Below are positions 1-64,000 of a stretch of DNA of 64,000 bases, piece after piece. The position numbers and the translations under genes are program-made. The DNA lies in contig JAJFIV010000033.1 in assembly GCA_021774625.1 (NCBI GenBank), positions 108,201 through 172,200 on the forward strand. The letters are read 5' to 3'. Source of the DNA: Alphaproteobacteria bacterium (lineage in GTDB: Bacteria; Pseudomonadota; Alphaproteobacteria; Sphingomonadales; JAKSBY01). Each line of letters begins with the position of its first letter. The stretch's first letter is position 1. The notes under the pieces are model-generated. The model saw nothing but the letters and a program-made list of their open reading frames with translations, was not told where the DNA came from and did no database searches.

Positions 1-2
1 AA

Positions 3-155
3 AGCCTGATCGAACATCCCGCCATTATGACCCACGCCTCGGTGCCGGAAAAAGAACGGGCCAGGCTCGGTATTTCCGATAGTCTGGTGCGGCTTTCCGC
101 CGGCGTTGAGAATGTGGATGACTTGATTGCCGATCTGGATTATGCGCTAAAGTAA
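3..155 (+). CDS. C-terminal fragment of a PLP-dependent Cys/Met metabolism (trans-sulfuration) enzyme, partial at window edge
   Basis: Open frame ending ...SLIEHPAIMTHASVPEKERARLGISDSLVRLSAGVENVDDLIADLDYALK*, typical C-terminus of the Cys/Met metabolism PLP family (HPA.MTH, R.S.G.E...DL..DL..AL). Confidence 0.85.
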   Translation, partial: SLIEHPAIMTHASVPEKERARLGISDSLVRLSAGVENVDDLIADLDYALK

Positions 156-174
156 AAAAACATAAGAGGTAAAG

Positions 175-1557
175 ATGGTAAACCGGATACGAATAACAGC
201 GATTATCAGCAGTCTTTTTCTGTTGGCGGCGGATGCCGGTTATTTCGCGCCACAGGAACTGGGAACCGCAGCTGCTTTGCGTGACCGGGCCCTTGAAGGC
301 AGCGAGGCCTATAATCTGGCTGCCTCGCTGACGACGGAAGTGGGACCGCGTCTGGCCGGATCGCCCGGTGACTGGCAGGCCGTGCGCTGGGCCGCCATGA
401 AATTTAAGGAGCTGGGATTCGACCGGGTCTGGACCGAGCCGGTGCCCATCGACGCCTGGGCGCGGGGCGAAGAAATGGCGACGATTGTCGCGCCCTTTCC
501 GCAAAAACTGGTAGTGACCGCCCTTGGTCTGAGCGAGCCTACGCCGGAAGACGGGATTGAAGCGGAAATCGCCCATTTCGAGACGCTGGCGGATTTGATG
601 GAAGCCCCTTTGGGTTCGCTTGACGGTCGGATTGCCTTCATTTCCAACCGCATGGAACGGACCCGCGACGGCTCCGGTTACGGCCCTGCGGTGCAGGCCC
701 GCAGCCGCGGCGCCATTGAGGCTGCAAAACGGGGCGCTGTCGCCCTTCTGATCCGTTCCATCGGCACCGACAATCACCGGGTGCCGCACACCGGCGGCAT
801 GCGATATGAAGACGGTGCGCCGCGCATTCCCGCCGCCGCCCTTGCCAACCCGGATGCTGATTTGCTGGTGCGTCAATTGGGATATGACCAGCCGGTTGTG
901 GTGCGGCTGAAACTGGAAACGGAACGCATCGGCCTTGCGGTCAGCGCCAATGTTATCGGCGAAATCACCGGCAGTGAGAAGCCCGAAGAAGTCATTATTC
1001 TCGGCGCCCATCTCGATTCCTGGGATCTGGGAACGGGGGCCATTGATGACGGCGCGGGCGTCGGCATTGCAATGGCGGCGGCGCATCTGATCGGCCAGTT
1101 GGAAGAACGGCCGAAACGGACCATTCGCGTCGTGCTGTTCGCCGCGGAGGAAGTCGGTCTGGTCGGCGCCCGCAAATATCTCGAAGATCACCTGGGTGAA
1201 CTTCGCAATCACATCATCGGGGCGGAAAGCGATTTCGGGGCCGGCCGCATCTGGCGCTTGTCCAGCGGTGTTTCCGAAAACGCCGTGCCCGTCATGGACG
1301 CCATCGCCAGCGTTCTGGAGCCGCTCGGCATTGAGCGCGGCGGCAATGAAGCCGGCGGCGGCCCCGACCTGACCCCGTTGCGCGGGGCCGGCATGGCGGT
1401 CGCCGGGCTGGACCAGGACGGCACCCTTTATTTCGACCTGCATCACACGCCGGATGACACAATGGATAAAATCGACCGCAAAGCCATGGACCAGAATGCC
1501 GCCGCCTATGCCGTCTTTGCCTATCTCGCCGCCCAGTATGACGGCCGGTTCGACTGA
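175..1557 (+). CDS. M28 family zinc exopeptidase (carboxypeptidase Q-like)
   Basis: ORF 460 aa with GAHLDSWDLGTGAIDDGAGVGIAM and EEVGLVGARKY metal-binding motifs; N-terminal hydrophobic signal. Confidence 0.9.
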   Translation: MVNRIRITAIISSLFLLAADAGYFAPQELGTAAALRDRALEGSEAYNLAASLTTEVGPRLAGSPGDWQAVRWAAMKFKELGFDRVWTEPVPIDAWARGEEMATIVAPFPQKLVVTALGLSEPTPEDGIEAEIAHFETLADLMEAPLGSLDGRIAFISNRMERTRDGSGYGPAVQARSRGAIEAAKRGAVALLIRSIGTDNHRVPHTGGMRYEDGAPRIPAAALANPDADLLVRQLGYDQPVVVRLKLETERIGLAVSANVIGEITGSEKPEEVIILGAHLDSWDLGTGAIDDGAGVGIAMAAAHLIGQLEERPKRTIRVVLFAAEEVGLVGARKYLEDHLGELRNHIIGAESDFGAGRIWRLSSGVSENAVPVMDAIASVLEPLGIERGGNEAGGGPDLTPLRGAGMAVAGLDQDGTLYFDLHHTPDDTMDKIDRKAMDQNAAAYAVFAYLAAQYDGRFD

Positions 1558-1564
1558 CCGTTTT

Positions 1565-2530
1565 TCAGCGTTCCTCTTCCCGGTCGGTGGCCAGGGCCGG
1601 AGCAAGGGAGAGGTTTGAAACTGTCTGTTGCAGTTCGGGGTCCATGTCGATATCGAGCGACGCCAGCGCCGGACCAAGCTGCGCTGCCGAACGGGCGCCG
1701 ATCAGCGGCGCGGTCACGGCCGGATGGGACGCCACCCAGGCAATGGCCAGACTGACCGGGTGATAGCCATTCTCTTTGGCGAAAGTCACGAACCGTTCTG
1801 CCGCCTCATGGTCCTGCGCCTGCTGATAGCGTTTCTGATACGCCGGATCGGTTTCAAACCGGCCTTTTCCTGACGTCTCTTTCAGATATTTCCCGGTCAG
1901 ATAGCCGCCCGCAACCGGGCCGTAGGGCAGCACACCGAGCCCTTCGCTTTGCGCCATGGGCAGGATTTCGCTCTCGCACTGGCGCTTCAGCAGGTTGTAC
2001 ATGGGCTGGATACAGGTGACGGGCGCGAGATTGTGCGCCTCCGTGATGGCCATCGCCTTCATGATCTGCCAGGCGGCGAAATTGCTGATCCCGAGATAGA
2101 GGACTTTGCCCTGCCGGACAAAATCATTGAGCGTCATCAGGCTTTCTTCCAGCGGCGTTTCTTCGTCAAAGGCGTGCATGTAATAGACATCGACATAATC
2201 TGTGCCGAGCCGTTTGAGGCTGCCTTCCAGTGCTTTTGTGAGATGATAACGGCTGAGGCCCCGTTCGTTGACACCACCGCCAACCGGATAATAGGCTTTG
2301 GTGGCAAGGATCACATCGTCCCGGTGATCCCGGATCAGCCGCCCGAGAATCCGTTCCGAGACGCCGTCCGCATAAACATCGGCGCAATCAAAGACATTGA
2401 TGCCGCTATCCCGGCACAGGCCATAAATCCTGCCGGATTCCGCCTCGTCCGCGCCATCGCCGAAGGTCATGGTGCCAAAACACAGCGAAGAGACTTTCAG
2501 GCCGCTTTTGCCCAGTCTTTTGTAAATCAT
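1565..2530 (-). CDS. aldo/keto reductase
   Basis: MIYKRLGKSGLKVSSLCFGTMTFG...DVYADGVSERILG...YYMHAFDEETPLEESL; AKR signature motifs. Confidence 0.93.
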   Translation of the reverse strand: MIYKRLGKSGLKVSSLCFGTMTFGDGADEAESGRIYGLCRDSGINVFDCADVYADGVSERILGRLIRDHRDDVILATKAYYPVGGGVNERGLSRYHLTKALEGSLKRLGTDYVDVYYMHAFDEETPLEESLMTLNDFVRQGKVLYLGISNFAAWQIMKAMAITEAHNLAPVTCIQPMYNLLKRQCESEILPMAQSEGLGVLPYGPVAGGYLTGKYLKETSGKGRFETDPAYQKRYQQAQDHEAAERFVTFAKENGYHPVSLAIAWVASHPAVTAPLIGARSAAQLGPALASLDIDMDPELQQTVSNLSLAPALATDREEER

Positions 2531-2532
2531 TG

Positions 2533-3417
2533 TCAGGTCCTCATCTTCGCTGCGGACGGTTTATGAACGGCGACGCCCAGCATCACCAGGGCAATACCCG
2601 CAATATCCATCAATGTCGGAATTTGCGCCAGCACAATCGCCGCAATGATGGTTGCGGTTGCAGGCAACAGCGCCAGCAGAAGGGCGAAGCTCGCCCGCGG
2701 CAGCCGCGACATGGCCAACTGGTCACAGATATAGGGAATGACCGAGGAACAGACCCCCACCCCGATCCCGGCCAGAATCAGAGGGAGCGAACCGAAAGCC
2801 TTCACGGCTTCCCAAAAGCCGATCGGCATGAGAAACAGAAAGGCGATGGCCATCGCCGCGCCCAGCCGTTCCACCCCGCCGCTTGCGCCATTTTCCGCCG
2901 CCCGGTGGCCAAGAATGATATAGCCGACGAACAGAATGCCGTTGAGCGTCGCCCAGAAGAGACCCCAGGGATCGGTCGACCATTTCACGTCAATCAGAAT
3001 GACCACGCCGAGCACGGCCAGCGCGAGCGCCATAAAGTTTCTGCTGGTGCGCAGGCCATAAAGCGCCACCCCGATGGTGCCGATAAATTCCATCGCCGCG
3101 ACCAGGCTCATGGGCAGGCGCTCAAGCGCCAGATAAAAGCTGGTATTCATGATGGCGAGACAGGCCCCCAAACCCACTAGCAGAAGACGGGTGCCGGGAT
3201 CGGCCTCGCGGATTGTCCGCCAAGGTTTTGTCCAGGGCGCAAAAATCAGCGCCGCGGACGCGATCCGGAACCAGGCGACGCCCAACACGCCTACCGCCGG
3301 AAACAGCAGCACGGCAAAACTCGGGCCAAGATAGTGGAAGACGGCACTGATCCCAAACCAGACATGGGGTGGAATATTCTTTGCCGCCCTGTTGAGAATG
3401 ACATGTGATTCCGACAT
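2533..3417 (-). CDS. EamA/DMT-family transporter (RhtA-like)
   Basis: Multi-TM ORF, SAVFHYLGPSFAVLLFPAVGVLGVAWFRIASAALIF...; EamA-like architecture. Confidence 0.85.
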   Translation of the reverse strand: MSESHVILNRAAKNIPPHVWFGISAVFHYLGPSFAVLLFPAVGVLGVAWFRIASAALIFAPWTKPWRTIREADPGTRLLLVGLGACLAIMNTSFYLALERLPMSLVAAMEFIGTIGVALYGLRTSRNFMALALAVLGVVILIDVKWSTDPWGLFWATLNGILFVGYIILGHRAAENGASGGVERLGAAMAIAFLFLMPIGFWEAVKAFGSLPLILAGIGVGVCSSVIPYICDQLAMSRLPRASFALLLALLPATATIIAAIVLAQIPTLMDIAGIALVMLGVAVHKPSAAKMRT

Positions 3418-3523
3418 ATCGCCTCCTGAAATAAAAAAGCAATATACAAGGCAATTTCTTTCATTTATATGGGTATAGATATATAAATTTGATGTATTAT
3501 TTAGATAATCAAAGGATCAACCC

Positions 3524-3988
3524 ATGAAATACCTTCGATATCAAAATAGCGATATTGACGCTGTCGATACCAAAATTCTGCAAGCGCTGACCCGCGACGC
3601 CCGCATCAGCGTGGCGGAACTGGCGCGCACCGTCGGCCTGTCCGCGCCCAGTGTTTCGGAACGCATCAAACGTCTGGAAGAGGCCGGGATCATCACCGGT
3701 TATCGGGCGGCCATCAACCCGGCGGCGCTCGGCCTGCCCATCGCCGCTCTGCTGCGCATCCGCCCCATGCCCGGCGAACATCAGCGGGTGGCGGATATCC
3801 TGCGCGGCCTGCCGGAGGTTATCGAATGCGACCGCATCACCGGCGAGGACTGTTTCCTCGCCCGCGCCCACCTCAAATCCGTCGCCGACCTCGAAGCCCT
3901 GATCGACAAAATCATCCCCTGGTCCATCACCAACACATCCATCATCCAGTCATCGCCGGTGGCGCGGCGGCTGCCGCCATTGGGATAG
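3524..3988 (+). CDS. Lrp/AsnC family transcriptional regulator
   Basis: DAVDTKILQALTRDARISVAELARTVGLSAPSVSERIKRLEEAGIITGYRAAI HTH; divergent from the EamA transporter. Confidence 0.92.
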   Translation: MKYLRYQNSDIDAVDTKILQALTRDARISVAELARTVGLSAPSVSERIKRLEEAGIITGYRAAINPAALGLPIAALLRIRPMPGEHQRVADILRGLPEVIECDRITGEDCFLARAHLKSVADLEALIDKIIPWSITNTSIIQSSPVARRLPPLG

Positions 3989-3993
3989 CTCAG

Positions 3994-4037
3994 GCGATGA
4001 CAATAAGACTGTCATTGCGAACGAAGTGAAGCAATCT
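3994..4037. repeat. 44-bp direct repeat, copy 1 (REP-like; gcgatgacaataagactgtcattgcgaacgaagtgaagcaatct)
   Basis: Identical 44-mer at 4423..4466; contains internal inverted repeat atgaca/tgtcat. Confidence 0.9.
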
Positions 4038-4065
4038 TTGGCCATATATCCCTTATTCAGAAATG

Positions 4066-4353
4066 TTAACTGAGCGACAAATCCCTCCAATCGGGATTCA
4101 ATGTTTCGATCAATGCCAATTTTTTAGCCCGGGACCCGGCTTTAATTTGCTTCTCGCGAGCAATGGCAGCATATGCATCAGACGTTTGTTCAAAATAGAC
4201 AAGCTTATGGACATTATATCTGGCGGTGAACCGGCTGCCATTGCCGTCCCTGTGCTCCGCTAGCCGCCGCTCGAGATCATTCGTCACGCCGGTATAAAGG
4301 ACCCGGTTTGCCTGGTTGGTCAAAATGTAAACAAAATAATCCTGCTGGCGCAT
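4066..4353 (-). CDS. GIY-YIG nuclease superfamily protein (UPF0213/YhbQ-like)
   Basis: FVYILTNQANRVLYTGVTNDLERRLAEH...; YIL...YTG variant of GIY-YIG; start moved to internal MRQQDYF. Confidence 0.88.
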   Translation of the reverse strand: MRQQDYFVYILTNQANRVLYTGVTNDLERRLAEHRDGNGSRFTARYNVHKLVYFEQTSDAYAAIAREKQIKAGSRAKKLALIETLNPDWRDLSLS

Positions 4354-4422
4354 GCATGAAAAGTGACACAAACAAGGATTGTGATCAATTTCGATGAGAT
4401 CGCCACGCCGCTGACGCGGCTC

Positions 4423-4466
4423 GCGATGACAATAAGACTGTCATTGCGAACGAAGTGAAGCAATCT
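4423..4466. repeat. 44-bp direct repeat, copy 2
   Basis: Identical to 3994..4037. Confidence 0.9.
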
Positions 4467-4548
4467 CGTCGTTCAGGATGCCAACACCCTCACCCCGACC
4501 CTCTCCCTTCAAGGGAGATGGAGTGCTGGCGCAGTGTAGGGCCGGAAA

Positions 4549-5613
4549 CTATTTGATTTTGAAATGATTGCGGAGGGACAGCAAAAACAGGAAAATCAGG
4601 ATTGCCGACCAGAGATTTTGCAAGATAAACAGAACATCCATCCAGAGGCTCATAGCGTTGGGTTCACCAAACAGGTATTTAAGCACCCCCTCTCGCCGGT
4701 CACCGACACTGAATCCAATAACAGGAAGGCTGTTTAGAAAGGAAAGATAAAGGCCCTTTCCCAAACATCCCCAAAAACCGGATGACACATCACGATAAAG
4801 AGAAAAGGTCTGGCTGGCGATAAAGGAATATAAGAAGCTAAAGGCTGCTAACGAGCCAAGCCACCAATAGAATGGACGCATCAGACTTCGACCAAAGTCG
4901 GCTAACAATTCATAGATAAATCCAAAAACATAAGCAGCGCTGAACTTCGGGTCGTCGTTCCCCCGACGCTCAATTAATTCACCGGCAAAAAATTCCAGCT
5001 CACGCTTATGGTCATGGCTTTCTATCGCAATTTTTTTTAAAGCACGATAGTGCGCAGCTATCTTTTTCTCGCCAGTGAACAAAAAGATGTCTGGCTTAGG
5101 AACGGCTATATCTTCAAGCCGGAGTCCAGCCAGAAAACTCGCCCGAAAAAAGTCCGGAACCTGCAAAAACTCTGACTCCGTCAGTAAGAACGGTCCTTCT
5201 GATTTCACAGCAGAAAAATTTGAGGCACCTTCAAATCGGACTTTTGTGAGTCCTGCTCCACGAACAAAGTGAGCATTGATAAAACTTGCCTCACCAAGAA
5301 ATTTTGCCAAAATGAATAGCACATCATCCCTGAATTCCGTCCGATCGAAGCCCGCACGTCCGCTAAACGTTGCACCACAGAAGTCGGCACCTTTCACGAA
5401 AACCGTTCTATAGAAACGAGCGTCATGCGGGAAAATAAAGCCTTTGAAATCGGCTTTCTCATCAAACGCATATTCCGAGAAGTCGACATTTGCGAGTTCC
5501 GCCCAGTTGCCGGCTCTTTCACGCACAACTTTATTGGCTAACAGGCCCCTAGCCCACGCATTCCAATGCTCCCTCCCTGCTGCCCAGCGATCAACGTCCC
5601 TTTGACAGTACAC
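4549..5613 (-). CDS. pentapeptide-repeat protein with C-terminal transmembrane segments
   Basis: Repeating A(D/N)F/xxF pentapeptide pattern (ANVDFSEYAFDEKADFKGFIF...VKGADFCGATFSGRAGFDRTEF) followed by hydrophobic helices. Confidence 0.75.
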   Translation of the reverse strand: MYCQRDVDRWAAGREHWNAWARGLLANKVVRERAGNWAELANVDFSEYAFDEKADFKGFIFPHDARFYRTVFVKGADFCGATFSGRAGFDRTEFRDDVLFILAKFLGEASFINAHFVRGAGLTKVRFEGASNFSAVKSEGPFLLTESEFLQVPDFFRASFLAGLRLEDIAVPKPDIFLFTGEKKIAAHYRALKKIAIESHDHKRELEFFAGELIERRGNDDPKFSAAYVFGFIYELLADFGRSLMRPFYWWLGSLAAFSFLYSFIASQTFSLYRDVSSGFWGCLGKGLYLSFLNSLPVIGFSVGDRREGVLKYLFGEPNAMSLWMDVLFILQNLWSAILIFLFLLSLRNHFKIK

Positions 5614-5619
5614 TCCCGA

Positions 5620-7791
5620 CTACTCCCCCGGCCTATACGTCCGCTCGGCGTTGGCCTCCACATCTTCCCTGTAAAACCACACGTCCCGCAGCTGACCGGC
5701 GCTGTAAAGTTCGGCCTGGTCGTTGAAGTGGGGGGATGCGGGATCGCCGCTCTGGCCGCCGGCGGTGATGGCTTTGGCGCGGAGGCGGTCGCCGAATTCG
5801 ACGGCGGCGACGAAGCTGTTGCCACGGGTGCCGTAGATGCGCTTGGTGTTGTTGAAGGTGCGCTGGCCATAGGCGGCCAATGACCCCCAGACGGCGGAGG
5901 TAAAGCCGACCGGGATGCTGGGGCGGCTGTCATCGAAAGGCTGGACGATATCGCCGGTCAGGCGCTGGAAGCGGTTGATCTCGCCCCACGGCGTCCGCCA
6001 GTCGCCGAAGTCGGCGGCCAGTTTCTCAACGGCGCGGCTGAGCGCGGCGAGATGGCCGTCCGCCGTCACATCCTTGATCATATAATCATAGACGGAAACG
6101 CCCTGCTCGCGCGCCGCATCCCGCACCGTGCTCATCAGATCCTGACCCCAGAAAATGGCAACCGCGGTCGGGACGGATTCGATGCCAAAACGCCGGTCCC
6201 AGGCCCGCAGCATCTCAACGGGTTCGATCAGGTCCGCCCGCCGCGGATCGTTTTCATCGAGGCTGTCATACGCGGCGAGCAACGGCGGCAGGAGGTCATC
6301 AAAGGCCGTGAGATAGCTGTCATAAGCGGCCTTTCGCAGGCTTTCGAGGGTGAAATCCGTGCGGCCTTCCAGCACCCTGACGGCATGGATGCCCCGGTAA
6401 TTTTCCGGGTTGTTGGCCATATAGGCGGGGTAATTCTCGGGCCGCGGGCTGTAGGGGCCGGCCGCCGTGAAGGGCCAGTTATTGGTATTCTGAATCCAGC
6501 CATTGGGCGGATTGCGGAGCGTGATGATTTCATCCAGATCATGCAGGCCCTGCCATTCGGTGGCCGGGTTGCTGCCATCCAAGGGGCTGTTCCAGTCGAA
6601 CTGCGGATCGCGGCGCGGAATGAAATTGCCGTGGAAATAGGCGATAGTGCCGTCGGCATCGGCATAGACCGTGTTGTTGGAGGAATTGGTCTTCAGTTCC
6701 ATGGTCTCCCGGAAGCTCCGGTAATCGGTGGCCTTGGTGCGGCCCCAGGACTGCATCAGCGCCTTGACCGGTTCCTGCATCAGCTTGATGCTGACCCATT
6801 TGCCGTCCTGATCCCGGATGATGGGACCATGATGGCTGTGATAGACGGTCGCTTCCTTCGCAGCGATGCCGGCCGCGGTTTTATACGGCAGCGTGATCTG
6901 GATTGCGGTCAGCGGGCGTTCCTCCCCGCCATACCGGTAATAATAGCGGCCATCCTTTTCGATGATGGTTTCCAGATATTCATCAATGGCGTCGGCGCGG
7001 CTTGAGGTATGCATCCAGCCGGTGCGTTCGTTAAAGCCCTGATAGACGAAAAACTGGCCCCAGGTGACGGCGCCGTAAGCATTGAGCCCTTCCTCGCTCA
7101 CCATATGAACTTCGGCGCGGAAATAGAAGGAGGTATGGGGATTGATCAGAAAGAGCGTATTGCCGTTTTCCGTGTTGGACGGCGCGATGGCGAAACCGTT
7201 GGAGCCTTTGGGCTCTTCGATAAAGGCTGCGGTCCCGGCCGGTTCGGCCTCCGCCACGCCGTCGCCATAGAAGTTTTCCAGTTGCCGGAGATTGATCTGC
7301 TCAATATCGCCGCCGATGGAGCCTTCCGAGAAGGTCAGCGCCATCCATGGTTCAAACCGGGTGATGACCCTGGGCTTCACTTCGGGATGGGTATGGAGAT
7401 AATAATTCAGGCCGTCGGCAAAAGCGTTCATCAGTTTCTTCAGCCAGTCAGGGCTTGCCGCATACCGGGCTTTCATATCTTCGGGGTTGATGAACAGCTT
7501 CATGCGAAGATCACGGTAAATCTCGCCGTCGCCTTCCGCTTCCGCCAGCCGGCCCATGGCGTTGAGATAGTTCACCTCAATCCGGTTGAAATCATCCTCG
7601 GCCTGGGCATAGAGCATGCCGAAGACCGCATCGGCATCGGTTTTGCCGTAAATATGCGGGATGCCCCATGAATCGCGGATAATTGTGACATTCCGCGCCT
7701 GTTCCTGCCATCGGGCGAGGTCTTCATTGACCGTATCCCGCTCCCCACAGGAACCCGCAACCAGCACCAATAACAACAGTAATTTTTTCAT
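5620..7791 (-). CDS. penicillin acylase family (Ntn-hydrolase) lipoprotein, acylase PvdQ/QuiP-like
   Basis: VTIIRDSWGIPHIYGKTDADAVFGMLYAQAEDDFNRIE and GSNGFAIAPSNTENGNTLFLINPH (autocatalytic Gly-Ser site); lipobox-like VAGSC at N-terminus. Confidence 0.9.
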   Translation of the reverse strand: MKKLLLLLVLVAGSCGERDTVNEDLARWQEQARNVTIIRDSWGIPHIYGKTDADAVFGMLYAQAEDDFNRIEVNYLNAMGRLAEAEGDGEIYRDLRMKLFINPEDMKARYAASPDWLKKLMNAFADGLNYYLHTHPEVKPRVITRFEPWMALTFSEGSIGGDIEQINLRQLENFYGDGVAEAEPAGTAAFIEEPKGSNGFAIAPSNTENGNTLFLINPHTSFYFRAEVHMVSEEGLNAYGAVTWGQFFVYQGFNERTGWMHTSSRADAIDEYLETIIEKDGRYYYRYGGEERPLTAIQITLPYKTAAGIAAKEATVYHSHHGPIIRDQDGKWVSIKLMQEPVKALMQSWGRTKATDYRSFRETMELKTNSSNNTVYADADGTIAYFHGNFIPRRDPQFDWNSPLDGSNPATEWQGLHDLDEIITLRNPPNGWIQNTNNWPFTAAGPYSPRPENYPAYMANNPENYRGIHAVRVLEGRTDFTLESLRKAAYDSYLTAFDDLLPPLLAAYDSLDENDPRRADLIEPVEMLRAWDRRFGIESVPTAVAIFWGQDLMSTVRDAAREQGVSVYDYMIKDVTADGHLAALSRAVEKLAADFGDWRTPWGEINRFQRLTGDIVQPFDDSRPSIPVGFTSAVWGSLAAYGQRTFNNTKRIYGTRGNSFVAAVEFGDRLRAKAITAGGQSGDPASPHFNDQAELYSAGQLRDVWFYREDVEANAERTYRPGE

Positions 7792-7926
7792 CGTCCGACG
7801 CCCTGTATGATAAAAAGGAAAAGAAAGTTAGCTGGCCCTTTCTCTGGTGTAAAGCGCGTTGACAAGCCTCCAGCCCCGCTCTACCGTCCGCAGATGATTT
7901 TCACGGCTAGTATGGGAGGGGACACC

Positions 7927-10900
7927 ATGACCCGGTTACCGCTTGGGCGCACACGCGTCTTTCTGACTTTGGTTTATTCATTTGCACTCTTGATGGTCTC
8001 TGCGCCGGTTACAGTGGCGCAGGTCGAATCAGACCTTCTGAAAGGTCTGGAATTCCGCAATATCGGCCCTTGGCGCGGCGGGCGATCCACCACCTCGACC
8101 GGTGTTCCCGGAAAACCGCTGACCTTCTATATGGGTGCAACCGGCGGCGGAATATGGAAAACCACCAATGGCGGCGTTGACTGGGTCAATATTTCCGACG
8201 GTCAGTTGAATACCGGCTCTGTCGGCGCCATTGCCGTCGCCCCTTCGGATCCCAATGTCATTTATGCCGGCATGGGCGAAAGCCCTTACCGCGGGGTTGC
8301 CTCTTCCCATGGCGATGGTGTCTATAAATCCACCGACGCCGGCAAGACCTGGAAGCATGTCGGGCTCGACAATATCCGCCAGACCGCCGGTATCGTTATC
8401 GATTCGCATAACCCGGACATTGTTTATGTTGCGGCCCAGGGAAGCCCCTGGGCACCGACCGAAGACCGCGGGATCTACCGCACCAGGGATGGCGGCGCCA
8501 CCTGGGAGAAGGTTCTTTATATCGGCGAGAATGTCGGCGCCATCGACCTGAAAATGTCCGGCGGAAATTCCCGCATTCTGTATGCCGCCATGTGGGACTA
8601 TCAGCGGACCCCGTGGGAAATCCGCTCCGGAGGCCCCGGTTCGGGCATCCATAAATCCACCGATGGCGGGGATACCTGGGAAAAGCTGACCGAGGGTCTC
8701 CCTGACGAAATGGGTAAGATCGGCATTGCGCCCTCGCCCGCCGATCCGGACCGGGTGTGGGCGGTTGTGGAAGCCAAGGAAAAAGGCGGCGTCTACCGCA
8801 CCGACGATGGCGGCAAAAACTGGACCCGCACCAATGACGAGCGGAAAGTCCAGGCGCGGTCCTGGTATTATATGCATACCTTTGCCGACCCCAACGATGA
8901 GAACACCGTCTATGTCCTGAATTCCGGCATGTATCGTTCGGTTGACGGCGGCAAAACATTTACCGGCATTTCCGGCCCGCATGGCGATCATCACTGGCTG
9001 TGGATCAATCCGGATAATTCCCAATGGATGGTCAATTCAAACGATGGCGGCGCCACGGTTACCTATGATGGCGGCAAAAGCTGGTCTTCCATTTTCAATC
9101 AGCCGACAGCGCAGTTTTACCGGGTCAATGTAGACAATCAGTTCCCTTACAAAGTCTATGCCGGCCAGCAGGACAATTCCACGGTCGCCATCTCAAGCCG
9201 CGGCTATGACGGCCGCATCGGCCGTGAGGATTTTCACTCGGTCGGCGGCTGTGAAAGCGCGCATGTGGCCTTTGATCCGGACAATCCGCGCTATGTCTAT
9301 GCCGGCTGCTACCTTGGCCAGATTGATGAATATGATTCAGAAACCCACCTGGTGCGCGACATCCGCGTCTATCCGGAAATCGGCTTCGGCGTGCCGATCC
9401 GTGACCGCAAATACCGCTTTAACTGGAATGCGCCCATTCTGGTGTCCCAGCATGACCCGAGCGTGATTTATCACGGCGGCAATATGCTGTTCAAATCCAC
9501 CGACCGCGGCCACAGCTGGCAGGCAGTGAGCCCGGACCTGACCCGCAATGATCCGGAAACCCAGGGTACGGGCGGCGGACCGATCACCAATGAGGTATCA
9601 GAAAATTACAACACGTTGTTTGCGGTCACCGAATCGCCCCATGACGCCAATGTCATTTATGCGGGCACCGATGACGGCCTGCTGCATGTCACCCGCGATG
9701 GCGGCGAAAACTGGAACCAGTTAACGCTGCGTGGATTTGATAAGGGGCTGATCAATTCCATTGATGTCTCACCGCACAATCCGGGCACCGCCTATGTGGT
9801 GGCGACTGGTTATAAATATAACGATCACAAGCCATACATATACAAGACCGACAATTATGGCGGCCGCTTCCGGGTCCTCACCAATGGCATTCCTGATGAC
9901 GTTTTTGTCCGGGTGGTGCGGGAAGATACGGTCCGTCCGGGTCTTTTGTATGCCGGAACGGAAACGGGTTTTTACATCTCCTTTGATGACGGCGGCAACT
10001 GGCAGAAAATGCAGTTGAACCTGCCGGTGGTGCCAGTCACAGACATCAAGGTGCATGGCGATGATGTGGTGCTGTCCACGCAAGGACGGGCCTTCTGGAT
10101 ATTGGATGACGTCTCGCCGCTGCGGCAGATGCCCGGTGATCTGGCGGATCAGAACGTTCATCTGTTCGCGCCCAAAACCGCGCATCTCCTGATTGGCGGC
10201 GGCGGATCCTGGTCCGGTGACGGCGCCAACCCGCCATCCGGCGCGGGGCTCTATTACTGGCTGAAGGACAAGCCGGGAAAAGAGGCAAAAGTTAAATTCG
10301 AAATTCTGGACGCCAGCGGCGAAATGATTCGTACTATGGAAGTGAAGGACGCCAAACAGGGCCTGAATCGGACAAGCTGGGATTTCCGGATCGACCCCGT
10401 GAAGAAAATCCCGGGTGTATTTACCCTGGGCGGCGGTTTTGATCAGGATGTCAGCGGCCACCGTGTGGCGCCCGGCAATTTCACGGTGCGCATGAAAATG
10501 GGCGAGGAAAGCCGGGAAGCGCCTCTGGAGGTCCGCTTTGATCCCCGTCTCGATCTGACGGCCGGCGCCATCAGCGAGCGGCAGGAAATGCTGGGCAATA
10601 TCCACGAGGCGCTGCAGCAGATTTTCGGCTCCGCCCGCAGCCTGCGCACCGTCCGTGACCGGGTTGAAACAGCCATGAAACAGGCGAAAGAGCAGAAAAT
10701 CGACAATGGCATCAAGGATGCCGGCAAGGCGCTCATTGAAAAAATCGACGCCTGGGAAGAAAAAACCATCAGTCCCGACCGGCGGTTCTTTCAGGATGTG
10801 CTGAACTGGCCCGACCGGATTGATGCGGAATTTGTCGAACTGCGCGGGGTTGTTGATGGCAATCTGGCGCCGGTGACGCAGGGCGCCAAGGACCGCTATC

Positions 10901-11064
10901 AGGATTTGGTCGCCAAATGGACGCCTATTCAGGCCGAGCGCGATCAGATTGTGAACGTGGATCTTGCCGCCTTCAACGCGCTGTTCGCTGAAAACAGCGT
11001 GCCCGCCGTGCCCCTGCCGCCTTATGTGCCGGAGCCGGAGGAAGAGGGGACAGAGACCGAATGA
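7927..11064 (+). CDS. VPS10/sortilin-like, BNR (Asp-box) beta-propeller secreted protein
   Basis: Repeated TDAGKTW/RDGGATW/TDGGDTW/DDGGKNW Asp-box motifs; signal peptide MTRLPLGRTRVFLTLVYSFALLMVSAPVTVAQ with SD gggagggga before ATG 7927 (upstream ORF start 7807 less likely). Confidence 0.88.
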   Translation: MTRLPLGRTRVFLTLVYSFALLMVSAPVTVAQVESDLLKGLEFRNIGPWRGGRSTTSTGVPGKPLTFYMGATGGGIWKTTNGGVDWVNISDGQLNTGSVGAIAVAPSDPNVIYAGMGESPYRGVASSHGDGVYKSTDAGKTWKHVGLDNIRQTAGIVIDSHNPDIVYVAAQGSPWAPTEDRGIYRTRDGGATWEKVLYIGENVGAIDLKMSGGNSRILYAAMWDYQRTPWEIRSGGPGSGIHKSTDGGDTWEKLTEGLPDEMGKIGIAPSPADPDRVWAVVEAKEKGGVYRTDDGGKNWTRTNDERKVQARSWYYMHTFADPNDENTVYVLNSGMYRSVDGGKTFTGISGPHGDHHWLWINPDNSQWMVNSNDGGATVTYDGGKSWSSIFNQPTAQFYRVNVDNQFPYKVYAGQQDNSTVAISSRGYDGRIGREDFHSVGGCESAHVAFDPDNPRYVYAGCYLGQIDEYDSETHLVRDIRVYPEIGFGVPIRDRKYRFNWNAPILVSQHDPSVIYHGGNMLFKSTDRGHSWQAVSPDLTRNDPETQGTGGGPITNEVSENYNTLFAVTESPHDANVIYAGTDDGLLHVTRDGGENWNQLTLRGFDKGLINSIDVSPHNPGTAYVVATGYKYNDHKPYIYKTDNYGGRFRVLTNGIPDDVFVRVVREDTVRPGLLYAGTETGFYISFDDGGNWQKMQLNLPVVPVTDIKVHGDDVVLSTQGRAFWILDDVSPLRQMPGDLADQNVHLFAPKTAHLLIGGGGSWSGDGANPPSGAGLYYWLKDKPGKEAKVKFEILDASGEMIRTMEVKDAKQGLNRTSWDFRIDPVKKIPGVFTLGGGFDQDVSGHRVAPGNFTVRMKMGEESREAPLEVRFDPRLDLTAGAISERQEMLGNIHEALQQIFGSARSLRTVRDRVETAMKQAKEQKIDNGIKDAGKALIEKIDAWEEKTISPDRRFFQDVLNWPDRIDAEFVELRGVVDGNLAPVTQGAKDRYQDLVAKWTPIQAERDQIVNVDLAAFNALFAENSVPAVPLPPYVPEPEEEGTETE

Positions 11065-11099
11065 TCCCAGACTTTGAAATGACTTTGAGGGGATAAATA

Positions 11100-14000
11100 A
11101 TGCAACCGATCAGCCGTTTTCTGATGATATTGGCGTTTGCCGGGGCAGCTTCCGGGTCGGCTTTTGCCCAGACAGACCCGGATTTATTTTCCGGCATGAA
11201 AGCCCGCTCAATCGGGCCCGCGGGCATGAGCGGCCGGGTGCCGGCGGTGGAAGCGGTCATATCCGATCCCAACATCATCTATGTCGGTGCCGCCGCGGGC
11301 GGTGTTTGGAAATCGGAAAATGGCGGCATCACCTGGGACACCGTCTTTGACAAGGAAGATATCGGCTCCATCGGGTCGATCAGCGTCTTTCAGCCCAATC
11401 CGGACATTGTCTGGGTTGGTACCGGAGAGGGCAATCCCCGCAATTCCATTTCGGTCGGGCGCGGTATCTATAAATCGCTGGATGGCGGCAAAAGCTGGAA
11501 AGTGATGGGCCTTCAGGCCACCGAACGCATCCATCGCGTTGTCCTCCACCCGACCAATCCCGATATTGCCTATGCCGCCGCCATGGGCCGGGCCTGGGGA
11601 GAAAATGAGGAACGCGGAGTCTATAAAACCACCGACGGCGGGGAAACCTGGGAGAAGGTCCTTTATGTGAATGAACGCACCGGCGTCGCCGATCTGGTCA
11701 TCGACCCGTCGAACCCCAACAAGCTGATCGCCGCCATGTGGGAATATCGCCGCTGGCCCTGGGGCTTCAAGTCCGGCGGGGAAGGCTCCGGCCTTTATAT
11801 GACCGTGGATGGCGGGAAGAACTGGAAACGCTTTACGGAAGACGACGGACTGCCCAAAGGCAACTTGGGGCGTATCGGCGTCGGCTTTTCCCATAATCAC
11901 CCGGACGTGGTCTATGCCATTGTCGAGGCGGAAAAGAGCGCGCTGGTCAAATCCAGCGACGGCGGCCATTCCTGGACCAAGGTGAATGAGGATATCAATA
12001 TCGCCTCCCGGCCTTTTTATTATGCGGATATCCGGGTTGATCCGGAAATGCCCAACCGGGTCTATCTGCTGCAATCGGCAACCCAGGTGTCGGACGATGG
12101 CGGCAAAAGCTTTTCCACCCTGATTCCTTTCTCATCCATCCATCCCGATCATCACGGCATGTGGATTAATCCGGAAGATGGCCGGCATATTATCGAAAGC
12201 AATGACGGCGGGGTCGCCATCAGCCGCGACCGCGGCGCCACCTGGCGCTTTGTCCATAATCTGCCATTCGCGCAATTCTATCATATCGCCGTCGATAACG
12301 ACCTGCCTTACAATGTCTATGGCGGCATGCAGGATAACGGCTCGTGGCGCGGTCCGTCCGAAGTCTGGGAAAATGGCGGCATCCGTAATTTCCACTGGCA
12401 GGAAGTGGGCTTTGGCGATGGCTTCGATGTCCAGCCGGACCCCGAGGATTCCATGCAGGGCTATGCCATGAGTCAGGGCGGAAGCCTCGTCCGCTGGAAT
12501 CAGCATACCGGCGAGCGGAAATCGATCCGTCCCTCCCCGCCGGACCCGGATACGGAATTGCGCTTTAACTGGGATGCGGCCCTGGCGCTCGATCCCTTCG
12601 ATCCGGCGACCATTTATTATGGCAGCCAGTTCGTCCATAAATCCACCGACCGGGGTCAAAGCTGGACCATCATTTCCGACGATCTCACCACCAATAATCC
12701 CGAACACCAGAAGCAGGGGGAAAGCGGCGGCCTGACGCTGGATGTGACGGCGGCGGAAAATTTCACCACCATCCTTGCCATTGCGCCAAGCCCGCTGGAA
12801 CAGGGCGTGATCTGGGTCGGCACCGACGATGGCCGCGTCCATATCACCCGTGATGGCGGCGGCAGCTGGACCAGTATCGAAGGCCGCATGCGGGGCGGAC
12901 CCGACGGTATGTGGGTGCCGCGCATCACACCCTCGCCCCATGACGCCTCGGTGGCGTTTATCGTGATGGAAGATCACCGGCGCTCCAACTGGAATACCTA
13001 TGCTTTCCGCGTGGAGAATTATGGCCGCAACTGGACCAATCTTGCGACCGGCGAGATTGAAGGTTTCGCCCATGTGCTGGAGCAGGACCCGGTCGATCCG
13101 GATTTGCTGTTTCTCGGCACCGAATTTGGTCTTTACGTCTCGCTGAATGGCGGCGGCAACTGGACAAAATGGCGCCATGGCGTGCCGCCAACCCCGGTAA
13201 AGGATATCGCCTTTCAAATGCGGGAAAATGATCTTGTCATGGCGACCCATGGCCGCGCCGCTTTCGTGCTGGATGATATCAGCGGCCTTCGGAACCTGAG
13301 CGAGGCGGATTTCGGGGAACGGCTAAAAATCCTTTCCATCCCCGCCGCCCAGCAATATCGTGTGCGCCAGACCGCCGAATCCCGCTTTCCCGGCAATGAG
13401 GAATTTCGCGGACAGAATGAAGCTTACGGCGCGCTGATCACCTGGGTGATGTCGGGCGATGATTTGATCCATCCGGATGAGGAAAAGGAACGGGCCCGCA
13501 AAGCCGCAAAAAAAACTGAAAAGCCTTCGGAAGAGGCCAAAAAGCCAGCCAACGGCAAACCCGGAAAACCGGAAGGGCCGCAAGTGGAAATCCAGGTTCG
13601 CAATGCGGACGGCGAGCTGATCCGCACCATGAAGGTGCCCGCCTATCAGGGGATCAACCGCGCCAGCTGGAACTTGCGCCCCGATGCGCTGAAACTGTTC
13701 CCCGGCCAGACTCCCTCGCCCTTCGCCCCTGGCGGGCCTGAGGTGATGCCCGGGTCTTACGAGATCACGCTCAAATATGGCGATGCGGAAGCCAGGCAGG
13801 TGATCCAGGTCTTGCCTGATCCGCGTATCGAGGTTGCGGATGCGGACCGCCAGGCCAAGCAGAACACCATCGCCCGCGCGATCGCACTTCGTGAGGTTAC
13901 GATTGACGCCATTCAGCGCATTGCGGACGCCGCCAATGACATCGACGCCGTACTCGCCAAGGCCACGGCTTTGCAGAAGGACAGCGATGATGAGGAACCG

Positions 14001-14354
14001 GCGGAAGATGACCCGGTGAAGATGCTGATGAAAAACGGCAATCAGCTAAAGAAAGGCCTGGATGCACTGGAGGAACGCCTGTGGACATCGCCACGAAAGA
14101 CCAAAGGCATTCCGAAGCGCAACCGCGTGGCCGATCAGATTAACAACGCCTTTGGCGCCCTCGGCTCAAGCTGGGATGCCCCGACCCCGGCCCAGATGGA
14201 CTATCTTCGGAAAGCGGAGCTGGAGCTGGAGCGTTTCCTGCCAGACCTGAACCGCCTGTTTGCCGAAGATGTGGCCGCCTTCCGCACGGAAGCGGAAGCG
14301 CTCGACCTCCGGCTGTTGCAACCCGGCGAGCCGTTGTCGGTGCCGGGGGAATAA
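11100..14354 (+). CDS. VPS10/sortilin-like, BNR (Asp-box) beta-propeller secreted protein, tandem paralog
   Basis: Same layout (RSIGPAGMSGR..., ...GGGWKSENGGITW, multiple SDGGHSW/RDGGGSW repeats), signal peptide; paralog of preceding ORF. Confidence 0.88.
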   Translation: MQPISRFLMILAFAGAASGSAFAQTDPDLFSGMKARSIGPAGMSGRVPAVEAVISDPNIIYVGAAAGGVWKSENGGITWDTVFDKEDIGSIGSISVFQPNPDIVWVGTGEGNPRNSISVGRGIYKSLDGGKSWKVMGLQATERIHRVVLHPTNPDIAYAAAMGRAWGENEERGVYKTTDGGETWEKVLYVNERTGVADLVIDPSNPNKLIAAMWEYRRWPWGFKSGGEGSGLYMTVDGGKNWKRFTEDDGLPKGNLGRIGVGFSHNHPDVVYAIVEAEKSALVKSSDGGHSWTKVNEDINIASRPFYYADIRVDPEMPNRVYLLQSATQVSDDGGKSFSTLIPFSSIHPDHHGMWINPEDGRHIIESNDGGVAISRDRGATWRFVHNLPFAQFYHIAVDNDLPYNVYGGMQDNGSWRGPSEVWENGGIRNFHWQEVGFGDGFDVQPDPEDSMQGYAMSQGGSLVRWNQHTGERKSIRPSPPDPDTELRFNWDAALALDPFDPATIYYGSQFVHKSTDRGQSWTIISDDLTTNNPEHQKQGESGGLTLDVTAAENFTTILAIAPSPLEQGVIWVGTDDGRVHITRDGGGSWTSIEGRMRGGPDGMWVPRITPSPHDASVAFIVMEDHRRSNWNTYAFRVENYGRNWTNLATGEIEGFAHVLEQDPVDPDLLFLGTEFGLYVSLNGGGNWTKWRHGVPPTPVKDIAFQMRENDLVMATHGRAAFVLDDISGLRNLSEADFGERLKILSIPAAQQYRVRQTAESRFPGNEEFRGQNEAYGALITWVMSGDDLIHPDEEKERARKAAKKTEKPSEEAKKPANGKPGKPEGPQVEIQVRNADGELIRTMKVPAYQGINRASWNLRPDALKLFPGQTPSPFAPGGPEVMPGSYEITLKYGDAEARQVIQVLPDPRIEVADADRQAKQNTIARAIALREVTIDAIQRIADAANDIDAVLAKATALQKDSDDEEPAEDDPVKMLMKNGNQLKKGLDALEERLWTSPRKTKGIPKRNRVADQINNAFGALGSSWDAPTPAQMDYLRKAELELERFLPDLNRLFAEDVAAFRTEAEALDLRLLQPGEPLSVPGE

Positions 14355-14357
14355 GGC

Positions 14358-15734
14358 TCAGGAGGGAAGAATTTCATTAAGGCCGGCCTCGAACCGGCCC
14401 AGAATCTCATCGATATCCGCTTCTGTGACGATCAGCGGAGGAGAAAAGGCAAGCGTTGTCACGGACGGCAGCGGGCGGACAATCAGGCCTTTTCGGTAGC
14501 AGGCTTCGGCTATCCGGGCGGGGATTTTGCAGGCCGGGTCGAAGAAGGTCTTTTTCTCCTTGTCTGCAATCAGTTGTACCCCTGCCAGCAGGCCGCGGCC
14601 CCGGACTTCGCCGATATTGGGATGGGCCTCACAGAGTTTTTGCAATTCCTGATGGAGATAGGCGCCAACCTTCGCGGCATTTTCGATCAGGCGTTCGCGG
14701 CTGATAATATCGAGGTTGGCGAGCGCCGTGGCGGCGCCCACCGGGTGGCCGGAATAGGTATAGCCGTGATAGAAACTGCCGTATGTTTCCGACCCCTGTT
14801 TCAGAACGTCCCAGATTTCATCGGTGATGAAGGCGGCGGAGAGCGGGAAATAGTCGCTGGTCAGGCCCTTGGCGGTCGCCATCAGGTCCGGTTCAATCCC
14901 GAAAACATCCGAGCCGAAGGCCTCGCCGAGACGGCCATAGCCGCAGATCACCTCATCAGCAATCATCAGCACATTATGCCGTTTGAGCACGGCCTGGATT
15001 TCCTGGAAATATCCGTGCGGCGGCGCGATCACGCCGCCCGCGCCCATAATCGGTTCGGCAATGAAGCCCGCCACAGTTTCCGGGCCTTCCGCAAGGATCA
15101 TGGCTTCAAGTTTAGCCGCCATACGTTTCGCATAATCCCGCTCACCCTCCCCCGGTTCACCATACCGGTAAAAATGCGGACAATCAGTATGCAGCACGCC
15201 ATCAATTGGCAAGTGAAAGGCTTTATGGAAGGCGGGCAGGCCGGTCAGGCTGGCCGTGGAAATGGAGGTGCCGTGATAGGCGTTCATGCGCGAAATAATC
15301 TTTCGTTTTTGCGGCTGGCCCTTAAGCGCAAAATAATGCCAGGCGATCTTCATCAGCGTGTCATTGGCGTCCGAACCGGAAGAGCCGAAGAAAACTCTGC
15401 TGAGCTTGCCGGGCGCCATCGCGCTCAACGCTGCCGCCAGTTCAATCTGCGGCGGGTTCGACATGCCGGAAAAGCTGTGATAATAGCCAAGCGTTCGCGC
15501 CGCATCCGCCATGCTATCGGCCAGTTCCTCCCGACCGTACCCCACATTCACACACCACAGCCCGGCAATGGCGTCGATCAATTCATGACCGTCCGTATCC
15601 CGAAGCCTGATCCCCTTTCCGGAGCCGATAATGCGCGGCCCGTCGCTTTGCTGTTGGGCAATGGATGTCGCCGGATGCAGCAGATGGTTTTTATCGAGCT
15701 CTTTCAGAGTTTCAGTTGAGCGGGAGTGGATCAT
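14358..15734 (-). CDS. class III aminotransferase (omega-amino acid/polyamine-pyruvate-type)
   Basis: GLWCVNVGYGREELADSM, FFGSSGSDANDTLMKIAWHY, MIADEVICGYGRLG, YTYSGHPVGAA; start set at MIHSRSTETLKELD (15734). Confidence 0.9.
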   Translation of the reverse strand: MIHSRSTETLKELDKNHLLHPATSIAQQQSDGPRIIGSGKGIRLRDTDGHELIDAIAGLWCVNVGYGREELADSMADAARTLGYYHSFSGMSNPPQIELAAALSAMAPGKLSRVFFGSSGSDANDTLMKIAWHYFALKGQPQKRKIISRMNAYHGTSISTASLTGLPAFHKAFHLPIDGVLHTDCPHFYRYGEPGEGERDYAKRMAAKLEAMILAEGPETVAGFIAEPIMGAGGVIAPPHGYFQEIQAVLKRHNVLMIADEVICGYGRLGEAFGSDVFGIEPDLMATAKGLTSDYFPLSAAFITDEIWDVLKQGSETYGSFYHGYTYSGHPVGAATALANLDIISRERLIENAAKVGAYLHQELQKLCEAHPNIGEVRGRGLLAGVQLIADKEKKTFFDPACKIPARIAEACYRKGLIVRPLPSVTTLAFSPPLIVTEADIDEILGRFEAGLNEILPS

Positions 15735-15839
15735 TCTAATATCCTCAAACAAGTGGCTTACATAAACAAAACATAATTTTGGAATAATGAAATACGAAAA
15801 ACAGAATTCCAGCAAAATTAACGGATGCAAAGACTTAAA

Positions 15840-15860
15840 ATACCGAATAAAATTCGGTAT
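15840..15860. promoter_or_regulatory. perfect 9-bp-arm inverted repeat, candidate Lrp/AsnC operator
   Basis: ataccgaat-aaa-attcggtat between divergent aminotransferase and Lrp/AsnC gene. Confidence 0.5.
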
Positions 15861-15890
15861 ATTTTCTGCTAAGCTTTTGTGGAGGGAAAA

Positions 15891-16388
15891 ATGCCCAAAG
15901 ACATACCGAAACTCGACCAGATCAATCTGTCGATCCTGGAAACCCTGCAACTGGAAGCGCGGATCAGCAATCAGGATCTGGCGGAGAGGGTTGGCTTGTC
16001 GCCAAGCGCCTGCCTTGCCCGTGTGCGTCAGTTGGAGGCCGCCGGCTATGTCCGCCGTTATATTGCCGATATGGATGTGAATACTTTTTCATCCACTCTG
16101 ACGGCTTTTGTGGAAATTACACTGGACAGCCATTTTCCAAAGGATTTCGAAGCTTTTGACGCGGCCATTGCCGCGCTGCCGGAAGTGGTCGCAAGCTATA
16201 AGGTCAGCGGGCGCTTCGATTATCTTTTGCAGATCATCTGTTCGGACATGCAGCGGCTGCGTGAACTTTCCGACCGGATGCTGGAAGCCGGCATCGGCAT
16301 TGCGAAATTCACTACCATCCCGATCATCGAACAGCCAAAGCAGTTTTCGGGCTTTCCCCTTCGCACCCTTGCCCGGGAAGGCCGCTGA
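15891..16388 (+). CDS. Lrp/AsnC family transcriptional regulator
   Basis: LDQINLSILETLQLEARISNQDLAERVGLSPSACLARVRQLEAAGYVRRY. Confidence 0.92.
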   Translation: MPKDIPKLDQINLSILETLQLEARISNQDLAERVGLSPSACLARVRQLEAAGYVRRYIADMDVNTFSSTLTAFVEITLDSHFPKDFEAFDAAIAALPEVVASYKVSGRFDYLLQIICSDMQRLRELSDRMLEAGIGIAKFTTIPIIEQPKQFSGFPLRTLAREGR

Positions 16389-16440
16389 TTTGCCAAGAAA
16401 GTCGCCGCCGTTTATTTTACCGCATCTGGAGAGCCCGTAA

Positions 16441-17688
16441 GTGCCGTCACACAGCCATCATATCAACGGAAAGCTAACCCCCTATCAGTTCATTCTGGAT
16501 TGGCTGGATGGAGAACAGCAGGCCATGCTCAATCTTGTGCAGGACTGGTCCCGTGTCAATTCCGGCAGTTATAACCTGGACGGCCTGGCGGAAATGGGGA
16601 ACCGGGTCAGAGACGCTTTCTCAACGCTTGGCGCCGATCATGATATGATCGACCTGCCGGATGGCGAACTGGTTGATGGAAGCGGTAATATCCGGCCCCT
16701 TCCCTACGGGCCCATGCATCGCTTCATCAAGCGGTGCGATGCGCCGCGAAAAATCCTGCTGACCGGTCATATCGACACGGTTTTCCCCGCGGACAGCGCT
16801 TTTCAGACAACCCGCTGGGTGGACGACAAGACGCTCAACGGACCCGGGGTGGCCGATATGAAAGGCGGCATCATCGTCATGCTCTGGGCTTTGAAGGCGC
16901 TGGAAAAATCGCAATGGGCGGAGCGTCTCGGCTATGAAATCCTGCTGAGTTCCGATGAGGAAATCGGCTCGGTCGGTTCCGGGCCTGTATTGATGGAACG
17001 GGCCGGAACGGCTGATTTCGGCATGACCTATGAACCGGCGCTGGCGGACGGCACCCTGGCCGGCGCGCGGAAGGGATCCGGCAATTTCACCGTCATCATG
17101 CGGGGCCGGGCGGCCCATGCCGGCCGGGAATTCGACCTTGGCCGCAATGCGGTGGTGGCGCTGGCGGATTTTATCGGCGATCTTGACGGCCTGAACGGCA
17201 GGCGCGACGGCGTGACCATTAATGCGGCCAAGCTGGAAGGCGGCGGGCCGTCCAATATTGTGCCCGATCTTGCAATCTGCCGCTTTAATATCCGGGTGCC
17301 GCGCACCGAAGATCAGGACTGGGTGATGGGCGAAATTAAAACACTGGTCGCAAAATATGAACGGTGCGAAGGCTATGAAGCGGTGCTGCATGGCTGTTTC
17401 AACCGCCCACCCAAGGAATTAACACCAGCGAATGAAGCCCTGTTTGAAGCGTTAAAAACCTGCGGCGCGGCCCTAGGCATTCCCGTCGCCTGGCAGCCGA
17501 CCGGCGGCTGTTGCGAAGGCAACAATCTCGCTGCGGCCGGTCTGCCCAATATTGACACTTTGGGCGTGCGTGGTGGTAAAATCCATAGCGCGGATGAATT
17601 TCTATGTGTGGACAGCCTGTCGGAACGGGCGAAATTATCGGCCCTGATGATGATGAAATATGCGGACGGCAGCCTTGAGGGAATATAA
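16441..17688 (+). CDS. M20 family hydrolase (acetylornithine deacetylase/carboxypeptidase-like), GTG start
   Basis: LLTGHIDTVFPADS, NGPGVADMKGGIIVMLWAL, SSDEEIGSVGS; embedded in AST cluster. Confidence 0.88.
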   Translation: MPSHSHHINGKLTPYQFILDWLDGEQQAMLNLVQDWSRVNSGSYNLDGLAEMGNRVRDAFSTLGADHDMIDLPDGELVDGSGNIRPLPYGPMHRFIKRCDAPRKILLTGHIDTVFPADSAFQTTRWVDDKTLNGPGVADMKGGIIVMLWALKALEKSQWAERLGYEILLSSDEEIGSVGSGPVLMERAGTADFGMTYEPALADGTLAGARKGSGNFTVIMRGRAAHAGREFDLGRNAVVALADFIGDLDGLNGRRDGVTINAAKLEGGGPSNIVPDLAICRFNIRVPRTEDQDWVMGEIKTLVAKYERCEGYEAVLHGCFNRPPKELTPANEALFEALKTCGAALGIPVAWQPTGGCCEGNNLAAAGLPNIDTLGVRGGKIHSADEFLCVDSLSERAKLSALMMMKYADGSLEGI

Positions 17689-17693
17689 TTGAT

Positions 17694-18716
17694 ATGATGG
17701 TGGTTCGACCTGTCGCGGCGAGTGATCTCGATTCACTTTTTGACCTTGCCGAAAATGCCGGGAGCGGCCTGACGACGCTTCCCCCTTCCCGTGATTTGCT
17801 GAGCGAGCGCATTGCCAAATCCGTGGAAAGCTTCGCCAAGCAGGTGACCGAGCCCGGCGATGAGTATTATTTTCTGGTTCTGGAGGATACAGAGGCCGGT
17901 AAAGTGGTCGGCACCTCAGGTATTTTTGCCACCGTCGGCCTGACCCAGCCTTTTTACAGCTACCGCATTATGAAACTGACCCAGGTCTCGCAGACGCCGG
18001 AAATGCGCGTGGATATCGAGCTGTTGCAGCTGGTGAACGATTATGCGGGGAATTCCGAGCTTGCCACGCTGTATCTGCATCCGGATTACCGCAAGGACGG
18101 CAATGGACGGCTTCTGGCCCGCGCCCGTTATCTGTTTATCGCCGCCTACCCGGAACGTTTTTCCGACCAGATCATGGCGGAAATCCGGGGCTGGGTGGAC
18201 GAAAATGGCGAGTCGCCTTTCTGGAATGCCGTCGGCCGCCATTTCTTTAATATGCCTTATGAAAAGGCGGACCGGATCAACGGGATGGGCAACAGTCAGT
18301 TCATTTCCGACCTGATGCCTAAATTCCCCATCTATACCAATCTGCTGCCGGAAACGGCGCGGAAGGTCATCGGCAAGCCCAATAAGGACGCTGTGGGCGC
18401 CATAAAACTTCTGGAGGCGGAGGGCTTTCGCTATCGCGGCACGGTCGACATTTTCGATGCCGGACCCTGCGTGCACACCGTCCGGGATCAGATAAAAACG
18501 GTGCGGACAGCGAGCCAAATGCAAATCGCCAATATCACCCATATTGAGGACGATACGGCCTATCTGGTGGCAAATCCGCAGACCGGCGGCTTTCAGGCCG
18601 TGATCGCAAATCTGGACATAAACAATGCCGGGGCGCTTACTTTATCGCCGGATGCTACGAAAATCCTGGGTGTCGGGATTGGCGATGAAGTTCTATTTGT
18701 CCCGTTCAAAGGCTGA
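17694..18716 (+). CDS. astA: arginine N-succinyltransferase
   Basis: MMVVRPVAASDLDSLFDLAENAGSGLTTLPPSRDLLSERI..., ELATLYLHPDYRKDGNGRLLARARYLFIA. Confidence 0.93.
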   Translation: MMVVRPVAASDLDSLFDLAENAGSGLTTLPPSRDLLSERIAKSVESFAKQVTEPGDEYYFLVLEDTEAGKVVGTSGIFATVGLTQPFYSYRIMKLTQVSQTPEMRVDIELLQLVNDYAGNSELATLYLHPDYRKDGNGRLLARARYLFIAAYPERFSDQIMAEIRGWVDENGESPFWNAVGRHFFNMPYEKADRINGMGNSQFISDLMPKFPIYTNLLPETARKVIGKPNKDAVGAIKLLEAEGFRYRGTVDIFDAGPCVHTVRDQIKTVRTASQMQIANITHIEDDTAYLVANPQTGGFQAVIANLDINNAGALTLSPDATKILGVGIGDEVLFVPFKG

Positions 18717-18719
18717 ACA

Positions 18720-20192
18720 ATGATGTCAGGATCGCATTTTATCGACGGCCGGTGGCGGCCAGGAAACGGCCCGGCTTTTGGCTCCATCAATCCGGCAACA
18801 GGCGGAAAAATCTGGGATGGAAGGGCGGCGGCCGTGCAGGATGTGAACGCAGCCGTTGATGCGGCGCGGGCCGCCTTCGGGCAATGGTCCCGATTGTCCG
18901 TTAATCAGCGTATCAGCCATTTGAAGGCCTTCGCCGCACTTTTGGCGGAAGGTAAAAACGACCTGGCCCGCGCCATCGCCATGGAAACCGGCAAACCCCT
19001 GTGGGATGCCGCAGGGGAAGCCGGCGCGATGGTCAACAAGCTTGATATTTCCATCACTGCCTATCAGGAACGGACCGGAGAAAAGGTCGCAGCCAATGGC
19101 GCAATGCGGACCCGGCTGACCCATAAACCCCATGGCGTGCTCGCCGTCTTCGGTCCCTATAATTTTCCGGGACACCTGCCCAACGGCCATATCATTCCGG
19201 CGTTGCTGGCCGGAAATACCGTGATATTCAAACCCAGCGAACTGACGCCCATGGTGGCGGAAAAAACGGTTGAGCTATGGGAAAAATCCGGCCTGCCCGC
19301 CGGTGTTTTAAATCTGGTTCAGGGGGCCAAAGGCACCGGTATTGCCTTGTCTTCGCATTCCGGCATTGACGGCCTGCTGTTCACCGGAAGCGCGGCAACC
19401 GGCCATGTCCTGGCAAAACAGTTCGCCGGGACCCCGCATAAAATCCTGGCGCTGGAACTTGGCGGCAACAACCCACTGATTGTCTGGGATGTCGAAGATA
19501 TTCCCTCGGCGGCAATGATCACGATGCAGTCGGCTTATATCACATCCGGCCAGCGCTGCACCTGCGCCCGGCGGCTGATCGTGCAGGAGGGACCCGGGGG
19601 CGACCGGATGATTGAACGATTGGCCGCCGCCATTGACGGCGTGCGCATCGGAGCCTTTGACGATGAAACCGAACCCTTTATGGGTCCGGTGATTTCCAAA
19701 GAGGCGGCGGGAGGGTTACTGGCCGCACAGGATCAGCTGAAAAAAAAGGGCGGCAAAGTGATCCGGGAAATGGCCGGGATGGACCGGGGGCCGGCTTATC
19801 TGACGCCCGGCCTGATGGATGTCACGAATATTGCGGACCTGCCCGATGAGGAGCATTTCGGCCCTTTTCTGAAAGTCAGCCGAATGAAAGATTTCACAGC
19901 GGCCATCGAGGCGGCGAACAGGACAAAATACGGTCTGGCTGCCGGGCTTTTGTCAGACAGCGAAGACCTGTTCAACCAGTTTTACCGGGATATCCGCGCG
20001 GGGATTGTCAACTGGAATCAACCCCTGCCCGGCGCCTCCAGTTCGGCGCCTTTTGGCGGCATCGGCGCATCCGGCAATCACTGGCCGGGCGCATATTATG
20101 CCGCAGACTATTGCGCCTATCCGGTGGCCGGACTGGAAGCCGGCAGTAACCGCGTTGATTCCTTTCCGACGCCAAAAGGGGTGTCATTATGA
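18720..20192 (+). CDS. astD: succinylglutamate-semialdehyde dehydrogenase
   Basis: ALDH family: [28 protein letters not shown]; context astA/astB. Confidence 0.93.
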
Positions 20193-21520
20193 GCGCTTTA
20201 GAAGCCAATTTCGACGGGCTGATCGGTCCGACCCACAATTATGCCGGGCTGTCCTACGGCAATATCGCCTCATCAAGCAATGCGCTGAGTGTGTCAAACC
20301 CGAAGGAAGCCGCCAGACAGGGCCTTCGCAAAATGAGTCATCTGGCCGGTCTTGGCCTGATGCAGGGTGTCCTGCCGCCCCACCAGCGGCCGCACCTTCC
20401 GACCCTGCGCCACCTCGGCTTTTCCGGTAAACGGCAAAAAATTATCGAGGACGTGTCGAAAGAAGCGCCGGAGCTTTTGCGCAATGTCTATGCGGCGTCC
20501 GCCATGTGGACGGCCAACGCCGCCACCCTATCCCCGAGCGCCGACACCCGGGATGGCAGGGTGCATTTTACGCCGGCCAATCTCGCCTCCATGTTTCATC
20601 GCTCCATCGAGGCCGATACCACGGCGGCTGTTCTCAATCGTATTTTTGCCGATGACCGCCATTTTGCCCGCCACCCGCCATTGCCCGGCGGCGTGCATAT
20701 GGGCGATGAGGGCGCGGCCAATCATAACCGGCTATGCGCCGGTTACGCGGATAAGGGGATCGAGATATTCGTTTACGGCAAAAAAGCTTTTGATAAGGGT
20801 CTGGGCCCCAAGAAATTCCCGGCCCGCCAGAGCTATGAGGCCTCCCGCGCCATTGCCCGGCTGCATGGCCTCGACCCTGAAAAAACATTCTTCATTCAGC
20901 AAAACCCCGACGCCATTGATGGCGGGGCCTTTCATAATGATGTGGTGGCCGTCGCCAACCGCAATGTGCTGTTTTTTCACCAGCAGGCCTTTGCGGATAC
21001 GGCCGGGCTGAAAGAACGGCTGGCGAATCGACTGCCTGATTTCCATTTTATCGAAGTGTCAGCAGACGCGGTGCCCCTGGCCGATGCGGTCAAATCCTAT
21101 CTCTTTAATTCGCAATTGCTGGACGTTCCGGGACGAGACGGCATGACCTTGATTCTGCCGCTGGAATCCAGGGAAACGGACAGCACCCGGCTTTATCTGG
21201 AAGACCTGCAGTCATCGGCCGGGCCTGTTTCCGACGTCGAATTTCTCGATGTCCGGCAAAGTATGCGCAATGGCGGCGGACCGGCCTGCCTGCGTCTTCG
21301 CGTGGTTCTGACCGAACCGGAGCAGGCGGCCCTCGGCGGCAATGTCATCCTGACTGACAAATTATTCGGCGAGCTTGATGACTGGATTGAACGTCATTAC
21401 CGGGACCGGCTGGCCGCCGAGGATTTCGCTGACCCCGCGCTGATGGAGGAAAGTTTCGCCGCCCTTGATGAGTTGACCCGCATTCTCGATCTCGGCGCGC
21501 TCTACGATTTCCAGCGTTAG
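20189..21520 (+). CDS. astB: N-succinylarginine dihydrolase
   Basis: [63 protein letters not shown]. Confidence 0.95.
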
Positions 21521-21543
21521 AATGAATTCATCGGGTACGGAGC

Positions 21544-23583
21544 TTAACGCGAGGCTGATTTTTTGGCCTTGCCCTGGCCGATATGCCTGTCGAGAAAGCT
21601 TTCCAGCGCAGTCAGCACTGCGAGCCGGGACTCCGCCGTTTGCAGCCCATGCCCCCCATGGTCGATCGCGACATATTCGACGTCTTTATCTTCATCCTGC
21701 AGCGCATTCCGCATACTTTTGGAATGGTCATAGTCGACACGGGTGTCGTCCTTGGCCGCAATCAGTAAAACAGCCGCCTTGATTTTATCCGCATGCCGCG
21801 CCGGCGACGTCTCCTTCAGCACCTGACGGTCCCCACCGGGATCGCCGATCGCTTCGATCCAGTCGGCAAAACCGACATTATTTCTGTCGCTGGAAATCAG
21901 CCTGATAAGGTCAGACACCCCATTGATGCTGGCGGCGCACTGATAGAGGTCCGGCTCTTTCACAACACCCATCAGGGAGGCATAGCCGCCATATGAGGCG
22001 CCAATAATACAGATGCGACCCGGCGCAGCAATTCCCTGATCAATCATCCATTGAGTGGCATCGGTGACATCATCCTGCATCAAAAGGCCCCATTCATTAT
22101 TGCCGGCGGCACGGAATTTCCGGCCATATCCGGTTGACCCCCGAAAGTTGGGCTGCAGCACCGCATAGCCGCGGTTGGCAAGAAATTGCGCCCGGTAATG
22201 GTAGCTTTTATAGCTGCGCGCCCAGGGCCCGCCATGGGGCATGATCACTGTTGGAAGATTTTTGGCTTCCATGCCAAGAGGCACAGTCAGAAAAGCTTCT
22301 ATTTCCAAACCATCCCGCGCTTCGTAGGTAATCGCCTGAACCGGCGCCAGGGTTGCGGGATCGATATCATTGCTGACCAACGCCACTTCATCCAGCCGCC
22401 GCTTTTCCAGATCAAAAAGATAATAAACCCCGGGGTCAGTGGGGGACGAACTGCGAATAATCAGTTTCTTCCCGTCTTCCGTGATATTGGTGATCCGGTT
22501 TTCATAATCCTTTAAAAGATTATCGATGGTTTCCTGATGGCCGGCGAGTTCCTCATCGAACCAGACAAATTTTTCCTTGTCGGCGATATAGGACACACCG
22601 GCAATCCTCTGCGTGATGGGGTGGAGCAGAATGCCTTCAATATCATATTTTTCATGCAGAAAAACGGGTTCAACAATTTCATGCCCGAGCATATCATATT
22701 TATACAACCCCCGCTTGTCCGATGCCGAATAGGCTGAAACATAGCAGAACCGGGAATCATCAAAAAAATCAACGAATGTAAAGTTGCCGTGGACCGGTGT
22801 ATTTGAAATCTCTGTCCAGTCATCAGCACCGGGCTCACGATAATACATCATGGGCGTCTGATTGTTGGTGACGAGATTATAGCCCCAGGCCAGACGGGGT
22901 TCACTGTTGCGGTCGGTCCGCCAATCCGTCATCCATCCCTTCCGTTCCAGGGTCGTGTACTTTCCGGTATTAACATTGACTTTTCTGATGGTGAAACCGG
23001 AACGGAAATCCTGATCCTCATTCAAGACAAGCAGAATATGGTCTGGATCATCGGGCAAATAATCGATCACATCATCCTGTATCTGGGCGTAAGCTTCCGC
23101 GACCTTTAAATTGGACCCCCTCCCCTTTATTTTCTTCGGTTCCGCCATATTAATGATGTCCTGACCATCGACGCTCACCGACACGAGGCGTGTTTCCGTG
23201 GTTTTGTCAAAAAAATCACGCCGTAGAAAGTCAAAATTATAAGCCGCAAGAAGACGTTCGTTATTGGCCCATTTCAGCCAGTTAAATTCAAGATTTTCAC
23301 CGGGCGGCAGTAGAATGCCGCCGCCCTCCTCCGGATTGACCGGTTGAATTCCGAGATAGCGTCTGCCATCCCGGTTAAGAAAAAAGGCGACATGCCTGGC
23401 GTCCGGCGATAATTGCAGTGCGGAGACATCCGGGATCTGCGCAAATATTTCTGTGGGAACGCGCGGGGCAGGACCGGACTGCTGCGCCATTGCGAGCGGT
23501 GAATACTGTATGAACGCCAGAGCAAAACCGGTCAAAAATATCCGGCGCAAATCTTTCTGAAAAAAATCAGCCTTGTATGGCAT
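21544..23583 (-). CDS. S9 family prolyl oligopeptidase / acylaminoacyl-peptidase
   Basis: ICIIGASYGGYASLMGV catalytic serine motif; VIMPHGGPWARSY; signal peptide. Confidence 0.92.
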   Translation of the reverse strand: MPYKADFFQKDLRRIFLTGFALAFIQYSPLAMAQQSGPAPRVPTEIFAQIPDVSALQLSPDARHVAFFLNRDGRRYLGIQPVNPEEGGGILLPPGENLEFNWLKWANNERLLAAYNFDFLRRDFFDKTTETRLVSVSVDGQDIINMAEPKKIKGRGSNLKVAEAYAQIQDDVIDYLPDDPDHILLVLNEDQDFRSGFTIRKVNVNTGKYTTLERKGWMTDWRTDRNSEPRLAWGYNLVTNNQTPMMYYREPGADDWTEISNTPVHGNFTFVDFFDDSRFCYVSAYSASDKRGLYKYDMLGHEIVEPVFLHEKYDIEGILLHPITQRIAGVSYIADKEKFVWFDEELAGHQETIDNLLKDYENRITNITEDGKKLIIRSSSPTDPGVYYLFDLEKRRLDEVALVSNDIDPATLAPVQAITYEARDGLEIEAFLTVPLGMEAKNLPTVIMPHGGPWARSYKSYHYRAQFLANRGYAVLQPNFRGSTGYGRKFRAAGNNEWGLLMQDDVTDATQWMIDQGIAAPGRICIIGASYGGYASLMGVVKEPDLYQCAASINGVSDLIRLISSDRNNVGFADWIEAIGDPGGDRQVLKETSPARHADKIKAAVLLIAAKDDTRVDYDHSKSMRNALQDEDKDVEYVAIDHGGHGLQTAESRLAVLTALESFLDRHIGQGKAKKSASR

Positions 23584-23709
23584 GGAAATTCCCCCTCACA
23601 CGTTTATTTATCCCTGCGAGCGATTATAGCGAAATTTCCTGCAACTGCAATATCCCGGCGACAGGTAAAATGTTCTTGATTTGTTCTGATTTTTCTTTAC
23701 GCTCCCTTC

Positions 23710-24810
23710 ATGGAACAGCCAGCGAAAAACAGGACATGGGTCCGGCCTGATGTGCGGCGCGGCCGGGGCGCGTCAAGCCGGCCCGGCGGGCGTTATGAGC
23801 CGCTGGCGCGGGAAGCATTCGATGACGGCTGGGATACGGTTGACGAAGAGCCGGAAAAGCTGAAAACCATTATTATCCCGGATAAAAGCAAATCCATCAT
23901 TTCCTATAATAACTCTCCCGATGTCGGCGGCGACCGGACCATCAACCCCTATCGCGGCTGCGAGCACGGCTGCATTTATTGTTTTGCCCGGCCTGGTCAT
24001 GCCTTTCTCGGCCTGTCGCCGGGGCTGGATTTTGAAAGCCGGCTTTTTGTCAAATTCGATGCGCCAAAGCTGCTGGCGAAGGAATTGCGGAACCCGAAAT
24101 ATAAACCGGCGCCGTTTATGCTGTCCGGCGTCACCGACTGTTATCAGCCCATCGAAAAGGCATTTCGGCTGACCCGGCAAATTCTGGAAGTGCTGAATGA
24201 TTTTAGCCATCCGGTCTGCATTGTCACCAAATCATCGCTGGTGACGCGGGACATGGACCTCCTGAAAGCAATGGCGAAACGCAACCTGGCGTCCGTTGCC
24301 GTTTCCGTCACCACACTGGACCGCAAACTGGCCCGCGCCATGGAGCCCCGCGCAGCGACGCCGCCCCGGCGCATCGCAGCCATCCGGAAATTAACCGGGG
24401 CCGGCATTCCGGTAATCGTTATGTTTGCGCCCGTCATTCCCGGATTGAATGACCACGAACTGGATGCCGTCCTGCAGGAAGCCCGCAAGGCCGGCGCAAC
24501 CGGCGCCGGTTATGTGATGCTGCGCCTGCCTTTTGAACTGAAGGACCTGTTTCGCGAATGGCTTGAAGAACACCGGCCTGACCGGGCCCGCCGGGTCATG
24601 AAGATGATAAGGGATGTCAGAGGCGGTCGGTCCTATGTTGCGGAATTTGGTGAACGCATGCGCGGCACCGGTCCCGTCGCCCGGCTGATCGCAAGCCGGT
24701 TCCAGACCGCCTGCCGCCGCCTTGGCCTGAATGAACAGCGCCGCAGGCTGGATATCAGCCAGTTCAGCCCGCCGGGCGAACCGGGCGATCAACTCGACTT
24801 ATTCCCTTGA
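23710..24810 (+). CDS. PA0069-family radical SAM protein (SplB-like)
   Basis: INPYRGCEHGCIYCFARPGHAFLGLSPGLDFES (CxxxCxxC motif). Confidence 0.92.
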   Translation: MEQPAKNRTWVRPDVRRGRGASSRPGGRYEPLAREAFDDGWDTVDEEPEKLKTIIIPDKSKSIISYNNSPDVGGDRTINPYRGCEHGCIYCFARPGHAFLGLSPGLDFESRLFVKFDAPKLLAKELRNPKYKPAPFMLSGVTDCYQPIEKAFRLTRQILEVLNDFSHPVCIVTKSSLVTRDMDLLKAMAKRNLASVAVSVTTLDRKLARAMEPRAATPPRRIAAIRKLTGAGIPVIVMFAPVIPGLNDHELDAVLQEARKAGATGAGYVMLRLPFELKDLFREWLEEHRPDRARRVMKMIRDVRGGRSYVAEFGERMRGTGPVARLIASRFQTACRRLGLNEQRRRLDISQFSPPGEPGDQLDLFP

Positions 24811-24991
24811 TGCCTATGCAAAAATCGGAATTTTTGCGATATATCGATGAAACGTTTCTTTTCTGCGACGAAATAGTAGGTGCCTATCTTGCAGATTTTC
24901 ATAACTGGCCTATTTATAATTTATAAGAACAAAATAACTGACAGCAAATTTTTCATGCGGCCCGACAGCGACGCGAGGATTGGAAAAAAAG

Positions 24992-25126
24992 ATGTTTACG
25001 GAATCGAATATGGAAGTTGACAGCGGACGGGGCTATCTCAACCGGCGGAGGCTTGGCAAGCAAGCCTGGCGCGCACGCCGGAGAGCGGTCAAACGCACGG
25101 AAAAGCAGCGGTTATTGCCCAATTAA
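24992..25126 (+). CDS. small, very basic 44-aa ORF of unknown function
   Basis: atg...taa: MFTESNMEVDSGRGYLNRRRLGKQAWRARRRAVKRTEKQRLLPN; preceded by purine-rich tract; not in supplied ORF track (short). Confidence 0.35.
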   Translation: MFTESNMEVDSGRGYLNRRRLGKQAWRARRRAVKRTEKQRLLPN

Positions 25127-25203
25127 TGTTTTCCCTCTGATCGACCGGCGGTCCGTTTCCCCACCCTTCGCCCCCACACAAAGGGCCTGCCGGACGAACT
25201 GCG

Positions 25204-25239
25204 AAGCTCCTTCCCTCACCGGAAGGAGCTTTCGTTTTT
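25204..25239 (+). terminator. Rho-independent terminator-like hairpin upstream of rnhB
   Basis: aagctccttcc-ctcacc-ggaaggagctt followed by tcgttttt. Confidence 0.75.
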
Positions 25240-25263
25240 ACGGGGCTTGTTTTATCAGAAAGC

Positions 25264-25905
25264 ATGGATGAAAATCTGTTCGATAAAAACGGCCGTGACC
25301 CCGCACCGTCTTACCGGCTGGAACAGGGCATGGGCGGGCCGGTTGCCGGGGTGGATGAAGCCGGGCGCGGGCCGTGGGCAGGTCCGGTTGTCGCGGCGGC
25401 CGTCATTCTTGATCCCGCCGATATTCCCGCTGGCCTGAATGATTCCAAGAAATTAAGCGCCACACAGCGTGCGGCTTTGTTTGACGAAATTATGAACAGG
25501 GCCGCCGCGGTGGCGCTTGGTATGGCGAGCGTCGCGGAAATCGATCACCTCAATATCTTGCGGGCGAGCCTGCTGGCGATGAAACGGGCCGTTGAAAAAG
25601 TCAGCCCCAAGCCTGCCTTCTGTCTGATCGATGGCCGCGATGTTCCGCCCATCACAATTCCCGCCCGCGCCGTAATCCGCGGTGATGGCATATCCCTTTC
25701 CATCGCCGCCGCTTCCATCATCGCCAAAGTCACCCGGGACCGTTTGATGGCCGCCCTCGCAGAAAAATATCCGGCTTATGATTGGCATAAAAACGCAGGA
25801 TATGGTGTACCTGCCCACAGGAAGGCGCTAGAACTTGTAGGCGTTTCTCCCCATCATCGCAAAAGCTTCGCTCCTATTCGTAATATATTAACTCAAGACT
25901 CCTAA
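25264..25905 (+). CDS. rnhB: ribonuclease HII
   Basis: VAGVDEAGRGPWAGPVVAAAVIL, LNDSKKLS, ASIIAKVTRDR. Confidence 0.95.
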   Translation: MDENLFDKNGRDPAPSYRLEQGMGGPVAGVDEAGRGPWAGPVVAAAVILDPADIPAGLNDSKKLSATQRAALFDEIMNRAAAVALGMASVAEIDHLNILRASLLAMKRAVEKVSPKPAFCLIDGRDVPPITIPARAVIRGDGISLSIAAASIIAKVTRDRLMAALAEKYPAYDWHKNAGYGVPAHRKALELVGVSPHHRKSFAPIRNILTQDS

Positions 25906-25958
25906 TTAAATCATTGATTCAAATGAAATTTTTATTGACGCGAGTCCCGGTTTGACTC
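25897..25958. promoter_or_regulatory. cluster of four GANTC (CcrM recognition) sites upstream of ccrM
   Basis: GACTC 25897, GATTC 25916, GAGTC 25942, GACTC 25954. Confidence 0.75.
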
Positions 25959-25976
25959 AGACTGCCGCGGCAATAA

Positions 25977-27101
<1,125 letters not shown>

Positions 27102-27157
27102 TCCCCGCATTTCGACCCTGCCCGGCATGAACGGTCAGTGATCCGTTCAACCACCGC

Positions 27158-28198
27158 TCACCTGCCGCCGCGCACCAGCCGGACGATTTTCTGCATCACC
27201 GAAGGCAGGGCTGATTTTTCCAGTCTGTCCATGGGAACCCAGTGTCCATCAACATCATTTCGCCTTTCGCCCATCGCCGTCATCACCTGCAATTCGAGAT
27301 GAAAATGGGTAAAGGTATGGGTGACGATACCAGTGACCGGACTCCAGTCTTCCTCAGCCGGAGCATAGGCCAGGAATGAACTATTAAAACCACCTGTTTC
27401 CCAGGGGCTTGACGGCACCTCGAGCATTCCGCCCAGGAGACCTTTTTCCGGCCGTCGGCGCAGCAGGACATGGCCGCCGGCTTCCAGCCAGAAAGCGGTT
27501 CCCCGCCGGGTCGGCTTTTCTTTCCTGGGCGCTTTCTTCGGGTAATCCTCGGGACGGCCTGCTTGGCAGGCGAGGCAATCCTTCCGCCACGGACAGAGTG
27601 GACAGTCCGGCGATGAAGGGGTGCAGACCGTCGCCCCCAGATCCATGATGGCGCCGGCGTAATCGCCCGGCCGCAGATCGGGCGTCAGTTTGTCCGCAAG
27701 GCTGAACAGCTTTTTCCGGGCTTTGGGTAGCGCCTCCTCAACCGCATTAAGGCGCGAGATGACGCGGATGACATTGCCGTCCAGAACCGTCGCCCGCCGG
27801 TTAAAGGCAATGGCGGCAATGGCGGCGGCGGTATAATCGCCGATCCCCGGCAGCGACTTCAGTTCTTTCTCCGTCCCGGGAAACTGTCCAGCCCAATCGG
27901 TAACAATTGCATTGGCGCAGGCATGAAGATTGCGCGCCCGGGCGTAATAGCCAAGCCCGGCCCATTCTTCCAGAATATGCTCGCGGGGCGCACCCGCGAG
28001 GGCCTGAACGCACGGCCAGCGAACCAGAAATCTTTCATAATAGGGAATGACCGCCGCCACCGTGGTCTGCTGCAGCATGATTTCCGCGAGCCAGACCCGA
28101 TAGGGGTCCGGCTCAACTCCCGCCTCTGCACGCCAGGGTAAAGAGCGGCCATTTTGATCGAACCAGTCGAGAAGTCTTTGAGCCGGGGACATAACCAT
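27158..28198 (-). CDS. mutY: A/G-specific adenine glycosylase
   Basis: LPWRAEAGVEPDPYRVWLAEIMLQQTTVAAVIPYY, LPGIGDYTAAAIAAIAF, C-terminal FeS cysteines; start revised from 28789. Confidence 0.95.
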   Translation of the reverse strand: MVMSPAQRLLDWFDQNGRSLPWRAEAGVEPDPYRVWLAEIMLQQTTVAAVIPYYERFLVRWPCVQALAGAPREHILEEWAGLGYYARARNLHACANAIVTDWAGQFPGTEKELKSLPGIGDYTAAAIAAIAFNRRATVLDGNVIRVISRLNAVEEALPKARKKLFSLADKLTPDLRPGDYAGAIMDLGATVCTPSSPDCPLCPWRKDCLACQAGRPEDYPKKAPRKEKPTRRGTAFWLEAGGHVLLRRRPEKGLLGGMLEVPSSPWETGGFNSSFLAYAPAEEDWSPVTGIVTHTFTHFHLELQVMTAMGERRNDVDGHWVPMDRLEKSALPSVMQKIVRLVRGGR

Positions 28199-28237
28199 GG
28201 CATAGTAAGATCGTCTTTTTTTCACGGCGTCAATGGC

Positions 28238-28765
28238 ATGACCGAACAACCAGCGGCAAAACCGGGCAAAAATAACAACCGGCGCGGCGGCGTGCGCCGA
28301 ATCCGTAATCTTGTGCCCGCTATCGCCCGCAAAGCCTTCCGGCAATATGGCTTTCCCCAAAGCCAGATTATTCTGCGCTGGCGCGACGTGATGGGCCCGG
28401 TGATGGCGCGGCACACGGAACCGGTCAGGCTTTATTTCCCCAAAGGAAAAAGGACGGGCGCAACGCTCCATCTTCGCGCCAATTCCGGTTTTGCCCTTGA
28501 ATTGCAGCATCTTGAGCCGCTGATCGTCGAAAAAATCAACGGCTTTTTCGGCTATGGCGCCGTTGAAAAGCTTGCCATTATGCAGGGACCGGTTCGCGCC
28601 GGCGAAACGCAAAGCAGCAAAAAAACTGCGCCCCTTGGCGCTTCCGAAACGGAAGAGCTTGAAAGCGCGCTCAGGAATACGCATGATGCGGACCTGAAGG
28701 CGGCGTTGCTCGGCCTTGGCCGTGATATCCTGTCTGAAAGTGCCGCCGGAAAAAAAGATAATTAA
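28238..28765 (+). CDS. DUF721 domain protein (DciA-like)
   Basis: WRDVMGPVMARHTEPVRLYFPKGKRTGATLHLRANSGFALELQHLEPLIVEKINGFFGYGAVEKL. Confidence 0.85.
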   Translation: MTEQPAAKPGKNNNRRGGVRRIRNLVPAIARKAFRQYGFPQSQIILRWRDVMGPVMARHTEPVRLYFPKGKRTGATLHLRANSGFALELQHLEPLIVEKINGFFGYGAVEKLAIMQGPVRAGETQSSKKTAPLGASETEELESALRNTHDADLKAALLGLGRDILSESAAGKKDN

Positions 28766-28777
28766 AGGTATTGAACA

Positions 28778-29467
28778 ATGATAAACCAAACCAGACGACA
28801 GTTCCTGACCACCACCAGCCTCGCATTTGGCGCAATGGCTTTCGGTCTTTCGGCCTGCGGAGAAGAGTCAGGCGGTAACCGCACCGAAATTTCCGGCGAT
28901 GCGCCGCAAGCGGCGCAAAATGCGGGAGAAAATGGCGGCAAAAACATCGGCACCGCCTATGGCGATGTGGTTCTCGGCGACCCTGACGCCCCTGTCGAGA
29001 TAATCGAATATGCGTCCCTGACCTGCCCGCATTGCGCCAATTTCCACGCGGTGATTTATCCTGAGATCAAGGAAAAATATATCGACACCGGCAAGGTCCG
29101 TTTCATCTTCCGGAATTTTGTCCTGAACCAGGTTGATTTGTCGGCCTCGATGGTTGTCCGCTGCGGCGGCGAAGACCGTTTTTATGGTCTGACGGAACTG
29201 GTTTATTCCCGTCAGCAGGAATTGGTTGGCCAGGACCCGATTGCCGCCCTTTCCAGCATTGTGCGGCGCGCCGGCATGAGCCGGGCCGATGTCGAGGCCT
29301 GTCTGCAGGATACGGAATTGCAAAAGGCTATCATTACGGCCCGCAACGAAGGATCCGACAAATATACGGTGAACGCCACACCAACCTTTATCATCAATGG
29401 CAAGGATACCATTGTCGGCGCGCAGAGCTTCGACCAGTTTGCCAGCGCTATTGATAAATATCTGTAA
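28778..29467 (+). CDS. DsbA-family thiol oxidoreductase, RRxFL signal with lipobox
   Basis: TRRQFLTTTSLAFGAMAFGLSACGE; YASLTCPHCANFH active site CPHC. Confidence 0.92.
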   Translation: MINQTRRQFLTTTSLAFGAMAFGLSACGEESGGNRTEISGDAPQAAQNAGENGGKNIGTAYGDVVLGDPDAPVEIIEYASLTCPHCANFHAVIYPEIKEKYIDTGKVRFIFRNFVLNQVDLSASMVVRCGGEDRFYGLTELVYSRQQELVGQDPIAALSSIVRRAGMSRADVEACLQDTELQKAIITARNEGSDKYTVNATPTFIINGKDTIVGAQSFDQFASAIDKYL

Positions 29468-29521
29468 CATTTTGCCAGATACCACCTTCCCATCTCAGGC
29501 TAAATATAGTAGTTGGGAGAG

Positions 29522-30190
29522 ATGGAAACACAAAATAGGCGGCAGTTTTTAACCACGTCCGGAGGGGCATTTTGTGCGCTCTCTCTGGGACTTGGCGCCT
29601 GCGGCGAAGGCCGCGAATCGGATCGCGGACAGACGGCTGATGAGGGAACCGTCTCCGGCGGAAGGCTGGAAAACACCGTATACGGCGATGTCGTCCTGGG
29701 CGAGCCCGCCGCGCCGGTGGAAATTATCGAATATGCTTCCATGACCTGTGGCGCCTGCGCTCACTTCCACACCAATATCTTCCCGGAACTTAAGGCAAAA
29801 TATATCGATACCGGCAAAGTCCGCTTCATCCTGCGCAACTTCGTCACCAATTCCGTCGATCTGTCGGCCTCCATGGTGGCCCGCTGCGGCGGTGAAGATA
29901 AATTTTACGCCCTTATCGACTTGATGTTCGCGGAACGGGATAAGTTTCTCGGCGGCGACCCTGTTACCGGCATTGCCGATATTGTCCGCCGGGCAGGATT
30001 AAGCCGAACCGATGTGGATAGCTGTCTGCAGGATAAGGAACTGCAAAAGGCCATTATCATCAGCCGCGATGAGGGCGCCAAGCAGTATAATGTGAACCGC
30101 ACCCCCACTTTCGTCGTCAACCGGGAAGAGATTATCGTTGGCGCGGGGTCCATCGAAGAATTTGACCGTGTGCTGGCCGGCTATCTTTAA
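29522..30190 (+). CDS. DsbA-family thiol oxidoreductase, tandem paralog
   Basis: NRRQFLTTSGGAFCALSLGLGACGE; YASMTCGACAHFH active site CGAC. Confidence 0.9.
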   Translation: METQNRRQFLTTSGGAFCALSLGLGACGEGRESDRGQTADEGTVSGGRLENTVYGDVVLGEPAAPVEIIEYASMTCGACAHFHTNIFPELKAKYIDTGKVRFILRNFVTNSVDLSASMVARCGGEDKFYALIDLMFAERDKFLGGDPVTGIADIVRRAGLSRTDVDSCLQDKELQKAIIISRDEGAKQYNVNRTPTFVVNREEIIVGAGSIEEFDRVLAGYL

Positions 30191-30217
30191 CCGGCCCCGT
30201 TAAGGAGTCTCGTCACC

Positions 30218-33200
30218 TTGCATTTCAACCGATTGCGGCTGTCCGGCTTTAAGTCCTTTGTCGACCCGACCGAGCTTTATATCGAAGGCGGGCTGACCGG
30301 AATTGTCGGCCCCAATGGCTGCGGCAAGTCCAACCTGCTGGATGCCATCCGCTGGGTGATGGCGGAAAGCTCGCCTAAAAGCCTGCGGGGCTCGGGCATG
30401 GACGATGTGATTTTTGCCGGCACCTCCAGCCGCCCCGCCCGCAATCTGGCGGAAGTCACCCTGGCGCTCGATAATTCGGAACGCAGCGCCCCCGCCGCCT
30501 TCAATGATGCCGACGAGATTGAGGTTTGCCGTCGCATTGAGCGGGAGAGCGGCTCCGCCTATCGTATCAACGGACAGGAAGTGCGCGCCAAGGACGTCCA
30601 GTTGCTGTTCGCCGATGCCGCCACCGGCGCCCATTCCCCGGCCCTGGTCAGTCAGGGTCATATCGGCAGCCTGATCAATGCCAAACCCGCCGCCCGGCGC
30701 GCCATACTGGAAGAAGCGGCCGGCATCACCGGCCTTCATACCCGCCGAAAAGAGGCGGAAAGCAGGTTGCGGGCGGCCGAAGCCAATCTTGTCCGGCTTC
30801 AGGATGTGATGATCCAGATGGAAGCCCAGATGGCAAGCCTGAAACGCCAGGCCCGGCAGGCCACCCGGTACCGAAATATTTCCGGCGATATCCGCCGCGC
30901 CGAAGCGGCGCAGCTTTATCTGAAATGGCGCGAATCGGACGCCGCCATTTCCGCGCTGGACGAGGAATTAAGCAAGGCCGTTGCCGGGGTGACGAACCTG
31001 ACCCGGGAAGCAACCCGGCTGACCGCCGAACAGACGGATTTATCGGCAAAAATCCCTGCCCTCCGGCAAACGGAGTCCGAAGCGGGCGCCGCCCTGCACC
31101 GGCTGACCGTTGAACGGGATCAGCTGGCCGCCGAAAAAGACCGCATTGAACAGGCAAAATCAAGGGTCGCGGCCCTGCTCATCCAGTTGGCGGCGGATCA
31201 GGCCCGCGAGGAACAGGGCCGCACGGACGCTGCGGAAGCTCTGGAGCGTCTGGGAAAAGAACAGGCGGAAATCGAAAAATTGTTGAGCTCGGAAGCGGAA
31301 ACCGCCGAGGTGGCGGAAGCGGCGCTGGCTGCGGCGCAGACCGAGGCAAGCGGGGCGGAAAGCGTCCTTGATTCGCTGATGCGGGAGGAAGCCAACGCGC
31401 ACGCATTGAGAGAACGGCTGGAGAGCGAAAAAGAATCGGCGGAACGCCGGCTTGCGCGGCTGAAGGAGGAATATGGCGAGCTCTCCGAACGGCTGGAAAA
31501 CCTGAAAGCCGAACAATCGGAAAGCGGCCTGTTGCAAAAGGCAGAAAAGACACTGACTGAGGCCGATGCCGAACTGAATAAAGCCAACGATGCGGTAGAG
31601 GCCGCAGAAAAAATCCACCGGGCTGCGCAGGCCTTCAGGGACGGGCAATCCGGCATCCTGGCAGACGCAAAAAGCGCCGTTGTCGGCTTGGAAGCGGAGC
31701 GGGACGGCCTGCAGGCCTTAATGGCGGGCGTCAGAGGAGACGGGACGCAGCCGGTGGCCAACGCTCTGACCGTGGAACCGGGATATGAAAAGGCGCTTGG
31801 AGCAGCCCTTGGCGAAGATCTGGAAGCGCCGGTTGCAGACAGTGGTATGGTCCGCTGGAATGTCCTGCCGCCCCTCGAAACACCGCCCACTCTGCCGGAA
31901 GGAACGCTTGCTCTTTCCGATTTTGTCAAAGCGCCCGGCGCCCTGGCCCGCCGTCTTTCGCAAATTGCCGTAGCCGAGGCGGACCGCGCATCCGGGCTGG
32001 CCCTGCAATTGCTGCCGGGGCAAAGGCTGGTGACAAAGGAAGGGGCGCTTTGGCGCTGGGATGGCTTTAGCGCCACATCCGAAGCCCCGTCACCGGAAGC
32101 GGCGCGGCTGGCGCAGCGCAACCGGATATCCCAACTGGAAAAGCGGATCGGCAAAGCCCGGGAAGAAAGTGAAACGGCACAGGCCGGACGCGATAAGGCG
32201 GAGGCGGAAGTGAACGCGGCCCGCGAACAGGAGCAGGCGGCGCGGCACAGCCGGGCAGAGACCGAAGCCGCCGCTTCCCAAGCATTAAGGGCCTTGTCCG
32301 GGCTTGAAAAGGAATCCGCAAAGCGCAGTTCCCAATTGTCCGCCCTGGAAGAAGCCAGGAACCGCATTCTGCAAAACCAGGAAGAATGCTCTCAGGAATT
32401 GAACCAGGCTCTCACAAAGCAGAAAGATGTGCCCGACATCAGCAATCTCAGCGCGGAAATAACAAAATGCCGTACCGAAGTTGAGGCATTGCGGGAAAAA
32501 CTGGCCGGCGCCCGCGCGGCTTATGACGGGCTGAAGCGGGAGCGGGAAGCAAAGAAGCGGCGGCTTGATCATCTTAAAACCGAACGCGACGCCTGGGCCC
32601 TGCGCCACCGTGGCTGCGAGGATCAGCTTAAGCGGCTGAATGAGCGGAAAGGGAAAGCGGAAAAGGAACAGCTTTCCCTCCAATCGGCCCCGGATGAGAT
32701 CGAGGAAAAACGCAAACGCCTGATTGATGCACTGGAACAGGCGGAAGCCGGCAGACAGCAGGCGGCCGATATCCTTGCCGAAGCGGAAAATATACTGGCT
32801 GAAAAGGATCGCGAACTTCGGGCAACGCAAACCAGATTATCTGAAGCCAGGGAGAACCGCATCCGCATTGAAGCCGCCATGGATCACCATGCCATGCGCC
32901 GTGATGAAGTCAGTCACGCCATTGATGAAAAATTCCAGTGTCTGCCGGCCCGGCTCCTGGAGGAAACCGGAAAGACCGATGCCGGCGATCTGCCCGACCT
33001 GGAGGCAGTGGAGACAAGGCTGTCCAGGCTGTTGCGGGAGAGAGAGCGGCTCGGCGCCGTTAATCTGCGGGCCGATGAGGAATTAACGGAGATCAGTGAA
33101 CAGGCGGAGCATCTCACCACGGAGAGGGAAGATCTGGAGGCTGCTATTGCCCGGCTGCGCCAGGCAATATCCAGTCTTAACCGCGAAGGGCGGGAGCGGC

Positions 33201-33676
33201 TGTTGAAGGCCTTTGAGGACGTCAATGCCCATTTCAGCGAGTTGTTTATAACGCTGTTCGGCGGTGGACAGGCCCATCTCAGCCTGATTGAATCTGACGA
33301 TCCGCTGGAAGCCGGGCTTGAAATCATGGCCAGCCCGCCCGGCAAACGCTTGCAGGTGCTCTCCCTGCTTTCCGGTGGCGAACAGGCGCTAACCGCGACC
33401 TCGCTGATCTTTGCCGTCTTTATGACCAACCCGGCCCCCATCTGTGTGCTGGATGAGGTGGATGCGCCGCTGGATGACGCCAATGTGGACCGCTTTTGCA
33501 ATCTGGTGGAAGACATTAACCGACGCACCCAAACGCGGTTTTTGATCGTCACCCATAACGCCGTGACCATGTCCCGCATGGACCGTCTTTTTGGCGTGAC
33601 CATGGCCGAGCGCGGGGTCAGTCAGCTGGTGTCCGTCGATCTTCAGAAAGCAGGGGAACTAAGAGCCGTCGGCTAG
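30218..33676 (+). CDS. smc: chromosome segregation protein SMC (TTG start)
   Basis: LRLSGFKSFVDPTELYIEGGLTGIVGPNGCGKSNLLDAIRWVMAE; long coiled coil; LSGGEQALTATSLIFAVF. Confidence 0.96.
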   Translation: MHFNRLRLSGFKSFVDPTELYIEGGLTGIVGPNGCGKSNLLDAIRWVMAESSPKSLRGSGMDDVIFAGTSSRPARNLAEVTLALDNSERSAPAAFNDADEIEVCRRIERESGSAYRINGQEVRAKDVQLLFADAATGAHSPALVSQGHIGSLINAKPAARRAILEEAAGITGLHTRRKEAESRLRAAEANLVRLQDVMIQMEAQMASLKRQARQATRYRNISGDIRRAEAAQLYLKWRESDAAISALDEELSKAVAGVTNLTREATRLTAEQTDLSAKIPALRQTESEAGAALHRLTVERDQLAAEKDRIEQAKSRVAALLIQLAADQAREEQGRTDAAEALERLGKEQAEIEKLLSSEAETAEVAEAALAAAQTEASGAESVLDSLMREEANAHALRERLESEKESAERRLARLKEEYGELSERLENLKAEQSESGLLQKAEKTLTEADAELNKANDAVEAAEKIHRAAQAFRDGQSGILADAKSAVVGLEAERDGLQALMAGVRGDGTQPVANALTVEPGYEKALGAALGEDLEAPVADSGMVRWNVLPPLETPPTLPEGTLALSDFVKAPGALARRLSQIAVAEADRASGLALQLLPGQRLVTKEGALWRWDGFSATSEAPSPEAARLAQRNRISQLEKRIGKAREESETAQAGRDKAEAEVNAAREQEQAARHSRAETEAAASQALRALSGLEKESAKRSSQLSALEEARNRILQNQEECSQELNQALTKQKDVPDISNLSAEITKCRTEVEALREKLAGARAAYDGLKREREAKKRRLDHLKTERDAWALRHRGCEDQLKRLNERKGKAEKEQLSLQSAPDEIEEKRKRLIDALEQAEAGRQQAADILAEAENILAEKDRELRATQTRLSEARENRIRIEAAMDHHAMRRDEVSHAIDEKFQCLPARLLEETGKTDAGDLPDLEAVETRLSRLLRERERLGAVNLRADEELTEISEQAEHLTTEREDLEAAIARLRQAISSLNREGRERLLKAFEDVNAHFSELFITLFGGGQAHLSLIESDDPLEAGLEIMASPPGKRLQVLSLLSGGEQALTATSLIFAVFMTNPAPICVLDEVDAPLDDANVDRFCNLVEDINRRTQTRFLIVTHNAVTMSRMDRLFGVTMAERGVSQLVSVDLQKAGELRAVG

Positions 33677-33724
33677 CGATAATTCTCATTTATTTACAAT
33701 GAGTTAAATGTAAGTGTTTGATTC

Positions 33725-33753
33725 TTGACAGGGGCAGTGGCCGCCACTATGGT
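33725..33753 (+). promoter_or_regulatory. candidate sigma70-type promoter for atpI-atpBEF operon
   Basis: TTGACA-N17-TATGGT. Confidence 0.55.
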
Positions 33754-33823
33754 GCACTCGCCTTTGAATGGGTGAGTCGCGCAAGCTGCTCTGGGCGGGG
33801 CTGTCGATGAGAACGGGAAAGAT

Positions 33824-34183
33824 ATGGGTGATCTGAACGGACCGCCACAACCCGACGACGTTGACCGCCGTCTGGAAGCGCTGAAAAAATCGCGGCAGGA
33901 GAAAAACGAAGGAAGAAGCAATCAGGGAACAGCCGCCGGGATCGCGTTTCGTCTTGTCACGGAACTTGTTGTCGGAATTGCCGTTGGAACGGGGATTGGC
34001 TGGTTTCTGGATGATCTTCTGGGATCAGCGCCCTGGCTTCTGATCCTCTTCTTTTTTCTCGGCGCCGCGGCGGGTCTGCTGAATGTGATACGCGCATCCA
34101 AGTCCATTGACCATGCTTCGAAGGCGCATGAGATAGACAAAGACGGCACAGAAAAAGACGAGAGTAAACCCGGTGGAGCATAG
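33824..34183 (+). CDS. atpI: AtpZ/AtpI family F0F1 assembly protein
   Basis: FRLVTELVVGIAVGTGIGWFLDDLLGSAPWLLILFFFLGAAAGLLNV directly upstream of atpB. Confidence 0.9.
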   Translation: MGDLNGPPQPDDVDRRLEALKKSRQEKNEGRSNQGTAAGIAFRLVTELVVGIAVGTGIGWFLDDLLGSAPWLLILFFFLGAAAGLLNVIRASKSIDHASKAHEIDKDGTEKDESKPGGA

Positions 34184-34901
34184 TCCCCTCGAACAATTTG
34201 AGATCAAGCGCCTGATCGAGATTCCCATTGCAGGTCTCGATGCGGCCTTTACCAATTCCTCCACCTTTATGGTGATAATTGTCCTGTCCGTCTGGTTTTT
34301 CGTTTCCTTCGGCATGCGCCGCGCAAGCCTGGTGCCGGGCCGCTGGCAGTCCCTGGTCGAGATGTCCTACGAGTTTATTGCAAAGATGCTGCATGATTCG
34401 GCGGGGCCGCAGGCGCGGGCTTTTTTCCCCTTCGTCTTTTCTCTGTTCATGTTTGTGCTGTTCGCCAATCTGATCGGCATGATCCCCTATACTTTTACGG
34501 TGACAAGCCACATCGCGGTGACCTTTGCGCTCGCCGGATTCATTTTTGTCGGCGTGACCGTATTCGGCTTTGCCAGAAACGGCGCGGGCTATCTCAGGCT
34601 GCTGGCCCCGGCCGGCATCCCGGCAGTGATGCTGCCGCTTCTGGTGGTTATTGAACTGATATCCTATTTCATCCGGCCGATCACATTGTCGGTCCGGCTG
34701 TTCGCCAATATGATGGCGGGTCATACAATCCTGAAAGTGATTGCCGGCTTTGTGGTCCCGTTGGGGATTTTTGGTTTCGGACCGGTCTTTTTTCTGATCG
34801 CCCTGACCGGGCTGGAAGTCATCGTTGCCGTTTTGCAGGCCTTTGTCTTTTCGGTCCTGACCTGCATTTATATTAATGACGCCATTCACCCATCACATTA
34901 A
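34173..34901 (+). CDS. atpB: F0F1 ATP synthase subunit A
   Basis: SPLEQFEIKRLIEIPIAG..., SVRLFANMMAGHTILKVIAGF. Confidence 0.96.
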   Translation: MEHSPLEQFEIKRLIEIPIAGLDAAFTNSSTFMVIIVLSVWFFVSFGMRRASLVPGRWQSLVEMSYEFIAKMLHDSAGPQARAFFPFVFSLFMFVLFANLIGMIPYTFTVTSHIAVTFALAGFIFVGVTVFGFARNGAGYLRLLAPAGIPAVMLPLLVVIELISYFIRPITLSVRLFANMMAGHTILKVIAGFVVPLGIFGFGPVFFLIALTGLEVIVAVLQAFVFSVLTCIYINDAIHPSH

Positions 34902-34933
34902 TCAAATTAATCAAAGCCTTAAAGGAGCATAAA

Positions 34934-35158
34934 ATGGACGCTGAAGCAGCAAAACTTATCGGAGCAGGTCTCGCCTGTAGCGCACTGATCGGCGCCGGTA
35001 TCGGTATCGGTAATATTTTTGGAAGCTTTCTGCAGGGGGCGCTTCGCAACCCGGCCGCCGCAGACAAGGAACGCGGTTTCGTTTATATCGGCTTTGCGCT
35101 GGCGGAAGCGACCGGCCTGTTCGGTCTTCTGATCGCGCTTTTGCTTCTGTTCCGTTAA
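34934..35158 (+). CDS. atpE: F0F1 ATP synthase subunit C
   Basis: GAGLACSALIGAGIGIGNIFGSFLQGALRNPAA...GFALAEATGLFGLLIALLLLF. Confidence 0.96.
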   Translation: MDAEAAKLIGAGLACSALIGAGIGIGNIFGSFLQGALRNPAAADKERGFVYIGFALAEATGLFGLLIALLLLFR

Positions 35159-35176
35159 ACCTGGAATAGACAGGCC

Positions 35177-35680
35177 ATGCCGCAATTTGACCCGACGACT
35201 TTTTCGCCCCAGATCATCTGGCTCATCATCACCTTTGGTATTCTTTATCTGGTGATGGCGCGGTCAGCCCTGCCCAAGGTAGGCAACATCCTGCAGGAGC
35301 GGGAAATCCGCATCGCCGAAGATCTGGAACAGGCGGAAAAATTGCGGGAAGAAAGCAGGGCCGTCGAAGCAGCCTATGAAAAAGCGCTGGCGGATGCACG
35401 GGCGGAAGCCGGCAAGGTTCTGAATGACGCCCGGGCCGAAATCACGGCGGATATCGATGCCCAAAAGGCGGCGCTTGATGCCAGGCTAGCGGAAAAAACA
35501 GGTGCGGCACAGGCGGAAATCAAAGCGGCCATAGAGACTGCGCTGAAAGAGCTTGAGACGGTGGCCCAGGATGCCTGCGCGGCTATTGTGGTCAAGCTCA
35601 TCGGCAACAAAGCTGATGGTAAAAAGGTTGCAGCCGCGGTGCATAATGCCACGGAAAATGCCAATGCGGGAAACGGATAA
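35177..35680 (+). CDS. F0F1 ATP synthase subunit B'
   Basis: PQIIWLIITFGILYLVMARSALPKVGNILQERE; position between atpE and b. Confidence 0.92.
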   Translation: MPQFDPTTFSPQIIWLIITFGILYLVMARSALPKVGNILQEREIRIAEDLEQAEKLREESRAVEAAYEKALADARAEAGKVLNDARAEITADIDAQKAALDARLAEKTGAAQAEIKAAIETALKELETVAQDACAAIVVKLIGNKADGKKVAAAVHNATENANAGNG

Positions 35681-36174
35681 TGGATGCAGTTCTTCACGAT
35701 CCGACTTTCTGGGTGGCGGTTGCTTTTGTTGGTTTTCTCGCCATTCTATGGCATTTTAAGCTTCACTGGAAAATCGGCGCGGCTCTGGATGCCCGCTCGG
35801 ACCGCATCAAAACGCAGATCGACGAAGCCCGGGCGCTGAAGGAAGACGCTCAGGCGCTGCTGGCGCAGTTCAAACGCCGGCAGAATGACGCCGCGAAAGA
35901 CGTTGCCGCCATCATTTCCCTGGCGAAAGAGGAAGCAGCCCTGTTTGCCGAAGAGGCGAGAGTTCAGTTTGAAGAAGCCGCCGCACGCCGGACCAGAATA
36001 GCGGAAGAAAAAATCGTCCAGGCCCACACCAACGCCGTGAAGGATGTACAGGCTGTGGCGGCGGAAATCGCCGTGCGCGCCGCCCGCCAGGTCATTACCG
36101 ATCATATCGCCAAAGAAGGCGATGCCGCGCTGGTGGAAAAGACCATCGCCAGCCTCGATAAGCGCCTGCATTAA
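35680..36174 (+). CDS. atpF: F0F1 ATP synthase subunit B
   Basis: DPTFWVAVAFVGFLAILWHFKLHWKIGAALDARSDRIKTQIDEA. Confidence 0.93.
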   Translation: MDAVLHDPTFWVAVAFVGFLAILWHFKLHWKIGAALDARSDRIKTQIDEARALKEDAQALLAQFKRRQNDAAKDVAAIISLAKEEAALFAEEARVQFEEAAARRTRIAEEKIVQAHTNAVKDVQAVAAEIAVRAARQVITDHIAKEGDAALVEKTIASLDKRLH

Positions 36175-36216
36175 ACTCCGCCCTTCGATACGCCTCTCCG
36201 GAACTGCTCATAAATC

Positions 36217-36924
36217 CTAGAGAAACACGTCCCGCTCCGCCCATTTTTCCCACTGATAGTCAAAAATACGGCTGATGGAGCTGCCGTCCCAGTGAAATCT
36301 GAGATAGCGTTCCCTGGCTGGGATCCCCATCGTTCGGGGGCGCATGGCGGCAATGGCGGGGTGCCCCTGATTACGGACACTCGGAAAAAGGATGCCGTCT
36401 TCACCAGCCAGATAGACAGCTTCGCCCAGTTGCCGGCTGACGCTGTATTTATCGGGATCAAGATCGTCCGCCTGACCGGCCGCCAGCTTACGAAAGTTTC
36501 CGGAAATCGTGCCCGCCATCACCTGCATATCCTCATCATGGGGCGGATCACTGGCTGCAGCGTAAAACTGCCCGAGATGATAGCAGCTTTCCTGCACCGC
36601 CGTCCCCAGCCGGTCGGCAACATAACAGACCCCGAAACGGCCATCGGAAAACCGGGAACCATTGGGATTAATATGGATAAAGGGCGCCATGGCCCGGCTT
36701 GCGCCCGGGCCGGTAACCCGTTCCCCCTCAGGAACAATGCTGATCGCCCCCATTTCCTGGCGGACGCGGGGATCGGTCAGCCTTTCGATTTCAGTCAACA
36801 GGTCCGCCGATTCGGGATTACCGGTCAGACGCTCGAAAATCCGCGTCGGGGGAAAGCGTGCCGGAAGGACGCGGCAGGCCTTCGCCCAGCGCACCGGCGT
36901 AAGGGGAAAAGACGTTAGTTCCAT
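36217..36924 (-). CDS. RES-domain toxin (NAD+ phosphorylase family)
   Basis: RVLPARFPPTRIFERLTGNPES...FGVCYVADRLGTAVQESCYHLGQFY; overlaps upstream Xre-type antitoxin by 10 nt. Confidence 0.85.
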   Translation of the reverse strand: MELTSFPLTPVRWAKACRVLPARFPPTRIFERLTGNPESADLLTEIERLTDPRVRQEMGAISIVPEGERVTGPGASRAMAPFIHINPNGSRFSDGRFGVCYVADRLGTAVQESCYHLGQFYAAASDPPHDEDMQVMAGTISGNFRKLAAGQADDLDPDKYSVSRQLGEAVYLAGEDGILFPSVRNQGHPAIAAMRPRTMGIPARERYLRFHWDGSSISRIFDYQWEKWAERDVFL

Positions 36925-37325
36925 CCGCCGCGCACCCCGTCGAGATATTGCCGGACAGTGTAGAGGTCGGCGATATCGCCGCCCAGCATACGGTCAAGCG
37001 GCGCGCAGCCGCCAAAATGCCGGTTTGGCCGCCGCACCCAGCCATCGGCCAGCTGTTCGTTGGCATAGAGAATGTCGAGCGCCTTGAAGATGCCGAGTAT
37101 ATAACTGATGCGGCTGAGCGTATCGGCAGGGAGCCTGCCAACCTTACCGGCCTTCCAGTTGTAGAAGGTGCGACGGCTTGGCGAGCCCAGCAGCACCATC
37201 GCCGCCTCATTCTTCACGCCCCATAATTCCATAATCCGCATAAAACCGGATACTGCTATATCTGCACTTTTATTCGATAAAATGGTATTAGTTACACTAT
37301 CTTCCTGAGTATTTGATGCTATCAT
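36915..37325 (-). CDS. MbcA/ParS/Xre-type antitoxin (DUF2384)
   Basis: LLGSPSRRTFYNWKAGKVGRLPADTLSRISYILGIFKALDILYANEQLADGWVRRPN. Confidence 0.85.
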   Translation of the reverse strand: MIASNTQEDSVTNTILSNKSADIAVSGFMRIMELWGVKNEAAMVLLGSPSRRTFYNWKAGKVGRLPADTLSRISYILGIFKALDILYANEQLADGWVRRPNRHFGGCAPLDRMLGGDIADLYTVRQYLDGVRGGWN

Positions 37326-37390
37326 TAGAAATTCCTTAATCCATAATGTGCATATATATACTAAATCTCCCTATATATCAATTTAATGCA

Positions 37391-37424
37391 GAAAAGGGTT
37401 CGGCTGACACAAACCGAACCCTTT
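37391..37424 (-). terminator. hairpin terminator-like element downstream of gcvPB
   Basis: aaagggttcgg...ccgaaccctttt on the minus strand. Confidence 0.55.
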
Positions 37425-37445
37425 AAAGACTTCAGGCGGGTGAAA

Positions 37446-39008
37446 TTATTCGGCGGCGGCCCGCTGTTCCGGCGGGGTCCAGCGCAGAACAGGATTACGG
37501 GCGGCCCTGGTTTCATCCAGACGCTGCAGCGGTGCAAGATAGGGAGCGCCGGAAAAACGGGCCGTATCGCCGCTTTTCGCAGCCCTGGTCAAAGACCGCA
37601 TCATCCCGATGAAGGTATCTATACTGTCCTTGCTCTCCGTCTCCGTCGGTTCAATCAGCATAGCGCCATGCACCACCAGCGGGAAATACATGGTCATGGG
37701 GTGGAAGCCTTCGTCGATCATCGCCTTGGCGAAATCGAGCGTTTCAACCCCGGTCCCTTTCAGGAAGCGGTCATCGAACAGGCATTCATGCATGCACGGG
37801 CCGTCAAAGGACGGAGTCATCACATCCTTGAGACTGGCCATCACATAATTGGCGTTAAGAACGGCATCTTCCGCCACCTGGCGAAGGCCGTCAGAGCCGT
37901 GACTCATCATATAGGCCAGAGCCCGGATGAACATGCCCATCTGGCCATGGAATGCGGTCAGGCGGCCCAAGGCGGTGTCATCGGCATCCGGGTGCTCCTT
38001 GATCTTGAAGGCGCCGTTTTCCTCAACCACATAGGGCAGCGGCGCGAAGGGGGCCAGCGCCTCGGAAAACACCACCGGCCCTGAGCCCGGCCCGCCGCCG
38101 CCATGAGGCGTGGAGAAGGTTTTATGCAGATTGATATGCATCGCATCAACGCCGAGATCACCGGGCCGCACCCGGCCAACAATGGCGTTAAAATTAGCGC
38201 CGTCACAGTAAAAGAGCGCGCCCGCGTCATGCACCGCATCGGCCAGCTTGGCGATTTCATTTTCAAACAGCCCGCAGGTGTTGGGATTGGTGATCATCAC
38301 GGCGGCGGCATCTTCATTCAGTTCCGCCTCAAACGCCGCGAGATCGACGCGGCCGCGGGAATCGGCGGGGATGGCTTTGACGCCATAGCCGCAAAGCGCG
38401 GCTGTTGCCGGATTGGTGCCATGGGCCGATTCCGGCACCAACACAGTTTTCCGGGCATTGCCGCGGGCTTCCAGCGCCGCGCGGATCGCCATCAGACCGC
38501 ACAACTCGCCATGCGCACCGGCTTTGGGCGACATGGCCACCGCCGGCATTCCGGTGAGGGTTTTCAGCCAGTGAGCCAGCTCCTGCATCAGACGCAGCGA
38601 TCCCTGCACCGTGGATTGCGGCTGCAAAGGATGAACATCGGCAAGGCCCGGCACCCGCGCCATTTTTTCATTCAGCCGCGGATTATGCTTCATGGTGCAC
38701 GAACCCAGCGGGTACATGCCCATATCGATGGCGTAATTCTTACGGCTGAGGCGGGAATAATGGCGAACGGCCTCCGGCTCCGACAGGCCCGGCAGACCAA
38801 TCGGCGCATGCCGTTCAAGACCGCCAAACGCAGGATCAAATTTGCCGGGATCGGCAAAATCAACGCCGGTGCGCGACGGATCGCCCACTTCAAAGATCAG
38901 CTTTTCCTGCTGTTCGAGCCCGCGATGGCCGGTAAAGGTTTCAATGCTGTCCGCATTGCCCGGAATATTATCAGCACGGCTGGCCCGTCCCTGACTATTC
39001 ATGCTCAT
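37446..39008 (-). CDS. gcvPB: glycine dehydrogenase (decarboxylating) subunit 2
   Basis: [60 protein letters not shown] (PLP Lys). Confidence 0.95.
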
Positions 39009-40363
39009 GCCAGCTCTCCCTTAAGTGCCTCAACCAGTGCGGCGATATCCTCAGACGTGACCATTTCGGTCGCCGCCAGGATCAACAGATTTTCAAGATC
39101 GGGGTCACCGGGATAGAGCCTTGAGGCCGGAACCCCCGCAAGGATATCCTTCGCCGCCAGCGCTTCGACCACCGGCTCCGCCGCTTTCGGCAAGACAGCG
39201 GTTATTTCGTTGAAAAAGGCCTCATTGAGAATTTTGACGCCCGGCACATCCGCAAGCCGCGCCTTCAATTCCAGCGTCTTTTTGTGATTGATCGCGGCAA
39301 CCCGGCGCAAACCGGCTTCGCCCAGCAACGACATATGGATGGTAAAGGCAAGCGCGCACAGCCCGGAATTGGTGCAGATATTGCTGGTCGCCTTTTCGCG
39401 CCGGATATGCTGCTCCCGGGTTGAAAGGGTCAGCACATACCCCCGTGCGCCGGTGGCGTCAACGGTCTCGCCGCAGAGGCGGCCTGGCATATGGCGGATA
39501 TATTTCTGTTTACAGGCAAAAAGGCCGAGATACGGCCCGCCGAAATTCAGGCCGTTGCCGATGCTCTGGCCTTCGCAAACAACGATATCGGCGCCCATTT
39601 CACCGGGCGACATGATGGCCCCCATGGATATCACTTCCGTAACGACCACGATCAAAAGCCCGCCGGCCGCGCGCACCGCATCCGCGAGAGGACGAAGATC
39701 ATGGACATGGCCAAAGAAATCCGGATTCTGCATCACCACACAGGCCGTATCCCCATCGACCGCGGCAATCAGGGCGTCTATATCGTCCCCCGGCGCGGCC
39801 GGCTTGGGGGCAAAGCTGATCAGTTCGTCATCGGTATGTTTGGTTTCCGTCCGGGCGACGCTGATATAATGAGCATGCAGCCCGCCGGAGATCAGCGCTT
39901 TTTTCCGCCGGGTCACCCGGCGCGCCATCAAAACCGCTTCCGCGCAGCCGGTGGAGCCGTCATACATGGAGGCATTGGCGACTTCCATGCCGGTCAGCTG
40001 CGCGACCTGGGTCTGGAATTCAAACAGACTCTGGAGTGTGCCCTGGCTGATTTCCGGCTGATAGGGGGTGTAGGACGTAAGAAATTCACCGCGCTGAATC
40101 AAATGGTCGACAGACGCCGGAACATGGTGCCGGTAAGCGCCGCAGCCGACAAAAAAAGGCACGGCGCCCGCCTGGGTGTTTTCTTCCCCAAGACCGCGGA
40201 AATAACGGTCAATTTCCAGTTCTCCTGCGTGAAGAGGCAGATCGACCAGATCTTTCAGACGCGCCTTTTCCGGCACATCACAAAACAGATCATCAACGGA
40301 TTTAATGCCGATTTTCGCCAGCATCTCCCGCCGGTCGGCATCCGTGTGAGGTAAATAACGCAT
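39005..40363 (-). CDS. gcvPA: glycine dehydrogenase (decarboxylating) subunit 1
   Basis: [68 protein letters not shown]. Confidence 0.95.
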
Positions 40364-40384
40364 TCCATCCACTCCTGTAAAATC

Positions 40385-41167
40385 TTACTTTTTTGGTTTG
40401 ACGGCCTTGAACCGCAGCCGGATATAATCGGCGGTCCAGTCTCCGCTTTCATCCATCAGGTCCGGTTTTGCCAATTCGATTGCCTTTTCCATGACAGCCT
40501 GCCGCTGGTCTTCCCCTATAGAGGCAAAAAACCGGCCGCCAAAAGTTTCATACCAGCCTTTCAGTCCCGCCGGCAGCGGAGTCGGTCTCGGCACAATGGC
40601 AATATGATCAACCACGAAGCCGGCGCCTTCCAGCACCGCGCTATATTCCTCCGCCGTGGGATAATATTTATGATCGGGCGGCAGGGCGGCGCCGGTGACC
40701 ATCTCAAAGGCTGCGCGAACGGCGACCCGGATCGCGGCGACATTGCCGTGACCACCAAATTCACCAACGAAACGTCCGCCGGATTTCAAGGCCCGAAAAA
40801 CGCCTGCGGCGACCTTTTCCGCATCCGGCATCCAGTGCAAAGCCGCATTGGAAAAAACCGCGTCGAATTCCCCGTCGAAACTCAGATTTTGCGCATCGCC
40901 AACCGTGGCATCAATACCTCTGCCCGTCGCGACCGCAACCATATCCGCGGAACTGTCGATCCCGGCAACGCCGGCCTCGGCGGCGACAATTTTTTCGCTC
41001 AGTACCCCGTCGCCGCAACCAATATCCAGAATATGCTCGCCCGCCTGCGGGGCCAGCAAATCCAGCGCCACAGCCCCCAATGCGGAAACATATCCCGCCT
41101 GCGCCGCATAACGCGACGGCTGCCAGGATTGTCGTTCCCTGAATTTTGTGCCGGGTGTGATCTGCAA
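40385..41167 (-). CDS. class I SAM-dependent methyltransferase
   Basis: HILDIGCGDGVLSEKI motif I; trans-aconitate-methyltransferase-like; inside gcv operon. Confidence 0.88.
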   Translation of the reverse strand: MQITPGTKFRERQSWQPSRYAAQAGYVSALGAVALDLLAPQAGEHILDIGCGDGVLSEKIVAAEAGVAGIDSSADMVAVATGRGIDATVGDAQNLSFDGEFDAVFSNAALHWMPDAEKVAAGVFRALKSGGRFVGEFGGHGNVAAIRVAVRAAFEMVTGAALPPDHKYYPTAEEYSAVLEGAGFVVDHIAIVPRPTPLPAGLKGWYETFGGRFFASIGEDQRQAVMEKAIELAKPDLMDESGDWTADYIRLRFKAVKPKK

Positions 41168-41179
41168 AATCCGGCTTAC

Positions 41180-41557
41180 TTAATCGAGATCTTTGACGAA
41201 TTCTTCATACTGGTCCTCGGTCATCAATTCATCAAGCTGTCCGGCATCATCCATCCTGATTTTGAAAAACCAGCCGGCGTCGTCCGCCGACTGATTGACC
41301 AACGACGGATCATCATTCAGGGTGACATTGACTTCCGTCACTTCACCGTTAACCGGCGCATAAATTTCGCTTGCGGCCTTTACGGATTCAACTACGGCGG
41401 CTTCATCCCCTTTGATGAAAACCGCGCCGACATCCGGCAGTTCCACAAACACCACATCGCCAAGGGCCTTTTGGGCATAATCGGTGATCCCGACCGTTCC
41501 CACATCGCCATCAACGCTGATCCATTCATGGTCTTCTGAATATCTCGTCGTGCTCAC
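41180..41557 (-). CDS. gcvH: glycine cleavage system H protein
   Basis: RYSEDHEWISVDGDVGTVGITDYAQKALGDVVFVELPDVG, AAVVESVKAASEIYAPVNGEV. Confidence 0.96.
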   Translation of the reverse strand: MSTTRYSEDHEWISVDGDVGTVGITDYAQKALGDVVFVELPDVGAVFIKGDEAAVVESVKAASEIYAPVNGEVTEVNVTLNDDPSLVNQSADDAGWFFKIRMDDAGQLDELMTEDQYEEFVKDLD

Positions 41558-41575
41558 CCTTCATTCCTCCCTTGG

Positions 41576-42709
41576 TTATTGAGGTTTACGATAAAAACGT
41601 TTTTCGACAAACGGCATGGGGGCGACTTTCGCCGGCAGGATTTTGCCGCGGACCGACAGACCAATTTCCGTCCCGTTTTCAGAAAATTCCCGGGGCACAT
41701 AGCCCATAGCAACCGGGCCGCCGAATGTGGGGCCGAAGCCGCCCGACGTGACCGTGCCGATCACAGCGCCATCGCCATCAACAATATCGGTTCCTTCCCG
41801 GGCGGGCTGCCGGCCATTAGGCAGAATACCGACCAGCTTTTTGGCAACCCCTTCCGATAATTCCCGCAGGATACGCCCGGCGCCGGGGAAATCGGCCCGC
41901 TCGCGCCGGACTTTCGGCACGGCCCAGGCGATATTGCCCTCAACCGGGCTTTTGCTTTGATCGATGTCATGGCCGTAAAGGCAAAGCCCTGCTTCCAGCC
42001 GCAGTGAATCGCGGGCGCCAAGGCCGATGGATTCGACCTCGTCATGGCTGAGGAGCAGGCGCACAATGCGGACCGCGTCTTCTTCCGCGACGGAAATCTC
42101 GAACCCGTCTTCGCCGGTATAGCCTGAGCGGCCCATATGGCAGTCAGCGCCATCAATTTCAGCCCGGATGGCGTTCATGAAGCCGACTTCCTCAAGACCG
42201 GGAACATGGCGGGACAAAACCTCCGCCGCTTTCGGGCCCTGCAGCGCCAGGAGAGCCCGGTCATCAAGCCGTTCCAATGTGGCCTTTCCCTTCAAAGAAG
42301 AAGCGATATGGGCAAAATCCTCTTCCTTGCAGGCGGCGTTCACCACCAGATAAAGGGTTTTCGGATCCACAGCCAGGCGCGTCACCATCAGATCATCCAT
42401 AATGCCGCCTTCGGCGTTCAGAAGAACCGTGTAGCGCATCTGGCCCGGCTTCAGCCCGGCAATATTGCCCGGCACCAGCGTTTCCAGAAGGACGGCGGCA
42501 TCTTCATCTGTCCCGGGCTTGAGCAAGGCCTGTCCCATATGGGAAACATCGAACAGTCCGGCCGCTTCGCGGGTGTGAAGGTGTTCTTTCATGATGCCGA
42601 GCGGAAACTGAACCGGCATTTCATAGCCGGCAAACGGCACCATCTTGCCGCCAAGTTCCACATGCAGATCGTAAAGCGGCGTGCGCTTCAGGGATGGGTC
42701 CAAAGTCAT
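41576..42709 (-). CDS. gcvT: glycine cleavage system aminomethyltransferase T
   Basis: TPLYDLHVELGGKMVPFAGYEMPVQF, GLFDVSHMGQ, RSGYTGEDGFEISV. Confidence 0.96.
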   Translation of the reverse strand: MTLDPSLKRTPLYDLHVELGGKMVPFAGYEMPVQFPLGIMKEHLHTREAAGLFDVSHMGQALLKPGTDEDAAVLLETLVPGNIAGLKPGQMRYTVLLNAEGGIMDDLMVTRLAVDPKTLYLVVNAACKEEDFAHIASSLKGKATLERLDDRALLALQGPKAAEVLSRHVPGLEEVGFMNAIRAEIDGADCHMGRSGYTGEDGFEISVAEEDAVRIVRLLLSHDEVESIGLGARDSLRLEAGLCLYGHDIDQSKSPVEGNIAWAVPKVRRERADFPGAGRILRELSEGVAKKLVGILPNGRQPAREGTDIVDGDGAVIGTVTSGGFGPTFGGPVAMGYVPREFSENGTEIGLSVRGKILPAKVAPMPFVEKRFYRKPQ

Positions 42710-42761
42710 ACTCTCTCCCGTGCAAGACGGCCAGCCACCCGCAAAATACGGATGACATACG

Positions 42762-42970
42762 CCCCCTCTGTCACGGGACCTGAGAGATTTGACCTCGCTT
42801 GCGAGGCTTACCCCTTCGGTGAGACTCTGTACAACGAGCCTGCTTTCCAGAGTTAGATGCCGGTGCGGTCCTTTGGCCTGAGAGTTTCCGGGGCGGTTGC
42901 TCCTTCGGCGCCGGTCGGGACCGGGCTCTCCCGCAGTCAGCTATGACCGTTTCCGGTCACTCCGGCATCA
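42762..42970 (-). promoter_or_regulatory. tandem glycine riboswitch (two aptamers) upstream of gcvT
   Basis: Minus strand: P1 GATGCCGG/CCGGCATC closing aptamer 1 with GGGAGAG..GGCGCCGAAGGAGCAA..AAACTCTCAGGCCAAAGGACC; aptamer 2 ACTCTGG..CACCGAAGGGGTAAGCC..AAATCTCTCAGG..GACAGAGGG. Confidence 0.92.
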
Positions 42971-43013
42971 TACGGCGGCCGGGAACCAAGTCAACGCTCA
43001 CGTCGCATCAAAT

Positions 43014-43547
43014 TTAACGGAGGAGATTATAGACCACTTCATTATCGGAAAGTTGAAAGCCGACAAGGAGTTCATAATCGTAGCGGCGCGCCTGTTCGAT
43101 TTCCGGAATGTAGCTGGAAATGGTTTCCATTGACTGGGCGCGGAGCGAATCGGGGCCAAATGTGAGGGTGAGGTTGTAGATTTTTTTCGCCACGACCAGA
43201 TTGTTATCGCGAATCACCGTAACGAAATAAGGAATGGTAACCGTATCACCCTGAGCAGCGGGGCCTTTCATGGCCGAAACCATAAAGGAAACCTTTCCTT
43301 CAACATCCGTCCCCTGGCTGCAGGTGCTTTTGACATTGGACATCAAGGCTGTATAGGCCACATCCGTCCGGTCCCGGCCCTCGCCTTCAAACAGGGTGAT
43401 ATCGCCGGTATACCCCATGATCGCCACGGCCGGACAACGGGTGATGGTCACTTCAAAGGGGTTTTTGTTGGCGTTACAGCTCACCAGAAAGAGCGACAGG
43501 CCAATAGCGGGGGCAACGCCTTTAAATTTAGCAATAGACTTCATCAT
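43014..43547 (-). CDS. conserved hypothetical lipoprotein
   Basis: Signal plus lipobox LFLVSC near N-terminus; no recognised domain. Confidence 0.7.
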   Translation of the reverse strand: MMKSIAKFKGVAPAIGLSLFLVSCNANKNPFEVTITRCPAVAIMGYTGDITLFEGEGRDRTDVAYTALMSNVKSTCSQGTDVEGKVSFMVSAMKGPAAQGDTVTIPYFVTVIRDNNLVVAKKIYNLTLTFGPDSLRAQSMETISSYIPEIEQARRYDYELLVGFQLSDNEVVYNLLR

Positions 43548-43577
43548 TCAAAATACCATCACAATAATGAGACCAGT

Positions 43578-43835
43578 TTAAGGCAAACGGGCATGGGTGC
43601 CGTCGCACAGCGGCGCTTTTTCCGTCCGCTTGCAGCCGCAAAAATAAGCATCGCCTGTCGCCTTAGCCTTATGGGCCACCGGCTGAAATCCGGTTCCCGC
43701 ATGGCTGCCGTCGCAAAAGGGCTGCTTTTTTGACCGCCCGCAGGCACACCACCAATAGGTCCTGCCTTCGACCACGCTTTCCTTAAAAGGCATTTTCTGA
43801 CAGATAGGAGGCGATGCATTTTCCGCATTCGACAT
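43578..43835 (-). CDS. CDGSH-type iron-sulfur protein (two CDGSH motifs)
   Basis: WWCACGRSKKQPFCDGSHAG and YFCGCKRTEKAPLCDGTHA; start moved to MSNAENAS. Confidence 0.9.
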   Translation of the reverse strand: MSNAENASPPICQKMPFKESVVEGRTYWWCACGRSKKQPFCDGSHAGTGFQPVAHKAKATGDAYFCGCKRTEKAPLCDGTHARLP

Positions 43836-43924
43836 TTTCGGCTCCAGACGATACACAGACGCAATCAAGCGCGGCATCATAGGGAAGGCCTGCGCCAAGC
43901 ACAAGCGATCAAAACCGGATTTCC

Positions 43925-44887
43925 ATGGCAGTCTATACCAGCATAACGGAAAGCGAACTCCGCGGTTTTTTGCAAGGCTATGACCTCGGTGCCCTGAAAA
44001 GTTTTGAGGGGATTCAGGAAGGGGTGGAAAATTCCAATTTCAAGCTGGTTACCGACCGGGGCCCCTATATTCTGACCATCTTCGAGCGGCGGGTGCGTGA
44101 GGAAGATTTGCCTTATTTCCTCGGGTTGTCACGGCATTTATCGGAAAAAGGCATTTCCTGCCCCGATCCCTTTCCAGCAAAAAACGGCGCGATTATCGGC
44201 CGTCTGAAAGCGAAGCCCGCCGCCATTATCAGTTTTCTGGAAGGCAGGCCTGTTTGGCCCCCGGCAGAGGACCACTGCCGTCAGGCGGGGGAATTAGTGG
44301 GTCAAATGCAACTGGCCGGACAGGATTTCGCGCACAGCAGGAAAAATGATCTCGGCCTTGCCGGCTGGCATGATCTTATGGCAAAGACCCGCGACCGGGC
44401 GGACAAAATTGCACCCGGCCTGGCAGCCGCCATTGCTAAAGAGCTCGATTTTCTGCAGCGGAACTGGCCGCAGAATTTACCAAAAGGGGCGGTTCATGCG
44501 GACCTCTTTCACGACAATGTCTTTTTCAAAAACGCGCAGCTTTCCGGCGTCATCGATTTCTATTTCGCCTGCGATGATTTCTATGCCTATGATCTGGCGG
44601 TTACCCTGAACGCCTGGTGCTTTGGCGATGAGACGCATTTTGACCGGGAAAACGCCGCCGCCATGATCAATGGTTATCAGACCATCCGCCCATTCTCCGT
44701 TCAGGAAAAATCCGCCTTTCCTGTCCTGTGCCGGGGCGCCGCAATGCGCTTTCTTTTGACCCGGCTGTATGACACGCTGAATCGGGTCGATAAGGCCCTG
44801 GTGACTGTGAAAGACCCCCTTGCCTATCTTAATCGGCTGAAATTCCACCAATCCATCACCGGCTGGAGCGGCTATGGCTTTGTTTAA
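43925..44887 (+). CDS. thrB: homoserine kinase (ThrB, choline-kinase-like fold)
   Basis: [67 protein letters not shown]. Confidence 0.93.
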
Positions 44888-45332
44888 ACGCAAACGGAAA
44901 GAAGTGCATATCTATACGGACGGCGCCTGTTCCGGCAATCCCGGTCCCGGCGGCTGGGGCGCTCTTTTGCTTTATAATGGTCATGAAAAGGAACTGAAGG
45001 GCGGCGAGAAGGAAACCACCAACAACCGCATGGAGCTGCGCGCCGCCATCGAAGCGCTGAAGGCGCTGAAAGGTCCCTGCAATGTGAAGCTTTCCACTGA
45101 TAGCGTCTATGTGAAAGACGGCATCACCAAATGGATTCATAACTGGAAAAAAAACGGCTGGCGTACGGCCGCAAAAAAGCCGGTGAAAAACGCCGATCTG
45201 TGGCAGGATCTGGAAGACGTGCTGCAACATCACGACGTTTCCTGGCGCTGGGTCAAAGGCCATGCCGGCCACCCGGAAAATGAACGCGCCGATCAACTGG
45301 CGCGGGACGGGATGGAAAGGCATAGAGGATAG
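44874..45332 (+). CDS. rnhA: ribonuclease HI
   Basis: [69 protein letters not shown]. Confidence 0.96.
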
Positions 45333-45341
45333 GCCGTCAAT

Positions 45342-45620
45342 TCAGCCGCCGCAGTAAATAAGCTTGAATTGAAAGAATGCTAACCGTTGACTTTCCGGAA
45401 TTTTCAATGCGCAATCGGTCTGCGTTAAAAAGCTGAATAACCTTTTGAGCCGCCTGAGTAGCCTGGGCACGCCATTTCGATCACGCCAGTCAGAAAAAAT
45501 TTCATCCAGACGCCCAAGATCCGTATTGACCTGATCAAGAAGCGGATTGAGAGTATCTATTTCCAAGGGCGGGTCCGGCGGAAGATCGCGCGGGCTGGCA
45601 TGATAGATACAGGAAAACAA
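45342..45620 (-). CDS. hypothetical protein, uncertain
   Basis: 92-aa ORF in otherwise unassigned DNA, co-oriented 22 bp downstream of NfeD. Confidence 0.3.
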   Translation of the reverse strand: MFSCIYHASPRDLPPDPPLEIDTLNPLLDQVNTDLGRLDEIFSDWRDRNGVPRLLRRLKRLFSFLTQTDCALKIPESQRLAFFQFKLIYCGG

Positions 45621-45641
45621 GTTACAAAAATTCTACTTTTG

Positions 45642-46109
45642 TTACTTGTTTTGTCTGTTCTCCGCCGCCTTCACCTGCAGGGCGGCACCGACAACGCTTG
45701 TGACTTCAACGATTGTCCCTTCGGCAATATCGGGTCCGTGGGCGAGCCACTGGGAATCGCCGACTTTGACCTTGCCGGAACCGTTCTCGATAGCCTCAAT
45801 CACCTTATAGCGCTGGCCGATCATGGCCGTGCCGCGCTGATTGAGATTGCTGTCGCTGGTCGGTGTCGGGTGTTTTTGGATAAAATTCCGCCCGGCGAAA
45901 ACGGAAATGATCGCCAGTACCGAGTAAATCACCAACTGCAGCTGCCAGGAAAGATCGGCGAGGATAAGGACAATCACGCCGGTCACCGCAGCGGCGATGC
46001 CGAGCCAGAGGAAGACCACGCCCGGGACCAGCATTTCCAGCACCAGAAGGACAACCGCGGCGATAAACCAGGTCCAGTAACTCAGGGTGAAATCGTCAAA
46101 AATACCCAT
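45642..46109 (-). CDS. NfeD family protein
   Basis: WFIAAVVLLVLEMLVPGVVFLWLGIAAAVTGV... C-terminal OB-like domain; partner SPFH gene upstream. Confidence 0.88.
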   Translation of the reverse strand: MGIFDDFTLSYWTWFIAAVVLLVLEMLVPGVVFLWLGIAAAVTGVIVLILADLSWQLQLVIYSVLAIISVFAGRNFIQKHPTPTSDSNLNQRGTAMIGQRYKVIEAIENGSGKVKVGDSQWLAHGPDIAEGTIVEVTSVVGAALQVKAAENRQNK

Positions 46110-46116
46110 GCCCGTC

Positions 46117-47091
46117 TTATGCTCCGCTGTCAGGGATGCGTCCCGGATTGGCCGGTTTAGGCGCACTGCCGGCGCTCTTGCCGCCGAGTTCCCGCAACAG
46201 TTCGGATATCCCGCCGATGGAGCCGATCACTGAGGAGGCTTCAAGCGGCATGAAAACCAGTTTCTGATTGGGGGAGACGGCAAATTCCTTGAGCGCATCG
46301 ACATATTTCTGGGCGACAAAGTAATTGATCGCCTGGCGGTCGCCCTTGGCGATGGCGTCAGAGACCATCTGGGTTGCCTTGGCTTCGGCTTCGGCCTCCC
46401 GCTCCCTGGCTTCGGCGTCCCGATAGGCCGCTTCGCGGCGGCCTTCCGCTTCCAGGATCGCCGCCTGCTTTTCGCCCTCCGCGCGGAGGATTTCCGACTG
46501 ACGATCGCCTTCCGCTTCCAGAATGGTCGCCCTTTTTTCCCGCTCCGCCTTCATCTGGCGGGCCATGGCATCGACAATATCCCGCGGCGGAACGATATCC
46601 TTGATCTCGATCCTGGTGATTTTGATGCCCCACGGACTGGTGGCGTCGTCAACCACACTGAGCAGCCGGGCATTGATCTGATCCCGCTGCGACAACAGTT
46701 CATCAAGATCCATCGAACCCATAACCGTCCTGAGATTGGTGGTGGTGAGGTTGAGAATCGCGATCACCATTTCGCGGACTTCATAGGCGGCCTTGGCGGC
46801 GTCCAGCACCTGGAAAAACACCACGCCGTCGACCCGGACCATGGCATTATCCTTGGTAATGACTTCCTGACCGGGAATATCCAGCACCTGTTCCTGCATA
46901 TTCATCTTCGCGCCGATGGTATCCACATAGGGAATGATCACATGGAAACCGGGTTTCAGAACCTTGATGAAACGGCCAAACCGTTCCACCGTAAATTCAA
47001 AACCCTGACTGACCGTGCGAACACCCATAGCGACGGTGAGCACTGCCAGAACAGCCAGAACAATGACGAAAATCATTGAAAGCGAAATCAT
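46117..47091 (-). CDS. SPFH/Band 7 paraslipin/QmcA-like protein
   Basis: GVRTVSQGFEFTVERFGRFIKVLKPGFHVIIPYVDTIGAKMNMQEQVLDIPGQEVITKDNAMVRVDGV. Confidence 0.93.
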   Translation of the reverse strand: MISLSMIFVIVLAVLAVLTVAMGVRTVSQGFEFTVERFGRFIKVLKPGFHVIIPYVDTIGAKMNMQEQVLDIPGQEVITKDNAMVRVDGVVFFQVLDAAKAAYEVREMVIAILNLTTTNLRTVMGSMDLDELLSQRDQINARLLSVVDDATSPWGIKITRIEIKDIVPPRDIVDAMARQMKAEREKRATILEAEGDRQSEILRAEGEKQAAILEAEGRREAAYRDAEAREREAEAEAKATQMVSDAIAKGDRQAINYFVAQKYVDALKEFAVSPNQKLVFMPLEASSVIGSIGGISELLRELGGKSAGSAPKPANPGRIPDSGA

Positions 47092-47176
47092 CCAACCCCT
47101 CCTTAGTTAGACCGCCCCCCACAGGCAGCTGTGAATTATATATTGGGACTTAACCGTTCAATTTCAAGCGATTAGC

Positions 47177-47659
47177 CTAGAGCTGGGTCAGGGCATGCTC
47201 GGCGCTGGAGACCTGAAAGGCGCCGGAATCCTCGATATTCAGCGTGGTCACGGCGCCGTCTTCGACAATCATGGAAAACCGTTTGCCGCGGATCCCCATG
47301 CCGAAACCGCTGCCGTCCATTTCCAGCCCCAAGGCCCTGGTAAAATCGCCATTTCCATCGGCCAGCATCAGGACCTTGTCGCCAACCCCCTGGTCCTTGC
47401 CCCAGGCCCCCATCACAAACGCATCATTCACGGCCAGACAGGCAATGGTGTCGACGCCCTTGGCCTGGAAATCACTGGCATGCTGGACAAAGCCGGGCAG
47501 ATGTTTGGCGGAACAGGTGGGCGTAAAAGCCCCCGGCACCGAAAACAGCATGACTTTCTTGCCGCTGAAAATTTCAGCCGTAGTAATCGGCTGCGGCCCT
47601 TCCGCCGTCATATGGGAAAGGGTTGCGGCTGGAATTTTATCGCCTGTCTGTATGGTCAT
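47177..47659 (-). CDS. peroxiredoxin (Prx5-type)
   Basis: GKKVMLFSVPGAFTPTCSAKHLPGFV. Confidence 0.94.
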   Translation of the reverse strand: MTIQTGDKIPAATLSHMTAEGPQPITTAEIFSGKKVMLFSVPGAFTPTCSAKHLPGFVQHASDFQAKGVDTIACLAVNDAFVMGAWGKDQGVGDKVLMLADGNGDFTRALGLEMDGSGFGMGIRGKRFSMIVEDGAVTTLNIEDSGAFQVSSAEHALTQL

Positions 47660-47737
47660 CAGTATCCCCTGTTTTTGGAGTGAGTCTGCAAAAGCAAGAA
47701 TAGGGCAACTGTGAAAAAAGACAATCAGGCTTTTCGA

Positions 47738-48604
47738 TCAATCGAAGGTTATTCGCCGCTCGATCGCCTGGCCCAAACCGTCAGTCAGGGTGATGGTGAC
47801 GGGATGCCCCGCCAGATCTTGTGTCGCAATGCCTTCAAAAACACTGACCGCCACCCGGGCCTCAGCGCCATCACCGCGCAAGGCAATCTGCGGTTTTCCA
47901 AAGGCGAATTCCGGCCCTGCTTCCACCATGACATCTGCAGCCGTCAACGGCTGGTTTGCCTTGATATCAAGTGAAAGTATCTGGTTGCCGGCGGGACCGC
48001 GCAGGCTGGCAGTTTCTATGGCAAGTCCCGAACCCGTATCTTCGCCCGCTGACGGGACCAGAGACAATGCCTGATAGATCGGCTCGGCATAGGGGGTGCG
48101 CTCATCGGCAAACTCGGCAGGCGGCAAGGTAAGCTGATAATTCGCTTCATAGGGGATGCAGACATCGCTGCACACCATATAGGTCATGCGCAATTTCACA
48201 TGGGCCGGTTTCAATGGGTCAACAAAACTCAGCCGGACCGGCATAATGACTTCTTTGTCATATCCGAAGGTTTCTATCCCGAACAGGGTAAAGCGATGCG
48301 GCAGAGGATAGAATACCTCCGCGGCGGTGATATTTTCCGATCCCTCCCAGGAAAAAACCGGCGGTAAACCCGCCTCGCCTGGCGTCCGCCAATAGGTTTT
48401 CCAGCCGTCTTCCATTTGCACCTGCCAGCCGATATAAAGCGATTCCCGGTCCGGCGCGATGCTCTTATAGCTTGAGATCAGGCGGGATTTGACCGCATCT
48501 TCCGATACCCAATCGGAAGCCTCATCCGCAGCGGCGCTAAAGGGAAAGGGCGCCATGAAGGCGGTTAAAGAAAAACCGGCAATAGATGCAAGAGTGAACT
48601 TCAT
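47738..48604 (-). CDS. DsbD N-terminal-like (thiol:disulfide interchange) periplasmic protein
   Basis: YIGWQVQMEDGWKTYWRTPGEAGLPPVFSWEGSEN...MVCSDVCIPYEANYQLTLP; signal peptide. Confidence 0.88.
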   Translation of the reverse strand: MKFTLASIAGFSLTAFMAPFPFSAAADEASDWVSEDAVKSRLISSYKSIAPDRESLYIGWQVQMEDGWKTYWRTPGEAGLPPVFSWEGSENITAAEVFYPLPHRFTLFGIETFGYDKEVIMPVRLSFVDPLKPAHVKLRMTYMVCSDVCIPYEANYQLTLPPAEFADERTPYAEPIYQALSLVPSAGEDTGSGLAIETASLRGPAGNQILSLDIKANQPLTAADVMVEAGPEFAFGKPQIALRGDGAEARVAVSVFEGIATQDLAGHPVTITLTDGLGQAIERRITFD

Positions 48605-48770
48605 AGAGGAAATATAGAACGCTTTGCGCAAAATACGACCGGATTTTTACGCCCGGCCCGTAAAAAAATCGTGATGATTCCAGCGAAAATGGATGCATAG
48701 CCCCTTGTTTCCCGGCGCGAAACACCCCATCATAGCGGTATGATCTATCTCCCTCTGAATCGATTCAGTC

Positions 48771-49334
48771 ATGTCTGACGACGGTTATCTCGAAGGAAAA
48801 CTGTTACTCGCCATGCCGGGCATGACGGATCCGCGCTTTGACCGGACAGTCATTTATATCTGTTCGCACACGGCCGAGGGCGCGATGGGGCTGGTGATCA
48901 ACCGCCTGATAAACAATCTGACCTTTGAACAGCTTCTGGAGCAATTAAACATCGAAACCGAAGGGCCGGTCAGCGATATCCCCCTGCATGCCGGAGGGCC
49001 GGTGGAAACGGGCCGTGGTTTTGTGCTGCATTCCGCCGACTATGTCCATGATTCAACCCTGATTGTCAGCCAGACCCTGGCGCTAACCGCGACCGTGGAT
49101 GTTCTGCGCAATATTGCCGAAGGCCGCGGGCCGCGCCATCACCTGCTGGCGCTGGGCTATGCCGGCTGGGCAGCCGGCCAACTGGAACAGGAAATCCAGG
49201 CCAACGGCTGGCTGACGGCGGAAGCCGACGAGGAAATCGTCTTTTATACCCATGTCGAAGACAAATGGCCGCGCGCCATGGCGATGCTGGGAGTCGATGT
49301 TTCCATGCTGTCGACAACGGCGGGGCATGCCTGA
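48771..49334 (+). CDS. YqgE/AlgH family protein
   Basis: LEGKLLLAMPGMTDPRFDRTVIYICSHTAEGAMGLVINRL; GYAGWAAGQLEQEIQANGWL. Confidence 0.94.
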   Translation: MSDDGYLEGKLLLAMPGMTDPRFDRTVIYICSHTAEGAMGLVINRLINNLTFEQLLEQLNIETEGPVSDIPLHAGGPVETGRGFVLHSADYVHDSTLIVSQTLALTATVDVLRNIAEGRGPRHHLLALGYAGWAAGQLEQEIQANGWLTAEADEEIVFYTHVEDKWPRAMAMLGVDVSMLSTTAGHA

Positions 49335-49386
49335 TTTCTTGCTGTAGCCATCCTTCGATCCATCCGCGTTTTGCCGGAGCCGTATC

Positions 49387-50757
49387 TTAATAGGAATATT
49401 CGTCGAACACCTTTGAAACATTGCCCTGCCAGCGCCCGTGATAGGCTTCCAGCAGTTCGTCGGCCGGGGTTTTTCCGGTTTCCACGCTTTCGAAGAGCGT
49501 GGCCAGGAAACCCTGCTCGGTGTCGCCGGATGAGTTGAGACGCGCGCGCGCCTTGAGGCCGTGATCGGCGATCTTCAGAACCTGGCGGGCGAGGTCATTC
49601 AGCGTACCGCCGCGCCAGGGGGCATCGAGCGCCAGTTTCGGCACGGACATGCGGAGTTTCTGCATCTCCTCCACCGTCCAGTCCCTGCAAAGATCCCAGG
49701 CGGCATCGAGAGCGGACTGATCATACAACAGCCCGGCCCAGAATGCCGGAAGCGCGCACAGTCGGGACCACGGCCCGCCATCCGCGCCGCGCATTTCGAG
49801 AAAGGTTTTCAGCCGCACTTCGGGGAAAATCGTCGTCATGTGATCTTCGAAATCACCGAGGGTCGGTTTCTGACCAGAATAGGCGGCCAGCCGGCCATCA
49901 AGGAAATCATGAAAGGACTGGCCCGATGCATCGATGTAGCCGTCGCGATAGACGAAATACATGGGCACATCGAGCACATAATCCACATAGCGCTCGAACC
50001 CGAAGCCGTCTTCAAACACAAAGGGCAGCATGCCGGTGCGGTCGGGGTCGGTATCGGTCCAGATATGACTGCGGTAGGATTTGAAGCCGTTGGGTTTGCC
50101 TTCGGTGAAAGGCGAATTGGCGAACAGCGCCGTCGCCACCGGCTGCAGAGCGAGTGCGACCCGGAATTTTTTCACCATATCGGCTTCCGAAGAAAAATCC
50201 AGATTGGTCTGAACGGTGCAGGTGCGGAGCATCATGTCAAGACCGAGCGTGCCTTTTTTCGGCATATAGGAGCGCATGATATTATAGCGCGCCTTGGGCA
50301 TGATGGGTACGTCTTCCCGCCTGAGAAAGGGGTGAAAGCCAAGCCCCAGAAAGCCGATTTTCAGCACATCGCCGATGCTCTTTACCTGCGCCAGATGGGT
50401 ATGGACCTCATCACAGGTCTGATGAATGGTCTCCAGAAGACCGCCGGATAGTTCCAGCTGTCCGCCCGGCTCCAGCGAGACCGAAGCCCCATCCTGTTTG
50501 AGGGCAATCACATTTTCACCCTCGAGAACCGGCTGCCAGCCGAATCTCTGCAGTCCATGCAGGACATCCCGGATTCCACCTTTTTCCGGGTAGGAAAGCG
50601 GGGCATGGCCGTCAAGATGAAAACAGAATTTTTCGTGCTCGGTCCCGATACGCCACGCCTCTTTGGGCTTGCAGCCAGCGCTCAGCAACTCCACAAGCTG
50701 GGATTTGTGCTCAATCGGCCGGGACCGGGTTTGGGATGAATTGGGTGTGCCTGTCAT
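49387..50757 (-). CDS. gshA: glutamate--cysteine ligase (plant/alphaproteobacterial type)
   Basis: [59 protein letters not shown]. Confidence 0.93.
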
Positions 50758-50823
50758 AACTTCGCTTAATGAATCCTTGTGGCGCATGCAAGCAAGAGAT
50801 TCTAACTTTTGCAAAAAGAATAA

Positions 50824-51552
50824 TTATCCGAAGACCGCATTCCAGACGGCAAGGGCGGCAATGGCTGCTGTGTCGGCGCGCAGAATGCGTTTGCCCAGAG
50901 AGACCGCTACGGTTTGCCGCAGGCTCCTTATTTTTGCCCGCTCTTGTTCAGTAAAGCCGCCTTCGGGACCGATCAGAATGGCCCATTTTTCGACGGCGGG
51001 ATCTTTCTGAAGCGCCTCCAGGACAGGCGGACAATCGCCGCCTTCATCGCAAAAAATGAGGGTCCGGTCCTGCGGCCAGCCGGATAAGACGGCCTCCAGT
51101 TTTCGCAAAGCCCCGACTTCGGGCACCATCAGTCTGCCGCATTGCTCGGCGGCTTCGCGGGCATTGGCCGCCATGCGGCCCTTATTGACGCGGCTGACCG
51201 CCGTATTCCGGGTCAGGACCGGCAGAAGCGCCGAAACGCCCAGCTCGGTCGCTTTCTGCGCCATAAAATCGATGGGCGTTTTTTTGATAGGGGCGAATAC
51301 CAGCCAAAGGTCCGTCTCTTTGGCCTGAGGGCGGATTTGATTCGCCACCGCCAGAATACTGACTTTTTTTGAAGCCGTGGCAAGACTGGCGGACCATTCC
51401 CCATCCCGGCCATTAAACACCCGGACTGTATCTCCCGCTTTCCGCCGCATCACGGCGGTGAGATAATGGGACTGATCGCGGCTGAGCGGCAGAATTTCTC
51501 CTGCGGCCAGATCATCGGTGACGAAAAGCCGGATGCCGGAAAGCGACTCCAT
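50824..51552 (-). CDS. rsmE: 16S rRNA (uracil1498-N3)-methyltransferase
   Basis: RLFVTDDLAAGEILPLSRDQSHYLTAVMRRKAGDTVRVFNGRDGEW; ILIGPEGGFTEQE. Confidence 0.94.
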   Translation of the reverse strand: MESLSGIRLFVTDDLAAGEILPLSRDQSHYLTAVMRRKAGDTVRVFNGRDGEWSASLATASKKVSILAVANQIRPQAKETDLWLVFAPIKKTPIDFMAQKATELGVSALLPVLTRNTAVSRVNKGRMAANAREAAEQCGRLMVPEVGALRKLEAVLSGWPQDRTLIFCDEGGDCPPVLEALQKDPAVEKWAILIGPEGGFTEQERAKIRSLRQTVAVSLGKRILRADTAAIAALAVWNAVFG

Positions 51553-51612
51553 GATTGACAGCCCTGTGTCATTGACGGTTAGGTGCCGTGAAAGTATGAA
51601 AAAGCAGGGCCG

Positions 51613-52527
51613 ATGTCCAACAGTGAAATCAATATAGCGGATGCCGCGAAAGGCAATTGGGTCGACCGGTTTGCCCCGCCCTGGGCCCTACCCTACCTTC
51701 GGCTTGCCCGCCTCGACCGGCCGATCGGGGCGTGGCTTCTGATGTGGCCCTGCTGGTGGGCGGTGGCGTTGGCCGGCGGATACCGGCAGTGGGAATTTTT
51801 TCTGCTGTTTCTGCTCGGCGCCTTTGTCATGCGCGGCGCTGGCTGCACCTATAACGACATACTGGACCGCGATTATGATGCGCGGGTGGAACGGACAAAA
51901 AACCGCCCGATTCCGGCGGGTCAGGTCAGTGTCAGGGCTGCTGCCGTCTTTATGGTCATGCTCAGCCTGACCGGCCTCCTGATCCTGCTGCAATTCAACG
52001 GCCTGACGATTCTGCTGGGCATCGGCTCCCTTGGTCTGGTCGCGATTTATCCTTTGATGAAGCGCGTGACCTACTGGCCGCAGCTATTCCTCGGGCTTGC
52101 CTTTTCCTGGGGCGCGCTGATGGGCTGGAGTGCTGTGACCGGTACTCTGCCCCCGGCGGCCTTCACGCTCTATTTCGGGTCGATTTTGTGGGTGATCGGC
52201 TATGATACCATCTACGCCCTGCAGGACAGCGAGGACGATGCGATCATCGGCGTCAAATCCACCGCGCGCAAGTTCGGCCGGAAGAAAGTAAAGCTGGCGC
52301 TCAGTCTGCTTTATGGAGCGGCCGTGGCCCTGTTCGCCCTCACGGGCGTACTGAGCCAAACGGGCCTGTTATATTTCGCCGGCTTCACGCTCTTCGCCGG
52401 CCATCTGGCCTGGCAGATCGTCCACCTTGATATTGACAATGTCGAGGATTGCCTCAAAACCTTCAGATCCAACCATCCGGCAGGGATGATCTTCTTCATC
52501 GCCGCAATGGCGGGGAATTGGTTATAA
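51613..52527 (+). CDS. ubiA: 4-hydroxybenzoate polyprenyltransferase
   Basis: LRLARLDRPIGAWLLMWPCWW, RGAGCTYNDILDRDYDARVERTKNRPIPAG. Confidence 0.95.
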   Translation: MSNSEINIADAAKGNWVDRFAPPWALPYLRLARLDRPIGAWLLMWPCWWAVALAGGYRQWEFFLLFLLGAFVMRGAGCTYNDILDRDYDARVERTKNRPIPAGQVSVRAAAVFMVMLSLTGLLILLQFNGLTILLGIGSLGLVAIYPLMKRVTYWPQLFLGLAFSWGALMGWSAVTGTLPPAAFTLYFGSILWVIGYDTIYALQDSEDDAIIGVKSTARKFGRKKVKLALSLLYGAAVALFALTGVLSQTGLLYFAGFTLFAGHLAWQIVHLDIDNVEDCLKTFRSNHPAGMIFFIAAMAGNWL

Positions 52528-52565
52528 ATATTGTCACATATAAAACAGTCCTCTAGGGTCCCGCC

Positions 52566-54077
52566 ATGTCCTACTCATCACTCCGTGATTTCATTGCCCA
52601 TCTGGAACGGGAGAATCTGCTGGTCCGGGTGACGGAGCCGGTGTCGTCTCATTTGGAAATGACGGAGATTCAGACCCGCGTGATTGCCGGGGGCGGCCCG
52701 GCCATTCTGTTCGAGAATGTGGAGAACGGGCAGGGTGAAAAATCTGATATGCCGGTGCTGGTCAATCTGTTCGGGACTGTCGAGCGGGTGGCTATGGGCA
52801 TGAACCGCAAGCCGGAAGATTTGCGCGCGCTTGGGGAAACGCTTGCTTTTCTGCGCCAGCCCGAGCCGCCCGGCGGCTGGAAGGAAGCGCTCGATCTGAT
52901 GCCCATTGCCCGGCAGGTCATGGCCATGTCGCCGAAAACAGTGAAAAAGGCGGCCTGTCAGGAAATTGTACTAACCGGCGATAAGATTGATCTTGGCCGG
53001 CTTCCGGTCCAGACCTGCTGGCCCGGCGAACCGGCCCCCCTGATCACCTGGCCGCTGGTGGTCACAAAGGGGCCGTCCGACAAACGCGAGGATGATTATA
53101 ATCTTGGCATTTACCGCATGCAGGTGACCGGGAAAAATAAAACCCTGATGCGTTGGCTTAAACATCGGGGCGGCGCCCAGCATCACGCCCGCTGGGGCAA
53201 TGAACGGCCGGAAGCTTTGCCCGCCGCCGTCGTGATCGGCGCTGATCCGGGAACGATTCTGGCGGCCGTCACGCCCGTGCCGGAAACTCTGTCAGAATAT
53301 AAATTCGCCGGGCTGCTGCGCGGGAAAAAGCTGGAGTTGACCGATTGCAGGACCGTGCCCCTGAAGGTGCCGGCGGCGGCGGAAATTGTGCTGGAAGGCC
53401 ATGTCTCGCTGGAAGACTATGGCGATGAAGGACCCTACGGCGATCACACCGGCTATTATAATTCTGTGGAATCCTTCCCTGTTTTCACCATTTCCGCCAT
53501 CACCATGCGCAGGGATCCCATTTACCTGTCCACATATACCGGCAGGCCGCCGGACGAGCCAAGCGTGCTGGGCGAGGCTTTGAATGATGTTTTCGTCCCC
53601 CTGATCACCCGGCAATTTCCGGAAATCACCGATTTCTGGCTGCCGCCCGAAGGCTGCTCCTACCGCATCGCCGTGGTGTCCATGAAGAAAGCCTACCCCG
53701 GCCACGCCAAGCGGGTGATGATGGCGGTATGGTCCTACCTGCGCCAGTTCATGTATACAAAATGGGTGATTGTGGTGGATGACGATATCAATGCCCGGGA
53801 CTGGAAGGACGTTATGTGGGCAATTTCCACCCGCATGGACCCGGCGCGGGATATCACCGTCATTGAAAACACACCAATCGATTATCTGGATTTTGCATCG
53901 CCTGAATCCGGCTTGGGGTCAAAAATCGGCCTCGACGCCACCAACAAATGGCCGCCGGAAACCGCCCGGGAATGGGGCCGGGAAATCCGCATGACCAGAG
54001 ACGTCATTGAAACCATCACAGAAAAATGGCCGCGCCTCGGGTTGCCTGGCGCTGGAAAGCCAATCTGGAAAGACTGA
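52566..54077 (+). CDS. ubiD: UbiD family decarboxylase (3-octaprenyl-4-hydroxybenzoate carboxy-lyase)
   Basis: [60 protein letters not shown]. Confidence 0.95.
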
Positions 54078-54118
54078 AAGCCTCACCAACGCACGGCACT
54101 TGGTCTGGACAGACCTTA

Positions 54119-54380
54119 GAGTCTTTTCTGATCAGGTTGACGCAATTTGATGGCTTGAGGTGGCTGTCCGGACAGGCACAGCCTGCAGTGCGATGCGGCG
54201 CATCGGTCAAAGGCCGTAACGCAGCCGGTCAGCCATCTCCGGTCACCGGAGGCCGGGTGCTTTTGTTCTGTGGCCCGCGTTGCCTTCCTTGGCCGATGCG
54301 CCGCATCGACCGGCGGAAGGCGCCTTGCCACAGAGCAAAATCCTTCCGATCAAATGGGTCAACCTAATCAGAAAAGACTC
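54119..54380. mobile_element. MITE-like element: ~262 bp, terminal inverted repeats, flanking TA
   Basis: Left TIR gagtcttttctgatcaggttgac...atttgat vs right atcaaat...gtcaacctaatcagaaaagactc (1 mismatch over 23 nt, then a few differences); TA at 54117-54118 and 54381-54382; nested internal inverted repeats; no coding capacity for transposase. Confidence 0.7.
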
Positions 54381-54838
54381 TAAGCCGCTGCTGGTGCTGC
54401 TATTTTCGTCAGTGAGGGCAGAACGGCATCCCAGCCCTCTTCACCAAAGGACTGCAGAAACTGCTTCTGGGCAATTCTCCAAAACGGAATAATTTCCCTT
54501 ACCGTCTGAATGCCCTGATCACTGATAGATACCAATTTCTGCCTCCCGGTCCCTGGCTTCATAACAATCAGGCCCTTGCCGCGTAACAGTTTCAATTTTC
54601 TGGACAGGGTAGATTTGTCCATGACCATCGCATCGGCGAACTGGCCAAGCGGCATGGGGCCACGGCGAGCCAGTTCCACCAGTATGACGGCCTGCGTCGA
54701 GCGCAACCCGGTGGGCTGCAAGGCCTCATCGAATTGACGCGTTACTGCCCGTGCTGCTTTGCGCAGATTAAAACAGGCGCACGAATCCGAAGCGAACTCA
54801 ACGCCCGCCCGCTCATTTTTGGATAAACGCGCATTCAC
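54380..54838 (-). CDS. MarR family transcriptional regulator
   Basis: VILVELARRGPMPLGQFADAMVMDKSTLSRKLKLLRGKGLIVMKPGTGRQKLVSISDQG. Confidence 0.92.
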   Translation of the reverse strand: MNARLSKNERAGVEFASDSCACFNLRKAARAVTRQFDEALQPTGLRSTQAVILVELARRGPMPLGQFADAMVMDKSTLSRKLKLLRGKGLIVMKPGTGRQKLVSISDQGIQTVREIIPFWRIAQKQFLQSFGEEGWDAVLPSLTKIAAPAAA

Positions 54839-55023
54839 TTCTCTCTCCCTTTCCCATCCAGCATAACATCTCCGGGCATTTAATTTATTGAAAGAAAATC
54901 ACCGCTCCCAAACACGTTTAAAATAACCAGAAAGAAGTCAGGTTTGCATTATCTCACAAAAACGTGATCATAACCAGTGAAGCCGTGAACAGTCAAATCA
55001 ATTAAATGATGTATAGTCAACGT

Positions 55024-55171
55024 GCCTTTCGATGCAAGCGATCATTTTTTGATCACTCGGTGGATCCGGAAACATTTTTCCGGCATTCATAGAAGAGCTG
55101 GTTCAGCACTTCCAAGTCGTAATGGTTCCCTGCACCTCCTTCAGCTCCCGCTTTTTAGCGGGAGCTTTTTT
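55024..55171 (+). ncRNA. candidate small RNA with anti-SD tract and intrinsic terminator
   Basis: Unassigned intergenic with TATAGT -10-like box at 55012, stem-loop ccggaaa-catt-tttccgg, single-stranded gcacctccttc, and terminator hairpin. Confidence 0.4.
55143..55171 (+). terminator. Rho-independent terminator
   Basis: agctcccgct-tttt-agcgggagct followed by T run. Confidence 0.85.
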
Positions 55172-55252
55172 ATGATCGCGATACCGCAAAACTTGACAGA
55201 GGCCTGCAAACAGGCTTTCCCTCCTTGCTAAATTTATGAAGGCAGGTTTAGC

Positions 55253-56602
55253 ATGAAGAGTGGGAATACGGCCTATCACGAAACTGTCCGGGATGTGATC
55301 GGACAGGCCCTCAAACGGGGGGCAGATGCAGCGGATGCAATATTTTTCGACGGGGCGTCGGTTTCCGTCTCCTGCCGGCTCGGTGAAGTTGAACATATCG
55401 AACGCTCGGAAAGCCGAGACCTGGGCCTTCGGGTGTTTATCGGCAAAAGGCAGGCCATTATCTCCACCTCCGATATCAGCCGGCAGGTGATCACACCCCT
55501 CATTGACCAGGTGATTGCCATGGCAAGAGCGGCGCCGGAGGATCCTTATTGCGGACTTGCCGATAAAGAATTTTTATGCGGCGCACCGCCAACGAATCTG
55601 GATCTGACGGACGCCACAGAGCTGACGGCGGAACAGCTGACCGAAATTGCAAAGGAAGCGGAAGCGGCCTCGCTTGCCGTTCCGGGGGTCAGTAATTCCG
55701 AAGGAGCCGGCGCCAGCGCCGGAAATACCGGCATCCATCTGGCAACCAGTGACGGATTTGAGGAAGCTTACCGGACATCCAGCTTTTCTGTTTCCGCTTC
55801 GGTTCTGGCAGGATCGAACAGGGGAATGGAGCGGGATTATGATTATTCTTCAACCCGGCATTTTTCCGATCTCACGCCCGCCGCCGTTATTGGCCGGATT
55901 GCCGGCGAACGTGCCGTAAAAAGGCTCAATCCGAAAAAGGTCAAAACCTGCCAGGCGCCTGTCCTGTTCGACCCGCGCGTTTCAAACAGCCTGATCGGTC
56001 ATTTTGCCAGCGCCATAAACGGCCAATCCATCGCCCGCAGGGCCAGTTTTTTAAAGGATCAGATGGGTAAAGCGGTGTTTGGCCCCAACATCGAGATTAT
56101 TGATGATCCGCTTATGGCGCGGGGTCTTTCCTCAAAACCCTTTGATGCGGAAGGGGTCAGAACACAAAAACGAGTCCTGGTCGAAAAGGGGGTTCTGCAA
56201 TCCTGGCTGCTGGACAGCGCGACAGCCACTCAACTCAGCCTGACCACCACCGGCCATGCCCGCCGGGGAACGTCAAGCGCACCGTCGCCGGGATCCAGCA
56301 ACCTTTATCTGACGCCGGGCTCCCTCTCGCCCGGGCAATTGATGGCCGACATTCCGGGCGGGCTTTATGTCACAGAGCTAATCGGCATGGGCGTCAATCC
56401 GGTGACCGGCGATTACAGCCGTGGGGCGTCCGGATTCTGGATTGAAAAAGGCGAGATTGCCTATCCGGTCAGCGAAATCACCATCGCCGGAAATTTAAAG
56501 GATATGTTTAAGAACATGCGTCCTGCCAATGACCTGGAATTCCGCTATGGCACCAATGCGCCAACCCTGCGCATCGACGGTATGATGGTGGCCGGCTCTT
56601 GA
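55253..56602 (+). CDS. pmbA: TldD/PmbA family metalloprotease
   Basis: GASVSVSCRLGEVEHIERSESRDLGLRVFIGKRQA; STTGHARRGTSSAPSPGSSNLYL; GVNPVTGDYSRGASGFWIEKGEI. Confidence 0.93.
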   Translation: MKSGNTAYHETVRDVIGQALKRGADAADAIFFDGASVSVSCRLGEVEHIERSESRDLGLRVFIGKRQAIISTSDISRQVITPLIDQVIAMARAAPEDPYCGLADKEFLCGAPPTNLDLTDATELTAEQLTEIAKEAEAASLAVPGVSNSEGAGASAGNTGIHLATSDGFEEAYRTSSFSVSASVLAGSNRGMERDYDYSSTRHFSDLTPAAVIGRIAGERAVKRLNPKKVKTCQAPVLFDPRVSNSLIGHFASAINGQSIARRASFLKDQMGKAVFGPNIEIIDDPLMARGLSSKPFDAEGVRTQKRVLVEKGVLQSWLLDSATATQLSLTTTGHARRGTSSAPSPGSSNLYLTPGSLSPGQLMADIPGGLYVTELIGMGVNPVTGDYSRGASGFWIEKGEIAYPVSEITIAGNLKDMFKNMRPANDLEFRYGTNAPTLRIDGMMVAGS

Positions 56603-57423
56603 TCCACAGCCGTTACCAGGATGATTTTGACCTCGCCTCAGAAGCGGTCACAGAGGCGTCCGCCATTGCCATGAATTATTTCCGGGACACGCTGAAAAGC
56701 TGGGAAAAAAATCCCGGCGATCCGGTCAGTGAAGCGGATATCGCCATCGATAAATTTCTCAGGGAAAAATTGGCGGCCGCCCGGCCGGATTATGGCTGGC
56801 TGTCGGAAGAAACGATTGACGACCAGAGCCGCGTTACAGCGCAGCGGGTATGGGTAGTTGATCCCATTGACGGCACCCGGGCCTTTATACGCGGCCGCAC
56901 CGATTTTTCCGTGTCAGTCGCTCTGGTGGAAAAAGGCGCGCCGGTTCTGGGCGTGGTTTCAAGCCCCGCCAATAACGCCTTTTACGCCGCTGCCCGGGGC
57001 GCCGGTTCAACCCTGAACGGTCAAATCATATCTATCGATATGCGCACAGAACTTGAAGACGGCACGCTGCCGGGGGATGCCGGCTTTTATCAGTCAGCCC
57101 GGCACTGGCCCGTGCCCTGGCCCGATCTTAATTTTGCGACCTGCAACTCCATCGCGCTGCGCATCGCCCGGGTGGCGTCCGGCGATTACGCTTCCATGAT
57201 CACCGTGCGGGCGAAGAGCGACTGGGATATCGCCGCAGCCGACATCATTTTACAGGAAGCCGGCGGGAGTTGCCTGGATGAAGACGGCAGGCCGCTGGTC
57301 TATAATCAGGAACGGGCGCGGCATGAAAACATCATTGCAACGACGCCGGCCCTGAAACAGCCGATTCTGGATCGCCTCCAGCCCGCCCTCGCCCGGTGGC
57401 GGGCGGCAAAAAATCAGAAATAA
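56599..57423 (+). CDS. inositol monophosphatase / 3'(2'),5'-bisphosphate nucleotidase family (CysQ-like)
   Basis: PVSEADIAIDKFL, WLSEETIDD, VWVVDPIDGTRAFIRG, SDWDIAAADIILQEAGG. Confidence 0.93.
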   Translation: MIHSRYQDDFDLASEAVTEASAIAMNYFRDTLKSWEKNPGDPVSEADIAIDKFLREKLAAARPDYGWLSEETIDDQSRVTAQRVWVVDPIDGTRAFIRGRTDFSVSVALVEKGAPVLGVVSSPANNAFYAAARGAGSTLNGQIISIDMRTELEDGTLPGDAGFYQSARHWPVPWPDLNFATCNSIALRIARVASGDYASMITVRAKSDWDIAAADIILQEAGGSCLDEDGRPLVYNQERARHENIIATTPALKQPILDRLQPALARWRAAKNQK

Positions 57424-58091
57424 CGCTTCAGCGAAAATACCACACGGGCATCCGCGTTATCATTATTCCGGATGCTTGTATCATAATACATCAGGCCCGC
57501 TTCCCAGCTTTTATAGGTTGCGCGGGCGCCCAGTCCCCAATCCCATTTATCGGATGTGTTGCCGAACTCCTCATAACCGCCGCGGACAGCAAGTGTCAGC
57601 CAGGGCAGGGTGGGGATAGGGATATCCAGGTCGGAATAAAAATAGATCTTATCATTATTAAAGAGAATATTCTGGCCGCCCGGCGCATAGAGAACACCGC
57701 TGCGTACATAGGCAAGACCGAAATCGCGGCTGACGGAACCGCCAAACTCTATAAAGCCGTCTGATCCGGGATGACCGGGAAAACTGTCATAAATAATGGT
57801 CAGATCAACTTCGTAGGCGCCGAGCTGCTTGAAGAAACCGCCATAATATTCGAGCTCGACATCATCACCGAACGCATTATTGACCCGGGCGGCAAAAATG
57901 CCGGCATAGAAATTACTTTCGTGTGTAAGTGTGAAATTCCCAAGGCCGGAGACTTTTCCATTCGACGCCGAAATACCGCGATCCACATATTGCGTAACGA
58001 AGGCGATATCCGCGTCCAGCGTAACAGATTGCGCCTGCGCCGCCTGCGAAAATACGACCGCGCCAAGCATTATAAGGGTTATTTTTTTCAT
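57414..58091 (-). CDS. TorF/Gcw_chp-type putative outer-membrane protein
   Basis: Signal peptide; SVTLDADIAFVTQYVDRGISASNGKVSGLGNFTLTHESNFYAGIFAARVNN...EYYGGF. Confidence 0.8.
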   Translation of the reverse strand: MKKITLIMLGAVVFSQAAQAQSVTLDADIAFVTQYVDRGISASNGKVSGLGNFTLTHESNFYAGIFAARVNNAFGDDVELEYYGGFFKQLGAYEVDLTIIYDSFPGHPGSDGFIEFGGSVSRDFGLAYVRSGVLYAPGGQNILFNNDKIYFYSDLDIPIPTLPWLTLAVRGGYEEFGNTSDKWDWGLGARATYKSWEAGLMYYDTSIRNNDNADARVVFSLKRYF

Positions 58092-58109
58092 GGAAATTTT
58101 CTGCGTTGA

Positions 58110-58922
58110 TTATTCTGTTTCAAGATCAACAAGCAGGCCTGGATCAATCCGTATATCCTGCCAGTTCATGCGCCAGTCCACATGGGCTCCAGTGGCGCGC
58201 CCAGACTGCCCTATTGTGGCAATAATATCGCCGCGTTTAATCTTATCCCCTGTCTTTACATCCACAGAATTGAGATGGAGTAAAGCGGAAAAAACGCCGA
58301 AACCATGATCGATAATGATCAGCCCGCCTTCAAAAAGGAAATCCGTTTCCGCCAGCACGATGGTGCCGGAGGCCGGCGCCTTGACCGGGGTGCCGACGGG
58401 AGCCGCTATATCAAGGCCATAATGCGGCGCGCGCGGTTTGCCGTTCAGAATACTCTGCGAACCGTAAACGCCGCTGATGCGACCCTCCGCGGGCAGGATA
58501 AATTCTTCCTCCCAGAAAAACTGATTGCTGAAAGCGGCGCGGGCCGCGCCAACCATGGCGGTTTCTTTCTTGCGCCGTTCGGCTTCTTCCGGCGGCACCG
58601 TGACCGTCCGTTCCGGCAGGCCGTCAACGCGGCGAATGTCGTACTCCCTGGGGGCAATGGAGAGCGTCCGCCTTTCGACCGAACCATCAGGATGAGTAAT
58701 TTCCAGCTCGGCCCTGGACGCCGCATCCCGGCCAATGCCAAACACAAACCGGCCGTCCGGCGCCACCTGAACCTGCCTGCCGTCGAGGGAAAGGTATGTT
58801 CCAGGGTCCACCTTACCCGTCACCATGCTTCCTTGAGTCAGGACGCCGGAAAGCTCGGCGGAAAAGGCGCTGCCCGCTGTCGCCATGAAAATAGCAGCCG
58901 CTATAAAAATCCGTATTTTCAA
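58110..58922 (-). CDS. M23 family metallopeptidase (LytM)
   Basis: PHYGLDIAAPVGTPVKAPASGTIVLAETDFLFEGGLIIIDHGFGVFSALLHLNSVDVKTGDKIKRGDIIATIGQSGRATGAHVDWRM. Confidence 0.95.
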   Translation of the reverse strand: MKIRIFIAAAIFMATAGSAFSAELSGVLTQGSMVTGKVDPGTYLSLDGRQVQVAPDGRFVFGIGRDAASRAELEITHPDGSVERRTLSIAPREYDIRRVDGLPERTVTVPPEEAERRKKETAMVGAARAAFSNQFFWEEEFILPAEGRISGVYGSQSILNGKPRAPHYGLDIAAPVGTPVKAPASGTIVLAETDFLFEGGLIIIDHGFGVFSALLHLNSVDVKTGDKIKRGDIIATIGQSGRATGAHVDWRMNWQDIRIDPGLLVDLETE

Positions 58923-58957
58923 ACTCTTTCCTTTGATCGCATTTTATATTTCACCGG

Positions 58958-58998
58958 TAAAATAAAAGGAAAGCTCCTCACCTGAAAGAGCTTTCCTT
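58958..58998 (-). terminator. Rho-independent terminator for the outer-membrane protein gene at 59036..59620
   Basis: 11-bp perfect stem aaggaaagctc/gagctttcctt, followed on minus strand by ttttatttta. Confidence 0.8.
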
Positions 58999-59035
58999 GC
59001 CTCTGCGGCCTTTTTGTGGCCAGAACGCATATATT

Positions 59036-59620
59036 CTAAAAATGAAAACCAAGACCCAGCAGAATCTGATGCCGCTGAGGCTCCACATTTAAAATATTGC
59101 CAAGCCGGCTGGTATTAAAACCCTCAAAGTTGGAATAAAGATATTCCAGACGCAAACTCGTCCTTTCACTGAGGGCAGCTTCCAGACCGCCGCCAAAACG
59201 CACGCCGTCCAGCTTTGCAGAACTGAACTTGCCGTTAACATAACCCAGTTTCGCGTAGGCCAGCAATGTATCGCGAAGCAAAATCCCGCCGCGGGCGGAT
59301 GCGCCTATGGTGCGCTCGCTATTGATCTTCCCGTTCACGCCGGGAATACCGTCAATACTGACATCATTGCCGGTGAATAAAACATCGCCTTCAACGCCAA
59401 TGACGAAACGTTCCAGAATCCGGAGATTAAGGCCGCCATAGCCGCCATAACCAAGCCCGCCTTCCGCCTCGCCTCCCGGTGCGAGATCGTGCTTGTCGCG
59501 GATATATCCCGCCTGACCGCCAAGATAAAATCCCTGGTACGGGTCAGCAAGCGCAAGACCGGGAAAAAACAAAATTGTAAGGGGAATCAGAAATAGTCGC
59601 CTGAAAAACATTGGAGTCAT
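59036..59620 (-). CDS. outer-membrane beta-barrel porin-family protein
   Basis: Signal peptide; YQGFYLGGQAGYIRDKHDL...; terminal HQILLGLGFHF (C-terminal aromatic OMP signature). Confidence 0.88.
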   Translation of the reverse strand: MTPMFFRRLFLIPLTILFFPGLALADPYQGFYLGGQAGYIRDKHDLAPGGEAEGGLGYGGYGGLNLRILERFVIGVEGDVLFTGNDVSIDGIPGVNGKINSERTIGASARGGILLRDTLLAYAKLGYVNGKFSSAKLDGVRFGGGLEAALSERTSLRLEYLYSNFEGFNTSRLGNILNVEPQRHQILLGLGFHF

Positions 59621-59689
59621 CCTCTCTGCTTGTTGGGGGTCAACGTGACCTTTCGTTACAGCCCTGGCTTTATAACGACGCAGAGAATG

Positions 59690-59902
59690 TTAAGTTTCAT
59701 CCCCGGGGCGAAAATTTTCGAGACGCTCCAGCGCTTCTCTGGGGGAAATATAGGCTTCCTGCAGGGTCACGGACCAATAGCGGAGCTGGGACAGGTGAAT
59801 GGGTTGTCCGGTAATGGCGCAAGTGACATAATCGCCCGGCACCAGAATATCAAACTGGCCATGCAAATAGCGAAGCCGCGCTTCTTTGCCGATGCCATTC
59901 AC
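59690..59902 (-). CDS. DUF2093 domain protein
   Basis: ARLRYLHGQFDILVPGDYVTCAITGQPIHLSQLRYWSVTLQEAYISPREALERL; next to xseA. Confidence 0.85.
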   Translation of the reverse strand: MNGIGKEARLRYLHGQFDILVPGDYVTCAITGQPIHLSQLRYWSVTLQEAYISPREALERLENFRPGDET

Positions 59903-61320
59903 AATAACGATCCCTGTGCGCCGTCCGCTGCGGGCTTTTTAGTTTTTTTCCGGGGCGGGTTTCCGCCGGACACCACAGCCGGGACCCGCCCGTCCCTGAA
60001 TTCGATATCCAGGACGGCACCGGGTTTGACGGTTCCGGCAGATATGACAGGTTTGCCCAGATCGTCATGAATAACGGCAAACCCCCGTTTGAGAATATTT
60101 TTATGGCTGTAGGATTCAAGCAGCCGGGAAAGCGACTGGAGCCGTGTTTCGTCATTTTTGACGGCCTGTCCTCTGGTCCGCCTGATCCGCACGGATAAAT
60201 TTTCAAGCTTCTGGGTCTTGATTTCCAGACCGTGACGCAATGTGCGGTCGGAAAGCAGCCCGGAAGCCCTTGCGAAGCGATGCCGGACTATCTGCAGTTT
60301 GTGTTTTACAGCACGGGGCAGGCGATCCGATATCTCATCGAAGCGCTGTTCCGGCAGACTGAACAAATCCCGCGGGCGGGGCAGACCGCGCACAGATGCC
60401 AGAAGGCGGTCCGCCAGCCGCTCAAAATAACGCTTAAGACCCGACCCCCGGCGCCGGTCGAGATCGCCGAGCGTATGGAGCAATTCCTCCCGCACCGGTA
60501 CGGCCTGTTCCGCCGCAGCGGTCGGGGTCGGCGCGCGAAGATCCGACACATAGTCAATCAGCGTGGTATCGGTTTCATGGCCCACAGCGGAAATCAGCGG
60601 GAGGGCAGATTCGAAGGCGGCACGGACAACTATCTCTTCATTGAAGGCCCAGAGATCTTCCAGACTGCCGCCGCCACGGGCGACGATCAGCAGATCGGGG
60701 CGCGGTATTTTTCCATCCGCCGGCAAGGCGTTAAAACCCCGGATCGCCGCTGCGACCTGCCCGGCAGCCTCCTGCCCCTGCACCAGAACCGGCCAGACCA
60801 GAACACGGCGCGGAAAGCGGTCGGAAAGCCGGTGCAGAATATCACGGATCACCGCACCCGTGGGTGACGTCACGACTCCGATCACTTCCGGCAGATAAGG
60901 GATCGGCTTTTTATGGGCGGGATCAAACAGCCCTTCGGCCGCCAGCTTCCGCTTGCGTTCTTCCAGAAGCGCCATTAGCGCGCCCTCGCCCGCCGGTTCC
61001 ATCCACTCAATCACAATCTGATATTTGGAGCGGCCGGGATAAGAGGTGATCTTGCCGGTCGCCACCACCTCAAGACCGTCTTCGGGTTTGAAGGGAAGCC
61101 GGCCCGCAATGCCTTTCCAGCAGACGCCGTCAAGCACCGCCTGATCATCCTTCAGCGCCATATAGAGATGGCCCGATGCCGCCCGTTTGAAACCGGATAT
61201 CTCCCCCCGCACCCGGACATAGGGAAAGCGTTCCTCCAGCGTCCGTTTGAGCGTCCGGGACAGTTCCGAAACGGTGAATTCGTGAACATTGTCAGGGGGT
61301 AGATCTGTATCATTCATCAT
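59899..61320 (-). CDS. xseA: exodeoxyribonuclease VII large subunit
   Basis: EFTVSELSRTLKRTLEERFPYVRVRGEISGFKRAASGHLYMALKDD; VARGGGSLEDLWAFNEE. Confidence 0.95.
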   Translation of the reverse strand: MMNDTDLPPDNVHEFTVSELSRTLKRTLEERFPYVRVRGEISGFKRAASGHLYMALKDDQAVLDGVCWKGIAGRLPFKPEDGLEVVATGKITSYPGRSKYQIVIEWMEPAGEGALMALLEERKRKLAAEGLFDPAHKKPIPYLPEVIGVVTSPTGAVIRDILHRLSDRFPRRVLVWPVLVQGQEAAGQVAAAIRGFNALPADGKIPRPDLLIVARGGGSLEDLWAFNEEIVVRAAFESALPLISAVGHETDTTLIDYVSDLRAPTPTAAAEQAVPVREELLHTLGDLDRRRGSGLKRYFERLADRLLASVRGLPRPRDLFSLPEQRFDEISDRLPRAVKHKLQIVRHRFARASGLLSDRTLRHGLEIKTQKLENLSVRIRRTRGQAVKNDETRLQSLSRLLESYSHKNILKRGFAVIHDDLGKPVISAGTVKPGAVLDIEFRDGRVPAVVSGGNPPRKKTKKPAADGAQGSLL

Positions 61321-61388
61321 GACGTTCTAGTACATGTTTGCGCATTCGTAAAATGCTGGTTAGGGTCAGAAAAAAAATACGGGGCCTT

Positions 61389-62564
61389 ATGATTACAGAT
61401 CCAACCCAGCTATTCGCTACCCTTGCCGCAACAACAGCCTTTCTATTCTGGCTGGGAAAGCGCAAAAAATTCGAAAAATTCTTTTCCATTCTGCCGCCCA
61501 TCATCTGGGTCTATCTGGTTCCGGCGGCCATGACAACCGCAGGACTGTTACCGGCTACGAATGAGCTTTACGGCTGGATGTCCTATTATTTTTTGCCCTT
61601 TTCCCTGTTCCTGCTGACGATCAGCGTCGATCTTAGAGCGCTGGTCAGTCTCGGCCGGCTGGCGCTGATCATGCTAATGGTGGGAACGGCGGGGATCATG
61701 CTGGGCTCGGTCGTCGCCTTTGTTATACTCCAAAATTTTATGCCGGAGCATGGCTGGCAGTCCATCGCCGCCCTGGCCGCAAGCTGGATTGGCGGCTCCG
61801 TCAATATGGTCGCGGTTCAGCAGGGGCTGGAAGCGCCCGCCTCGATCCTCGGGCCGCTGATCCCGGTGGATACCGTGGTCGGTTATGGCTGGATGGCGAT
61901 TCTTTTGGCCATGGTTGGCATTCAGAAACGGTTCGACCATTGGAATGGGGCAAACCGCAGCGCCATTGACGCACTGGATGCCCGGCTGGAGGAATTGTCC
62001 CAGAAACAAAATCCGCAGACAGTTCCCATACTGGCATTAATCATCGCACTGGGCATCACAGCGGCCGCGCTCAGCCGGCTGGCCGGAAACTGGCTGCCGG
62101 TGATCGGCGATCCGACTATTATCAGCGCCTCCACCTGGGCCATACTGATCGTGGTGACAGGCGGGCTGATCCTGTCCTTCTCGCCGGTCCGCAAACTGGA
62201 AAATTCCGGCGCCTCCGTTGTCGGTTATTATGCGCTCTTCCTGCTGCTCAGTTCCATCGGCGCGCAGGCGGATCTGCTGGCCGTTATGGATACCCCGGTC
62301 TTTCTGATTGCCGGCCTGATCATGATCTCCGTCCATATCGGGCTTTTATTTCTCGCCGCCCGCATCCTCAAAGCGCCGCTGTTCTTTGTCGCCACCGGTT
62401 CCATGGCCAATGTCGGCGGCGGCGTCAGCGCGCCCATTGTCGCCAGCGTCTATCAGGCGCAGCTGGCCCCGGTCGGTCTACTGATGGCCATCGGCGGTTA
62501 TATTATGGGCATTTATGGGGCTTTCGGTCTGGCGAAAATTCTGGCATTGCTGGCAGGCGCATAA
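61389..62564 (+). CDS. DUF819 family multi-TM protein
   Basis: [20 protein letters not shown]..., [38 protein letters not shown]. Confidence 0.9.
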
Positions 62565-62586
62565 AATAAATATCCTAGGGGCGTTT

Positions 62587-63864
62587 ATGAATATCTTGAT
62601 GATCGGATCGGGCGGGCGCGAACATGCCCTGTGCTGGGCCATTCGGAAGTCCTCACATTGCGACCGGCTTTATTGCGCGCCGGGGAATGGCGGTATTGCG
62701 GATATAGCGGATTGCATAGATTTAAGCGCGGATGATGCGGATGCGGTGATCGCCTTCTGTCGGGAAAAGGATATCGGTCTGGTGGTTGTCGGCCCGGAAG
62801 CGCCGCTGGTGGCCGGGTTGGTGGACCGGCTGACGGAGGCCGGAATAAAGGCGTTCGGCCCGAGCGCCAAGGCCGCGCAACTGGAGGGTTCCAAGGGTTT
62901 CACCAAAGATATCTGCGCCAAATATAACATCCCAACCGCTGCCTATGGCCGGTTCCGGGACGCCGGGGCGGCCAAGGCCTTTATCCGCAAAATGGGAGCT
63001 CCCATTGTCGTCAAGGCGGATGGTCTCGCGGCAGGCAAGGGGGTTATCATCGCGGAGAGCGTGACGGATGCTGAACAGGCGGTGGACGACATGCTGGCCG
63101 GTCAGTTCGGCAACGCCGGTGCGGAACTGGTGATCGAAGAATTCCTTGAAGGTGAAGAAGCGAGCTTTTTTGCGCTGGTGGACGGCAAGACCGCGGTTCC
63201 CATGGCGACCGCCCAGGACCATAAGCGCGCGTTTGACGGTGATCAGGGCCCCAACACCGGCGGCATGGGCGCCTATTCTCCCGCGCCGGTCCTGACTCCA
63301 ACCCTGTGCGAGCAGGTGATGGCGGATATTATTCTGCCCACGGTCAAAGCCATGGAAGCCGAAGGCTGTCCCTATAAGGGTGTGCTTTATGCCGGTCTGA
63401 TGCTGACCAGGGACGGTCCCAGCCTGATCGAATATAACTGCCGTTTCGGCGATCCCGAATGCCAGGTTCTGATGGCCCGTCTCAAATCCGACATGGTGGA
63501 AGCCATACTGGCCAGTGTCGATGAAACGCTCGACAGCCTCACACTGAACTGGCGCGATGAAGCCGCGCTTACCGTGGTCATGGCCGCTAAAGGCTATCCC
63601 GGTTCTTATGAAAAAGGCGCGGTCATTGAGGGATTGGATGCAGCCGAGGCAGAGCCCGGCGTTAGAATTTTTCATGCCGGAACCAAACGGGACAGCAAAA
63701 AAACCCTCGCCGCCGGCGGACGCGTGCTGAATGTCACAGCGCTTGGATCATCGGTGACGGACGCAAAGGCCAAAGCCTATGCCGCCATTCAGAAAATCAA
63801 CTGGGCGGAAGGCTTTTACCGCAGCGATATCGGCTACCGCGCCGTCAAGCGGGAACAGGATTAA
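62587..63864 (+). CDS. purD: phosphoribosylamine--glycine ligase
   Basis: [56 protein letters not shown]. Confidence 0.96.
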
Positions 63865-63868
63865 ACCA

Positions 63869-64000
63869 CTACCGGCTGATGCCGGTAGAATTGGGAGTAT
63901 GCTTCTCGATGTACTGAAGTATGATATCATCGGTCACCGCTCCGCTTGTTGTCGAGAAATAGCCGCGAGCCCAGAAACGACGCCCCCAGTACTTCCGGCG
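63869..64000 (-). mobile_element. C-terminal part of an IS200/IS605-type Y1 transposase (TnpA), truncated by window edge
   Basis: Minus-strand frame RRKYWGRRFWARGYFSTTSGAVTDDIILQYIEKHTPNSTGISR*; 8-bp stem hairpin ctaccggc-tgat-gccggtag at its stop codon. Confidence 0.8.

Follow-up and report, generated by a model that had tools for sequence, protein, structure and literature searches.

A probable IS630-mobilized MITE that supplies the marR stop codon and carries a two-arm hairpin core found across Pseudomonadota

The ubiD–marR junction

The window analyzed here is a 64,000-nt stretch of an alphaproteobacterial contig (Sphingomonadales; JAJFIV010000033.1), in which a highly palindromic element lies between the convergent genes ubiD and marR. 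The features of this junction are as follows.

52566–54077, plus strand: ubiD, the convergent neighbor, with UbiD, UbiD_C and UbiD_N Pfam domains; it ends 39 bp before the element
54117–54382, plus strand (left-to-right orientation): the whole element, with the same boundaries as the 20 two-tip copies; the model R1 matches both arms
54117–54141, plus strand: left tip, TA + GAGTCTTTTCTGATCAGGTTGAC, from the own-genome tip search
54145–54264, plus strand: left hairpin arm with linker, the conserved structured core (R1, 117.5 bits, E = 9e-34, this arm being one of the seeds of R1; covariation)
54192–54204, no strand: left-arm apical palindrome gatgcggcgcatc, conserved in 14 of 14 aligned left arms, one with an insertion; this conservation partly reflects ascertainment, as the palindrome lies inside the 22-base search seed
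54231–54355, minus strand: right hairpin arm with linker, the inverted homologue of the left arm (R1, 71.3 bits, E = 2e-19; not a model seed)
54295–54307, no strand: right-arm apical palindrome gatgcgccgcatc, seen in the sequence
54358–54382, minus strand: right tip, the inverted copy TAGAGTCTTTTCTGATTAGGTTGAC, from the own-genome tip search and tip pairing
54380–54382, minus strand: present marR stop TAG, made of TA plus the last base of the element, at which a 172-codon open frame ends
54380–54838, minus strand: marR-family regulator gene with the element-supplied stop (PF01047, E = 9e-9)

The element is 266 bp in length, including the TA at each end. The original prediction had given its span as 54115–54384, which adds two flanking bases per side; the terminal inverted repeats, flanking TAs (54117–54118 and 54381–54382), internal palindromes and stop arrangement that it described are all present. 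Joining the flanks at a single TA yields ccTTAAgcc and a TAA stop for marR, and the gene now ends in TAG (54382–54380, minus strand), in agreement with the proposed swap of one stop codon for another. The arms 54115–54222 and 54277–54384 are 70% complementary over 108 nt. The element strand folds at -151.9 kcal/mol, whereas dinucleotide shuffles average -96.0 ± 5.0 (z = -11.3), and none of 200 shuffles folds as well. Only one ORF of at least 80 aa overlaps the element (54026–54367); it starts within ubiD, out of frame with that gene, and is attributable to chance. No transposase gene lies within the 266 bp, so that the element is short and non-coding, as is characteristic of a MITE.

Copies and a candidate transposase in the own genome

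A whole-genome DNA search with tip pairing identified approximately 41 copies in the own genome on many contigs, namely 20 two-tip copies (nine full length) and 21 solo tips, in addition to a few more degenerate solo tips. The tip search returned 54 sites at up to three mismatches, and the reversed control returned 0. The absence of other copies in the host genome, named at the outset as an argument against mobility, thus does not apply. Terminal inverted repeats, in the form of 25-bp inverted tips, are present in all 20 two-tip copies, including that of the window. Excluding the outermost T and A, nine of these copies measure 263–266 bp, seven 160–172 bp, and one each 120, 69, 47 and 28 bp, the 28-bp minimal copy being two tips and no more. 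Two subfamilies were distinguished by tip, CTGATYAGGTTGAC and CGGAATAGATTGAC, with one hybrid copy. A junction at GATGCGSCGCATC palindromes is common to three shortened copies, and two right-type ends occur in copies such as C7:79895 and C20:428206. Both features would follow from a switch of template between the inverted arms, which we infer may lie behind the copies with two right-type ends.

Every intact tip of the own genome contains GAGTC, a GANTC site that is CcrM-methylatable in alphaproteobacteria (e.g., 54117–54141). Control of the tips by CcrM (GANTC) was considered and dropped, GAGTC being missing from most tips of other hosts.

One clear IS630 transposase gene is present in the own genome (C27:55164–56225), with its HTH and DDE_3 parts in two frames and the reading frame broken at an A8 run. 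The ends of this IS630 match the element tips at 18 of 20 and 16 of 20 bases, the best among 16 host tip sets; TAGAG tips of other hosts match the same ends at 8–14 of 20. An autonomous element with matching tips is thus resident, its ends not identical and its frame interrupted. The search for an insertion sequence with the same terminal repeats therefore yielded a candidate partner with similar and not identical ends, in agreement with the IS630-type mobilization proposed initially. Judged by its ends, the resident IS630 is likely the partner of the element. The HTH and DDE frames overlap around the A8 run, a possible programmed frameshift (G000:C27:55164–56225; L092:1865–2925), and a perfect 26-bp inverted repeat surrounds the start of the first frame. 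In five further hosts (G604, G307, G486, G527 and G579), no IS630 locus examined carried the MITE tips of its own host, so the IS630–MITE tip pairing is known for the own genome only.

The two-arm core across hosts

Relatives identified by DNA search and with a 22-base core came from Emcibacter, Roseibium, Terasakiella and other alphaproteobacteria. Fourteen aligned left arms have a common structure in which 27 of 38 pairs are changed on both sides, and the left-arm covariation score was 0.620, compared with 0.193 ± 0.020 when shuffled and 0.10–0.11 when slid. R1 members were found in 33 of 338 sampled alphaproteobacterial genomes and in 18 of 399 genomes across Pseudomonadota (ten outside Alphaproteobacteria), a patchy distribution. 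The right arm is also matched by R1, on the opposite strand, in most elements. Because R1 matches both arms on opposite strands, the element is an inverted dimer of two homologous hairpin arms, the structure of which shows strong covariation. A search of a plasmid collection gave no match. Many draft contigs (G604, G301, G423, G545 and G610) end inside elements or within approximately 200 bp of them, and copy numbers in draft genomes are therefore probably too low. In one left arm (L143; G632:C11:125622–125787), the apical CCGATGCGGCGGCAT unit is repeated in tandem, resembling an expanded hairpin loop.

Ninety-eight elements had detectable tips; TA was present at both ends in 77, mostly of 263–272 bp. 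The tip classes included TAGAG, TATACCAA, TAGCCC, TAGCGCGC and TAGCACCC, sometimes two per genome. Members outside Alphaproteobacteria, in G711 and G750 (L289, L293, L304 and L305), have the tips TAGTGYCCTGYCCC. Identity between hosts was 71% for the apical core, which was the search seed and is thus partly ascertained, and 35% for the tips, which were not in the query; the two tips of a single element were 90% identical. By this comparison, core and tips are uncoupled between hosts.

A 1646-bp element in G355 likewise ends in the TAGCCC tips, and its protein matches PF13701 (E = 9e-156), which we take to be the IS1380-type transposase family. Compared with the ends of this element, TAGCCC MITE tips match at up to 17–19 of 20 bases and TAGAG tips at 5–12 of 20. 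With the own tips matching IS630, and those of some other hosts an IS1380-family element instead, one and the same core is thus joined to tips like those of two unrelated transposase families.

As a tentative explanation, an ancient inverted-dimer hairpin core may have spread through Pseudomonadota by acquiring new tips from unrelated transposase families, at least IS630 and IS1380; the conserved functional part would then be the core rather than the tips. The old dimer would have been joined to tip pairs suited to one transposase or another, and a switch of template from one inverted arm to the other would have copied each new tip to the opposite end, making the tips alike within an element. 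On the usual origin of most MITEs, the element would be an internal-deletion remnant of one IS, and the change of tips an ordinary joint divergence of tips and transposase, for which the TAGAG start common to many tip classes could be cited. This origin seems rather unlikely here, since the two-hairpin arms are absent from both the own IS630 and the G355 IS1380-family element, TAGCCC and TAGAG tips differ in their match to the latter, and several tip classes occur on the same core within one genome.

Orthologous ubiD–marR spacers

ubiD and marR are convergent neighbors in five relatives of the same taxonomic order (L127, L129, L130, L132 and L135). Four of these orthologous spacers, of 1, 5, 30 and 91 bp, are without the element, the 5-bp one being from the same family. 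The expectation of an empty site in relatives was thus borne out in part, as a base-exact empty TTAA site was not found among the orthologous spacers of the five relatives. In the fifth spacer (G014, 383 bp) lies a member of the family that has different tips, is oppositely oriented and sits away from the marR stop; these differences suggest that it was inserted independently. The alignments of several MarR homologues end only a few residues short of the C-terminus, so a shortening of marR caused by the insertion is unlikely. A MarR protein search of named genomes for close relatives found none.

Target site and stop codons

TA was present at both ends in 20 of 20 own two-tip copies. The target reads YTAR, with Y as the outside left base in 20 of 20 and R as the right base in 19 of 20 of these copies; in other hosts with TAG tips, the values were 62 of 64 and 63 of 64, respectively. 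Copies reading TTAG...CTAA imply that the 2-bp TA within TTAA was duplicated.

The joined site was a gene stop codon, defined as the terminus of a stop-free run of 100 codons or more and not of a curated gene, in 11 of 20 own two-tip copies compared with 28 of 163 (17%) non-intragenic YTAR sites of the same loci (p = 4.5e-4; the p values given here are guides, since copies within a host are related). Among all YTAR sites of the same loci, 28 of 524 were stop-codon ends. Such a stop was formed by 8 of the 21 solo tips of the own genome. In other hosts, 30 of 121 TAG tip sides formed a stop, compared with 7.8% of control sites (p = 1.1e-7). These results indicate that the stop-codon swap is general to the family and not peculiar to marR.

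The simplest reading of this enrichment is survival after harmless insertion. Since the tip reads TA-G, an element landing in the TA of either a TAA or a TAG stop would rebuild a TAG stop, and where convergent genes share the site, the stop would be rebuilt on both strands. Because TA and the G of the tip rebuild the stop, such insertions would be harmless and would survive. Tips serving as stops would be kept, and a tip turned gene stop could be retained while the remainder decays, leaving a solo tip. The transposase might instead directly target stop codons or a gene-end feature, as the strong enrichment might suggest and as YTAR, which always includes TAR, a stop in one frame, would allow. 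We consider such targeting improbable. Stop-destroying tips that read TAT or TAC coincided with a stop in 2 of 26 cases in other hosts, as survival predicts, although the numbers are small, and the independent G014 member lies in the same spacer and not at the marR stop.

Structured RNA or terminator

A one-strand structured RNA was suggested early by a G-U excess in the left arm alone. This idea was rejected because the two mismatch types are equally frequent in the element as a whole (51 G-T and 51 A-C) and their ratio flips from one arm to the other (21:4 and 5:12). An intrinsic terminator between ubiD and marR, of which the structure was originally described as capable, was likewise rejected, the terminator scan giving 1 site compared with 0.9 expected. 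A fixed structured RNA or bidirectional terminator common to both genes and held by selection would suit the very stable fold, the flanking convergent genes and the covariation-conserved structure, but is highly improbable in view of approximately 41 copies at unrelated loci, four orthologous spacers without the element, a missing T tract after the stem together with a terminator scan at chance, mismatch types that favor no single RNA strand, and no Rfam match up to E = 1.

Comparison with known repeat families

Like REP, BIME and REPIN sequences, the arms are inverted hairpin pairs scattered between genes; the present element differs in having a TA and an inverted tip at each end and a putative DDE-type partner. 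The CIR repeats of Caulobacter and Brucella were reportedly described by Chen and Shapiro in 2003. They share with the element an alphaproteobacterial host, an intergenic position, two inverted-repeat arms with a linker, TA ends and a GANTC site (PMC2229807). However, CIR is defined as approximately 110 bp without end-to-end inverted repeats and has GANTC in the loop, whereas the present element is 266 bp with end-to-end tips and has GAGTC in the tips; this comparison rests on the published description of CIR (PMC2229807). The Correia or NEMIS elements of Neisseria, also compared by description, resemble the element in TA ends, inverted tips of approximately 25 bp, and long and internally shortened forms, and differ in length (approximately 105–155 bp) and host class, with no tip exchange described (PMC2229807).

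RUP of Streptococcus pneumoniae is a 107-bp MITE attributed to IS630-Spn1 and reported from one genus (PMC2229807; PMC3049150). It is also short and non-coding, targets TA, has tips similar to those of an IS630 in its host and is enriched between convergent genes; it differs in length (107 vs. 266 bp), and these papers report no two-arm core common to hosts with different tips (PMC2229807; PMC3049150). Pneumococcal BOX repeats supply the stop of a neighboring gene without shortening it in 36 cases (PMC3049150), and so resemble the element in this respect. BOX is, however, modular with other tips, whereas the stop here consists of precisely the target TA and the first base of the tip. No report of the present element family was found in the open-licence papers searched.

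Nature and significance of the element

The dispersed copies, matched tips, TA ends in YTAR and lack of an internal transposase uphold the original description of a MITE-like element. From the sequence comparisons above, it is very likely a non-autonomous transposon (MITE), with proposed mobilization in trans by an IS630-type transposase, TA duplication, survival at stop codons and coupling of an old hairpin core to different tip pairs. An IS630-type transposase would bind the tips in trans, excise the element and insert it at a TA, which would be duplicated on insertion. Beyond the original prediction, the analysis adds a widespread two-arm core with changing tips and a general stop-codon rule.

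Ordinary MITEs keep the tips of the parent IS and leave the interior free, whereas here the interior is conserved over many bacterial families and the tips change. With changing tips on a conserved core, the switching of transposase families by a non-autonomous element becomes testable. The stop-codon rule, a TAG tip in a YTAR target, offers a simple, countable reason for the accumulation of such elements at gene ends and for the persistence of solo tips.
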